In this document: positions 1-43,157 of the stretch, piece after piece
Layout: each line of letters begins with the position of its first letter
Position numbering within the stretch: the stretch's first letter is position 1
Virus record (IMG/VR): IMGVR_UViG_3300045284_000105
Coordinates: 1-43,157 of that record
Origin: a virus
Strand: one strand, 5' to 3'
Length of the DNA: 43,157 nucleotides
Made by a program: the position numbers and the translations under genes
Notes under the pieces: model-generated
Seen by the model: only the letters and a program-made list of their open reading frames with translations
Database searches by the model: none
Told to the model about the DNA's origin: nothing

Positions 1-59
1 GGCGCGCACAGAATCTCCCTGAGAAAGTATCCGGTCACCAGGGCCCCAGGAACCCGCTA

Positions 60-554
60 GTGGGACGCCCAAGCAAGTTCACCCATGCCACCCAAGAGCG
101 GATCCTCCAGGCGAAGCGGGTGGGTGCGAGCGATCGAACCGCCGCTAGGGTCGGAGGGGTTGGGCCATCCACTCTCCAGGACTGGCTGAAACGGGGCAAG
201 GACGGTCCGGAGGAGTCCCGGTATCGGGAGTTCTGGGAGGCGTTCGAGGAGGCATCGGCCCACCCTCGGGAACGCGCTCTCGGGATCATCTATAACGCGC
301 TCCCCGACCGACCGGACCTCGCGTGGAAGTTCATCGAGCGCCGGGAGGACGGGTACGCGCCCCCGGTCCAGCAGCCGACCACCGTGGTCGCCCCTGTGAA
401 CCTGACCCTGTCGTTCTTCGAGGCACCACGGCCTGAGTTGGACGAGGGCGAGATCGTGGATGGCGAGGTGGTCGATGAGCAGTCCGGCACAACTCCATCC
501 GAGCCCACCTCCATTACGGCTGGGGCTGCATCGAAGTCAGCTCCAGGTCGCTGA
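60..554 (+). CDS. Terminase small subunit (putative)
   Basis: 164 aa, GTG start. The N-terminal half has the look of a small-terminase DNA-binding domain: GRPSKF at residues 2-7, then a helix-turn-helix-like stretch around residues 14-45 containing TAARVGGVGPSTLQDWLKRG. The middle (about 50-100) resembles the oligomerisation part of these proteins, and the C-terminus is acidic and P/T/S-rich. The 3' end overlaps the large terminase gene by 80 bases in another frame, the usual terS-terL order. It would recognise phage DNA and load it on the motor. Assignment rests on position plus the HTH; a generic HTH protein is the alternative. Confidence 0.75.
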   Translation: MGRPSKFTHATQERILQAKRVGASDRTAARVGGVGPSTLQDWLKRGKDGPEESRYREFWEAFEEASAHPRERALGIIYNALPDRPDLAWKFIERREDGYAPPVQQPTTVVAPVNLTLSFFEAPRPELDEGEIVDGEVVDEQSGTTPSEPTSITAGAASKSAPGR

Positions 555-1716
555 GGATCCGGCCAGGTTCAAGGTCGTCTGCTGCGGACGCCAGTGGGGC
601 AAAACCCTCCTCGGTGCCGCGCTTTGTGTGAAGGAAGCCCTGGACGGCGGCAAGGTCTGGTGGGTCGGACCGTCGTTCCCGGTCGGCGAGCTCGGGATGC
701 AGGTCATCAACCAGCTTTGCCGGCAGATCCCCGGTGCCACGTTCGAGCGCCGGCCGGTCTGGAGGACGAGCCTTCCGGGTGGTGGGTCGATCCAGATGCG
801 GTCGGCCGATAACCCGGACTCGCTCCGAGGCGCAACCCTGGACGGGGTGGTTTTCGACGAGGCTGCGACGGCGAAGTCCGAGGCGTGGTCGACGCTCCGG
901 CCGACCCTGTCGGTGCGGCAGGGGTGGGCACTGTTCATCTCGACGCCGAAGGGTCTGAACTGGTTCCACGACCTCTTCGAGGATGCGGATCAGTGGGACG
1001 ACTGGGCGCGGTGGCGGTTCCCGTCGGTGGACAACCCCTACCTGCCGCCGTCGGATGTCGGGAAGGCACGCGAGGAGATGTCCTCGCTGGTGTTCTCCCA
1101 GGAGTACGAGGCGGAGTTCATCTCCCACGGGTCGGGGATGTTCCACGCCGACTGGCTCCAGCACTACTACACCCGGTTCGAGGGTGAGGAGCGTTTCTAC
1201 CTCCTCGGCGAAGAAGCGATCGCGGCCTCGGCCTGTACGACGTTCCACACCGTCGACCTCGCCTGGTCTATGGAAGAGCGGGCCGACTACACGGTCATCT
1301 CGACCTGGGCCGTGACCCCGAAGCGGCACCTGATCCTGGTCGATGTGAACCGCGGGCACTTCGAGGGGCCGGACATCGTCCCGAAGCTCCGTCAGGCGTA
1401 CCAGACCTACGGCGGGACGCTGATCGTGGAGAAGGCGTCCCGGCAGATGTCGATCATCCAGGAGGCCGAGCGGTCGGGACTGCCGATCCATGTGGTCCGG
1501 GCGGAGAAGGACAAGGTCGCCCGCGCCCTACCGGCGACGGCACGGATGGAGCGGAAGACCGTTTGGTTCCCGCCGGCGTCAACGCCGTGGTATCCGGACA
1601 TCGAGCAGGAGCTCCTCGCCTTCCCGGCCGGGAGACATGATGACTTTGTCGATTGCCTGTCCTACGCCGTCCTGCAGGTCGCCGATATGGGAGATGGGGA
1701 GATCAGGTGGGTCTGA
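475..1716 (+). CDS. terL: Terminase large subunit (packaging ATPase-nuclease)
   Basis: The ATP-driven DNA packaging motor and headful nuclease. Counting from an upstream ATG at 460, I see Walker A GRQWGKT (43-49), Walker B VVFDE (130-134), the coupling motif STP (161-163), and RNase H-like nuclease acidic residues at D266 (TVDLAWS), E324 (IVEKAS) and D394/D395/D398 (GRHDDFVD). All parts of a two-domain TerL are present. I prefer the ATG at 475 because GAGGTGG lies at good spacing before it; the ATG at 460 in the same frame would add five residues. The 3' end overlaps the portal start by 10 bases. Confidence 0.93.
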   Translation: MSSPAQLHPSPPPLRLGLHRSQLQVAEDPARFKVVCCGRQWGKTLLGAALCVKEALDGGKVWWVGPSFPVGELGMQVINQLCRQIPGATFERRPVWRTSLPGGGSIQMRSADNPDSLRGATLDGVVFDEAATAKSEAWSTLRPTLSVRQGWALFISTPKGLNWFHDLFEDADQWDDWARWRFPSVDNPYLPPSDVGKAREEMSSLVFSQEYEAEFISHGSGMFHADWLQHYYTRFEGEERFYLLGEEAIAASACTTFHTVDLAWSMEERADYTVISTWAVTPKRHLILVDVNRGHFEGPDIVPKLRQAYQTYGGTLIVEKASRQMSIIQEAERSGLPIHVVRAEKDKVARALPATARMERKTVWFPPASTPWYPDIEQELLAFPAGRHDDFVDCLSYAVLQVADMGDGEIRWV

Positions 1717-3089
1717 GGTTCTGGCGTAAGGACGAGGTGGAGACGAAAGCTGCGGGGCCGCTCTCGCCCCGCCTGCAGGCACTCCTCGAGCAGGGTCCCA
1801 TCTCGGCGACCCCCGACGGGAGCGTCGCGTTCTTCGAGACGTTCGGGGCCTCCTACGGGAAGCTGTACCGATCGCAGTCGGCGCTCCGGGCCGTCGTTGA
1901 CTTCCTCTCCCGGAACGTCGCGCAGTGTGCGATCCGGGTGTTCCGCGACACCGACGGGGTCAGTCTTCCCGACCCGCAACATCCGGTCCAGGGACTCTTG
2001 GACCACCCACAGAAGGGTGTTCCGCGGTCGCGGTTCATGAGGCAGCTGGTGGCGGACAAGGCCATCTACGACGTCTCGGCGACCTGGAAGATCCGGGAGA
2101 CCTTCAACCCGACGCCGGATGACCAGCAGCACATCGTGAACCGTGGTGTGGTTCGGAACCTCATCCGCATCCCGGTGCCCTTCATCAACGTCTGGCAGGG
2201 GTCCATCGGGGCACCGGTGGAGTTTCGCTTGATGCTGGGGCGGGACGTCATCATCGTTCCCGCCGCCGACGTGATCTGGCAGCCCGGCTATTCGCCGACA
2301 TCGAACACGCTGGGCACGCCTCCGATCGAGACGCTCCGGCAGATCCTCGCCGAGGAGTTCGCGGCCGGGAAGGACCGGGAGAACTTCTGGAAGAAGGGAC
2401 CGCAGAACGCGGCGGTCTTCGTTCAGGACGCCAACGGGCCGCTCATCACCGAGGAGCAGCTCGACCGGTTCTCCGAGGCGTGGCACCAACGCTACGGGGG
2501 GATCGCGGCGCCGAACGCCCGCGAGGTCCCGGTGCTCCCGAAGGGCCTGAGTCCCGCCGACCTCTCCATCAACGCGCAATCGGCCGAGTACCTCGCGACG
2601 CGCATGTTGGCCCGGGAAGAGTGCTGCAAGGCCTACGGGATCCAGCCGCAACTCCTCGGCATCACGCCGTCCACGTTCGCCTCGATGGACATGTACCACC
2701 AGATGCTCTACCAGGACACGCTGGCGCCCTGGATGGTGTCGATCCAGGAGGAGTTCGAGGAACAGCTCTTGCGGGAGTTCGAGCCCGAAGACTCGGGCGT
2801 CTACCTCGACTTCAACATCAACGCGAAGCTCCAGGGGTCGTTCCTCGACCAGGCCAAGATCGGCCAGCAGGCCGTGGGTGGTCCGTGGATGACCCGCAAC
2901 GAGTTCCGCGAGAAGTTCCAGGGCCTCCCGCCTGTGGACGGGGGCGACGACATCATCGTCCCGCTGAACGTGGTCATCGGCGGAGGACCCCAGGCGAACC
3001 CGCAGGACGCGACCAACCAGTTCAACGCCGAAGTCCTACCCGACGGCGTGATCCGTCTCTTCCGTCAGATCGAAGGAGCCGAACGATGA
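1707..3089 (+). CDS. Portal protein (HK97/SPP1-like fold)
   Basis: 460 aa. This dodecameric ring is the DNA gate of the head and the docking site for terminase and neck. The sequence fits HK97-type portals: an early segment LRAVVDFLSRNVAQCAIRV, then DHPQ and RSRFMRQLVADKA, the core FWKKGPQNAAVF, and LAREECCKAYGIQPQLLGI near residue 315. The frame is open from 1653, but the start is best placed at GTG 1707: GGGGAGA sits about seven bases upstream and the protein then begins GLRFWRKDE, as portals often do. It ends in ATGA with the protease gene. Confidence 0.92.
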   Translation: MGLRFWRKDEVETKAAGPLSPRLQALLEQGPISATPDGSVAFFETFGASYGKLYRSQSALRAVVDFLSRNVAQCAIRVFRDTDGVSLPDPQHPVQGLLDHPQKGVPRSRFMRQLVADKAIYDVSATWKIRETFNPTPDDQQHIVNRGVVRNLIRIPVPFINVWQGSIGAPVEFRLMLGRDVIIVPAADVIWQPGYSPTSNTLGTPPIETLRQILAEEFAAGKDRENFWKKGPQNAAVFVQDANGPLITEEQLDRFSEAWHQRYGGIAAPNAREVPVLPKGLSPADLSINAQSAEYLATRMLAREECCKAYGIQPQLLGITPSTFASMDMYHQMLYQDTLAPWMVSIQEEFEEQLLREFEPEDSGVYLDFNINAKLQGSFLDQAKIGQQAVGGPWMTRNEFREKFQGLPPVDGGDDIIVPLNVVIGGGPQANPQDATNQFNAEVLPDGVIRLFRQIEGAER

Positions 3090-4237
3090 GCCTTGAGGTG
3101 CAGCAGATCGACCTGGACGCCGCGCAGTTCAAGGCGGACGCCACGGTTCAGACGGGGCTGCGGGTGCTGGAGTTCTACGCCGCCGCGTTCTCCAAGACGC
3201 CGGACTCGAACGGGGACATCATCGACCCTCACGCCTTCGACGGGTGGCTCCAGGAGTTCTACGCCGCCGGCAAGCCGCTCCCGATCTCGTTCTCCCACGC
3301 CGCCGTCCTGGACGGCCTGGACCCGACCAACACGATCGGCTACGCGCCGGCCGACCCGCAGCACGTCTGGGTCGACGACTACGGCCTGCGTGTGCGTGGG
3401 TTCCTCGACACGGCATCGGAGAAGGGCAAGGCCGTCGAGTGGCAGATCGAGAACGACCTGATGGGTGGCGCCTCGATCGCGTACCTCGTTCCTCCCGAAG
3501 GCCGCGTCCCCATCGACAAGAAGGCGGGCACGAACCGCATCATGGTCATCTCGAGCGTCCGCGAGACCGGCCCGACCCCGAACCCCGCGAACCAAGAGGC
3601 GGTCCTTCTCTGGATGAAGTCCGAGCACTTCACCGAGGTCGAGACCGCGTTCCCCTACATGACCGTCGATGAGTTCCGGGTCACGTTCTTCAAGACCGTT
3701 GATACGTCGGCATGGGACAAGAACACGGCCATGTCGGCCTGCGACACCGCCGCGCAGTACGGCGAGATCTGTGCCGCCGTCCACACCACCGGGAAGCCGG
3801 ACGAGCGCCAGCACTACGCGCTCCCGCACCACTACCTCGGGAAGGGTCCGAACGAAGCCGGGGTCAAGGCAGCGCTCGCCCGCGTGGGCCAGGTGCAGGA
3901 GATCACCGACGCCGAGCGCGCCAAGGGTCTGAGCCACCTCGAGGCCCACATGAAGGAGATCAACCCGGATTACCAGCCGCCGAAGTCCGACGGCGCGGTT
4001 CCGGAGACTGGCTTGGTGACCGAGATGTCACCTGCTCTCTTGGATGAGGTCAAGCACGCGGCCTCGCCGACGTACATCCAGAACGCCCACGACGCCCTGG
4101 TTCGCGCCGGTGCGAAGTGCGCCGACGGTGGTGCCGAGATGGCCTCGGCTCCCGTCGATGAAGTTGCCGAGCGGCTCCGCCGCCTGCGCTTCATGAAGAT
4201 CACCACACGTCACACCCTCGCTCAAGGGGAGCGGTAA
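3086..4237 (+). CDS. Prohead protease with C-terminal accessory domain
   Basis: 383 aa, ATG overlapping the portal stop (ATGA), AAGGAG upstream. The N-terminal 200 residues fit the HK97 prohead protease (U35) family: a D-rich start, His71 in PISFSHAAVLDG and Ser130 in NDLMGGASIAYL are the likely catalytic pair. This enzyme trims scaffold and capsid during head maturation. Residues about 205-300 form an extra domain with the pattern W...AMSACD...ICA...RQHYALPHH and GLSHLEAHMKEI, a type I recall attached to phage capsid proteases, with no known catalytic role. A GTG or ATG upstream in the same frame is unlikely because it would overlap the portal gene deeply. Confidence 0.88.
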   Translation: MSLEVQQIDLDAAQFKADATVQTGLRVLEFYAAAFSKTPDSNGDIIDPHAFDGWLQEFYAAGKPLPISFSHAAVLDGLDPTNTIGYAPADPQHVWVDDYGLRVRGFLDTASEKGKAVEWQIENDLMGGASIAYLVPPEGRVPIDKKAGTNRIMVISSVRETGPTPNPANQEAVLLWMKSEHFTEVETAFPYMTVDEFRVTFFKTVDTSAWDKNTAMSACDTAAQYGEICAAVHTTGKPDERQHYALPHHYLGKGPNEAGVKAALARVGQVQEITDAERAKGLSHLEAHMKEINPDYQPPKSDGAVPETGLVTEMSPALLDEVKHAASPTYIQNAHDALVRAGAKCADGGAEMASAPVDEVAERLRRLRFMKITTRHTLAQGER

Positions 4238-4317
4238 GCCTCCATCTTGAATGCCCCCGCAAGGTCCGGTCTCTTTGACGTGCCTGTGAACGAGCTATGC
4301 ACGGAAGGGAGCACCAC

Positions 4318-5541
4318 ATGGCACGTTTGGAAGAGCTCAAGAACGAGCTCGCCGCGACGATCTTCTACGGGGAGGGTCTTGCGGAGAAGTTGCAGAACCC
4401 GGACCTCTCCGAGGCGGAGCGCGCCGACATCTCCTCGGACTTCGAGGCGGTAGAGGTCAAGGCCCAGGGTCTCGGACGGGACATCGAGAAAGAGACCAAG
4501 GACGTCGAGCGCGAGCTCCGGATCAAGGGCATCGGGCGGGACATGAACGTCCAGCGTCCCGACGAGCCCGAGCCGGTCGAGTACAAGACGCCTGTCGACG
4601 CCCTGTTCGACGACCCCATCTTCAAGCAGGCCGTCGCCGACGAAGCGTTCCGGGGCACGGACTGGAAGACCCCGAACATCGAGTTCAAGGTCACGAACCC
4701 GACCGTCTCGAACCCGGACGACCTGGAGCAGCACCTCCGGCCCGGGATCGTCCAGCCGTTCGTCTACCCGCAGCGCATCGGTGCGCTGTTCACCCAGGCG
4801 ACGATGGCCGGCAGCTCGATCAGCTGGTTGGACGTGACGTCCGCCGACGGGAAGGCCGGATACGCGGGCTACGGGACGCAGAAGCCCGGACCCGCCGGCC
4901 TGAACGTCGACGTTCACACGACCAAGGCGTCGAAGCTGGCGACGACCTACACGGTCCCGGACGACGCACTCGATGACCTGACCGCGCTCCGTTCGACGAT
5001 CGAGTCGGTCATGCTCAACGGTCCCGCGGGTCTCGGGGTCCTCGCCGAGCAGGAGTACCTCGGTGGATCCGGAGCCGGCACACCGCTGGAGTTGGCCGGG
5101 GTCGACGCTCTGTCACCGACGAACGTGACCGGGAACGGGACGAACTTCGTCTCGGACATCCTGTTCGCGGCGATGGACATCGAGGCCCAGACCGGTGCGC
5201 CGGCGACGGCCGCGGTGGTCAACCCGATCGACTACTTCAACATCATCACGTTGGAGGCAGACGACGGTCGGCCGCTGTTCGCCCCGTTCGGTGGCGCGTA
5301 CAACGACCCGAACCTCGGGTTCCCGATCGTGCGGTCGAAGGCCGTCGCGAACGGAACCGTGTACGTCGGGGCCTGGAACCTGTCGATCCTCTACACCCGG
5401 CAGGCCGTGAACATCCGGGCGACGTCTGAAGGCATCGGCCTCGCGGACAAGAACCTGACGATGTTCGTCGCCGAGATGCGGCAGGCATTGATCCACCCCT
5501 ACGGCAAGGCGCCGTTCCGGTTGGTCAGCCTGAACACGTAG
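4318..5541 (+). CDS. Major capsid protein (HK97 fold)
   Basis: 407 aa. The first 75 residues are charged and helical (LEELKNELAATIFYGEGLAEKL...), matching the cleavable delta/scaffold domain of HK97-type capsid proteins. The rest has HK97 core features: GIVQPFVYPQRIGALF, SISWLDVTSA, VPDDALDDL, EQEYLGGSG, TAAVVNPIDYFNI, and GFPIVRSKAVANG near the C-terminus, ending with a P-domain-like MFVAEMRQALIHPYGKAPF. The start is ATG 4318 with GAAGGGAG just upstream; an ATG at 4297 in the same frame lacks this spacing. The 80 bases before it hold no convincing promoter. It directly precedes the sugar island. Confidence 0.93.
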   Translation: MARLEELKNELAATIFYGEGLAEKLQNPDLSEAERADISSDFEAVEVKAQGLGRDIEKETKDVERELRIKGIGRDMNVQRPDEPEPVEYKTPVDALFDDPIFKQAVADEAFRGTDWKTPNIEFKVTNPTVSNPDDLEQHLRPGIVQPFVYPQRIGALFTQATMAGSSISWLDVTSADGKAGYAGYGTQKPGPAGLNVDVHTTKASKLATTYTVPDDALDDLTALRSTIESVMLNGPAGLGVLAEQEYLGGSGAGTPLELAGVDALSPTNVTGNGTNFVSDILFAAMDIEAQTGAPATAAVVNPIDYFNIITLEADDGRPLFAPFGGAYNDPNLGFPIVRSKAVANGTVYVGAWNLSILYTRQAVNIRATSEGIGLADKNLTMFVAEMRQALIHPYGKAPFRLVSLNT

Positions 5542-5568
5542 TACGAGGCAGAGGAACGTGGGGGTGGG

Positions 5569-6552
5569 ATGGTCGACGCCAGCGCGAAGCCGTCTCGCCC
5601 CCACACCCCTCGTGCTCTCATCACCGGCATCACGGGCCAGGATGGGTCCTATCTCGCGGAGTTCCTCCTCGAGGAGGGCTACGAGGTTCACGGAACCATC
5701 CGACGGACGTCCCTGCCGAACACCGACCGATTGGACGGGTTCAGGGACCAGCTTCACCTGCACCACGCGGACCTGACCGACGCGACCGGCCTCGCCGGGG
5801 TCATCGCGGAGGCGGATCCCGACGAGGTCTACAACCTCGGCGCGCTCTCAGACGTGCGTATCTCGTTCGAGACGCCCGAGTTCTCCGGGAACGTAACCGG
5901 CCTGGGCTGTGCGCGGATACTGGAACTGCTCCGGACCATGAAGCCCGAGACGCGGTTCTACCAGGCCGGTTCCTCGGAGATGTTCGGTGAGAACCCGAAC
6001 ACCCCGACCTCGGAGACCGATGCGTTCCATCCGGTGAGTCCCTACGCCGTGGCGAAGGTCTACGCGCACGGGATCACCAAGGTCTACCGCGAGTCCTACG
6101 GGATGTTCGCGGCTAACGGCGTGTTGTTCAACCACGAGTCCGAGCGCCGCGGGGTGGACTTCGTCACCCGGAAGATCACCCTCGGCCTCGCCGACATCGT
6201 GGCCGGTAGAGCCGACGACCTCGTCCTCGGGAACCTCGACGCGAAGCGGGACTGGGGCCACGCGCAGGACTACGTCCGGGCGATGTGGCTGATCCTGCAC
6301 GCCGAGGAGCCGTCGGACTACGTCATCGCGACCGGGGAGACGCACTCGGTCAGGGAGTTCCTTCAGATAGCGTTCGACATGGTCGGGCTGGACTGGCGGC
6401 GCTACGTGAAGACCGATCCGAAGTTCTACCGGCCGGTCGACCCTCCGATCCTCCTCGGTGACGCCTCGAAGGCGCAAGCCCTGCTCGGGTGGGAACCACA
6501 CGTCCGGTTCGAGGAACTCGTCCGGCTGATGGTCGAGAGCGATCTGAAATGA
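5569..6552 (+). CDS. gmd: GDP-mannose 4,6-dehydratase
   Basis: 327 aa short-chain dehydrogenase/reductase that converts GDP-D-mannose to GDP-4-keto-6-deoxy-D-mannose, the first step to GDP-fucose or GDP-rhamnose. Visible: Rossmann motif GITGQDG (20-26), GSSEMFG (134-140), active-site YAVAK (Tyr159, Lys163), and the family signature NHESERRG (188-195) followed by FVTRKI. The length fits the family. The loop usually reading AAQSHV reads GALSDV here, a departure at a conserved spot. GGGGGTGGG precedes the ATG. It ends in an ATGA overlap with the next gene. It lies between capsid and neck genes, so it should be made late. Confidence 0.92.
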   Translation: MVDASAKPSRPHTPRALITGITGQDGSYLAEFLLEEGYEVHGTIRRTSLPNTDRLDGFRDQLHLHHADLTDATGLAGVIAEADPDEVYNLGALSDVRISFETPEFSGNVTGLGCARILELLRTMKPETRFYQAGSSEMFGENPNTPTSETDAFHPVSPYAVAKVYAHGITKVYRESYGMFAANGVLFNHESERRGVDFVTRKITLGLADIVAGRADDLVLGNLDAKRDWGHAQDYVRAMWLILHAEEPSDYVIATGETHSVREFLQIAFDMVGLDWRRYVKTDPKFYRPVDPPILLGDASKAQALLGWEPHVRFEELVRLMVESDLK

Positions 6553-7292
6553 ACGAAGACGTTCGGATCGTGGTCCATTCCTACGCCGGCGACGTCCATC
6601 AGGTCCGCGACGCCCTGGCTCAGTACAAGCACCACCAGGCGCCGCTGGTCATCCTCTCGCCGGAGGATGCACCGGTCGAGATCGACGGGACGGAATGCCG
6701 TTCAGCGGGGCTTCGTGCCTACACGGGTCGCACGTCGCTGGAACGGCAGAAGGCTCACTTGGAGCTGCTTCTGGACTTCCCCGAGAAGTGGTTCCTCCTG
6801 CACGATTCCGACTCGGTCTGCCTGGAACCGGTGCTCCCGGAGTACCTGTACGAGGCCGACACGGTCTTCTACAACGCCGCGCCGACGCAGCGCTACCTGG
6901 CGTCCATCGGGGACGGCGGGGCCGAGGAGTGGGGGGCGCTCGTCCCCAACGCCTTCCAGCCGCCGCTGTTCATGTCCCGTCAGAGCCTCGAGAAGCTCCT
7001 GACGGTTGCGGACCAGACTATGCCGCAGCTGCCGCCGTGGGCGCAGCTGATCGACTGGCACTTCGCCATCATGGCCCAGGCCGCGGGTCTCAAGTCCCAG
7101 GCGATGCCGGACGGCATCAGCCGTCCCATCTGGGGCACCTACGAGATCGCCCGCGTCTACGCATCGGTGCGGACCCGGGGCATCATCTTCCTGCACTCGG
7201 TGAAGACGAAGGAAGCGCTGGACGTCTTCGTGACCGCCCGAGCCGAGTACAACATCGACCCTGAGGGGGAACAGCTCTGCGGGTCGTGGTGA
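6549..7292 (+). CDS. Glycosyltransferase-like protein, GT-A type (putative)
   Basis: 247 aa. A DxD-type motif (HDSDSVCL, Asp86-x-Asp88) follows a hydrophobic strand WFLL, as in GT-A glycosyltransferases that bind a nucleotide sugar with a metal. The N-terminus (VVHSYAGDVHQV, LVILSPEDAPVEI) matches the first domain of the protein at 9487-11013 (VVHCYQGDAPMV, LILSPADSPVRI) closely enough to call them paralogues. No signal peptide or membrane segment. The start is ATG 6549 overlapping the gmd stop; an in-frame start at 6489 would overlap far more. The likely donor is the GDP-sugar made by its neighbours; acceptor unknown. Confidence 0.65.
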   Translation: MNEDVRIVVHSYAGDVHQVRDALAQYKHHQAPLVILSPEDAPVEIDGTECRSAGLRAYTGRTSLERQKAHLELLLDFPEKWFLLHDSDSVCLEPVLPEYLYEADTVFYNAAPTQRYLASIGDGGAEEWGALVPNAFQPPLFMSRQSLEKLLTVADQTMPQLPPWAQLIDWHFAIMAQAAGLKSQAMPDGISRPIWGTYEIARVYASVRTRGIIFLHSVKTKEALDVFVTARAEYNIDPEGEQLCGSW

Positions 7293-8188
7293 CGGGCGGC
7301 GCTGGCTTCCTCGGCTCCCATGTGGTCGAGCGGTTGAGCGCATCGGGACACTTCGTTTTCGTCCCGCGCAGCGCCGAGTACGACCTGCGGACCTGGGTCG
7401 GTGTGGCGCGGTGCATGGCCGCAGGACACCCGGACGTCGTGATCCACCTCGCCGCGGCGGTGGGTGGTATCGGTGTCAACGAGGCCCACCCGGGGATGTT
7501 GCTGCACGACAACGCCATCATGGGGCTGCACCTCATGGAGTGGTGCCGGAAGGCCGGCGTTAGCAAGTTCGTCACCATCGGGACCGCCTGCGAGTACCCC
7601 GAGGACGCGCCGCTGCCGCTGCGCGAGGACGACCTCTGGAACGGCTACCCGACGCCCGTTACCGCGCCCTACGGGATCGCGAAACGGCTCCTGCTCGCGC
7701 AGGGACAGGCCTATCGGGACGAGTACGGGTTCAACGCCATCCACCTGATCCCGACGAACCTCTACGGACCCAGGGACAACTTCGACCGCCAGACGTCCCA
7801 CGTCATCCCGGCGCTCGTCCGACGGTTCTCGGAGGCCGTGAAGGAGGGCCGCGACCTCGTCCGCTGCTGGGGTACGGGCAAGGCCACGCGGGAGTTCCTG
7901 TACGTCGAGGATGCCGCGACGGCGATAGTGACGGCCACCGAACGCTACGACTCACCCGAGCTGATGAACCTCGGCACCGGACAGGAGACGTCCGTGGCAT
8001 CCGTGGCGCAGCAGATCGCGGACATCTACGGGTACAAGGGCCGCATCGGCTGGGACGACTCCCGCCCGGACGGTGTCTCACGACGGCGGTTGGACATCGG
8101 GCGGGCCTGGTCGGAGATGGCGTTCCGTGCCTCCACGCACCTCGAGGACGGGCTGAAGGCCACCGTGGAGTGGTTCGAGGCGCAATGA
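7286..8188 (+). CDS. fcl: GDP-L-fucose synthase-like epimerase/reductase
   Basis: 300 aa SDR-family enzyme. Rossmann motif TGGAGFLGSH, then HLAAAVGGI, the segment MLLHDNAIMG, active-site PYGIAK (Tyr129, Lys133), Cys102 in GTACEYP (family: GSSCIYP), and His172 in SHVIPAL. These match GDP-L-fucose synthase, which epimerises and reduces the gmd product using NADPH. GTG 7286 overlaps the previous gene, but the protein then begins MVTGG and lacks the first residues of the first strand. A CTG at 7277, seven bases after GAGGGGGA, would restore LRVVVTGGAG and may be the true start. It could instead be a related sugar epimerase/reductase such as an RMD-type enzyme. Confidence 0.85.
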   Translation: MVTGGAGFLGSHVVERLSASGHFVFVPRSAEYDLRTWVGVARCMAAGHPDVVIHLAAAVGGIGVNEAHPGMLLHDNAIMGLHLMEWCRKAGVSKFVTIGTACEYPEDAPLPLREDDLWNGYPTPVTAPYGIAKRLLLAQGQAYRDEYGFNAIHLIPTNLYGPRDNFDRQTSHVIPALVRRFSEAVKEGRDLVRCWGTGKATREFLYVEDAATAIVTATERYDSPELMNLGTGQETSVASVAQQIADIYGYKGRIGWDDSRPDGVSRRRLDIGRAWSEMAFRASTHLEDGLKATVEWFEAQ

Positions 8189-8952
8189 TTAGCCTGTGCG
8201 TTCCCACCCGAGGACGACCAGGACGGTTCCGGACGATGCTCCGCTCCGCCAAGGCTACCGCCGCAGGACCCTTCGAGGTCTGCGCGTGGCTGGACGACGA
8301 CGACCCGTCCGATTACCCCGAGGATGCGATCGTTCGCTACGGACGAGGTCCGAGGCCGTACATCGACGGGAGTCTCTGCACCTCGGGACTCTGGTCGAAG
8401 GCATGGGACCTCGCCACCGGTGACATCGCGATGCTCGCGGCCGACGACATCCTCTTCCACAGTCCGGGCTGGGATGCGGCGGTCGAAGCGGAGTTCCAGG
8501 CGGTGCCCGACCGCATCCTCATGGCCTACGCCGACGACGGGACCAGGCGGAAGGCACCGGTCAACCCGTTCGTTCACCGTCGATGGATAGAGGCCGCGGG
8601 TTTCACCCCCGACGGCTGGCAAGGCTGGTTCTCCGACGAGTGGATCTGGCAACTCGCGGCAGAGCTCGGGCGCGTGCGGTTCCTCAAGCAGGTGCGGATA
8701 GCTCACTTCCAGCGGAAGGGCTCGGACGCGACGTACCGGGACGGTGAGGCGGCGCGCGAGGCTGTGGGAGGGTGGCAGGGGATGCGTGAACGGTTCTTCT
8801 CGTCCGAGATGGTCGCGAGACGCGACGTGCAGCTGAGCAAGCTCGCAGCGCTGATGGACTCAGGGCCGCTGCCGCTTCCTGATCCCGTACCGGATTGGCT
8901 CACCGAGTCCGTGACACGAGCGATGGCCTCGCGTGTCGTAGGTGCTGGATAG
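8185..8952 (+). CDS. Glycosyltransferase family 2-like protein
   Basis: 255 aa. It opens ISLCVPTRGRPGRF, the typical first strand and loop of GT2-type transferases, then CAWLDDDDPSDYP (36-40), and the DxD-like LAADDILF (85-89) following SKAWDLATGDIAM. SDEWIWQLAAELG near residue 155 fits the acceptor-side acidic motif. No membrane segment. ATG 8185 overlaps the fcl stop as ATGA; the in-frame GTG at 8170 is less likely. It would move a sugar from an activated donor, perhaps the GDP-deoxysugar made upstream, to an unknown acceptor. Confidence 0.78.
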   Translation: MISLCVPTRGRPGRFRTMLRSAKATAAGPFEVCAWLDDDDPSDYPEDAIVRYGRGPRPYIDGSLCTSGLWSKAWDLATGDIAMLAADDILFHSPGWDAAVEAEFQAVPDRILMAYADDGTRRKAPVNPFVHRRWIEAAGFTPDGWQGWFSDEWIWQLAAELGRVRFLKQVRIAHFQRKGSDATYRDGEAAREAVGGWQGMRERFFSSEMVARRDVQLSKLAALMDSGPLPLPDPVPDWLTESVTRAMASRVVGAG

Positions 8953-8956
8953 AGTC

Positions 8957-9490
8957 ATGGTTGTGGACGCGCAAGCGTGTGCCTGTCATGACGAAGCGAT
9001 GTATTGGCACAAGAGTCCCAGATACAAGGCTGGTGGGCGTTGGGAATGTGCCGTTACAACCCGTGAGCGTTCATTGCGGGCAGCGCGAGTGGATATAGAG
9101 GCTACCCGTCAGCGATGTCGCGCGTATCTTGCCGATAACCGTGATGCTATCAACGCGAGGCGTAGAGAACGGCGAAGGCTAGAGCCAGAACTACGCCAAG
9201 TGGCTTACGAGAAGACGCGGCAATGGCGGCAAGCGAATCATGACAGGGTGCTGGCCAACAACCGTCGCAGGAAAGCCTTACGAGCGGGAGTGCCTTCGGA
9301 CAAGCATTCTCGGGCTGAGGTGTGGGAACGAGATCACGGTAGGTGCCAACTCTGCGGGGTTATTCTCGATCCAGCGAACTGGCATGAAGATCACATCGTC
9401 CCCCTGTCGCTCGGAGGTCCGGATACCCTCGCCAACGTCCAAGCGACGTGTCCGCCTTGCAATCTGAGTAAGGGAACGAGGGTCGCGTGA
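8957..9490 (+). CDS. HNH endonuclease (free-standing)
   Basis: About 177 aa. The C-terminal third is an HNH domain: VWERDHGRCQLCG, then NWHEDHIVPLSLGGPDTLANVQATCPPCNLSKG with two CxxC pairs for zinc and the His-Asn-His core. The middle is basic and helical (INARRRERRRLEPEL), as in DNA-binding HNH proteins of the AP2/NUMOD kind. Start uncertain: ATG 8957, GTG 8942 or ATG 8999 are all in frame, none with a strong ribosome site. Codon use is visibly more A/T-rich than in the sugar genes on both sides, a sign of separate acquisition. It ends with a GTGA overlap, so it is fitted exactly between two glycosyltransferase genes. Confidence 0.85.
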   Translation: MVVDAQACACHDEAMYWHKSPRYKAGGRWECAVTTRERSLRAARVDIEATRQRCRAYLADNRDAINARRRERRRLEPELRQVAYEKTRQWRQANHDRVLANNRRRKALRAGVPSDKHSRAEVWERDHGRCQLCGVILDPANWHEDHIVPLSLGGPDTLANVQATCPPCNLSKGTRVA

Positions 9491-11013
9491 ATGCCGATAC
9501 CCTCGTGGTTGTTCATTGCTATCAGGGCGATGCGCCCATGGTCGAGGCCTTCCTGCCTCAGTATCTCCATCACCAGCGTCCAGTCCTGATCCTCTCCCCT
9601 GCGGATTCTCCCGTTCGAATCGAGGCGGAAGGTGTCGAGTGTCGCTGGGTGGGTCAGCGAGGTTACTTCGGGCAGGCGTCGTTGGATCGTCAACGGGCAC
9701 ATCTGCAGGTGTTGTTGGAATACCCATACAAGTTCTACCTGCTCAATGACGCCGATTCGATGTGCCTCTCTCCGGAGATTCCCTCTTACCTGTTCGAGAA
9801 TGCAGAGGGCACTCTGTGGTCTACTGAAGTCAAGGAGGGCAGGCCACATCCGTCTCCGTACCCTAAGCTGGCCTGCCATCCGCCGTACTTCCTGACGCGG
9901 GACACGATCGAACGGCTGCTGGCGGTCTGGGAGCGGATACCGCTTCACCCGGAGACGCCGTTCATCGACTACCACATGATGGCGGCGACGTGCGAGGCGG
10001 GCGTGGCGCATCGGTCCTATCCCGACGGACGGTCGTTCCCGGCATGGCGGCATAGCTCGATCCCTGAGACGAAGGAACTCGGCCACGATTACGTCCACGT
10101 CCAGGAGGCCCAGGGCATCGACGGGGCGCAGCGCATGGCGGCGCAGGTCCAGGCCCAGGGCGTGGTGTTCGTTCATTCGGTGAAGCACCCTGAGGTCAGG
10201 GATCAGCTCGTCGCGGCCTACGAACGGCGCCGACCGCGGGTACTAAGGGTTCCGTCCGTTCCTACCGCACTCGCGAACGATGCTGACCTGAGCGTCCTGG
10301 TGGCGTTCCGGGACGACACCGAGGATCAGCACCGGACGAAGCTGTGGGACGTCATCCAAGGACTGCTGGCGAGCCAGCTGCCGCAGGCCGAGGTGGTCGT
10401 CGAGTCGGACGACGGGACGCCGTTCTGCAAGACCGCCGCGCTGAACCGCGCCGCTGCGCGTGCTAGTGGCTCCGTGTTCTACATCCTCGACGCCGACTCC
10501 TGGGTCCCGGCGTATCAGGTACGGGAGGCGCATCGCTGGATCGTGAACGGCAAGGCGTGGGCGAAGCCCTGGAACATGAAGTACAAGCTCGGTCCCGACG
10601 CCACCGCCGAGATACTCCAAGGCGGCTGGGACGGCGCCTACAGAGCCGAATGGCGACGGGGCCTGGAGCATCAGGGCGGGTATCTGCCGGCGCCACCGTT
10701 GCTCGTATCGCGGGCTGCGTTCGAGGAGGTCGGCGGTCTGGACGAGCGGTTCAACGGTTGGGGTTCGGAGGACGTGTCGTTCTCCCAATCGCTGCAGGCC
10801 TTGTTCGGCAAGCCGATGATGGGACGCGGCGGGTGTGTCCATCTGCATCATCCACGCATCGGCCGCTCGGGGAACGACCGGTGGGAAGGTCAGACGGAAG
10901 AGGACTACGCACGTTCCCTGGCACTCGCGGCTGAGTACCGCCGCGCCTCCCGGACCCCGATCCTCATGCGCGAGTTGATCGCGAATCGGAAGGTGACCGC
11001 CGGTGCTGGATGA
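9487..11013 (+). CDS. Two-domain glycosyltransferase
   Basis: 508 aa. Domain 1 (about 1-245) is a paralogue of the 6549-7292 product and carries LLNDADSMCL (Asp88-x-Asp90). Domain 2 (about 264-505) is GT2/GT27-like: LSVLVAFRDD, YILDADSW (the DxD, around 335), then GGLDERFNGWGSEDVSF (416-432), the acceptor/divalent-metal motif of the galactosyltransferase C-terminal family. This suggests two transfer reactions in one chain, or one active and one regulatory domain. GTG 9487 overlaps the HNH stop (GTGA). It is the last gene of the island; the next genes are small neck genes. Confidence 0.82.
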   Translation: MNADTLVVVHCYQGDAPMVEAFLPQYLHHQRPVLILSPADSPVRIEAEGVECRWVGQRGYFGQASLDRQRAHLQVLLEYPYKFYLLNDADSMCLSPEIPSYLFENAEGTLWSTEVKEGRPHPSPYPKLACHPPYFLTRDTIERLLAVWERIPLHPETPFIDYHMMAATCEAGVAHRSYPDGRSFPAWRHSSIPETKELGHDYVHVQEAQGIDGAQRMAAQVQAQGVVFVHSVKHPEVRDQLVAAYERRRPRVLRVPSVPTALANDADLSVLVAFRDDTEDQHRTKLWDVIQGLLASQLPQAEVVVESDDGTPFCKTAALNRAAARASGSVFYILDADSWVPAYQVREAHRWIVNGKAWAKPWNMKYKLGPDATAEILQGGWDGAYRAEWRRGLEHQGGYLPAPPLLVSRAAFEEVGGLDERFNGWGSEDVSFSQSLQALFGKPMMGRGGCVHLHHPRIGRSGNDRWEGQTEEDYARSLALAAEYRRASRTPILMRELIANRKVTAGAG

Positions 11014-11236
11014 CGACGAGTTCGGACCGGGGCCTCACCGATGGATAACCCCTGAAGAGATAGAGGCTCTCTTCGTTGATGCCAAACCGTACAAGCGGCG
11101 CAAGCAACGGGTCTTCTGGGGCTGGTCGGACGGAGAGCACATCTTCACAGGTCTCTACCTCTTCGGCGGGCGCTTCTTCGGGATAGTCAGGCTGGCGGGG
11201 GAGCGGTCGCCGCTCAGTTGGATGGAGGGCCGATGA
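11003..11236 (+). CDS. Small conserved-looking hypothetical protein
   Basis: 77 aa, GTG start with AAGGTG about seven bases upstream, overlapping the glycosyltransferase by 11 bases and the next gene by an ATGA. Sequence: PHRWITPEEIEALF, a basic stretch PYKRRKQRV, then alternating aromatic strands FWGWSDGEHIF and GLYLFGGRFFGIVRL. It looks like a small beta-rich domain. No recognised family. It sits where a head-completion or accessory neck protein could be, but could equally be the last member of the sugar island. Confidence 0.6.
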   Translation: MLDDDEFGPGPHRWITPEEIEALFVDAKPYKRRKQRVFWGWSDGEHIFTGLYLFGGRFFGIVRLAGERSPLSWMEGR

Positions 11237-11616
11237 CGTTCCCAGGTCCCGTTGCGATCGACCGGATGTTCCCCGACTCTGCGCTGCTCGAGGTCCGCAA
11301 CCAGGACTTCGACGAAGAGGGAACGGAGGTCGCGACGTACTCGACCCTCGCGGCAGGTGTGCCGGCGCAGCTGTCCACCTCCGACGTTGTCTCCGACGAC
11401 CGTACCGGCGAGGGTTCGTTCGAGATCCGTGAGCGCCGCGTCATCCTCTACGGCTGGTATCCGGACCTCGACGAGACCTCGCGGGTCACGATCGCGGGGA
11501 ACACCTATCAGGTGCGCGGGGTCGCGCCGGACTCCTGGGGTATCGCCAACGACGGGACTGGCTGGACCGTCCTGATCGTGGAGGACAACCCGGTAGCGGA
11601 AGGAGTGGGTTCGTGA
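11233..11616 (+). CDS. Head-tail stopper / head closure protein (putative)
   Basis: 127 aa. A small beta-rich protein (VTIAGNTYQVRGVA, WTVLIVED) in the position where siphophages encode the stopper that plugs the portal after packaging. Start ATG 11233 with GGAGG close upstream, overlapping the previous stop (ATGA). Segment RERRVILYGWYPDLDETSRVT fits the barrel of these proteins, whose typical length is 100-130 aa. Assigned mainly by order: it precedes a gp10-like protein, a terminator-like protein and the tail tube gene. Confidence 0.6.
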   Translation: MTFPGPVAIDRMFPDSALLEVRNQDFDEEGTEVATYSTLAAGVPAQLSTSDVVSDDRTGEGSFEIRERRVILYGWYPDLDETSRVTIAGNTYQVRGVAPDSWGIANDGTGWTVLIVEDNPVAEGVGS

Positions 11617-11960
11617 GCTTTCTCTCGGTGATCGGGCTCGACTCCGCCATCGCACGGTTCGTCGGCATGGCCGCTGCTTCCGAGGTGGCTGCTCCGGAGG
11701 CAGAGCGCAAGGCCGCTGAGCCTGTGCTCCACTCCGCTCAGGAACGGGTTCCCGTTCTCTCCGGAGACCTGAAAGCCACTCTTCGCATCGAGGAGCGCGA
11801 GGGCCACGCCGCCGTGGTGGCGGGGGACGACACCGTCGACTACGCGGTCTACGTGGAGTTCAACCCGGACAACGAGCCGTTCCTGCGTCCTGCCGCCGAC
11901 GACGCCCACGATGAGGCCGTCAGCGAGGTCTCTACCGTGATCGCGGCGGTGATCCGGTGA
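11613..11960 (+). CDS. HK97 gp10-like neck / tail completion protein
   Basis: 115 aa, GTG start with GGAAGGAG upstream and a 4-base overlap with the stopper gene. Typical of HK97 gp10-family proteins: an N-terminal helix, then SAQERVPVLSGDLKATLRIEE (the 'vPv.tG.Lr.si' pattern), YAVYVEFN (the 'Ya.yvEfG' pattern) and FLRPAADD near the C-terminus. These proteins act at the head-tail joint. The motif match makes this the best supported of the neck genes. Confidence 0.78.
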   Translation: MSFLSVIGLDSAIARFVGMAAASEVAAPEAERKAAEPVLHSAQERVPVLSGDLKATLRIEEREGHAAVVAGDDTVDYAVYVEFNPDNEPFLRPAADDAHDEAVSEVSTVIAAVIR

Positions 11961-12349
11961 GCATCGAAGCCGACATCCTGGACCACCTGCTCGCCGACAG
12001 CGACGTCACGGCGATCGTGGGTGACAGCATCTTCTCCCGCAGGCATCCGGCGAAGGTACCGGCGCCGTTCATCGTCTTCCGCCGTGTATCGACGCTGCCC
12101 ACGATGTCCCACGACGGGCCGGGGCTGCGCGGGGCGCGGTTCGAGTTCGCGTGCTGGGGTGAGAACGGCACGCAGTCGGGCGAGGTGCGCCGTGCCGTTG
12201 CGCGGGCGTTCGACGTGGTCACGACCATGACGTTCAGGTCGTTCATCGAGAACGAGCTCGAAGCCGAATCGGCCGATACCGCGTTACCGCGGTCCTTCGT
12301 CGACGTCCGCATCTGGTACGACGCGGACCTCGAGTTCGTTGCCAGCTGA
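11957..12349 (+). CDS. Tail terminator / tail completion protein (putative)
   Basis: 130 aa, GTG start overlapping the previous gene by 4 bases. It begins SIEADILDHLLADSDVTAIVGDSIF, then PAPFIVFRRVST, RFEFACWGENG and RRAVARAFDVV, matching the layout of small tail terminator/DUF3168-like proteins (early helix with 'l..d..v.alvg..I', 'P.p.ivy..', 'f.v..wa.....a..l...v...l'). These cap the tail tube at the head-proximal end. Directly followed by a TGATG overlap with a small zinc-ribbon gene. Confidence 0.65.
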   Translation: MSIEADILDHLLADSDVTAIVGDSIFSRRHPAKVPAPFIVFRRVSTLPTMSHDGPGLRGARFEFACWGENGTQSGEVRRAVARAFDVVTTMTFRSFIENELEAESADTALPRSFVDVRIWYDADLEFVAS

Positions 12350-12540
12350 TGGCGTCACTCGAAGTCGAAGTCCACTGGGAGCCGATGGGCGAACGGTGGA
12401 ACCTGTGGTGTCCGAACTGTCTCAAGTCCACACGGGCGGAGTTCGACTTCGCGCTGTTCATGGCCGGGATGTTCGACAGGATCTTCACCCTAGAAGCGTG
12501 TTCCGACTGCGACCTACGCGGTCCGTGTCGTCCTAGCTAG
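12349..12540 (+). CDS. Small CxxC zinc-ribbon-like protein
   Basis: 63 aa. ATG overlaps the preceding stop (TGATG). Two CxxC pairs (WCPNCLK at about 20-23 and CSDCDLRG near 52-55) suggest one bound zinc ion. The sequence between is aromatic-rich (FDFALFMAGMFDRIF). No family recognised. It sits between the terminator-like gene and the tail tube gene, an unusual spot for a zinc-ribbon protein. Confidence 0.6.
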   Translation: MASLEVEVHWEPMGERWNLWCPNCLKSTRAEFDFALFMAGMFDRIFTLEACSDCDLRGPCRPS

Positions 12541-12578
12541 CCCAGCGACCAGCTGATCCCATTCCGAAGGAGGCGCCC

Positions 12579-12623
12579 TTGGCGTGTCTGCGCTGTCCGC
12601 ATCACGAGCAGGAACACGAGTAG
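12579..12623 (+). CDS. Possible 14-residue microprotein (MACLRCPHHEQEHE)
   Basis: TTG start with a near-perfect ribosome site AAGGAGG at 12567-12573, five bases upstream, and a TAG stop that is followed at once by the AAGGAG of the tail tube gene. The peptide has CLRCPHH, a zinc-binding-like cluster. Too short to tell from chance on sequence alone; the strong ribosome site with no other ORF to serve is the main argument. It may be a translated spacer coupling ribosomes to the tail tube start. Confidence 0.35.
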   Translation: MACLRCPHHEQEHE

Positions 12624-12635
12624 AAGGAGAACGCA

Positions 12636-13043
12636 GTGACGACGCAAGCACAACTCGCACAAGGCATGACGATCCAGTGGGGGTCCTTCGGGGCCATCCA
12701 TGAGGTCGTGAACTTCTCGTTGGGGTCCTCGGTGGATCAGGTCGAGGTCACGAACCACGACTCGGTCGGACGTGCACGGGAGTACATCGCCGGACTGTTC
12801 ACCCCCGGTGAGACCACGTTCACCGTGAACTACCACGCCGCGTTCCACGGCGAGTTGGTGGACTCGGCAGGGTTCTCCAACATCGTCAAGGTGCTGTCGG
12901 TCACGCTTCCGGACTCATCGGACACGTTCGAGGTCAACGCCTGGGTCAAGGGCTTCAACCTCCCCGGTCCGGCGACGGGCGAAGCGCTGACGATGGACAT
13001 CATCTTCCAGACGACCGGTCCCGTCTTCCGCGCGAGCTCGTAG
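12636..13043 (+). CDS. Major tail tube protein (putative)
   Basis: 135 aa, GTG start with AAGGAGAA upstream. The pattern fits siphophage tail tube proteins: a start rich in Q and T, WGSFGAIHEVVNFSLGSSVDQVEVTNHDS, then a block of beta strands TTFTVNYHAAF and VKVLSVTLPDS, ending ALTMDIIFQTTGPV, typical of the lambda-gpV-like tube fold. Next is the frameshifted chaperone gene and then the tape measure gene, the expected order. Hexamers would stack to form the tail tube. Confidence 0.82.
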   Translation: MTTQAQLAQGMTIQWGSFGAIHEVVNFSLGSSVDQVEVTNHDSVGRAREYIAGLFTPGETTFTVNYHAAFHGELVDSAGFSNIVKVLSVTLPDSSDTFEVNAWVKGFNLPGPATGEALTMDIIFQTTGPVFRASS

Positions 13044-13045
13044 CC

Positions 13046-13441
13046 ATGACGGCGCTCTCGAAGGATCAGATCCTCAGCGCGAACGATGCCGACTTCGAGC
13101 TGGTCGACGTGCCCGAGTGGGGCGGCAAGGTCCGCGTCAAGACCCTCACCGGCGACGAGCGGGACGCCTACGAGCAGTCCTTGATCGACCAGCGGGGGAA
13201 CGTCCTCGGACCGAAACTCGCCGGCGCTCAGGCACGGCTCGTCGCGCTCACAGCGGTCGACGACGACGGCAAGCGGCTCTTCGCCGATGCCGACGTCAAG
13301 GCGCTCGGGGCGAAGTCTGCCCAAGCACTCAACCGCGTCTTCGAGGTTTCCATGCGGCTGTCTCGACTGACCCAGCAGGACGTCGAGGCGCTCGTGGGAA
13401 ACTCCAACGGCACCCAGGACGAGAGTTCTACTGCTTCCTAG
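13046..13441 (+). CDS. Tail assembly chaperone, short form (gpG-like)
   Basis: 131 aa, ATG start two bases after the tail tube stop. Charged, with DERDAYEQSL and VFEVSMRLSRLTQQDVEAL, typical of gpG-like chaperones that coat the tape measure protein during tail assembly. It ends 13 codons after a canonical slippery heptamer at 13396-13402. Most ribosomes should make this short form; a fraction should slip into the -1 frame and make the long form. Confidence 0.85.
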   Translation: MTALSKDQILSANDADFELVDVPEWGGKVRVKTLTGDERDAYEQSLIDQRGNVLGPKLAGAQARLVALTAVDDDGKRLFADADVKALGAKSAQALNRVFEVSMRLSRLTQQDVEALVGNSNGTQDESSTAS

Positions 13442-13608
13442 CCCTGTCCTTCGGGTGCCCGAACGTGGATGAGTTCTTGAGGGGTATCTCCTCACGCCAG
13501 GTTGCGGAGTGGGAGGCGTATTTCACGCTGCAACGACGCCGCGAGAAGTCGGGCGGTCAGACCCCTGCTGAGAAGTTCCGGCAGTGGGCCGAGGCCCAGG
13601 AGGCGTAA
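13046..13608 (+). CDS. Tail assembly chaperone, -1 frameshift form (gpGT-like)
   Basis: The same start as the short form, but a -1 slip at GGGAAAC (13396-13402) after Asn119 continues in the next frame with LQRHPGREFYCFLALSFG and 68 extra residues to TAA at 13606-13608, about 187 aa in total. The extension (VDEFLRGISSRQVAEWEAYF, then AEKFRQWAEAQEA) has no good start codon or ribosome site of its own, yet looks like real gpT-type protein with VAEWEAYF, a motif common in these extensions. Its stop overlaps the tape measure ATG. Join is 13046..13402 and 13402..13608. Confidence 0.87.
13396..13402 (+). promoter_or_regulatory. Programmed -1 ribosomal frameshift site (G GGA AAC)
   Basis: In the chaperone frame the codons are GTG-GGA-AAC, giving the X_XXY_YYZ heptamer G_GGA_AAC known from lambda G/GT and many siphophages. 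The zero frame stops at 13439-13441, while the -1 frame stays open to 13608. I could not fold the downstream RNA to test for a stimulatory structure. Confidence 0.88.
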
Positions 13609-16600
13609 TGGCGACCGTCTCCGAGATCTGGGTCAAGGTCAACGCAGACATCACGGGCCTTCAGCGCGGACTCCTCACGTCGGGGTCCGAGCTGAAGGCC
13701 TTCTCTGCGACTGCAACGAAGTCCGTTGCGACGACGAACGCCGCCGGGGCGAAGCTCGGGAGTTCGTTCTCCGGTGTCAGCGCGACGCTGTCGAAACTCG
13801 CGCCGGCGTTCATCGCGATCGGCGGACTTGCGGTGGCGGGGATCGTCAAAGGCATCTCGGCGACGACCCAGTGGGCCTCCGAAGTTCGCTCGCTCCAGAG
13901 GGTCACAGGACAGACGGCGGAGTCCGCTTCTGCGCTCGCCGGTGCCGCGGCGCAGCTGGGGATCCCAGTGTCCCAGTTGACGACGGGGTTCGGGCTGCTG
14001 TCGAAGAACATCGTCAACGGCTCTGTCGGTCTCACGAAGTACGGCATCGCGACACGGGACGCCAGCGGCCAGATCCTTCCCTTCGACGATGTCCTCGGGG
14101 CCATCTCGGACCGCTTCAACTCGCTCCCCACGGCGATGGACAAGGCCGCGTTCGCGCAGAACGTGTTCGGCAGGTCAGGGAAGACCCTGATCCCGATCCT
14201 GTCCCAGGGTCGGGCGGGGCTCGCCGCGCTCGAGGCCAAGGCCAAGGACCTTCACCTCGTGCTGTCACAGCAGGCGTTGGACGATGCGAAGAACCTGAGC
14301 CTGGCGGAGCGGCAACTGGGGCTCGCGTTCAAGGGCGCGTCCATCTCGATCGGTCAGGCGTTCATCCCCATCGCAACGCAACTCGTCCATGCGCTCACGA
14401 TCGTGGTTGACGTCATCGCGTCCATCCCCCAACCCTTGAAGCTTGCCATCCTTGGGTTTTCTGTGCTCACCGGAGGCATCGCAGCGGCGGTGAAAGTTGG
14501 CGGGTTCTTCGCCGACACCTGGAAGAAGGTCCTCGGGGTTGCCGGGAACACGGCCGAACTGAACCAGGCCGCGCAGAGCGCCGGGAACGTCACGGACGCC
14601 TTCAGCCAGATCTCCCAGGAGCTCGCGAACTTCGCGAACATCGCTTCGGCCGTCCGCGGTTCCACGATCGCCGCCACCGCTCCTATCGCCGCGATGGGCG
14701 TCAAGGTCAACACCGAGGCGGACGCTGCGCTCGCGGCCTCACTCGCCAACACGAAGTTCGCGAAGGCTACCTCGGGACTGATCGTGCCAACGTCGGAACT
14801 GGCGACGGTCTCCAACCACGCCGCGGAGGGCATCACCGCTACCGGCGCCGCGGCGAGTGGCATCACGTTCGCGGGCGCCGCGACGGCGTTAGGTGCGTTG
14901 GCCGTCACGGTCGGATTCGTGGTCGTGCAGATTAAGGACGCTAAGGACGCGCTCAACCAGTTCTCGGCGAGCGTCGCCGTGAAGCTCGGGCAACTGGCGC
15001 AGGGCGGGATCTTTGCGAAGGCGATCCGCGAGCAAGCCGCCCGGCCGCTCCCGACGCAGGCCGCACCCGGGGCTGGACCGGGTCTGGGCAATGGCTTGTT
15101 CCAACAGGTCCAGCAGACCAAGGCAGCCCAACAGGCGCTCGAGGAGTTCCGCCAGGCTCAACTGCTGGCCGCTGGGTCGTCGACCGCGCTCGCTACGTCG
15201 ATCAAGGGCATCCTGAAACCTGTCACGGATATGCAGACCCCGACCAAGGATGTCGCTGGGTTGCTGTCGCAGTTGAACGTCGCGAGCACGAAGGCCACAG
15301 GTGGGCTCGACCATCTCACGGCGGTCTCGGGTCAGGACTTCTCCTCCATCCGCGACGACCTGCTGAAGGCGATCAACGACCCGAAGACCACCGTCGCGCA
15401 GCTGCCCTCCATCTTCGGCGGTGCTCTTGCCAAGGTGAAGGAACAGATGAACGCCTGGCACGACTCGATCGTGTTGAACTTCGGCGGGGCGCAGGCCGCA
15501 ATGTCGCAGTTCCTGGGGCAGGCTGCGGGGAAGGGTCCGGACAAGGTCAGCTTCAACAACCTCACGGAATCCCTGAAGACCACCCAGCAGCAGTTGCACA
15601 CGTGGTCCCAGGACTTCGCGACGATCCTCCAGGAGAGCGGCGGCAAGGCGAAGACATTCCTGCAGGACATGAGCGCGAACGGGTTGGAGTCTGTCGGCAT
15701 CCTGCAGGTGGTGGCAGATCAGCCGAAGAAGATACGGGACCAGTTCCTCAAGAACTACAACGACGTCAATAAGTCCACGAACACCATCGCAGACCAGATC
15801 ACGACGGCCTTCGGCAAGGCTGCGGACCGCATCGTCCTGCAACTGAAGAACATCGTTCGTGCCATCCAGGGACTCCCTCCCATCAAGCCGAAGACCGACA
15901 CGTCGGCGCTCGATGCGCTGATCGCGAAGCTCCGAACAGCGGCAGGGCTCGCCTTCCAGATCTCGCAAGGCAACAAGCCCGGGACCGGGCCCGTGAGTCC
16001 CCGGCAGATCCCTCATAGCGGAGGGCTCATAACACGAGCCGGGCTCCGGAAGTTCCACGCCGGCGGAGCCGTAGGGCGGATGCACGATGGCGCGTTGGCC
16101 ACCACGAGGCTGAAGCCGAAATACCGTGCGCCGTTGTTGCCAACGGGGCCTGGCCAATACGACAAACTCAAGCCTCGTTATTCCACGCCGCGCGGGCATG
16201 GCCAGATGTGGATGAACTGGTCGTCGAAGATCGGGGAGCTCCATCCCGCCACCGCGATCGGCTTCTGGAATCGTCGTCTCGGCGGTAAGTACGTGTTGGG
16301 TCAACATGCCAATCCGAACGTGGTGGCATCCTGGGACCTCCCATCATCCTCGGGCTACAACGCGGAGACGTTCCCGTGGGGTGACCCGTTCCACATCAAG
16401 TTCAACGCGGGCATGTACAAGCTGATGCACAGTGACAACAAGGGCTGGAACAACCCTTACTTCTGGAACGCGGAAACCCGTAGCCTCGCGCATGAGATGG
16501 GGCATGCGTTCGGCCTGGCTCACGTTCCCACCACTGCGAACCTGATGTCGGGGATCGGTGGCGACTATCCGTGGTTCATCAACGCCAACCAGGTTACGAA

Positions 16601-16931
16601 GATCAAAGAGCGGCTGGCCCCTCGCATGCACGGGGGCGGTCTCGCTGCGGATGAGGTGCCTGCTGTTCTGCAGGTCGGCGAGTTCGTCATGCAGAGGAGC
16701 GCCGTCGACAAGATCGGCCTGTCGAACCTCTTCGCGATGAACCGGATGCATTCCGGCGGTGCCGTCGTTCCTCCGGGTGCTTCTCCGGTCGGTAGCGCTG
16801 GGATGGACGAGGCCGCGATGGAGCGGGCCTTCCGACGTGCGCTGCGGGCGGAGCGGGAGAAGCTCTACGTCGACCGGAAGCGGTTCGGTAGGAACCTCGA
16901 CGAGGCTGTTTTGACTGACGGGCACTGGTGA
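13608..16931 (+). CDS. Tape measure protein with embedded metzincin-like protease domain
   Basis: 1107 aa. The first 100 residues (VSEIWVKVNADITGLQRGL) are typical of tape measure proteins, and the middle is a long Ala/Lys/Gln-rich helical region with hydrophobic segments (around residues 63-80, 280-300 and 420-445). These proteins set tail length and enter the cell envelope at DNA injection. Unusual: residues about 867-1002 hold a zinc-protease-like domain with HEMGHAFGLAH (His962, Glu963, His966, His972) and a Met-turn-like NLMSGIG (Met980), the metzincin signature. It lies inside the normal C-terminal G/H-rich repeats (KFHAGGAV before; RMHGGGL and RMHSGGAV after). Start ATG 13608 overlaps the chaperone stop. 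Confidence 0.92.
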   Translation: MATVSEIWVKVNADITGLQRGLLTSGSELKAFSATATKSVATTNAAGAKLGSSFSGVSATLSKLAPAFIAIGGLAVAGIVKGISATTQWASEVRSLQRVTGQTAESASALAGAAAQLGIPVSQLTTGFGLLSKNIVNGSVGLTKYGIATRDASGQILPFDDVLGAISDRFNSLPTAMDKAAFAQNVFGRSGKTLIPILSQGRAGLAALEAKAKDLHLVLSQQALDDAKNLSLAERQLGLAFKGASISIGQAFIPIATQLVHALTIVVDVIASIPQPLKLAILGFSVLTGGIAAAVKVGGFFADTWKKVLGVAGNTAELNQAAQSAGNVTDAFSQISQELANFANIASAVRGSTIAATAPIAAMGVKVNTEADAALAASLANTKFAKATSGLIVPTSELATVSNHAAEGITATGAAASGITFAGAATALGALAVTVGFVVVQIKDAKDALNQFSASVAVKLGQLAQGGIFAKAIREQAARPLPTQAAPGAGPGLGNGLFQQVQQTKAAQQALEEFRQAQLLAAGSSTALATSIKGILKPVTDMQTPTKDVAGLLSQLNVASTKATGGLDHLTAVSGQDFSSIRDDLLKAINDPKTTVAQLPSIFGGALAKVKEQMNAWHDSIVLNFGGAQAAMSQFLGQAAGKGPDKVSFNNLTESLKTTQQQLHTWSQDFATILQESGGKAKTFLQDMSANGLESVGILQVVADQPKKIRDQFLKNYNDVNKSTNTIADQITTAFGKAADRIVLQLKNIVRAIQGLPPIKPKTDTSALDALIAKLRTAAGLAFQISQGNKPGTGPVSPRQIPHSGGLITRAGLRKFHAGGAVGRMHDGALATTRLKPKYRAPLLPTGPGQYDKLKPRYSTPRGHGQMWMNWSSKIGELHPATAIGFWNRRLGGKYVLGQHANPNVVASWDLPSSSGYNAETFPWGDPFHIKFNAGMYKLMHSDNKGWNNPYFWNAETRSLAHEMGHAFGLAHVPTTANLMSGIGGDYPWFINANQVTKIKERLAPRMHGGGLAADEVPAVLQVGEFVMQRSAVDKIGLSNLFAMNRMHSGGAVVPPGASPVGSAGMDEAAMERAFRRALRAEREKLYVDRKRFGRNLDEAVLTDGHW

Positions 16932-16932
16932 T

Positions 16933-18030
16933 ATGTGGACCGTCTCGATACTGAACCTGAACGGTTCCACCCGCGTCGCGGACCTGCCGTGGTCGTCGCT
17001 GTCGTTCACCCACGTCCTGAACGCACCGGGCGCCTGCGAGATAGGGGTCAGTATCGCCAAGGTGTCCCGGGCCGACATCGAGCCGGGCCAGTCCGACTAC
17101 GTCATCAAGCAGGACGGGACGATCCGGGCCGAGGGCCGTATCTGGAACGCCCGCGTCGATACGAACGCCAGCACACTCACGGCCTCCATCACCGGTGAGG
17201 GCATCGCGGGGATCCTCGCACGCCGGCTCGTCGATTGGGAGGCGCGGTACGAACCGGTCACCGAGTCACCGACGAACATCAACACCCTCTACGCCATCTC
17301 CCAGGAGGACATCCTGTGGGACCTCGTCGAGCGGACCCAGGCCGAGACCGGAGGCGACCTCGGCATCACGCAAGGTGCGCACACCGGCGGGACACACAAC
17401 CGTCGCCGCTGGTACTGCGCGGAGGACGGAGTCTTCCTCGCGGATGTCTTCGATGACTTCGCGTCGCTCTCGGACGGTATCGACTGGGCCATCTCCCCGA
17501 CGCTCACCGACTCGGGGTCTCGGGAGCTCGTCACGTTCAACCCTCACCGGGGAACGGACCTGTCGGGCTCCATCGTGCTCGACGGCGCGGTGTACCTGGA
17601 CACGCTGAGCTACGAGATAGATGCGGGTCAGATCGTGACGCGGGGACGGTCGGTTGCCGAGGGGGACTGTGACCCTCCGATGGGTGACGTGACCGACGCT
17701 GGCGCTCTCGCGGACTACGGGCTGCTCGAGGATTTCGAGGGTGCCAACTCGGACCAGGTCGATGACGCCGGCGAGCTCGCGGCGATGCTGCTGTCCCCAC
17801 ATCCGGTCGTCGGGATGGACGTCACCTACGAACTGACCGATGGTCCGGCGATCGGGGACTTCGACGTGGGTGACCGTATCCGTGTCGTGGACGCGAACCG
17901 TCCCGGCTGGCCGCTGGACATCATCGGCCACGTCCAGGAGGTCGAGGTCTCCGTCCAGCTTCCCGATGCGACGGATGAGACCACGTTCGTTCGGGTGAAC
18001 GTCTCCGAGTGGTTCGAGGAGACGTCGTAA
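16933..18030 (+). CDS. Minor tail protein, ReqiPepy6 Gp37-like (tail hub region)
   Basis: 365 aa. Begins MWTVSILNLNGS, with VSIAKVSRADIEPG and RAEGRIWNARVD in the first 90 residues, then SITGEGIAGILARRL, and a C-terminal half with GQIVTRGRSVAEG and FDVGDRIRVVDANRPG. This resembles the Gp37-like tail proteins of actinophages that combine distal-tail and hub-like domains. It follows the tape measure gene by one base, the usual place for distal tail protein and hub. Likely forms the tail tip around the tape measure. Confidence 0.75.
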   Translation: MWTVSILNLNGSTRVADLPWSSLSFTHVLNAPGACEIGVSIAKVSRADIEPGQSDYVIKQDGTIRAEGRIWNARVDTNASTLTASITGEGIAGILARRLVDWEARYEPVTESPTNINTLYAISQEDILWDLVERTQAETGGDLGITQGAHTGGTHNRRRWYCAEDGVFLADVFDDFASLSDGIDWAISPTLTDSGSRELVTFNPHRGTDLSGSIVLDGAVYLDTLSYEIDAGQIVTRGRSVAEGDCDPPMGDVTDAGALADYGLLEDFEGANSDQVDDAGELAAMLLSPHPVVGMDVTYELTDGPAIGDFDVGDRIRVVDANRPGWPLDIIGHVQEVEVSVQLPDATDETTFVRVNVSEWFEETS

Positions 18031-20184
18031 ATGGATACCCGCTATCCGCGCCACAAGAAGATCAAGCACCCGAAGGCCGACGCACGCCACCGGAAGCGTT
18101 ACCGCCGCCACAAGCACAACCCGTGCCCGCACGCCCCGCGCCAGCTGAACTCGGCAACCGAGCTCGTCGGGACGTTCTTCAAGCATCCGGGCCGCAAGCG
18201 CCACAACCACTGGAACGCGAAGTTCCGCTGGACCGAGGTCAACGTCGACTCGGACGGGTTCCCACTGATCGTCCTGCGCTATCGGGTGGAGATCGATTAC
18301 TCGGCCGACGGGATTGACTGGTTCCTCGCCTCGCGGCACACGGTCTCGGCGAAGGACGATTTCGACGCTAACCACGCCGACCACCTCATCATCCACCACA
18401 TCCACGGACGCCTGGCCTACCGCTTCCGGGTGCGTGCGGAGTCACGGGATTGCAAGGCCGACTGGTCCGGCTACTACGTCCTCGGCACACCCGACGACAC
18501 GCCGCCGGCGCCGCACGACGTTCGTATCCTCCGGGCCTCACACGGTATCCGCGTCCGTTGGCATGCGCCGGTCGATGTCGAGGACGACGAGATCTTCGAT
18601 CAGGACATCGCCTACTTCGTGGCGCAGATGTGGACGAACCCCGACTTCGGGCCGTCGCTCTCGTTCACGGCATTGGCGTCCAACGACACGTTCACGACCT
18701 CGGCCCACGGGATGTCCGACGGGGATACCGTAATGCTCTCGGGGACCACGGGAGGACCGACCCTTCCCGGCGGGACGCGACCCTGGAAGGTCTACCACGT
18801 CGACGTCCTGTCCTCGACGACGTTCAAGCTCGTCACGGAGGAGTCGGGCCTACCGATCAACCTGACCACGAACGGTGACGGTCTTGTCCATGTCGGTCTC
18901 GCCCGGACGGCACGTCACGTCCATCGGCACCATCACCGGTTCCGCGTGGACCCGGACCAGTACGACGAGGACGTCAAGTTCTACGTGCGCGTGCGCTCGC
19001 ATTCGGATCACCGAGCAAAGTCGGCGTGGATCCCGGCGACCGCTCCAGAGCCGAACGACGACCCCGACGCCACCCCGACGGGTCGTCGGCCGCTGTGGCA
19101 TCGACATGGAGGTCTGACGTTCACCATCCCCAATGCGGTTCAAGAGAAGATCTATCGGGTGCCGCATCGGATGGAGGACGACTACATCATCCGGCGTGTG
19201 ACGGCAGCGGCGGACCGTGTCGGCACGGGCGGGTCGACGCACTTCGACATCAAGATCAACGGCGGACCTTACGTCTTCGCGCTGACCGGGGCCGACCAGG
19301 TGAAACTCAACGCCAACGACCACGATGGCACCTCGAAGGCCATCTCCAACAACCTGTTGAGCCGTGGCGACCACATCAGGGTCAGGTGCACACAGGTCGC
19401 GCCTGTCCCCCCGCGGGACGTCACGATCCACATCGTTGCCGACCGTCTGGCACCGCGTGAGCTCGCTGCGGTCGATTCGGGTGGGGGAGGCGGACTGAAC
19501 CTCACGCTGTTGTCGGCGAAGGGCAGGTCCCAGACGACCAGCAACCTCTACAGCGTGAACGAGGATGCGTCCGGGGAGACGTCCATCGGGGCCATCGGAT
19601 TCGCGATGACATCCCTGGCCCAGGATCCGACCACGGGCATCCTCTACGGGTCGACGTCCACGAACAGCTCCGCCCATCCCAAGTCCCTGGTGACGGTCGA
19701 CCCCGTCACTGGCGCGGGGACCTTCATCGCCGCATTCTCGAGCGGTTTCGCGATGCCCGGTCTCGCCATCGCTGATGACGGCACCTTCTACGGGGTGAAC
19801 ACGAACAACCCCGGCGGTGGTGCTGATTTCTCGTCCATCGACCCGTCCACCGCCGTCGAGTCGGTGATTGGGAGTGCCACGATCGGGAACGCTGGGACGG
19901 GGCTCGCGTTCGACGGCGACGGGGTCCTGTGGGGTATGGATTACGCTGACATCGGGACCATCGACCTCGGGACCGGGGTGTTCACGTCGGTCTACGCGGT
20001 CACCGGGTTGAGCGGATCCGCGATCCTGGGTTTGACGTACCTCGACGGTCTGCTCTGGGGCCTCGACCCGGCCGCCTCGAACACCAGTAGCCTGTTCACC
20101 GTCGATCTTGCCACGGGCACCATCTCGATCATCGGCACGGTGGCGACGACGTACCTCGACGCGCTCACCTGGCTCTCGACCTGA
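18031..20184 (+). CDS. Minor tail protein with FN3-like and propeller-like regions
   Basis: 717 aa, ATG directly after the previous TAA. The first 50 residues are very basic and His-rich (PRHKKIKHPK, RHRKRYRRHKHNPC). Residues about 60-330 contain fibronectin-III-like strands (YRFRVRAES, APHDVRILRASHGIRVRW), then a jelly-roll-like region around 370-480. After a GGGGG linker the last 220 residues show repeated blade-like units (SLAQDPTTGILYGS, GLAFDGDGVLWGM, GLTYLDGLLWGL), each followed by a 'tvD..TG' strand, as in beta-propellers. Probably a tail-tip adhesin-like protein. No enzyme motif seen. Confidence 0.7.
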   Translation: MDTRYPRHKKIKHPKADARHRKRYRRHKHNPCPHAPRQLNSATELVGTFFKHPGRKRHNHWNAKFRWTEVNVDSDGFPLIVLRYRVEIDYSADGIDWFLASRHTVSAKDDFDANHADHLIIHHIHGRLAYRFRVRAESRDCKADWSGYYVLGTPDDTPPAPHDVRILRASHGIRVRWHAPVDVEDDEIFDQDIAYFVAQMWTNPDFGPSLSFTALASNDTFTTSAHGMSDGDTVMLSGTTGGPTLPGGTRPWKVYHVDVLSSTTFKLVTEESGLPINLTTNGDGLVHVGLARTARHVHRHHHRFRVDPDQYDEDVKFYVRVRSHSDHRAKSAWIPATAPEPNDDPDATPTGRRPLWHRHGGLTFTIPNAVQEKIYRVPHRMEDDYIIRRVTAAADRVGTGGSTHFDIKINGGPYVFALTGADQVKLNANDHDGTSKAISNNLLSRGDHIRVRCTQVAPVPPRDVTIHIVADRLAPRELAAVDSGGGGGLNLTLLSAKGRSQTTSNLYSVNEDASGETSIGAIGFAMTSLAQDPTTGILYGSTSTNSSAHPKSLVTVDPVTGAGTFIAAFSSGFAMPGLAIADDGTFYGVNTNNPGGGADFSSIDPSTAVESVIGSATIGNAGTGLAFDGDGVLWGMDYADIGTIDLGTGVFTSVYAVTGLSGSAILGLTYLDGLLWGLDPAASNTSSLFTVDLATGTISIIGTVATTYLDALTWLST

Positions 20185-21770
20185 TGGTTGCGGTCCTCGG
20201 AACGTTCGTCGGCGCGTCGACGGCGACCGGCACCGGCGACGACACGGTCTCGGACACCCTGAGCGTTCCCGGCGGGACGAGCGACGGGGACATCATGCTC
20301 CTGTTCAGTCACGGGCCCCACACCGCGGTTCCGACCACGGGGACCTGGAAGTTCGCGACCAGCAACCTCGTCTGGAGGATCGCCAGCAGCGAGCCCGGGT
20401 CCTATGACCTCGGCGACGCCGACAACGTCGCGATACTGCTCGTGTATACCCCGTCGGGATCGCTGCCGGCGGGGTTCCCGGGGTGGAACGTCGACGATGT
20501 GTTCTGGGCGGAGCAGGGCAGCAATACCAGTCCTACACCTAACAACCCGTTCAGCGACACGGAGAGCTATCCCGTCGTGACCGATGTCACGACGCCGCCG
20601 ACATTGCCCGTCGGTGCCTTCCAGGCGGACCAGTGCATCGACATCTGGGCGGTCCGTCTCTACAACACCGCCGCAACGCCGAGCTGGTCGAGCCTGACGA
20701 CGGACACGTTCCGGTCGTCGCTCTTGAGTGCTCTGGTTCAGAACGCTACGAAGATCTGGACCGTCCAGGCGGCGGACAACCTCTCGGCCATCGCGGACGC
20801 CTCATACGACGTGTCCGGCCTGACGACGCTTGACCGGCACGACGGCGGACCGGCACGCTACATCCCTCGGTGGTTCACACCCGAGACGCCACCGCCACCG
20901 AGGCGCTCCGGGTTCGCCGATGGTTACTGGGGCGTCCTGCTCGGTGAGGGATCGACCGCGACCGCGCCTGTTACTCCGCACTTCCCGGAGCTGGCCGCGT
21001 ACTCGCTCTACCAGGGCGCACAGGCCACGGACCACGACGTGCCCTATCCCACGGGCACGGTGCCGGGGGATCTGCTCGTCATGTTCGTCGGCACGAGCGT
21101 CATCGGCACGACCCGGACGACCGGTACGGCTACGACATGGCTCGGGCGCGTGCGCGGGGTCGGCTACGCGGAGGGGCAGGTCCTTTGGGCCAGCCCGGTC
21201 GTGGGAGGCGAGGATCACGTCAACATCGACTTCGCGGGTGCGACGACGTCGCGCCTGCTCGCCATCACGCTGCGCTTCACTCCCGACCCGGGGATGATCT
21301 TCTTCGGCGTCGACAACCCGTTCTACATCGATCCGTCTGGCCAACTCCAGAGCGGGTCGGCACCGGACTACGACGGCTACGGGCTCACGAGCGCGAACGG
21401 TACCGGGGACTTCACCCTTTCACCGACGAAGCTAGAACTGGACGAGTCGCTCTACCAGGACAACCCGCCGGCCTACGACCACACCATCGCACCCGCTCAA
21501 GACCTCCGTTGGCTGCAGGCACTCATCCTGAGCAACTACGACAGCACGAACGGCGGCGATCACGGAGGTGATAACGCTCTTCCCTCGACGCCGTCCGGGT
21601 GGACGCTGCTCGATCAGGTCGAGGATGTAGCGGGTACGAACACCGAACTGCGTCTCGGGGTCTATTACCGCGAGCAGCACGCGAACGAGGTGACCTTCCC
21701 CTCGGTGACTGTGCTGAACGACAACTACGTCGCCATCGGCGGCATCGCCGGATACGTGTTCGAGGAGTAA
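20184..21770 (+). CDS. Minor tail / tail-tip structural protein
   Basis: 528 aa; ATG overlaps the previous stop (TGATG). It seems to hold two related beta-rich domains: the first opens with SDGDIMLLFSHG near residue 33 and the second with PGDLLVMFVGTS near residue 295, each followed by a WK/WL strand and a block with (I/L)LLVYT or LAITLRFT. This points to an internal duplication. It ends VAIGGIAGYVFEE. Thr/Gly/Asp-rich and free of cysteine, as extracellular virion proteins often are. Position after the propeller protein suggests a tail-tip role; the exact one is unknown. Confidence 0.65.
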   Translation: MVAVLGTFVGASTATGTGDDTVSDTLSVPGGTSDGDIMLLFSHGPHTAVPTTGTWKFATSNLVWRIASSEPGSYDLGDADNVAILLVYTPSGSLPAGFPGWNVDDVFWAEQGSNTSPTPNNPFSDTESYPVVTDVTTPPTLPVGAFQADQCIDIWAVRLYNTAATPSWSSLTTDTFRSSLLSALVQNATKIWTVQAADNLSAIADASYDVSGLTTLDRHDGGPARYIPRWFTPETPPPPRRSGFADGYWGVLLGEGSTATAPVTPHFPELAAYSLYQGAQATDHDVPYPTGTVPGDLLVMFVGTSVIGTTRTTGTATTWLGRVRGVGYAEGQVLWASPVVGGEDHVNIDFAGATTSRLLAITLRFTPDPGMIFFGVDNPFYIDPSGQLQSGSAPDYDGYGLTSANGTGDFTLSPTKLELDESLYQDNPPAYDHTIAPAQDLRWLQALILSNYDSTNGGDHGGDNALPSTPSGWTLLDQVEDVAGTNTELRLGVYYREQHANEVTFPSVTVLNDNYVAIGGIAGYVFEE

Positions 21771-21782
21771 CGGGAGGGCAGC

Positions 21783-21836
21783 ATGACCGAGCGTTTCCAG
21801 TTCGCACGCGCCGAAGGCGACGGGTTCTGGGGTTAG
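21783..21836 (+). CDS. 17-residue ORF resembling the start of the next gene
   Basis: ATG with GGGAGG five bases upstream; encodes MTERFQFARAEGDGFWG and stops at TAG. The next gene, ten bases downstream, begins MSIKYQFAQADGAPDWTVG, so the two peptides align nearly end to end (M-x-x-x-(F/Y)-Q-F-A-x-A-(E/D)-G). It may be a truncated duplicate of the peptidase N-terminus, a genuine micropeptide, or the remains of a gene. The strong ribosome site suggests it is at least translated. Confidence 0.45.
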   Translation: MTERFQFARAEGDGFWG

Positions 21837-21846
21837 GGAGGTTCCG

Positions 21847-22569
21847 ATGTCGATCAAGTATCAGTTCGCGCAGGCGGATGGAGCGCCCGACTGGACGGTG
21901 GGTAAGGAGCAGTTCGACCCCGTCTGGGACAACGCCCGTGACCGTCTGCGCTTCCACCGAGGCCAGAAGTTCACCGTGGAGAAGCGGCCGGATGGCGCGA
22001 AGCACACGGTGACGCTGGGCGAGGCCAAGGCCGACCTGAAGACCCGGCTTGACCAGAACGACACCGACGTGAAGTTCATCGTCCGGAGCCTCAGCGACGG
22101 GTTCGCGCTGGCGTTCCGGAGGCACCAGACCGTCGAGCCCGGCGGGATCCAGGTCCTCACCGTCGCTCGTTCACTGGTCGCTACCCCGTACATCTTCGGT
22201 GTGAATGACTGCTCGTGGCTCTCGAAGTTCACCGTCAACGAGGTGGAGCCCAGCATCGACCTCCCGCACAACGCGCACCTGCAGCACATCGACGCGATCA
22301 CCGTGGAGATCACGAAGGCACAGCTCCTCCCCGGCGACCTGCTGTTCCACCACGGTGACGAACACGTCTCCATCTACGAAGGCAACGAGCTGTGGGCCGA
22401 CGGCAGCGTGTGGGACACCGAACCCCACGACACACAGGCTCCTCGAGGCTGGCCCACGGCGATGCTCGGCACAGGTGTCCGTCGGCGTCCGATGACCCAG
22501 AACTACTACTGCGACTGGCAGAACGTGAACGGCATCTGCCGCATCGTCAAAGTGAACGGCAACCCCTGA
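21847..22569 (+). CDS. NlpC/P60-type peptidase, likely endolysin
   Basis: 240 aa, ATG with GGGAGG upstream. Residues about 100-210 match the NlpC/P60 cysteine peptidase fold: catalytic Cys122 in PYIFGVNDCSWLSKF, the strand-turn LLPGDLLFHHGDEHVSIYEG with catalytic His173. These enzymes cut peptide bonds in peptidoglycan stems. The N-terminal 95 residues (YQFAQADG, VEKRPDGAKHTVTLGEAKAD) may be a structural or binding domain. No signal peptide. It opens the lysis block, but its place directly after tail-tip genes also allows a virion-associated role. Confidence 0.8.
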   Translation: MSIKYQFAQADGAPDWTVGKEQFDPVWDNARDRLRFHRGQKFTVEKRPDGAKHTVTLGEAKADLKTRLDQNDTDVKFIVRSLSDGFALAFRRHQTVEPGGIQVLTVARSLVATPYIFGVNDCSWLSKFTVNEVEPSIDLPHNAHLQHIDAITVEITKAQLLPGDLLFHHGDEHVSIYEGNELWADGSVWDTEPHDTQAPRGWPTAMLGTGVRRRPMTQNYYCDWQNVNGICRIVKVNGNP

Positions 22570-22590
22570 GTCCCCCTAAGGAAGGTGGCG

Positions 22591-23211
22591 ATGTCGAACG
22601 AAGCATCTCGTGCGAGTGAACCAGCGGGCGCGGCGACCGATGCTTTCGGGCGCGCCGTGCTGGATCCCACCAAGAACGTCCTCGACTTGGTCGAGGCTGC
22701 CATCAAGCGACAGGACGACCTGCGTGGGGAAAGTGACAAGCACCAAGAGCAGATGGCGGCTCTGCGCCATTCTCATCAGGACCAGCTAGCGAGCCTGCGG
22801 GCCGAGTACGACGACAAGCTCCGCAAGGCAGAGTCCGAGCGCATCGACGCCATCCGTGCCGTAGACGTTGGGAACGTCGCAGCGGCCGCAGCGGTGTCGG
22901 CGACTCAGGCGACCACACTTGCCGCTCAGGTTGCGACGTCCGCCGAGACGCTCCGTAACCAGGTCGCGGCGGCGGCTACCGCATCGACCGTTGCTCTCGG
23001 TGCCGCCCTGGATCCAATCCAGAAGGACATCGCTGATCTGCGCCGTGCGCAGTACGAACAGCAGGGCCAGAGAGCCCAGGTGGTCGAGGGTCGCGAAGTA
23101 AGCGGCGCGCGTGGAGCGAACATCGGGCTGTGGATCGCAGGCGGCGCCGCGATCATCGGATTCTTCCTAACCGTGGCCGCGATCGTCGTGACCATCATCT
23201 TGAAAGGCTGA
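22591..23211 (+). CDS. Coiled-coil protein with C-terminal membrane helix
   Basis: 206 aa. ATG 22591 with AAGGAAGG upstream. Residues about 25-85 are heptad-like and charged (KHQEQMAALRHSHQDQLASLRAEYDDKLRK), residues 90-140 are Ala-rich helix, and the last 30 residues form one hydrophobic helix (IGLWIAGGAAIIGFFLTVAAI) ending with a Lys. Arrangement: a long cytoplasmic coiled coil anchored by a single tail helix. No family recognised. Sitting in the lysis block it could be a holin-like, spanin-like or regulatory membrane protein. Confidence 0.65.
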   Translation: MSNEASRASEPAGAATDAFGRAVLDPTKNVLDLVEAAIKRQDDLRGESDKHQEQMAALRHSHQDQLASLRAEYDDKLRKAESERIDAIRAVDVGNVAAAAAVSATQATTLAAQVATSAETLRNQVAAAATASTVALGAALDPIQKDIADLRRAQYEQQGQRAQVVEGREVSGARGANIGLWIAGGAAIIGFFLTVAAIVVTIILKG

Positions 23212-23213
23212 GG

Positions 23214-23906
23214 ATGGATCACGGACTCGGACGCAAGCCGCAACCGCTCGACCTCCGGGACTTCCACGTCTCGCGTATCCCGTTCTACGGACCCGCCCGC
23301 GGGGCGACACGGCAGTTCTGGACGATGGGCGGGGGCGCCATGCGACTGGACCAGGGCCAGACGGGCACCTGCGAGGGGAACGCCTGGACGAACTGGCTGA
23401 TCGCCGGACCTGTGGTTCACCCCGACGTCGCCGCGTTCGCGGACGCGGGTGTCGCGGAGACCTGGGCGCGGAAGCTCTACGTGGATGCGACCGGGGACAC
23501 GTCGCTGCAGCAGGGCGCGTACACCCGTCAGATCCTCAAGGTGCTCAAGACCCGCGGTGAGATCGGAACCTACGCCGCGATGTCTACGGCCGACGAGATC
23601 GTGAACGCGCTCCTGACGGTCGGCCCGGTCTGCCACGGGTCCGACTGGTACGAGTCCATGTTCGACCCCATCTCGAAGTACGGGAACAGCTACCTCGTCG
23701 TGGATGAGTCCTCCGGAGTAGCGGGTGGTCACGCCTACTGTTTGACAGCCGTCGACCTCGCACCGGCCGATGGTCCGGCCTACGTCCGTGTCGAGAACAG
23801 CTGGGGTTCGGGCTGGGGTCACAACGGCACCGCACGGCTTTCGATAACTAACCTCCATCGCCTGTTCGTCGGCGATGCGTGGACCGCCACGGAACAACCC
23901 TTCTAG
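23214..23906 (+). CDS. Papain-like (C1) cysteine protease
   Basis: 230 aa. Motifs of peptidase family C1 in order: Gln47-Gly-x-x-Gly-x-Cys53 in RLDQGQTGTCEGNAW (oxyanion Gln and catalytic Cys, six apart as in papain), His173 in VAGGHAYCLTAVD, and Asn195 in ENSWGSGWGHNG. All four active-site residues are present, so it should be active. No signal peptide, no propeptide. ATG 23214 follows the coiled-coil gene by two bases. Substrate unknown: a virion protein, a host envelope protein or a lysis factor are all possible. Confidence 0.85.
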   Translation: MDHGLGRKPQPLDLRDFHVSRIPFYGPARGATRQFWTMGGGAMRLDQGQTGTCEGNAWTNWLIAGPVVHPDVAAFADAGVAETWARKLYVDATGDTSLQQGAYTRQILKVLKTRGEIGTYAAMSTADEIVNALLTVGPVCHGSDWYESMFDPISKYGNSYLVVDESSGVAGGHAYCLTAVDLAPADGPAYVRVENSWGSGWGHNGTARLSITNLHRLFVGDAWTATEQPF

Positions 23907-23930
23907 CGCTGGCGTCTGGAGACGCGCTTC

Positions 23931-24785
23931 ATGTCGAAGAAAGCCTGGATCGTCCTGCTCTGCGTCGTCATCATCGTCCTGGTGTTCTGCGGTGTGCCGC
24001 GGGTTACGCGGGCCGCGAGCTCGAACGCAGGCTGGATCTCGTCGACCTGCTACAGCCACTCCGTACCAGATGACCCGCTCGTCTACCCGAACCAGCCTGG
24101 AGCGTCGCACCAGCATGACTTCGTAGGTGGACTGAACACCGATGCATTCTCGACCCCGGATTCCGTTCGTGCCGGTGGCACGTGCTCAGGGATGTCCAGG
24201 GACACGGTCGCCGAGTGGGTGCCGGCGCTCAGCACGTCGACGAAAGGCACCATCGTCCCGAGCGCGAACAAGGACCGCGACGTCCTGACCTACTACCGCA
24301 ACCCGAGCGGGATCAGGAATGTTCAGCCGTTCCCCGATGGCTTCGGCATGATCGTGGGCAACGCCCACGCGGTCTCGCAAGCGGACAACCCCGCGATCGC
24401 GGCCCAGCACCTCTGGTGGAAGTGCGGCCCCGGAGGCAACACGCATCTATCCATCCCGCCGTCGTCGTGTCCGTCTGGGTCGTACATGGTCATCGTGTTC
24501 ACGTTCCCGCAGTTCTGGGACGGCATCCAGACCCCGGCCACCGATCAGCTCGGTCACATGAGCTACACCCGCGACGCGGCGCACCCGATCATCCTCCCGC
24601 GCCTGCAGATCTTCGTCCGTTACTCGCAGGCCACCGGGACGATCGGGACGGTCTCGCAAGCCAGCGGCCCTTGGTACACGGCGCACATCGACTACTGGTC
24701 AACCTGGGAGTCGGCCGCGTTCAACTCGCTACTCGCCCGGTGCATGAACGCCGGCGTGGATTGCGGGACGGACCCAAGTCCTTAG
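23931..24785 (+). CDS. Secreted DUF1996-domain protein
   Basis: 284 aa. A clear signal peptide (KKAWIVLLCVVIIVLVF, likely cut after VTRA at residue 28). The mature part matches the DUF1996 pattern: HQHDFVGG (60-67), GGTCSG, EWVPAL, YYRN, then PFPDGFGMIVGNA, a hydrophobic FTFPQFWDG, HPIILPRLQIFVRY and a disulphide-rich end with three spaced Cys. DUF1996 proteins are secreted, mainly in actinobacteria and fungi; their activity is not established to my knowledge. The protein would be exported from the infected cell. A hydrolase or polysaccharide-binding role is speculation. Confidence 0.8.
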   Translation: MSKKAWIVLLCVVIIVLVFCGVPRVTRAASSNAGWISSTCYSHSVPDDPLVYPNQPGASHQHDFVGGLNTDAFSTPDSVRAGGTCSGMSRDTVAEWVPALSTSTKGTIVPSANKDRDVLTYYRNPSGIRNVQPFPDGFGMIVGNAHAVSQADNPAIAAQHLWWKCGPGGNTHLSIPPSSCPSGSYMVIVFTFPQFWDGIQTPATDQLGHMSYTRDAAHPIILPRLQIFVRYSQATGTIGTVSQASGPWYTAHIDYWSTWESAAFNSLLARCMNAGVDCGTDPSP

Positions 24786-24787
24786 GG

Positions 24788-25210
24788 GTGCGGTACCGCT
24801 CCGGCCTTGTGAGATTGGCGAGCACGGTGGTGCTCGTGCTCATCCTCGTCACGGCGGTGTGGGCTACGCCGAGGCGGGCGGAGCGGAGCCTGTTCGGTCT
24901 GACGAACCATGAGCGCACCGTCCGTGGGATCGGCACGGTCGGTTGGGCGAAGAACCTTCACCGCGTAGCGCGGGCATGGTCGGTTCACCTTGCGACGTTC
25001 CATCACCTCGCCGACCCCGAGAAGGTCTACTGCAACTATCAGGGCGCGAACGTCGGCGTCTCCACCACGATCGGAGCCATGCACAACGCATGGATGGCTT
25101 CTCCGGCGCACCGCGTCAACATCCTTGACCCGCGGTTCCATCGCTTAGGCGTCGGAACGATGCGGGACGCGGCCCACGACCTCTGGGCGACGGAGATCTT
25201 CTGTGGATGA
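24788..25210 (+). CDS. Secreted CAP-superfamily (SCP/PR-1-like) protein
   Basis: 140 aa from GTG 24788, two bases after the DUF1996 stop. Signal-peptide-like start (VRLASTVVLVLILVTAVWA, possibly cut after VWA at residue 26). The rest is CAP-like: LFGLTNHERTVRGIGTV, LHRVARAWSVHLATFHHL, NVGVSTTIGAMHNAWMASPAHRVNIL, then FHRLGVGT and LWATEIFCG. The conserved His at about 73 and 108 and the W..SP.HR.NIL block are present, so the fold is convincing. CAP proteins bind lipids or act in surface interactions; few are known in phages. Confidence 0.8.
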   Translation: MRYRSGLVRLASTVVLVLILVTAVWATPRRAERSLFGLTNHERTVRGIGTVGWAKNLHRVARAWSVHLATFHHLADPEKVYCNYQGANVGVSTTIGAMHNAWMASPAHRVNILDPRFHRLGVGTMRDAAHDLWATEIFCG

Positions 25211-25246
25211 AAGGAGCTGATGCCTAACGACGTGACTCGTTTCCGA

Positions 25247-25267
25247 CGCTGCGGATAGCCCGCAGCG
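25247..25267 (+). repeat. RNA hairpin between CAP and SLT genes
   Basis: CGCTGCGG, a five-base ATAGC loop, then CCGCAGCG: a perfect 8-bp inverted repeat, G+C-rich. No T-run follows, so it is not a standard terminator. It lies in the 76-base gap before the SLT-domain gene and spans the stop of a 12-codon ORF that starts at ATG 25220 behind AAAGGAG. Possible mRNA stability or processing element. Confidence 0.4.
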
Positions 25268-25286
25268 CGACGGAAGGAGTCCGCCT

Positions 25287-25754
25287 ATGCGGCGCTTCGT
25301 AGCAGTTCTCACCCTCGGCGTCGTCTTCCTGGCGGCGCCTTCTGCATCTGCACACTTCATCGGCGACGTGGGCTTCCGAGCGGCACCGCCGACGCACCAC
25401 CATCACTGGCACCCCCTCGCGGCGCAGACGGGCATCCTCGCGCCGGAGCCATCCCCAACTGCTCAGTCGTCCTATCCGGCGATCCTCGGCGGCGGCGCGT
25501 TCCAACTCTCGGCCGTCCAAGTGGCGGGCTACGCCCGCGGAGCGGGGTTCCCGGAGTCGGTCATCCCGACGATGGTCGCGATCGCGGCGCGTGAGTCCGG
25601 CTTCAACGCACACGCGATCAACTTGAGTAGCGGCGCGTGCGGACTGTGGCAAATCTACGTGTGCCCCGGTATCCAGGCCCTCGATCCTGCAGTCAACGCT
25701 GCGCTCGCCTATGCGAAGTACCGAGCCTCCGGCCTCGCGCCGTGGGGATTCTGA
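25287..25754 (+). CDS. Secreted lysozyme-like (SLT) transglycosylase
   Basis: 155 aa, ATG with GAAGGAG upstream. Signal peptide MRRFVAVLTLGVVFLAAPSASA, cut likely after residue 22. A His-rich linker (THHHHWHP) leads to a compact lysozyme-fold domain: IPTMVAIAARESGFNAHAIN (catalytic Glu103), GLWQI (119-123), then LDPAVNAALAYAKYRASGLAPWGF with the typical final W. The domain is short but keeps the catalytic Glu and the GLWQI motif. It would act outside the membrane on peptidoglycan glycan strands. Likely second lytic enzyme of the cassette. Confidence 0.85.
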   Translation: MRRFVAVLTLGVVFLAAPSASAHFIGDVGFRAAPPTHHHHWHPLAAQTGILAPEPSPTAQSSYPAILGGGAFQLSAVQVAGYARGAGFPESVIPTMVAIAARESGFNAHAINLSSGACGLWQIYVCPGIQALDPAVNAALAYAKYRASGLAPWGF

Positions 25755-25767
25755 GAAGGGAGAACAC

Positions 25768-26109
25768 ATGCAAGGCTTCGCAGTCGTACTGGCCGTCATC
25801 CTCGGCCTGTCGCTGACCACCACGAAGGTGGTCGACTTCGTCCGCAACCTGCCGATGTTCAAGGACAAGTTCGTCGGGTCGTGGATCTGGAACGCGCTCG
25901 CGTTCGTCGTAGGAGTCGTGCTCTGCGTCGGCTGGCAGCACTCGTTCATCAACGACCTGTTCGCACAGGTGCCGGCGCTCTCGACCGTTCACTTGGACGG
26001 GAACGGCGGGTATCTACTCTCTGGTCTGATCGTCGGTGGCGGTGCTGGCTTCTTCCACGAGCTCCTCGACGCTCTGTCGAGCGTGGCGAACAGCAACAAC
26101 GCCCCATAG
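25768..26109 (+). CDS. Holin-like membrane protein (three predicted helices)
   Basis: 113 aa, ATG with AAGGGAG upstream. Three hydrophobic segments: FAVVLAVILGLSLTT (4-18), IWNALAFVVGVVLCVGW (41-57) and GYLLSGLIVGGGAGFFHEL (80-98). The last, GGGAGFFHELLD, resembles a motif I associate with phage holins of actinobacterial viruses. It is next to the SLT gene and the last gene before a strong terminator, as expected for the end of a late lysis operon. Another membrane protein role cannot be excluded. Confidence 0.7.
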   Translation: MQGFAVVLAVILGLSLTTTKVVDFVRNLPMFKDKFVGSWIWNALAFVVGVVLCVGWQHSFINDLFAQVPALSTVHLDGNGGYLLSGLIVGGGAGFFHELLDALSSVANSNNAP

Positions 26110-26128
26110 ACGTCCCTCGCCGGACGGT

Positions 26129-26164
26129 GGACCCCCTGGCTTCGGCCGGGGGGTCCTCTTTCTT
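26129..26164 (+). terminator. Rho-independent terminator with UUCG loop
   Basis: Left arm GGACCCCCTGGC, loop TTCG, right arm GCCGGGGGGTCC: 12 pairs including one G:T, with the very stable UUCG tetraloop, followed at once by TCTTTCTT. The best terminator in the window. It closes the late head/tail/lysis block at the holin-like gene and insulates the next promoter. Confidence 0.9.
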
Positions 26165-26174
26165 GCCAATAGTC

Positions 26175-26203
26175 TTGACAACCCAGCGGGCCGTCCCTAG
26201 TAT
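26175..26203 (+). promoter_or_regulatory. Strong sigma-70-like promoter
   Basis: TTGACA (26175-26180, perfect -35), a 17-base spacer, TAGTAT (26198-26203, five of six -10 bases). It lies ten bases after the terminator T-run. The ATG of the next gene is at 26214, so transcription would begin within a few bases of the start codon, giving a leaderless or nearly leaderless mRNA. It likely drives the operon from 26.2 kb to at least 34.8 kb. Confidence 0.75.
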
Positions 26204-26213
26204 CCCGCCTGCG

Positions 26214-26420
26214 ATGCCAACCACGACCCGCAACACCGTTCGGCAGATGACCCTCCGGGGTCGGAATCCTCGGCAGATCGCCGCCAAGCTCGGCATCTCT
26301 ACGCAGGCCGTGTACGACCATCTGAAGCGTCTACGGGGGGATGGCCTACTTCCGCCCCAAACCAACGGAGGGACCGAAACAAAGCGGTTTAGCAAGGGTT
26401 CAGAGGAGGGCGCGGCATGA
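26214..26420 (+). CDS. Small HTH regulator (first gene of the early-like operon)
   Basis: 68 aa. RGRNPRQIAAKLGISTQAVYDHLKRLRGDGLL (about 19-50) is a helix-turn-helix of the winged or sigma-r4-like kind, typical of DNA-binding regulators; the tail is basic and Gly/Ser/Glu-rich. Start ATG 26214: no ribosome site upstream, and the promoter ends 10 bases before it, so the mRNA is probably leaderless. First gene after the promoter, so likely a regulator of phage timing or of its own operon. The direction of its effect cannot be told. Confidence 0.75.
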   Translation: MPTTTRNTVRQMTLRGRNPRQIAAKLGISTQAVYDHLKRLRGDGLLPPQTNGGTETKRFSKGSEEGAA

Positions 26421-26662
26421 GCCTGGACACGGCTTACCGGCCCTGGGTTCCGGAGCTTCCTCCGATCCACAATCTGACGGCTCGCGAGGTTCAGGTTCTC
26501 CAAGCTGCAGCCGATGGGGAGAAGGTCATCGCCACGGCCCGCCATTTGAATATGGCGCCGGGGACGGTCAAGACACACCGCTCGAACATCGGCCGGAAGT
26601 TGAAGGTTCACACGACCGCCGCTGCCGTGGCGACGGCCCTGAGAAAGGGGATCATCCAGTGA
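26417..26662 (+). CDS. LuxR-type (GerE) HTH DNA-binding protein
   Basis: 81 aa, ATGA overlap with the previous gene. A complete LuxR-family HTH: LTAREVQVLQAAADGEKVIATARHL, then APGTVKTHRSNIGRKL and a final amphipathic helix. No receiver or sensor domain, so it is a stand-alone DNA-binding domain. Such proteins can switch phage promoters; target unknown. Two HTH proteins in a row at the head of the operon suggest a regulatory pair. Confidence 0.8.
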   Translation: MSLDTAYRPWVPELPPIHNLTAREVQVLQAAADGEKVIATARHLNMAPGTVKTHRSNIGRKLKVHTTAAAVATALRKGIIQ

Positions 26663-27273
26663 AAGCATTCGCGCTGGCACTCGGCGTCGTCATCCTGACG
26701 GCGATCGCCGCACAAGCATCGGACAACATCATCCCGTGGGAGGGGAACGGATCGGAGAACCTCCCCTGTAGCGAGGGTGGTCACTGGGTGCTCGCACCCG
26801 CCTTCGGGATCGACTCGGCCGTCCTCACCGTGAACGGCGTCGACTACACGATGACGCAGAACGGCAACGGTTCGTGGTCCGCGGATTCCTCCGGAGCACT
26901 CGATGAGAACACCACCGCCTACGTCACGTTCACCGGAGCAGGCGACGAGCGAGACCACCTCCAGCTGTCGCATTGCACCGAGACGTCGCCGTCACCATCG
27001 GAGAGTCCATCCGAGACCCCATCCGAGACCCCGAGCGAAACACCGTCCGAGACGCCCTCGGAGACGACGAGCCTGATCCCGCCGACCTCGGGAACCTCGA
27101 GCCCATCGGCGAGCGTTCTGGGGAACCGTCCGGGTACCTCGATCCCGCCGACCGCATCGACGGGTGGCGACTTCAAAACTCCGCTCGCCGTCGGTGGCGG
27201 ACTGCTGGCGCTCGGTCTGCTCTCGCTCGGTGGTCTGTACCTGCTTCGCCGGAAGGTCGGGGAGTCGGCATGA
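26659..27273 (+). CDS. Secreted cell-surface-anchored-like protein with SETP repeats
   Basis: 204 aa, GTG start overlapping the LuxR-like stop. Signal peptide MKAFALALGVVILTAIAAQA (cut likely after residue 20). A beta-rich domain (about 21-110) with VLTVNGVDYTMTQNGNG and a Cys pair (ENLPCSEGG, SHCTE) is followed by a low-complexity stalk of repeated SETP/SESP units and then IPPTASTGG, a hydrophobic helix, and RRKVG. The tail has the layout of a sortase substrate (motif, helix, positive end) but not a clean LPxTG. It would sit on the surface of the infected cell. Confidence 0.75.
   Translation: MKAFALALGVVILTAIAAQASDNIIPWEGNGSENLPCSEGGHWVLAPAFGIDSAVLTVNGVDYTMTQNGNGSWSADSSGALDENTTAYVTFTGAGDERDHLQLSHCTETSPSPSESPSETPSETPSETPSETPSETTSLIPPTSGTSSPSASVLGNRPGTSIPPTASTGGDFKTPLAVGGGLLALGLLSLGGLYLLRRKVGESA
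26986..27072 (+). repeat. SETP low-complexity repeat coding region
   Basis: Near-tandem SETP units within the surface protein gene, in bases repeats of tccgagacc and variants. The repeats differ in codon choice, so they are not a fresh slippage product. They likely form an extended, negatively charged spacer. Confidence 0.7.
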
Positions 27274-27431
27274 CCGCCGTCATCAAGACCATCGACGAAT
27301 GGAGCGATACGGCCTACCTCGTCCTCATCGGCGGGACGTGTCCGGTGTGCTTCGTGACCGGACCCCACAAGCACCGGATCGACCCGCTGACGGGTGAGTT
27401 CGACGTAGACGCGGAGCGGGTGACGCTCTGA
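27270..27431 (+). CDS. Small Cys/His protein
   Basis: 53 aa, ATGA overlap. Beta-strand start (TAVIKTIDEW, TAYLVLIGG) then TCPVCFVTGPHKHRIDP, a CxxC plus HxH pattern that could bind zinc. No family recognised. Followed by a TGATG overlap. Confidence 0.55.
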   Translation: MTAVIKTIDEWSDTAYLVLIGGTCPVCFVTGPHKHRIDPLTGEFDVDAERVTL

Positions 27432-27604
27432 TGGTCGAGACACGCGACTCGAAGCAGGCCAAGAAGCTGGGCGCGCTGAGTGAGTACCTCAAAGCATATT
27501 CCCGCGTGCTCCAGGCAGAGCGGAAAGCGAAGCTGGCGGGAGCCACCGAACTCGACATCTCGAACGCTCAGAAGTTCATCGACGACACGGTGGAGCGTCC
27601 ATGA
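27431..27604 (+). CDS. Small helical hypothetical protein
   Basis: 57 aa, ATG overlapping the previous stop (TGATG) and ending with an ATGA overlap onto the annealing protein gene. Highly charged and helical (DSKQAKKLGALSEYLKAYSR, QAERKAKLAG, ISNAQKFIDDTV). No recognised domain. Placement directly before the Rad52-like gene hints at a role with it. Confidence 0.55.
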   Translation: MVETRDSKQAKKLGALSEYLKAYSRVLQAERKAKLAGATELDISNAQKFIDDTVERP

Positions 27605-28437
27605 GCACGACTGATTGGGTCGCGCTTCGCAAGCCCTTCGACCCGAAGCAGGTTACTCAGGTCGACAAGGGCTTCGGCAAGATCGACACGGTCAATCACG
27701 CCCACGTCACCAACCGTCTGAACCACGCGGCTCCGGGCTGGACACACGGCTTCTCTCGTTGGATCGAGGCGCCCGGCAAGGACGGCATGACGCACCTTCT
27801 CGCCGTCATCGGCTGGATGGAGATCGACGGCATCCGTCACGAAGAGGTCGGCGAGGTCGAACGGCCCTCGACATACGGTGACGAGGCGAAGAAGGCCGTG
27901 TCGGACTTCATCAAGCGTGCCGCGATGCGGTTCGGTGTCGCCATCGATCTTTGGGCGAAAGAAGAACTCGAAGCATCGGCAGAGACCGAAGGGCCGGCGC
28001 CCTCATCGCCGCCGGTACCGAAGCAGGCGCCCTCCGAACCGAAGCCGCCTGCCTCTGTCGAAGGGGGGCCGACGCCTGCCATCTCCGGCGCGCCCCCCAA
28101 CCCGTCCCCATCGGAGGATGCCCCGGTGTCCTCCGATGGGGACTCATCGTCTGCGGCCCCTAACGCTGCAGGCACGGAGGCTGGGGGTGCTCGACAGGAG
28201 CCTAGCGGCCACGGGGAAGGACCGTCCGGTTCCGAGGGGAGCCCTCAGCCTCCCACATCTCGTCACGACGCGCTCTGGGATCAGCTCGTCCAGTTCGCCG
28301 GGACGAAGCGCAAGGCCCTGAACGCCGTCAACACGACGATGAAGGCTAGCTACACGGAACCGCACATCGCCGACATCCCGCCTGACGATCTGGAGCACAC
28401 TCTCGTCGCGTTCATGCAGCGGGAGGGTGTCGCGTGA
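27601..28437 (+). CDS. Rad52/Sak-like single-strand annealing protein (putative)
   Basis: 278 aa. Residues about 5-120 resemble the core of Rad52-type phage annealing proteins: HVTNRLNHAAPGW, alternating strands (HLLAVIGWMEIDG), then the signature helix AKKAVSDFIKRAAMRFGVAIDLW. These proteins pair complementary strands in recombination-dependent replication and repair. Residues about 121-230 are a flexible Pro/Ser/Glu linker; 230-278 form a small C-terminal domain. Such a linker plus tail is uncommon and may bind partner proteins. No exonuclease partner is visible in the neighbourhood. Confidence 0.7.
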   Translation: MSTTDWVALRKPFDPKQVTQVDKGFGKIDTVNHAHVTNRLNHAAPGWTHGFSRWIEAPGKDGMTHLLAVIGWMEIDGIRHEEVGEVERPSTYGDEAKKAVSDFIKRAAMRFGVAIDLWAKEELEASAETEGPAPSSPPVPKQAPSEPKPPASVEGGPTPAISGAPPNPSPSEDAPVSSDGDSSSAAPNAAGTEAGGARQEPSGHGEGPSGSEGSPQPPTSRHDALWDQLVQFAGTKRKALNAVNTTMKASYTEPHIADIPPDDLEHTLVAFMQREGVA

Positions 28438-28721
28438 TCGCGCTTTCACGGCTTGAGTCCTGGGCCATCGTCGGCGTCCTGATCCTTGCGTTCTTGATCT
28501 GGCTCTACGCGCTGATGAAGACATCGAAGCAGGCGGACGCGTTCATGGATCAACGGTGGCTCGAGAAGCAGTGGCTCAAGGAGTTCTCGGAGGCCGGGGT
28601 GGCTACGGGCCTTGCGGCTGGCGACCGAAACGAAACCGGTTCGATTCCGGCGGGCGCGGACACGTCCGCGGGCGTGGCTCCGGCCTCCGAGCTTTATGAC
28701 CAGGACGACTTCGATGGCTGA
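28434..28721 (+). CDS. Small single-helix membrane protein
   Basis: 95 aa, GTG start, ATGA-type overlap. One hydrophobic helix (ESWAIVGVLILAFLIWLYAL, residues 8-27), then a polar, charged region (QRWLEKQWLKEF) and an acidic end DQDDFDG. No family recognised. Likely inner membrane with a cytoplasmic tail. Confidence 0.55.
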   Translation: MIALSRLESWAIVGVLILAFLIWLYALMKTSKQADAFMDQRWLEKQWLKEFSEAGVATGLAAGDRNETGSIPAGADTSAGVAPASELYDQDDFDG

Positions 28722-28848
28722 CAACCGCATCCTCTCGAAGGACGCCTGCCCGGTGTGCGGCCGGTTAGGTGATCCCCATGCGGATTGGTGCGCCGGGGTT
28801 ACGGCGCGACTGGAACGTGAATCGCGACAGTTCGAAAGGAGCAGGTGA
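28714..28848 (+). CDS. Small zinc-finger-like protein
   Basis: 44 aa, ATG inside the end of the previous gene (8-base overlap). DACPVCGRLGDPHADWCAG: CxxC plus H and C, a compact zinc-knuckle layout, followed by a basic helix RLERESRQFERSR. No family recognised. Confidence 0.6.
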   Translation: MADNRILSKDACPVCGRLGDPHADWCAGVTARLERESRQFERSR

Positions 28849-29231
28849 TGGACGGAGGTTACGTAGTCGCACCGGAAGGAACCGACGTCGAACTCGGCAA
28901 CGGCGTTCGGCACATCGCGCAGCTGGAGAACGGCGAGGTGTTCGTCGCGTTCGAGGGTGACCGGCCCTGCGCCGGCGCGCTCCTGATCCCGGCCGAGGAC
29001 TCACTGCCGTGGTGGTGGCACAAGGTTCGCACCGTCGCACCGAGTGGCCCCGAAGCGTTCTACATCGTCACAGCCGAGCAGTTCGAGAACCTCACCACCG
29101 GCATCATCGCCGCAGCGACACGGTTGAGTAGCGGCAACGTCCTCGTCCAGACCAACGGCCACCTGATCCTCGGAGCCATCTGGGGTTCGGTGGCCGTGTC
29201 CTACATCGACGAGCGGCTCGCGACGGTATGA
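28848..29231 (+). CDS. Hypothetical protein
   Basis: 127 aa from ATG 28848 (GGAG six bases upstream; the in-frame GTG at 28845 is too close to it). Beta-rich: DVELGNGVRHIAQLENGEVFVAF, WHKVRTVAPSGPEAFYIVTAEQF, LIPAED. No recognised family; single Cys. Likely a small soluble protein. Confidence 0.55.
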   Translation: MDGGYVVAPEGTDVELGNGVRHIAQLENGEVFVAFEGDRPCAGALLIPAEDSLPWWWHKVRTVAPSGPEAFYIVTAEQFENLTTGIIAAATRLSSGNVLVQTNGHLILGAIWGSVAVSYIDERLATV

Positions 29232-29521
29232 GCGTCGGCGAACAGCTGAAAATGTCGGGGATGACGCTGGCCGACCTCGCGGCCTCCGTCGACTGGAAAC
29301 ACCGCTGGGACATGGCGATCCGGTATCTCGCACTTCGTGGTGAGCCGTTCACCACCGATGAGATTAGGGAGATCGCGGGACCACCGGAGGACCATCCGAA
29401 CGCGGCTGGCGCTCGGCTGAACTCGGCGGCGCGTCAGGGCTGGATCCGCTCGATCGGCTACCAGAAGTCCACGAGGGACACGCTCCATTCCCACCCGCTG
29501 ACGCTGTGGGTGGGCGCGTGA
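29228..29521 (+). CDS. Small winged-helix-like replication-region protein
   Basis: 97 aa, ATG overlapping the previous stop. Pattern: MAIRYLALRGEPFTTDEIREIAG, then GARLNSAARQGWIRSIG and a final TRDTLHSHPLTLWVG. This matches a family of small phage proteins I recall beside replication genes (helix, 'F..d.i......p', 'lg..f..a.r.g.i...g', 'S.r......v..w'), thought to bind DNA. Position before HNH and replication-organiser-like genes agrees. No enzyme motif. Confidence 0.55.
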   Translation: MSVGEQLKMSGMTLADLAASVDWKHRWDMAIRYLALRGEPFTTDEIREIAGPPEDHPNAAGARLNSAARQGWIRSIGYQKSTRDTLHSHPLTLWVGA

Positions 29522-29802
29522 TCGTCGACGGCCAAATGGAGGCGCTGACGGAGTTCAAGGATTCCGTCCGCCATCTCATCATGCTCGGTGCGAGTGCTCC
29601 CGGGCTTGAGTCGCTGATTCGGTGCGACTTCGAGATGGCTGATCGGCTGTTGAACGTTCACCACCGGACCTATGAACGCCGCGGCTACGAACTTCCGGAG
29701 GACCTGACCGTCCTGTGTGTGGCGTGCCATACGGCCGTTCATCTCGTCGTTGATGCTCGGGCTGGCAAGGTTCGTCCCCTACTGAGGCGCGTGTATGAGT
29801 GA
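29518..29802 (+). CDS. HNH-like small protein (putative nuclease)
   Basis: 94 aa from GTG 29518, overlapping the previous stop; an in-frame GTG at 29506 is less likely. Helical start, then NVHHRTYERRGYELPEDLTVLCVACHTAVH, with the HH, N and CxxC/CH arrangement of a small HNH/McrA-like nuclease. Only one CxxC is visible, so the fold is incomplete by sequence or atypical. Function unproven. Confidence 0.5.
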   Translation: MIVDGQMEALTEFKDSVRHLIMLGASAPGLESLIRCDFEMADRLLNVHHRTYERRGYELPEDLTVLCVACHTAVHLVVDARAGKVRPLLRRVYE

Positions 29803-30373
29803 TCACATCGACTTCCGTGGGCTCGTCGCTCAGCTTGGCTGGAAATGTCTCGAGTGCGGGACCGTGTATGCGCCAAGCGTGACGGCATGCTCGAAGCCTC
29901 ATGCGCCAGGCGTACCTCAACCGCAAACGCCTGATGCGCCAGCGCCTGAAGTGGCGTCTACGCCAGTTGCGCGAAAGGTTCTAAGTTCTAGAGTCTTAGA
30001 CACCGACTACGCCAAAGACCCTGCCTTCGAAGAGTTCTGGAAGCAGTACCCCAGTACCCGTGACAAGGCGCGCGCGTACAAAGAGTGGCGCAAGCAACTG
30101 GCGCAAGTGGCGCAAGAGGAGCGTGCCTCTCTGGCGCAGCGCATCATCGCTGGCGCGGTTGCCTACTGCAACGATCCGAACCGTGACCCGACGAAGACGA
30201 AGTACGCCGAAGGCTGGCTAAGCGGAAAGCGCTGGGAAGACGAGATCGGGACCGTCGCCGCCCCGACCCTCGCCGCGGTGAAGACTCAAGAGCAGATCGA
30301 CGCGGAACGGGAACGGCAGCGCGCTGAGGACGACGCTCGGATAGCGAAGATCCGTAACGAGGACTCGGCATGA
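29795..30373 (+). CDS. Replication-organiser-like protein with N-terminal zinc motif
   Basis: 192 aa. An N-terminal CLECGTVYAPSVTAC zinc-ribbon-like stretch (18-32), a Pro-rich linker, then FEEFWKQYPSTRDKARAYKEW and YCNDPNRDPTKTKYAEGWLSGKRWEDE: the C-terminal layout I recall from phage replication initiators and helicase-loader proteins ('F..FW..YP....K..A...W', 'Wl...rWed'). The tail is an acidic/basic helix. Likely helps recruit the host replisome to the phage origin. Confidence 0.6.
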   Translation: MSDHIDFRGLVAQLGWKCLECGTVYAPSVTACSKPHAPGVPQPQTPDAPAPEVASTPVARKVLSSRVLDTDYAKDPAFEEFWKQYPSTRDKARAYKEWRKQLAQVAQEERASLAQRIIAGAVAYCNDPNRDPTKTKYAEGWLSGKRWEDEIGTVAAPTLAAVKTQEQIDAERERQRAEDDARIAKIRNEDSA

Positions 30374-30522
30374 CGGCCTCGGCTCGCATCGTGTCGATGG
30401 AACGTCAGACGGTACCTCCGAGCGATCGTGCGTTCGAGGCGTGGTTCGAATGCTCGCGCTGCCGTGCTCGTGTCCATCTCGGTGATCGCTTCTGTCGTTT
30501 CTGCGGGGTGAAGTTCGCATGA
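30370..30522 (+). CDS. Small zinc-ribbon protein
   Basis: 50 aa, ATGA overlap at both ends. ECSRCRARVHLGDRFCRFCG: a textbook two-CxxC zinc ribbon near residues 28-46, preceded by a basic start. No specific family. Confidence 0.6.
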   Translation: MTASARIVSMERQTVPPSDRAFEAWFECSRCRARVHLGDRFCRFCGVKFA

Positions 30523-30716
30523 GCAAGTCCTGGAGCGACGCCGAGGTCTTCGACTTCAAGCGCGAGTCGGTGGACGACGCGGCACCACCCGTCGAGGCGT
30601 GTCCCTGCTGCGGCGAGGCGCTCGACATCCGTTGGCCGGTGATCGTGCCGGAGATCGACGTCAAGAAGCTCTGGGTCCGCTGTGGGAACTGCGGTGCCTG
30701 GGTGGAGCAGCTGTGA
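30519..30716 (+). CDS. Small zinc-ribbon protein
   Basis: 65 aa. ACPCCGEALDIRWPVIVPEIDVKKLWVRCGNCGAWVEQL carries two CxxC pairs separated by a beta hairpin. N-terminus acidic and aromatic (SWSDAEVFDFKRES). Second zinc-ribbon gene in a row; no family recognised. Confidence 0.6.
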   Translation: MSKSWSDAEVFDFKRESVDDAAPPVEACPCCGEALDIRWPVIVPEIDVKKLWVRCGNCGAWVEQL

Positions 30717-30943
30717 GCGTCAAGATGCAGCTCGAAGTCTCGCGAGTCCGGCGGAGCAAGGACTACCCGTGGAAGCACCGGTCTCGCTTCGTGGCTGTCT
30801 GGCGCGGCATCATCGATGACGCCGCCTTGCGATTCGGAGACCGCCACGACTGCGGCTGTTTGTTCTTCTTCGGCAGACAGAAGTTGCTCTGCCGTGAGGA
30901 TCTCAGCGCATTCCTTGCACTCCACAACGGGGGGACAGGATGA
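30713..30943 (+). CDS. Hypothetical protein
   Basis: 76 aa, GTG start overlapping the previous stop. Basic first half (QLEVSRVRRSKDYPWKHRSR), then FGDRHDCGCLFFFGRQKLLCREDL with a CxC and another Cys. Could bind a metal; no family recognised. Confidence 0.5.
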   Translation: MSVKMQLEVSRVRRSKDYPWKHRSRFVAVWRGIIDDAALRFGDRHDCGCLFFFGRQKLLCREDLSAFLALHNGGTG

Positions 30944-31098
30944 CCGACACGCCGGAGTTCGTCGTCACAGAGGGACGCGCCTACCACCGCGGCGATGTCA
31001 TCCTGCTGCGATCGAAGCGCGACCTCAGCCAAGCGACGAGAACTGCGTACACCGAACGTCTCGGTTCAATGTCAGGACCAAGGAGCACGAACTCGTGA
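30940..31098 (+). CDS. Small hypothetical protein
   Basis: 52 aa, ATGA overlap. DTPEFVVTEGRAYHRGDVILLRSKRDLS then a Ser/Thr-rich basic tail. Short beta-rich start; no family. Kept because of the perfect overlap pattern at both ends. Confidence 0.45.
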   Translation: MTDTPEFVVTEGRAYHRGDVILLRSKRDLSQATRTAYTERLGSMSGPRSTNS

Positions 31099-31367
31099 AA
31101 ACCGCACTAAAGGGCTGCGGCTGCGTTCCCTTCATCGTCGGCTACGGCGCCATCTACCACGCCTCGGCCTGTCGTAAGTCACCGAACGTCCGACTCGGTA
31201 TCAACGAAGCCGAGGTATGGCGCGCTCAGAATCGCTCAGCCGATCAAGCCGCGAAACGGCACCCGGCATCGGGAGCGAAACGGCCGCTACGGATCGTGGA
31301 AGACGTCGCGTACATGGATCACCACTCGGACGACGACGACGACGACTTGGGTGAGGATCTCGCGTGA
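31095..31367 (+). CDS. Hypothetical protein with Asp-rich tail
   Basis: 90 aa, GTG start. KGCGCVPFIVGYGAIYHASACRKS at the start, then a basic middle and a tail of six Asp (DDDDDD) plus LGEDLA. The related tail DDDLGDEV closes the tiny gene at 31620-31697. No family. Confidence 0.5.
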   Translation: MKTALKGCGCVPFIVGYGAIYHASACRKSPNVRLGINEAEVWRAQNRSADQAAKRHPASGAKRPLRIVEDVAYMDHHSDDDDDDLGEDLA

Positions 31368-31528
31368 CGAAGGCAGGCCTATTCGGCATCGCGTTGTTGG
31401 TAGGAACGTTAGCGATGGCCGTAGTCCTCACCTGGTCCTGGGAAGGGCCAGGGGTGGCCATCTTGCTCGTAGTTGGGATGGCTCTCGCAGCATTCATGGG
31501 CGTCTGTTGGGGCAGTGACGCACGGTGA
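31364..31528 (+). CDS. Small two-helix membrane protein
   Basis: 54 aa, GTG start with 4-base overlaps at both ends. Two hydrophobic helices, GLFGIALLVGTLAMAVVLTW and PGVAILLVVGMALAAFMGV, joined by SWEG. Membrane-associated; no family recognised. Confidence 0.5.
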   Translation: MTKAGLFGIALLVGTLAMAVVLTWSWEGPGVAILLVVGMALAAFMGVCWGSDAR

Positions 31529-31623
31529 GTGTGCTGCTGATCGTGACTCTTCTGGCCGGATACGCGATGTGGTACGGCGTCGGCTACTGGCATGGGCGCC
31601 TGGCAGAACGGCGGCGCCTGTGA
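31525..31623 (+). CDS. Very small membrane protein
   Basis: 32 aa, GTG start. SVLLIVTLLAGYAMWYGVGYW then basic HGRLAERRRL: one membrane helix with a positive end. The GTGA overlaps at both ends support translation. Confidence 0.42.
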   Translation: MSVLLIVTLLAGYAMWYGVGYWHGRLAERRRL

Positions 31624-31697
31624 GCAGCAGAGCCTACGTCACCGTCCGCACGGAGGAACTCGGCGAGAGGGACGACGACTTGGGTGACGAGGTATGA
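31620..31697 (+). CDS. Tiny acidic protein
   Basis: 25 aa: MSSRAYVTVRTEELGERDDD then LGDEV. GTG start and ATGA overlap with the methyltransferase gene. Too short to judge; included because the overlap chain is unbroken and its tail resembles that of the 31095-31367 product. Confidence 0.4.
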   Translation: MSSRAYVTVRTEELGERDDDLGDEV

Positions 31698-32371
31698 GCC
31701 GTCCCCTGCTGCTCGATCTGTTCTGCGGTGCCGGTGGTGCCGCCATGGGCTATCACCGAGCGGGGTTCGATGTGGTCGGAGTGGATATCAAGCCGCAGCC
31801 GCATTATCCGTTCGAGTTCGTTCAGGATGACGCGCTAGACGTAGCTCGGATGCTGGGTGACGACATCGGACTCGGTTGGTGTGATCCGGACGCCATCCAC
31901 GCTTCGCCGCCCTGCCAGGCGTTCACCGACCTCAAGGACATGCATAACGCGAAGCGCCACGCAGACTTGCTAACGCCGACGCGCACGCTTCTGCAAGGGC
32001 TCGGGTTGTCCTACGTCATCGAGAACGTGGAAGGCGCACCGATGCAGCCGACCGTGATCCTCTGCGGTTCGTCGTTCGGTCTCGGTAGTGAAGGAGCGCG
32101 GTTGCAGCGCCATCGGATGTTCGAGACCTCGTTCCCGATGATGGCTCCGCCGTGCGTTCACGGTATCGCGAGCAGAGTCATCGGGGTCTATGGAGGTCAC
32201 GGCAGGGACCGCCGGCGAACCGTGAACACGCAGGACTACTCGACCCAGGCTCGGCGCGAGGCGATGGGCATCGACTGGATGACGGGAGCCGAGCTATCTC
32301 AAGCCATCCCTCCCGCCTACACCGAGTTCATTGGTTCCCAACTCATTGAACATCTGGAGCGGGTGGCATGA
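31694..32371 (+). CDS. DNA cytosine-5 methyltransferase
   Basis: 225 aa. Classical C5 motifs in order: motif I DLFCGAGGAAMGY (8-20), motif IV SPPCQAF with catalytic Cys74, motif VI ENVEGA (110-114), motif VIII LQRHRMFE (137-144), and the C-terminal IPPAYTEFIGSQLIEHL (motif X-like). It is shorter than usual with little room for a target-recognition domain, as in other phage C5 enzymes. Moves a methyl group from AdoMet to cytosine C5. Likely protects phage DNA from host restriction or marks it. No cognate endonuclease visible nearby. Confidence 0.9.
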   Translation: MSRPLLLDLFCGAGGAAMGYHRAGFDVVGVDIKPQPHYPFEFVQDDALDVARMLGDDIGLGWCDPDAIHASPPCQAFTDLKDMHNAKRHADLLTPTRTLLQGLGLSYVIENVEGAPMQPTVILCGSSFGLGSEGARLQRHRMFETSFPMMAPPCVHGIASRVIGVYGGHGRDRRRTVNTQDYSTQARREAMGIDWMTGAELSQAIPPAYTEFIGSQLIEHLERVA

Positions 32372-32667
32372 CCAAGCGTTGCCGTGAGTCGGGCTGCATC
32401 ACGCGGCTGTCCTCCTACAACCCGGCCGACAGGTGCTTCCTCCACGCCGATCCGGTGTGGTACTCGCAAGGCGGTGACTCACGGCTCGGACGCTACCAAG
32501 CCAGGCGCCGGCAGGAAGAGCTCGAAGGCAAACACCCCGAAGACTTGCGACACGTCGACGGCGGCAAGGAACGGCAACTCGCGGCGCTGCGCGGAGATCT
32601 CCCGATCTGGGATGAGCTCCACCGCCGCTACAGCCAGCGGAAGCCAAGGGACGTGATGGAGGCGTAA
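32368..32667 (+). CDS. Small Cys/His protein
   Basis: 99 aa, ATGA overlap. RCRESGCITRLSSYNPADRCFLHADPVWY at the N-terminus (Cys x4 Cys, then Cys x2 His) may bind zinc; the rest is charged and helical (RYQARRRQEELEGK). Function unknown. Confidence 0.55.
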   Translation: MTKRCRESGCITRLSSYNPADRCFLHADPVWYSQGGDSRLGRYQARRRQEELEGKHPEDLRHVDGGKERQLAALRGDLPIWDELHRRYSQRKPRDVMEA

Positions 32668-33407
32668 TGGCGCTCACGCGGAAGCGTCGTGCCGCCCTGG
32701 AGCTTGGACCGCTGGAGGTACGACGTGCGTTTCAGGAGCGGATCGCTTCTGCATCCAAGAGGCGCATGGGGCGCTACGTAGTGCATTTCCCTGCGGACGG
32801 GAAGGCACCGTTCGTTCTGGTCAAACGAGTGGATGGACGTGTACGGACTAGGCCTGGTGAGATCCGGACCTGCGCGAAATGCGGGGCTGAGTACTTCTGG
32901 CAGCAGGGAGCAAGGGCTGACCAGCAGCATTGTTCAAGGGCTTGTGGCAATGGCCTAGCGATGAAGAAGAAGCGGCAGGGTATCTTGGCGAAGGGTGGTC
33001 CGAAGAAGGACGCCCTGGATCGCATCTTCTCCGTCATGGTGAGGTCTGCAGGGGCGTGCGCAGCCTGCGGGAGCACGGAGCGACTGCAGTGCGCTCATAT
33101 CGTGAGTCGTCGGTATCTCAGCGTTCGGTACGCGTTCGAAAACGCGATGTGTCTGTGTGCTGGATGCCATATGAAGTTCACCCATCGGCCGCTGGAATGG
33201 GAGGTCTTCGTCATCGAGCGGATGGGCGAGGCGGCTTACCGCGATCTCAAGCGGCGAGCACTATCGGCGAATGGGCCGCTAGACCGTAAGGCCACTGCGG
33301 ACTATCTCTATGCCGAGATCGAACGACGTGGCCTGACCCTCGGTGCGTCGGTTCCCGGCTGGTCGGGTTGGACTGGACTGAAGGACGACACGTCATGGAA
33401 ACACTGA
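32667..33407 (+). CDS. NinG-like HNH recombination protein
   Basis: 246 aa, ATG sharing one base with the preceding TAA. A basic first 65 residues, then a zinc-ribbon-like CAKCGAEYF...HCSRACGN, then a NinG/Rap-like HNH part: CAACGSTERLQCAHIVSRRYLSVRYAFENAMCLCAGCHMKFTHRPLEWEVFV. In lambda, NinG (Rap) is a structure-specific nuclease that cuts branched DNA in recombination. With the annealing protein at 27601 it suggests recombination-linked replication. A general HNH endonuclease is the alternative. Confidence 0.75.
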   Translation: MALTRKRRAALELGPLEVRRAFQERIASASKRRMGRYVVHFPADGKAPFVLVKRVDGRVRTRPGEIRTCAKCGAEYFWQQGARADQQHCSRACGNGLAMKKKRQGILAKGGPKKDALDRIFSVMVRSAGACAACGSTERLQCAHIVSRRYLSVRYAFENAMCLCAGCHMKFTHRPLEWEVFVIERMGEAAYRDLKRRALSANGPLDRKATADYLYAEIERRGLTLGASVPGWSGWTGLKDDTSWKH

Positions 33408-33445
33408 TGGATCCGATGGACGTCATCGAGAGGCTCGCGGCGTGA
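33395..33445 (+). CDS. Possible 16-residue ORF METLMDPMDVIERLAA
   Basis: ATG inside the end of the HNH gene, GAAGGA about nine bases upstream, stop overlapping the next GTG. A plausible translated bridge between genes; too short to judge as a protein. Confidence 0.3.
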   Translation: METLMDPMDVIERLAA

Positions 33446-33588
33446 ACCCCGACAAGCTCGTAGCGGTATGGCTCAGCGGTCTCGCGGTGCTGCTCGACAA
33501 ACGTTATGACGGCTCAGTTCTGATCCCCGCTGGAAGGCTCGTCGGTGAACGACTTGAGATCCCGTACCCGGATAGAGGGATGAGATGA
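33442..33588 (+). CDS. Small hypothetical protein
   Basis: 48 aa, GTG start in the overlap chain. NPDKLVAVWLSGLAVLLDKRY followed by DGSVLIPAGRLVGERLEIPY. Partly hydrophobic but not a clear membrane helix. No family. Confidence 0.45.
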   Translation: MNPDKLVAVWLSGLAVLLDKRYDGSVLIPAGRLVGERLEIPYPDRGMR

Positions 33589-33713
33589 TTCGTCACTTCG
33601 GCTCTCCTTGTTGGGCTGCTTTTGAGCGGTCTACTCATGTATTGAACGATGAGCGGACTCGGTCGGCCTTGGCGTTACTCAAGCATGCGGCCCAACAAGG
33701 AGAGCCGCAGTGA
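33585..33713 (+). CDS. 42-residue ORF spanning an inverted repeat
   Basis: 42 aa: starts MIRHFGSPCWAAFERSTHV, ends HAAQQGEPQ. ATGA overlap with the gene before and GTGA overlap with the gene after. An 18-base inverted repeat spans nearly the whole ORF; its right arm contains AAGGAG, the ribosome site of the next gene. More A/T-rich and less codon-biased than neighbours. Either a small gene or a translated leader that opens a hairpin. Confidence 0.4.
   Translation: MIRHFGSPCWAAFERSTHVLNDERTRSALALLKHAAQQGEPQ
33599..33707 (+). repeat. Perfect 18-base inverted repeat hiding a ribosome site
   Basis: CGGCTCTCCTTGTTGGGC at 33599-33616 and its exact reverse complement at 33690-33707, extending with single mismatches on both sides. 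The 73-base loop lies between. The right arm includes AAGGAG at 33697-33702, eight bases before the GTG of the next gene, so the folded RNA would bury that ribosome site. Translation of the 33585 ORF would disrupt it. Confidence 0.75.
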
Positions 33714-34153
33714 CGGCACCGAAACCCGAAGACTTCGAGCGGCTCCTCGATCAGGTGCTCGGCCAGGCCGCACGCTGGCGAACGGACCTCGCCAAGGAAT
33801 ACCGCTGGGCCTACGGTGCCTCACACGAACGGGTCGTGCGGGAGGGCGTCGGACGGAGCTCGGGACCATCGGACCCCACGGCCTCGGTCGTCGGCGACCC
33901 CCGTCCCGGTGCGAACCGCATAGCCGGCCAGGCCGCTATCCGCCGGGTGCTGGAGCAGGCGCCGCGTCGCGTGATCGAAGCCGAGAACGCGCTGAAAGCC
34001 CTCGAGAAGCAACTCGTCGGCGTCATGGACCGGCTGGACCCACGGGAAGGCTTCGAGCAACTTCGGTATCCACGGACGGCATCGGAGTCGGACCTGACTG
34101 ACGCGAAGGAAGCGCAGAGACGCCGGGAGACGAGAGGGGAGCATGTGCCGTGA
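33710..34153 (+). CDS. Hypothetical charged helical protein
   Basis: 147 aa, GTG start with AAGGAG eight bases upstream (inside the inverted repeat). Mostly helical and charged: PKPEDFERLLDQVLGQAARW, AIRRVLEQAPRRVIEAENALKALEK, then QRRRETRGEHVP. Cys-free. No recognised family. The 3' end overlaps a frame-shifted small gene by 11 bases. Confidence 0.6.
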   Translation: MTAPKPEDFERLLDQVLGQAARWRTDLAKEYRWAYGASHERVVREGVGRSSGPSDPTASVVGDPRPGANRIAGQAAIRRVLEQAPRRVIEAENALKALEKQLVGVMDRLDPREGFEQLRYPRTASESDLTDAKEAQRRRETRGEHVP

Positions 34154-34295
34154 TGGCGTTGCGTGTCGATGGTTGCGAGGAGAACGGGCCTGCGGATGCA
34201 CCGAAGCCGTCCCCAAGCGGAAGAGGAACACCTCGGCCTGGAACCTGGGCCGGGCACCGATCGAGCCACCGAGGTTGGGGGAGAAGACCGCGTGA
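34143..34295 (+). CDS. Small Cys-rich protein
   Basis: 50 aa: CRDGVACRWLRGERACGCTEA followed by a basic, Pro-rich tail. ATG with GAGAGGGGAGC upstream. The stop forms GTGA with the next small gene, a strong sign that this frame, not the two longer overlapping frames of the same stretch, is real. Four Cys near the start may bind zinc. Confidence 0.55.
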   Translation: MCRDGVACRWLRGERACGCTEAVPKRKRNTSAWNLGRAPIEPPRLGEKTA

Positions 34296-34441
34296 AGACC
34301 GAAGACGTCTACGAAGAGTGGAGACGTGCCTGGGCGGGTCTGGGACACGCGATTGCGGACGCATTGCAAACGCTGCCTCTCGTCGGCCGCTTCTTCCGTT
34401 GGTACTTCGGCCTTCTCAAGCGCATCCGGGGTGAAGCGTGA
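34292..34441 (+). CDS. Small amphipathic hypothetical protein
   Basis: 49 aa from GTG 34292, GGGGGAG eight bases upstream. KTEDVYEEWRRAWAGLGHAI, then LQTLPLVGRFFRWYFGLLKRI: hydrophobic with basic residues, a possible membrane-surface helix. No family. Confidence 0.5.
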   Translation: MKTEDVYEEWRRAWAGLGHAIADALQTLPLVGRFFRWYFGLLKRIRGEA

Positions 34442-34605
34442 AGACCTGCCCTACCTGCCGCTGCGAAGCCTTCCGGCTCATCAAGGGCGAGTGCAAGACC
34501 TGCTGGACCTACCGGAAGCGGACCGGCCACCAGCGGCCCGAGGCACTGATCCTGGCGTGGGGCCACCGGCTGCTGGAGCGGCGTCTGACCTGGAGCCGAT
34601 CCTGA
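34438..34605 (+). CDS. Small zinc-ribbon protein
   Basis: 55 aa, GTG start, GTGA overlap. TCPTCRCEAFRLIKGECKTCWTYRKRTG shows two CxxC pairs about 15 apart followed by a basic helix, a compact zinc-ribbon domain. Ends TGATG into the next gene. No family. Confidence 0.55.
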   Translation: MKTCPTCRCEAFRLIKGECKTCWTYRKRTGHQRPEALILAWGHRLLERRLTWSRS

Positions 34606-34775
34606 TGGAGGAACTTCAGCGGGCGTTCGTGAAGATGGGGGCAGTCCTTACGGCCATGACGCCTGTCATCCAGAACCTCATGGCCGTCCTCGATGAGCAG
34701 GTGATCCCCATGAGCGTGGACTTCCTTCTGTGGGACATGCAGCTGACCGGTGAGTTCGACCCGTTCGCTCCCTAG
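34605..34775 (+). CDS. Small hypothetical protein
   Basis: 56 aa, ATG overlapping the previous stop. MEELQRAFVKMGAVLTAMTP, then VLDEQVIPMSVDFLLWDMQL and an acidic-aromatic end. Met-rich and partly hydrophobic. Last gene before the gap at 34.78 kb. Confidence 0.5.
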   Translation: MEELQRAFVKMGAVLTAMTPVIQNLMAVLDEQVIPMSVDFLLWDMQLTGEFDPFAP

Positions 34776-34778
34776 ACG

Positions 34779-34787
34779 TTATCCACA
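34779..34787 (+). promoter_or_regulatory. Perfect DnaA-box match TTATCCACA in an intergenic gap
   Basis: TTATCCACA equals the strong DnaA-box consensus. It is alone in the 44-base gap between the genes ending at 34775 and starting at 34820. Just beyond lies TTACACTTCT with a -10-like TACACT (34798-34803), but no good -35 at normal spacing. Such a site could attract host DnaA to a phage origin or sit in a promoter. A single 9-base match could be chance. Confidence 0.45.
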
Positions 34788-34819
34788 CGCCCCGGGTTAC
34801 ACTTCTCCTGTGAGACACC

Positions 34820-35074
34820 ATGCGGGAGAACTACGCCAGCAAGGCCCAGCGTCTCCTGGCCGAGGGTAGGGTCTCGGTCCTCCGGATTGACCCCTCGGGT
34901 GTCTCCGCCATCGTGCGCGGCGACTCCGCTTCCTTCTACACCGTGACCTTCGACGGCACCCGCTGGTCCTGCACCTGTCCCGCGATCGGCCGTTGCTCCC
35001 ACGCCTTCGCCGTACAGCGGGTGGTGGTCATCGAGGGGGCCTGGACACCACCGCTGGTAGGAACCCCCGCTTAG
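34820..35074 (+). CDS. Small SWIM-like zinc-finger protein
   Basis: 84 aa, ATG start, no strong ribosome site. YTVTFDGTRWSCTCPAIGRCSHAFAVQRV carries Cys51-x-Cys53 and Cys59-x-His61, the CxC...CxH pattern of SWIM zinc fingers, which bind DNA or proteins. Preceded by a DnaA-box-like site; its stop lies in a hairpin. Confidence 0.65.
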   Translation: MRENYASKAQRLLAEGRVSVLRIDPSGVSAIVRGDSASFYTVTFDGTRWSCTCPAIGRCSHAFAVQRVVVIEGAWTPPLVGTPA

Positions 35075-35080
35075 GGGGTT
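35062..35080 (+). repeat. Hairpin at the SWIM gene stop (terminator-like)
   Basis: AACCCCC, five-base loop GCTTA, GGGGGTT: a perfect 7-bp stem that contains the TAG stop of the SWIM gene. No T-run follows, so termination would be weak. It may separate the early-like operon from the fibre genes. Confidence 0.4.
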
Positions 35081-35107
35081 GCGAATCACAGCCGTGTAGT
35101 CCACAAT
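35079..35107 (+). promoter_or_regulatory. Possible promoter for the fibre block
   Basis: TTGCGA (35079-35084), a 17-base spacer and CACAAT (35102-35107): four of six matches in each box with ideal spacing. It lies in the only sizeable gap before the tail-fibre genes, just after a hairpin. Weak by sequence. Confidence 0.35.
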
Positions 35108-35168
35108 CACCCAAGCTGGCCGTGGTGTCCCCGGTCAGCCATCCTTTCTTCCGCTGGAGGGCTTCGAC

Positions 35169-35348
35169 GTGGCCTATCGACTCGAGGTCTTCCGCGACAA
35201 GGGCCTGCTGAAACGTTGGCGCTGGCGCCGCAGGTCCGGGAACGGCCGGATCACGGAGACCGCCGGCGAGTCCTACTTCTCGAAGTGGAACGCGAAGCGC
35301 GCCGCCCACAAGGCCCATCCGTCAGACGAGATCGTGGAGGTGTCATGA
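35169..35348 (+). CDS. DUF1508-like small protein
   Basis: 59 aa, GTG with GGAGGG seven bases upstream. YRLEVFRDKGLLKRWRWRR followed by NGRITETAGESYFSKWNAKRAA resembles half of a DUF1508/YegP fold ('f.l.kd..g..yrW.l...nG..i..s.e.Y.s...a'). Function of the family is unclear. It opens the fibre block and overlaps the next ATG. Confidence 0.55.
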   Translation: MAYRLEVFRDKGLLKRWRWRRRSGNGRITETAGESYFSKWNAKRAAHKAHPSDEIVEVS

Positions 35349-36199
35349 CCGAGAAGGACGACCTCCGCGCCCGTCTGTATGAGTTGCACGTCGGGACGGA
35401 CGAGCATCACGCCACGGCCAGGCAGATCCGGGTCATGATCCTGGACGGCGACCTCGCCGGGGCCGCGGATGCGCTGGATGCGCTCGAGCTCGATATCCAC
35501 ACCGCGTTAGCGGCAGGGTCGGGACCGGGAGGCAGCGGACTTCCCGAACAGTGGACCGACGGTGGGAACGGGAACGTCACCGCAGAAGCCGATCCGACGT
35601 TCGTCCCACTGACGGTCAACGCCAGTGATGCCGACACAGCAGCGATGGAGTTACATCCCGCTCCAGGCGCGTCTGCCCTGTCGACCAGCTTGTTAGCGTT
35701 CTTCGATGACACTGGAGAGGCGATAGCCGACATCGATGCCGGTGGCAGCATGTTCTTCCATCCGGGTGGTGTGGAACGCTTCGTCGTCACGCATTTTGGT
35801 CAGCTCATATTGCGCGGGGACACCGCGAATATCGCCACCGTCGTGATGCAAGTGCTGGCAGATTCGGCTGGGCTGTTCACGGTGTTGAAACCAGGGACCG
35901 GTCGCGCGGTTCAGATATCGTCGGGAGCCAACGGGGATGCCGCCCTCGATCTCATCGCCCACGATCCCACGAGTGACCTGATCTATTGCGAAGGGGAACC
36001 GGACTACAACGGCGGCGAATACCGCGTCTGGTCTGATGGCAAGTTCTCCACCCGAGCCCATACCGCTCCCGCCGATGGCGACATCGCGAACGGAGAGTGC
36101 GTCTTCTGGTTCGACCAGACCGACGGCGCAGCCAAGTTCATGATCAAGGCGAAGCAGGCCGACGGCACCGTGAAGACCGGGCAGGTCGCTCTCTCGTGA
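35345..36199 (+). CDS. Tail-fibre-like structural protein
   Basis: 284 aa. A helical start (TEKDDLRARLYELHVGTDEHH), then a glycine-rich linker and repeated beta segments: FVPLTVNASDADTAAMEL, GSMFFHPGGVERFVVTHFGQL, AVQISSGANGDAALDLIAHD. It ends FMIKAKQADGTVKTGQVAL, a C-terminal motif common in phage fibre and receptor-binding proteins. Likely a trimeric fibre or adhesin part. ATG 35345 overlaps the DUF1508-like stop. Confidence 0.7.
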   Translation: MTEKDDLRARLYELHVGTDEHHATARQIRVMILDGDLAGAADALDALELDIHTALAAGSGPGGSGLPEQWTDGGNGNVTAEADPTFVPLTVNASDADTAAMELHPAPGASALSTSLLAFFDDTGEAIADIDAGGSMFFHPGGVERFVVTHFGQLILRGDTANIATVVMQVLADSAGLFTVLKPGTGRAVQISSGANGDAALDLIAHDPTSDLIYCEGEPDYNGGEYRVWSDGKFSTRAHTAPADGDIANGECVFWFDQTDGAAKFMIKAKQADGTVKTGQVALS

Positions 36200-36393
36200 C
36201 CGCCTACGGCGACAAGCTCCGAAGCCTCGGCTTCCTATCGAAGAAAGGCACCAGCAAGAAGAAGCCCGTCATCGATGAGCGCACGGGCAAGGTAGGGGGC
36301 TTCCACGAAGAGCATTGGGACGACTCTCAAGACGCAACGGTCCTGCCTCAGTCGATCCACGTCGAGGCCAAGATGATCCAGGAGGAACGATGA
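36196..36393 (+). CDS. Small hypothetical protein in fibre block
   Basis: 65 aa, GTG overlapping the fibre stop. YGDKLRSLGFLSKKGTSKKK then RTGKVGGFHEEHWDDSQDATV. Lys-rich start, acidic middle. It may be a fibre chaperone or assembly factor by position; nothing in the sequence confirms it. Confidence 0.5.
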   Translation: MTAYGDKLRSLGFLSKKGTSKKKPVIDERTGKVGGFHEEHWDDSQDATVLPQSIHVEAKMIQEER

Positions 36394-36632
36394 GCGACAA
36401 GGTTGCGATGGCCGAGAAGCAGCTTGAGTTCGAGAAGCTGGCCGCGGAGTACGACGCTTGCGACGCTTCTGACCCCCGACGTAAGGAGCTCGCGCAGCAG
36501 GTCGCCGCAGCGCGGCAGGAGACACGGCGCCTCCGGGACGCGGCGCTCGCAGCCGAAGGCGTGACATCCGGTGACGCCGTCGCAACACCGGCACCGGTCG
36601 CTGGCACCAGCGGCGTGAACGAGTCCGGCTGA
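36390..36632 (+). CDS. Small coiled-coil protein
   Basis: 80 aa, ATGA overlap. AMAEKQLEFEKLAAEYDACD and ELAQQVAAARQETRRLRDAAL form a heptad-like helical hairpin; the tail is Ala/Pro/Thr-rich. Possibly a fibre-associated or scaffolding coiled coil. Confidence 0.5.
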   Translation: MSDKVAMAEKQLEFEKLAAEYDACDASDPRRKELAQQVAAARQETRRLRDAALAAEGVTSGDAVATPAPVAGTSGVNESG

Positions 36633-36635
36633 GGA

Positions 36636-37007
36636 GTGAAGTCGGGTCCGAAGCCGCGGCCTGTGGCCGATCGGTTCTGGGATCGCGTGCAGCTCGGCGA
36701 CGGATGTTGGACGTGGAGCGGACCGTTCTATGCGAACGGGTACGGCATCTTCCGTCTGAATGACCCGCGTCGCACGGTGCAAGCTCATCGCTTGGCGTAT
36801 GAGCTTGTCGTGGGACCGATCCCGGATGGTCTCGTGATCGATCACCTTTGCAGGAACCAAGCATGCGTGAGGCCGGACCATCTGGAGCCCGTGCCTCAGC
36901 GGGTGAATGTCCGACGTGGCAATGCGGGTCACAACCTACGAACCAACGGCGCGGACTACGGCAAGGGCAACCAAGCCAGATGGGGGAACCACGATGGAAA
37001 CGCTTGA
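36636..37007 (+). CDS. HNH endonuclease (HNH_3-like)
   Basis: 123 aa, GTG with GAGGAG close upstream. GCWTWSGPFYANGYGIFRL, AHRLAYELVVGPIPDGLVIDHLCRNQACVRPDHLEPVPQRVNVRRG: the full H...H/N...CxxxxC...N pattern of HNH_3 homing-type nucleases. It interrupts the fibre genes. Its 3' end overlaps the next structural gene by 14 bases in another frame. Typical selfish insertion. Confidence 0.85.
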   Translation: MKSGPKPRPVADRFWDRVQLGDGCWTWSGPFYANGYGIFRLNDPRRTVQAHRLAYELVVGPIPDGLVIDHLCRNQACVRPDHLEPVPQRVNVRRGNAGHNLRTNGADYGKGNQARWGNHDGNA

Positions 37008-37575
37008 GCGTGATCGCCTGCACGTCCCGAGTCAGGGCATCTTGCTTCCACGCGGTCGCGTGTTGTTACCGCGGCCCCCGGACCACATCGATGCGAAGGG
37101 TCGCCGTCGGCCGCAGATCATGGGCGGAGCATTCGGAACAAGTGGGATGTACGTGGCGAACTTTATCGACATCTTGGACGCCACGCAGCTCGCGATCGAC
37201 CTGTCGCTGACCTCTCACAAGTGGGCGCTCTACACGAACACCGCCACACCGAACTACTCGACCGACGCGGCGTACTCGGCGACGAACGAGATCGCCGGCA
37301 CGAACTACACGGCCGGCGGCAGGGCCATCTCCGTTGGCGGCGGTTCCCCGACAGTCACCGAGTCGCCGACCGGGACCATCATGTACGACCAGAACGATAT
37401 GACCTGGCCGACGGCGTCGTTCACGGCACGCGGTGCTGAGCTCTACGCGGACGCGCTCGCCGGTGACAGCCTCATCGTCGGTGTCACGTTCGGTGCGGAC
37501 TACACCGCGACAGCGGGCACCTTCACGATCGCGTGGAACGTGTTGGGAGTCCTGACCCTGGACATCACGCCGTAG
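36994..37575 (+). CDS. Virion structural protein, fibre/appendage type
   Basis: 193 aa from ATG 36994 with GGGGGA six to seven bases upstream; an in-frame start at 36907 would lie inside the HNH gene. After a short polar start, WALYTNTATPNYSTDAAYSATNEIAGTNYTAGGRAIS is a motif block I recall from tail-associated virion proteins, and the end is beta-rich (AELYADALAGDSLIVGVTF). Likely a structural part of the tail tip. Confidence 0.65.
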   Translation: METLERDRLHVPSQGILLPRGRVLLPRPPDHIDAKGRRRPQIMGGAFGTSGMYVANFIDILDATQLAIDLSLTSHKWALYTNTATPNYSTDAAYSATNEIAGTNYTAGGRAISVGGGSPTVTESPTGTIMYDQNDMTWPTASFTARGAELYADALAGDSLIVGVTFGADYTATAGTFTIAWNVLGVLTLDITP

Positions 37576-37974
37576 ATGACAACGGTCACCCACGCTTTCG
37601 TCAGTCCTATTTCCGATGGCGCCGATGCGACCCTGGTACGGCCGTCGAACTGGAACGAGCTCCACACCGTCGATGGGTTCGGTGCGAACTCGTTCCAGGG
37701 TTTCCATCTGAAGCTGGCGGGCACCGAGCGCATGGTCATCACCGGAACGAACGACCTCGTCATCGGCGGGTTCGGTTTGGCGAATTCGATCATCCTTGGT
37801 CAGCCGAAGGTGAATGACATCTCGTTCACCGTCCTCAACAACTATCTCTACGACCAGTTGAACCGTCTTGCGCTATCGCGAGACACGCGAGCGACGTTGC
37901 AGGGGTCTGCTGATCTTTATCTAACCGACGACTTCGGCACACGGTCTCGAGTCGTGCTCGCCGGAAGGAGCTGA
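37576..37974 (+). CDS. Tail-fibre-like protein with phage HxF-WNxxH motif
   Basis: 132 aa, ATG directly after the previous stop. It begins VTHAFVSPISDGADATLVRPSNWNELHTV, a block seen at the start of many phage fibre proteins ('h.F...isDG.d...v.PSdWN..H'), with a short beta-rich remainder. Likely a fibre shaft or connector. Confidence 0.65.
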   Translation: MTTVTHAFVSPISDGADATLVRPSNWNELHTVDGFGANSFQGFHLKLAGTERMVITGTNDLVIGGFGLANSIILGQPKVNDISFTVLNNYLYDQLNRLALSRDTRATLQGSADLYLTDDFGTRSRVVLAGRS

Positions 37975-37975
37975 G

Positions 37976-38584
37976 ATGGCAGACATCCTGATCGATAACC
38001 AGGTCGCACCGAGCACACCCGCAGCGTCCAAGTCCGTGCTATGGGTGGACTCCACCACGAAGAAGTTCGTCCAGACCGATGACGGCGGAGTTCACCACGG
38101 CATCCTGTCGCGCAACTACACGACCGCGGCTCAGGGTGCGCTGGCCACGACCGAGGTCTATCTCACGAACTCGAACATCCTCATCCCATCGTTCGGGCTG
38201 ACGGTGGGGATGCTCATGGTTTGGCACATCCAGGTCGTGAAGACCGCGGCCTCGACCGCGGCGCCGATCTGGACGTGGCGTGTAGGAGCAGCCGGTGCGA
38301 TCGGTGACACTTCACGGGTCGCGGCCACCTCGACTCAGGCCCAGACGGCCGTAGCATCCGACGGCACCCTGATCGCAACATGCACGGTGCGGACCGGCGG
38401 CGCGTCCGGCATCATCGTCGGGGCTGGTCCCTCCGGCGCACCCGGATTCGGCGGTGGTGGTCTGCTCGCCTCGAGCGCGTTCGACCTGACCACGCTGGGC
38501 GGGCAGTTCATCGGCCTAACCGTCACGACGGGTACGTCGGCTGCGTGGACCGTCAACGGCCTGTCCTGCTACCTGATGAACTAG
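37976..38584 (+). CDS. Tail-fibre-like structural protein
   Basis: 202 aa, GGAAGGAG upstream. First 35 residues (ILIDNQVAPSTPAASKSVLWVD) resemble fibre collar segments, then beta-rich, Thr/Ala/Gly-rich sequence with WRVGAAGAIGDTS and a glycine stretch GFGGGGLLAS. One Cys near the end. Probable fibre or tip component. Confidence 0.6.
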   Translation: MADILIDNQVAPSTPAASKSVLWVDSTTKKFVQTDDGGVHHGILSRNYTTAAQGALATTEVYLTNSNILIPSFGLTVGMLMVWHIQVVKTAASTAAPIWTWRVGAAGAIGDTSRVAATSTQAQTAVASDGTLIATCTVRTGGASGIIVGAGPSGAPGFGGGGLLASSAFDLTTLGGQFIGLTVTTGTSAAWTVNGLSCYLMN

Positions 38585-38593
38585 GGAGGTCGC

Positions 38594-38833
38594 GTGCCCG
38601 ACCTCCAGAGCTTCTTCGTAACCCGTAACGGGACGGTGAACCTGACGGTCCCTCAGTGGACCATCTCGTTCTTGGTGACGGACTCGAAGACCGGGGCTGT
38701 CTTGTTCGATCGCACGGGTGCGAACGCTCTGTCGTTCCCGCAGGTTCTGGGCCAACTCACCGCCGCGCAGCAAGATGAGTTCGTCAACATGGTGGTGGTG
38801 TGGCTGTTGCGGAAAAGGCTCGGTCTTGAATGA
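38594..38833 (+). CDS. Small protein before the tailspike gene
   Basis: 79 aa, GTG with GGGAGG upstream. LQSFFVTRNGTVNLTVPQWTISFLV, then FPQVLGQLTAAQQDEFVNMVV ending in a basic helix. Overlaps the next ATG. Could be a fibre assembly chaperone by position; no motif recognised. Confidence 0.5.
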   Translation: MPDLQSFFVTRNGTVNLTVPQWTISFLVTDSKTGAVLFDRTGANALSFPQVLGQLTAAQQDEFVNMVVVWLLRKRLGLE

Positions 38834-40344
38834 CGACCTACTATGTGGACTTCGTGAACGGCCTAGACGCGAACAACGGTCTCGGCCCCGATGCAAGCGC
38901 CGGCACGAACAAGCCGTGGAAGACCATCACGAAGCTTCTCGGAGCCGCGGGCATGGCAAGCGGCGACACTGCCTATCTAGCGCCCGGGAGCTTCCGAGAG
39001 ACCGTTACGGTAGCGATGACCTCTGCCACGGTCGAAACGAAGGTGCTCGGGGACCCGGCTAACGCGCAGGGATTCAAGACCTCCGGCGGGGCGTTAGTGC
39101 TCCCGGGCGACGTGATCCTCACGGCCTACACGACCGACGACAACACGCTTCCTGCCGCGGCAACAACACTGAACCTGAATACTCGAGACTTCCTCACGTT
39201 TCAAGACATCACCATCATGGGTGGCGATGCTGCCCCATCGGGCGTAACTGCAGCGGCGATCTCGACGGATGTCAAGTTCGTGCGGTGCACATTCATCGCG
39301 GGCCGCAACGGGAGCAACATCAGCATGATCGGAGCCGCCGATACCGCGTCCAACTGGACGATCGATTCCTGCCACTTCCTCACCTTCCAATCGGCTCCGA
39401 ATCTCCTGTTCACGCTACCCACATCGGCCGCTGCGGATTACAACGTCGCCGTGATGATCAAGAACAGCGTTGTGATGGGGCCTCCCGGGGCTACCGGCAT
39501 CTCCATCACCGCATCGGGAGCCGGTGCATTCAAAGCCGGCGGAGTGGATGTCTACAACTCCTCTATCTTGCTCTGCGCCCAGGCGATGGTGACGGGTTCG
39601 GCGAACATCGCTACGACGATTCCCTGCCACATCTACAACTCGATCGCGTATGGCTTGCAGACAACCGCTGTCCTTTCGGCGACGACATCGGGCCAGATCG
39701 TCGAAGACTTCAACTGGATCGTTGGCACGATCCCGCGAAGCAATGTAAGTGTCGGGGGTAGCTCTGTCGCCGCTAATGCGAACGGTGCGATATCGAAGGC
39801 TCCGCTAGTCGAACTGGGACAGGCCGCGCTCTATGGTCGGCAACAGCGGCCGTTCTTCTCTCCGATGACCGGTTCTAAGCTCTTGGGGTTCGGAGCCCAG
39901 GCCGGTGGACCGTCTACGGATATGATCGGGATCCAGCGTCCCGCCGGAGGTGCCTCCGCATCATCCGCCGTAGGTCCCTACGAACGCGGGAACTCATTCG
40001 GACGTGAAACCGGAACCGTGCGAACCGGTTCCAATGCCATCTCGATCACGGGGCCGGGATGCCAGGACTTCGCAGTCCCCGTCGATGCGGTCTCCACGAC
40101 CATCACGTCCTACGTTCGGTGGGATGCCACCTATGCCGGAACGAAACCCAAGATGCAGGTGCTCAACGGTGAGGAATGCGGGGTCACCGCTGCCACCGCC
40201 ACCGCAGTGGGCTCGAGCGGGGCATGGGAGCAACTCAGCCTGAACTTCACGCCCACAACGAAAGGAATCGTCACCATCCGCCTGCTGTCTTCTGACACTA
40301 ACGGCGGCGGGAAGATGTTCGCAGATGACTTCGCGATAGCCTGA
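38830..40344 (+). CDS. Beta-helix tailspike-like protein
   Basis: 504 aa. TTYYVDFVNGLDANNG...KPWKTI at the start is the usual opening of phage tailspike and polysaccharide-lyase-like beta-helix proteins ('yYVd...G.D.n.G....PwkTi..Al'). Regular short beta rungs follow (FQDITIMGG, FVRCTFIAG, WTIDSCHFL). The last 110 residues (NSFGRETGTV..., TSYVRWDATYAGTKPKMQV, KGIVTIRLLS) look like a carbohydrate-binding jelly roll. Enzyme residues cannot be assigned by eye. Likely binds or cuts host surface glycan. Confidence 0.75.
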   Translation: MTTYYVDFVNGLDANNGLGPDASAGTNKPWKTITKLLGAAGMASGDTAYLAPGSFRETVTVAMTSATVETKVLGDPANAQGFKTSGGALVLPGDVILTAYTTDDNTLPAAATTLNLNTRDFLTFQDITIMGGDAAPSGVTAAAISTDVKFVRCTFIAGRNGSNISMIGAADTASNWTIDSCHFLTFQSAPNLLFTLPTSAAADYNVAVMIKNSVVMGPPGATGISITASGAGAFKAGGVDVYNSSILLCAQAMVTGSANIATTIPCHIYNSIAYGLQTTAVLSATTSGQIVEDFNWIVGTIPRSNVSVGGSSVAANANGAISKAPLVELGQAALYGRQQRPFFSPMTGSKLLGFGAQAGGPSTDMIGIQRPAGGASASSAVGPYERGNSFGRETGTVRTGSNAISITGPGCQDFAVPVDAVSTTITSYVRWDATYAGTKPKMQVLNGEECGVTAATATAVGSSGAWEQLSLNFTPTTKGIVTIRLLSSDTNGGGKMFADDFAIA

Positions 40345-42206
40345 TGGTCTCTCCCCGAGCCGTCGGCGACTACGTCCGGCGTGGGGAAGTCCTGGTCGGT
40401 TGGGCGTCGACCGGGGTGCTCGGCTTCGAGCACTTCCGCCGCCAAGAACTCGTTCCCGAGCTCGACCCTGCGTTCCGCACCGCGTTCCAGGCGGACGCCT
40501 TCCAGACGGCTGCATTCCAGATCGGCGTCATACCGGATGCCACTGCAACGCCAGGAGTGGTTGCCGGCGTCGGAGCTATACCGGCGGTATCGGTAAGCGG
40601 TGACGCTACCGCCACGCCGTCAACGGTGGCTGGTGTTGGCGCGGTTCCTGCTCCGGCCGCGAACGGACAAGCACGGCCCACGCCGACCCAGGTCGTCGGC
40701 ACGGGATCCGTTCCAGTTCCGAGCGTTAGCGGCCTCGCGAACGTCAGCCCTTCTGCGACCGTCGGTACGGGTGCGGTCCCCGCGCCGAGTGCACAAGGTC
40801 AGGCTCGGTCTACACCGACCCAGGTCGTTGGGACGGGTGCGGTCCCCGCGCCGACGGTCACTGGCACAGCGGTCGCGAGTCCGTCGGCCGTTGCCGGCGT
40901 AGGCACGGTTCCTGCCCCGTCGCCGAGCGGCCTGGCGAACGTAGCGCCGAGCACGGTCATCGGCACGGGAACGGTCCCGGCCCCGACGGTCGCAGCAGCG
41001 GCGAGTCCTTCTCCAGTAGCGGTCGCCGGCGTGGGTTCGATCCCTGCACCCAGCCCGTCCGGCCTAGCGAACGTCGCTCCAGCTGCCGTCGCCGGAACCG
41101 GTGCCGTTCCGGTGCCATCGGCCCAAGCCAGCGCGACGACGAACCCGACCACGGTCGTCGGTACGGGGTCTGTGCCTGCCCCGTCTCCGAGCGGACAGGC
41201 GAACGTCAGTCCTTCCCCGGTTGCGGGGGTCGGAAGCGTTCCAGCACCATCGGTTCAGGGTCAGGCAAACGTTTCACCCAGCACCGTCGTCGGAACGGGA
41301 AGCGTTCCAGCACCATCCATCAGTGCTGGCGCAACAGCGAGTCCGACCCAAGTCGTCGGTGTTGGGTCGGTACTTGCGCCATCGGTTAGCGGCCAAGCGA
41401 ACGTCAGTCCGAACACTGTCGTTGGGACTGGGAGTGTCCCGGCGCCGAGCGCCTCTGGGGCTGCGAACGTCGACGTCACGACCGTCGTCGGAACGGGAGC
41501 CGTTCCTCCGCCTTCCGTCTCCGCGGGTGGGTCGGTCACCACGAATCCGCCTGTGGTGGCCGGCATCGGGTCTGTACCCGCGCCGGACGTCAGTGGAGCC
41601 TCAACGGCGTCCCCGAGCACGGTGGCCGGCACCGGCTCGGTGCCGGCTCCGTCCGTATCAGCAGCGGCGCAGGCGAGTCCGAACAAGGTCGCAGGTATCG
41701 GCTCGATCCCGTCTCCGGCGGTCAGTGGTCAAGCCGTTACGTCCCCATCGGTGGTGGCTGGTTCGGGATTCGTGCCTCCGCCCGCGATCGTGATCGGTAT
41801 CACCGCGCCCGCGTCGACCGTTGCCGGGGTCGGCTCGGTGCCACCACCGGTGGTCACGGGCACGGCGAACGCCCAAGTCGTCACGGTGAACGGCGTAGCG
41901 ACCATCCCGTTCCCGCAGATCCAGCTTCCGCGAACCGTCCTGGTCAACACGGTGCCTGGGTTCGCCACGGTTCCGACGGTCCTCATCACGTCGGGTGCCA
42001 CGGCAAGTCCGAGCGTGGTCGTCGGGATCGCGGTCATCCCGACTCCCGCCATCACGGGTGCGTTCCAACCCAGGCCGCAGTGGCCGCAGGGCACGGACGG
42101 GGAGTTCGAGGCAGGCTCGGGAACCGAGTGGCCGCAGACGAACGACGGTGAGTTCCTGGTATCGGCAGGCGTGGGCTGGCCCCAGACCAAAGACGGGGAG
42201 TGGTAG
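40344..42206 (+). CDS. Repeat-stalk tail protein (about 23 tandem 22-residue units)
   Basis: 620 aa. First 65 residues: polar, DPAFRTAFQADAFQTAAF, perhaps an attachment part. Residues about 66-573: about 23 copies of a 22-residue unit, consensus roughly (A/S)xxSPsxVvGtGsVPAP and then SxSGqAn. Each unit splits into two 11-residue halves with prolines, suggesting a regular beta structure. The last 47 residues hold three WPQ(T/G)xDGE-type repeats. Stalk plus distal tip layout, like a long fibre. ATG overlaps the tailspike stop (TGATG). Confidence 0.75.
   Translation: MVSPRAVGDYVRRGEVLVGWASTGVLGFEHFRRQELVPELDPAFRTAFQADAFQTAAFQIGVIPDATATPGVVAGVGAIPAVSVSGDATATPSTVAGVGAVPAPAANGQARPTPTQVVGTGSVPVPSVSGLANVSPSATVGTGAVPAPSAQGQARSTPTQVVGTGAVPAPTVTGTAVASPSAVAGVGTVPAPSPSGLANVAPSTVIGTGTVPAPTVAAAASPSPVAVAGVGSIPAPSPSGLANVAPAAVAGTGAVPVPSAQASATTNPTTVVGTGSVPAPSPSGQANVSPSPVAGVGSVPAPSVQGQANVSPSTVVGTGSVPAPSISAGATASPTQVVGVGSVLAPSVSGQANVSPNTVVGTGSVPAPSASGAANVDVTTVVGTGAVPPPSVSAGGSVTTNPPVVAGIGSVPAPDVSGASTASPSTVAGTGSVPAPSVSAAAQASPNKVAGIGSIPSPAVSGQAVTSPSVVAGSGFVPPPAIVIGITAPASTVAGVGSVPPPVVTGTANAQVVTVNGVATIPFPQIQLPRTVLVNTVPGFATVPTVLITSGATASPSVVVGIAVIPTPAITGAFQPRPQWPQGTDGEFEAGSGTEWPQTNDGEFLVSAGVGWPQTKDGEW
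40539..42062 (+). repeat. 66-base tandem repeat array (about 23 units)
   Basis: In-frame units of about 66 bases covering 1.5 kb of the stalk gene; two units have an extra or missing residue, the last three are diverged. Bases have drifted between units, and codons differ, so copies are old. A region open to length change by recombination. Confidence 0.8.
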
Positions 42207-42842
42207 ATGGAGCCGTTCATCAGCTTCGATGACCTGCAGGCCGTCACTACCGAGACCCTCACGGGGACGGATCTGCTGGTCGCCATCGCCCTGGACTCGG
42301 CGTGCCAGATGGTGAGAGACGAGACCCACCGCACCATCAACCTCGTCCGAGACGACATCGAGCTCCACGACGGCAGTGGCCGCGAGGTCCTGGTCCTTCG
42401 TCAGATGCCCCTGATCGAGGTGACGAGCGTCTACGAGGACGACGTCCTGCTGGTTGAGGGCGACGACTACGTCGTAGGCACCTACGGCAAGCTCTACCGC
42501 CGCAGCCCGTGGTTCCCGTTCTCCTGGTCTCGAGGCCGGCAGAACATCGAGGTCACCTACGATCACGGCTGGGCGGTATCCGAGGACGAGGTGGTCGAGA
42601 CCTCCGAAGGGATAGAGGTCGACCGCGTCCCAGCCAGCATCCGCATGGTCGCCCTCGAGGCCGCATCCCGCGTGATCCGTGCCCCTTCGCTGGCAGCCGT
42701 TGCCTCAGGTATCACAGGGGAGAGTCTCGGCGCCTACTCCTACACAGCCAGCCTCGGTGCCATGTCCGCCGTGATAGCAGCAGGTCTCTCGGAAGAGGAA
42801 CGCGTGAGTCTCAAGCCGTGGGTGATGGTTCCCAGTGGGTAG
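42207..42842 (+). CDS. Head-tail adaptor / connector-like protein
   Basis: 211 aa, ATG after TAG. DLQAVTTETLTGTDLLVAIALDSACQMVRDETHRTINLV, then LHDGSGREVLVLRQMPLIEVTSVYEDDVLL, YRRSPWFPFSWSRGRQNIEVTYDHGW, and VPASIRMVALEAASRVI: the layout of gp6/gp15-like head-tail adaptors that bind the portal ('i..A...i...t.r....' plus 'l.l...Pi..v.sV.......', 'y.g.p.ri.V.Y.hGw...P.....a'). These usually sit right after the capsid gene; here it is far away, at the opposite end. Confidence 0.75.
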   Translation: MEPFISFDDLQAVTTETLTGTDLLVAIALDSACQMVRDETHRTINLVRDDIELHDGSGREVLVLRQMPLIEVTSVYEDDVLLVEGDDYVVGTYGKLYRRSPWFPFSWSRGRQNIEVTYDHGWAVSEDEVVETSEGIEVDRVPASIRMVALEAASRVIRAPSLAAVASGITGESLGAYSYTASLGAMSAVIAAGLSEEERVSLKPWVMVPSG

Positions 42843-42854
42843 GGGGGTAGACGA

Positions 42855-43118
42855 GTGGGCATGAACGAACGGTTCCTCCGTGCGGCAGCCGAGGCGGCGA
42901 CGCCGAAGCCCGCGAGCCAGGAGACGCAGGCCTTGTTGATGGCGCTCGGGAACATCGCCCAGGTTCTCGCTGGCATCACCACCCAACTCGACCTGCTGAT
43001 CCAGATGGAGTGTGGATATCTACCCCGCAAGGACATGCTCCGTCGGATCCAGGAGTTCGCGGCTTCCCAGGCGGCAGCGACCAACGGAGGCCAGACCCAT
43101 GCGACCGACGTGGGGTAG
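42855..43118 (+). CDS. Small coiled protein near the right edge
   Basis: 87 aa from GTG 42855 (AGGGGGG seven bases upstream; ATG 42861 is an alternative). NERFLRAAAEAATPKPASQE, then QALLMALGNIAQVLAGITTQLDLLIQME: a long helix with leucine spacing, then a charged tail. No family recognised. Follows the adaptor-like gene. Confidence 0.55.
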   Translation: MGMNERFLRAAAEAATPKPASQETQALLMALGNIAQVLAGITTQLDLLIQMECGYLPRKDMLRRIQEFAASQAAATNGGQTHATDVG

Positions 43119-43157
43119 GGGGGCTCGGATCTTCGCGACTCCCCGCGTTGCTACAGG
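43099..43157 (+). CDS. ORF open at the right edge (partial)
   Basis: ATG with GGAGG eight bases upstream; 19 complete codons (MRPTWGRGARIFATPRVAT) run off the window end. If the last base is joined to base 1, the frame continues with GARTESP and stops at 20-22, shortly before the terminase genes. Weak as a gene, but it fits a circular map. Confidence 0.3.
   Translation, partial: MRPTWGRGARIFATPRVAT

Follow-up and report, generated by a model that had tools for sequence, protein, structure and literature searches.

Peptidoglycan-hydrolase domains are established passengers of phage tape measure proteins (TMPs) (PMC1796659, PMC10194240, PMC9863714). In TM4, motif 3 of the TMP is a demonstrated peptidoglycan hydrolase that is dispensable but promotes DNA entry when the cells are stationary (PMC1796659), and the C-terminal part of a TMP reaches the distal tail (Dit, Tal) and may bear a C-terminal peptidoglycan hydrolase that aids penetration (PMC9863714). 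TMP-borne enzymes as such are therefore already known; in the portions of the literature available to us, mainly open-access texts, we found no metzincin, matrixin, M10 or other metalloprotease in a TMP, and a metzincin among the TMP-borne enzymes appears to be undescribed. Here we analyse a metzincin-like domain near the C-terminus of a TMP encoded by the window (the whole stretch of DNA under study, a whole IMG/VR virus record, 43,157 bases long and classified as linear), and compare it with homologous domains in the TMPs of other phages.

Results

We assign the open reading frame at 13605-16931 to a TMP because it lies among tail genes, because PHROG TMP families 8462, 3981, and 12506 match the N-terminal two thirds of its product, and because the TMP of a related contig passes the NCBIfam tape_meas_TP901 cut-off; a PhageMin_Tail match to the window TMP stays below cut-off. 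Upstream genes encode the tail completion or neck protein, tail terminator, major tail protein, and tail assembly chaperone; the TMP gene is directly 3′ of the chaperone gene and 5′ of one for a minor tail protein (Table 1). The metzincin is the sole enzyme domain of the window TMP, and a candidate wall hydrolase of the NlpC/P60 type is encoded by another gene. Cysteine is absent from all 1108 residues of the window TMP.

Three further loci in the window may be recorded here. A sugar cassette at 5569-11013, flanked by the major capsid gene on one side and the head-tail connector genes on the other, encodes a GDP-mannose 4,6-dehydratase (PF16363, E 1e-120), an NAD epimerase, a weak glycosyltransferase-like match, and an HNH protein, and possibly serves virion glycosylation. 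Directly past the tail module, 23130-23906 encodes a papain-like C1 cysteine peptidase (PF00112 over cut-off; phrog_16701 peptidase, E 2e-28) in which the Cys, His, and NSWG elements are visible, a second protease candidate; and 23931-24785 encodes a DUF1996 protein (PF09362, E 2e-24).

Table 1. Coordinates in the window of the TMP gene, the features of its metzincin domain, and related genes
Feature	Position	Strand	Remarks
Tail assembly chaperone	13046..13441	+	phrog_344, E 4e-29
Tape measure protein (TMP) gene	13605..16931	+	1108 aa; start GTG 13605 or ATG 13608
Predicted metzincin domain	about 16176..16625	+	TMP residues 858-1007; profile, AlphaFold2 model, PDB fold matches
Putative zinc-binding motif HEMGHAFGLAH (HExxHxxGxxH)	16491..16523	+	In TMP frame; ligands invariant in all TMP copies
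Met-turn NLMSG	16539..16553	+	Met invariant in 39 aligned domains
TMP boundary module GGGLAADEVPAVLQVGEFVM	16632..16691	+	Residues 1010-1029, directly past the metzincin domain
Minor tail protein	16933..18030	+	phrog_1885, E 7e-18; Sipho_Gp37 below cut-off
NlpC/P60 protein, wall-hydrolase candidate separate from the TMP	21847..22569	+	PF00877, 29.6 bits (cut-off 23)

The original prediction had picked out HEMGHAFGLAH and NLMSG within the TMP, and both are confirmed in frame: the former occupies residues 963-973 counted from GTG 13605 (962-972 from ATG 13608), and the Met-turn methionine is residue 981, seven residues past the third zinc histidine, a spacing identical to that of MMP-1 in the alignment. 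As a residue motif it is not a product of chance, being absent from all 20,000 shuffled versions of the TMP (the motif by itself is expected 1.8e-5 times per protein); as a DNA pattern it is present in 26 of 100 shuffled windows and is unconvincing by itself. A metzincin domain had been placed at 16203-16620, and the domain stands with slightly wider limits, since the homologous domain is a little longer (Table 1). The same prediction had set the domain between G/H-rich repeats, which holds on the C-terminal side, where the boundary module follows with the pattern 'MH.GG.LAADEVPAVLQ.GEFV...', but not on the N-terminal side, where the window has short H/G-rich linkers only. A tblastn search with about residues 1000-1061, the boundary-module region, finds matches in unrelated marine phages.

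Sequence profiles and predicted structure both point to a metzincin. Specifically, i) a profile built from the TMP domains of the other phages, leaving the window out, matches the window domain with E 7e-15 as its sole match in six frames, and finds no matches among shuffled decoys; ii) the profile of the whole TMP-domain family matches MMP-16 in the PDB with E 1e-7 and snapalysin over nearly its full length with E 4e-5, and a profile of the window subfamily (three sequences) matches archaemetzincin with E 4e-4 and MMP-1 with 1e-3; iii) an AlphaFold2 model based on 39 related sequences (pLDDT 68.9, pTM 0.67) has its elements in metzincin order, with, in domain numbering, a strand at 11-15, helix A at 24-35, strands at 49-53 and 73-76 (the middle strands being of low confidence), helix B with HEMGH at 97-111, a Met-turn loop, and helix C at 137-147; and iv) among the PDB fold matches listed for this model, 50 of 50 are metzincins, snapalysin first and MMPs next (TM about 0.45-0.63; snapalysin 4hx3 E 9e-4, MMP-1 and MMP-11 E 2e-3), and the best matches in a search of viral structures are metalloproteases. 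With Pfam, the window domain alone gives sub-threshold matches to metzincin families, all over one 30-residue stretch, Peptidase_M10 reaching 14.7-16.4 bits against a cut-off of 24. An earlier AlphaFold2 model from 9 sequences (pLDDT 53), whose fold matches were weak though all metzincins, was superseded by the 39-sequence model.

Helix B, the third histidine, the Met-turn, and helix C fall at metzincin positions in the predicted structure, so that the result which was to refute the original prediction, a predicted fold lacking the three-His zinc site, did not arise. We conclude from motif, Met-turn, and predicted fold that the domain belongs to the metzincin clan, and consider both the predicted metzincin fold and its carriage by a TMP well supported.

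We scanned 2.9 million viral contigs for HEMGHxxGLxH, for HELGHxxGLxH with a downstream Met, and for HE[MIV]GHxxGxxH with a downstream Met, and added an alignment-based scan. These scans returned about two hundred metzincin-like ORFs, mostly separate proteins of 150-350 residues; the HELGH pattern in particular found mostly free-standing phage metzincins, L114 being the sole TMP-borne one. Free-standing metzincin-like proteins of 270-300 aa are frequent in viral contigs (L087-L192, e.g. L097, L128, L169) and have an N-terminal '..LxxLGYFG' region in common. The suggestion that the domain might be found in other TMPs was borne out in 10 further phages, so that, counting the window, 11 phages carry 12 copies near the TMP C-terminus (the window; L194; Shambre1 gp17, or L193; L207=L237; L225=L238; L240; L239; L114=L243; L054=L241; L063=L242; and L081=L244). 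Together with sequence profile and predicted fold, these ten TMPs back the identification of a metzincin inside the window TMP. Seven of the TMP relatives exceed the Pfam Peptidase_M10 cut-off (Shambre1, L043/L194, L237, L238, L239, L240, and L243), and an independent TMP_3 match identifies Shambre1, L238, L240, L243, and L244 as TMPs.

The relative of the window is the contig IMGVR_UViG_3300047409_000572 (43,496 bases; loci L043/L194/L260), whose TMP, the one that passes tape_meas_TP901, shares 58% identity with the window TMP in residues 1-323 and 41% in the last 313 residues. It has two tandem metzincin copies, at 5485-5904 and 5995-6402 of L194, and the pair is bracketed by boundary modules, one on each side. 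In all carriers between 127 and 338 residues separate the motif from the TMP C-terminus, and in most the element GG...V..GE[FYW]V precedes or follows the metzincin; in L239 this element precedes an M23 domain. Wall hydrolases occur in the same TMP as the metzincin, each over its Pfam cut-off, in L243 (M23), L239 (M23 and SLT), and L244 (SLT), so that a single TMP at L239 2080-6711 holds M23, SLT, and metzincin together; the layout of L241 equals that of L244 by eye.

A tblastn search of 50,697 cultured-phage records with five domain queries, which could miss distant copies, found one carrier, the siphovirus Arthrobacter phage Shambre1, whose TMP, gp17, has one metzincin copy. The announcement of this phage describes a siphovirus whose tail is 190-210 nm long and leaves the domain unmentioned (PMC10793299). 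The window domain as a direct query had no match in cultured phages or viral contigs, the TMP DNA as query had none, and a whole-TMP search of viral contigs had none either, its peptide patterns being too specific; plasmids held no match to the metzincin domain. Genome contigs yielded four cellular metzincin-like proteins, one of which (L003) entered the alignment and tree. In the tree of 42 domains the window copy pairs with copy 2 of L194 (support 96/92), and the TMP copies fall into three groups, a topology compatible with one to three acquisitions of the metzincin by TMPs.

The 39-sequence alignment, in which identity to the window domain falls as low as 13%, has the same His, Glu, His, Gly, His, and Met in every member. 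Between L241, L242, and L244, dN/dS is about 0.07-0.10 in the domain and about 0.24-0.34 in the rest of the TMP, values that are rough because dS is close to saturation. Because the active-site residues are invariant at such low identity and this group is under purifying selection, we favor a working enzyme, which would bind zinc and cut.

Discussion

We hold with moderate confidence that the domain is a complete, minimal metzincin zinc endopeptidase of about 140-150 aa in the C-terminal part of the TMP, and that, as the DNA enters, the TMP would deliver it into the host envelope, where it would cut protein. The metzincin would be a plug-in module in the TMP slot elsewhere filled by peptidoglycan hydrolases. 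By analogy with the TMP wall hydrolases, the C-terminal end of the TMP would lie at the tail tip and exit the tail ahead of the DNA; the metzincin would then cut a host-envelope protein, allowing the tail contents to reach the membrane, and the peptidoglycan would be opened by another enzyme, the separate NlpC/P60 protein in the window or the M23 and SLT domains in other phages. We find delivery at entry the simplest reading, because the metzincin has both the place and the company of wall hydrolases in TMPs, and the neighboring M23 and SLT domains in other TMPs make such a role plausible. An envelope protein is the likely target because metzincins are protein endopeptidases and wall hydrolases are supplied separately. 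We infer zinc binding, activity, and delivery at entry, and as the substrate we infer an envelope protein of the host in preference to a wall peptide bridge or a protein of the tail.

Several considerations weigh against this explanation: i) a folded domain may be too wide for the tail tube; ii) metzincins usually have a latency device, yet a TMP devoid of cysteine would have no cysteine switch; iii) the window domain alone falls below the Pfam cut-offs, and the subfamily profile gives just E 4e-4 in the PDB; and iv) the model is of low confidence in its middle strands.

The phage itself could instead be the substrate, the metzincin trimming the TMP C-terminus or cutting a tail-tip protein for assembly or to unlock ejection. 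Lambda offers a precedent, its TMP being processed near the C-terminus from gpH to gpH*, and self-processing would suit the C-terminal position of the motif in all carriers and account for a protease tethered to the TMP. The rarity of the domain, found in Shambre1 alone among the cultured-phage records, speaks against it, as do the adjoining M23 and SLT domains, which act on the host wall, and the two copies in L194, a duplication unneeded for self-trimming; we regard action on the phage itself as unlikely.

Despite its fold, the domain could also hydrolyze the wall, cutting bridge or stem peptides of host peptidoglycan. It sits where other TMPs have wall hydrolases and occurs alongside M23 and SLT, and the TM4 motif 3 shows that a TMP can hold a peptidoglycan hydrolase (PMC1796659). 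Wall cutting would, however, be an additional activity, because the window has its NlpC/P60 protein and L239 already has M23 and SLT. To our knowledge no metzincin cuts peptidoglycan, and we judge this function quite unlikely.

A catalytically dead domain, serving only as a folded spacer or binding module, would fit the low identity outside the motif and the putative nature of the activity; the catalytic residues are nevertheless invariant in the 12 TMP copies despite that low overall identity, and purifying selection in the L241/L242/L244 group is stronger on the domain than on the rest of the TMP, so that loss of catalysis seems decidedly improbable. Finally, isolated HExxH motifs are common and the window domain alone is under the Pfam cut-offs, but a chance motif lacking the metzincin fold is very unlikely, the least probable reading of all, given the leave-window-out profile and shuffle results and the PDB fold matches, the extended motif with its Met-turn, and full-length homologous domains in 10 other TMPs.

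A variant of the entry role, which we think a long shot, is that the endoprotease would degrade obstructing envelope proteins, such as TMP-binding superinfection-exclusion lipoproteins of the Ltp type, and so act in counter-defence ahead of the DNA. Ltp of TP-J34 is an exclusion lipoprotein that targets the TMP (Bebeacua et al. 2013, as listed in PMC3952083).

We wish to stress what delivery of a metzincin into the host envelope would mean. TMP enzymes are known as wall cutters, and some phages would bring a protease as well; envelope proteins, besides peptidoglycan, would be a barrier that siphoviruses actively remove, or else the tail tip would be proteolytically unlocked. The TMP metzincin could be studied directly in the cultured phage Shambre1, which grows on Arthrobacter globiformis.

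Comparison with known systems

Among metzincins the TMP domain appears to be neither a classical matrixin nor an M7 snapalysin. The likeness to matrixins that had been anticipated is real in part: the domain resembles the matrixins (M10A: MMPs, karilysin) in HExxHxxGxxH, in the seven residues to the Met-turn methionine, in relatives over the M10 cut-off, and in its MMP fold matches. The closest PDB fold, on the other hand, is snapalysin, MMPs coming second, and matrixin hallmarks are missing. Matrixins have a serine directly after the third zinc histidine, where the window has Val and its relatives Val, Asn, Ala, Thr, or Pro; they have a cysteine switch, which a TMP with no cysteine cannot have; and no structural-zinc loop is recognizable by eye in the TMP domain. 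Snapalysin (MEROPS M7, the Streptomyces small neutral protease, 132 aa) is the best PDB fold match, is similarly short, and aligns with the profile over nearly its full length. Its third zinc ligand, however, is an aspartate, whereas that of all TMP copies is a histidine, and it is a free secreted enzyme, unlike the window metzincin, which is a domain of a tail protein.

The free-standing viral matrixin-like proteins, such as the Zn-dependent protease of Lactobacillus phage 3-521, have the same fold, and similar domains occur frequently in viral contigs as proteins of 150-350 aa, but they stand outside the tail proteins. In position, the closest counterparts are the peptidoglycan hydrolases of TMPs (TM4 motif 3, Rpf-like, SLT, M23, and NlpC/P60), likewise enzymes in the C-terminal part of the TMP and presumably delivered at entry, whose boundary modules resemble those of the metzincin and which it adjoins, as M23 and SLT, in some TMPs. 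The difference lies in the expected substrate, the hydrolases cutting the wall and the metzincin belonging to a clan that cuts proteins.
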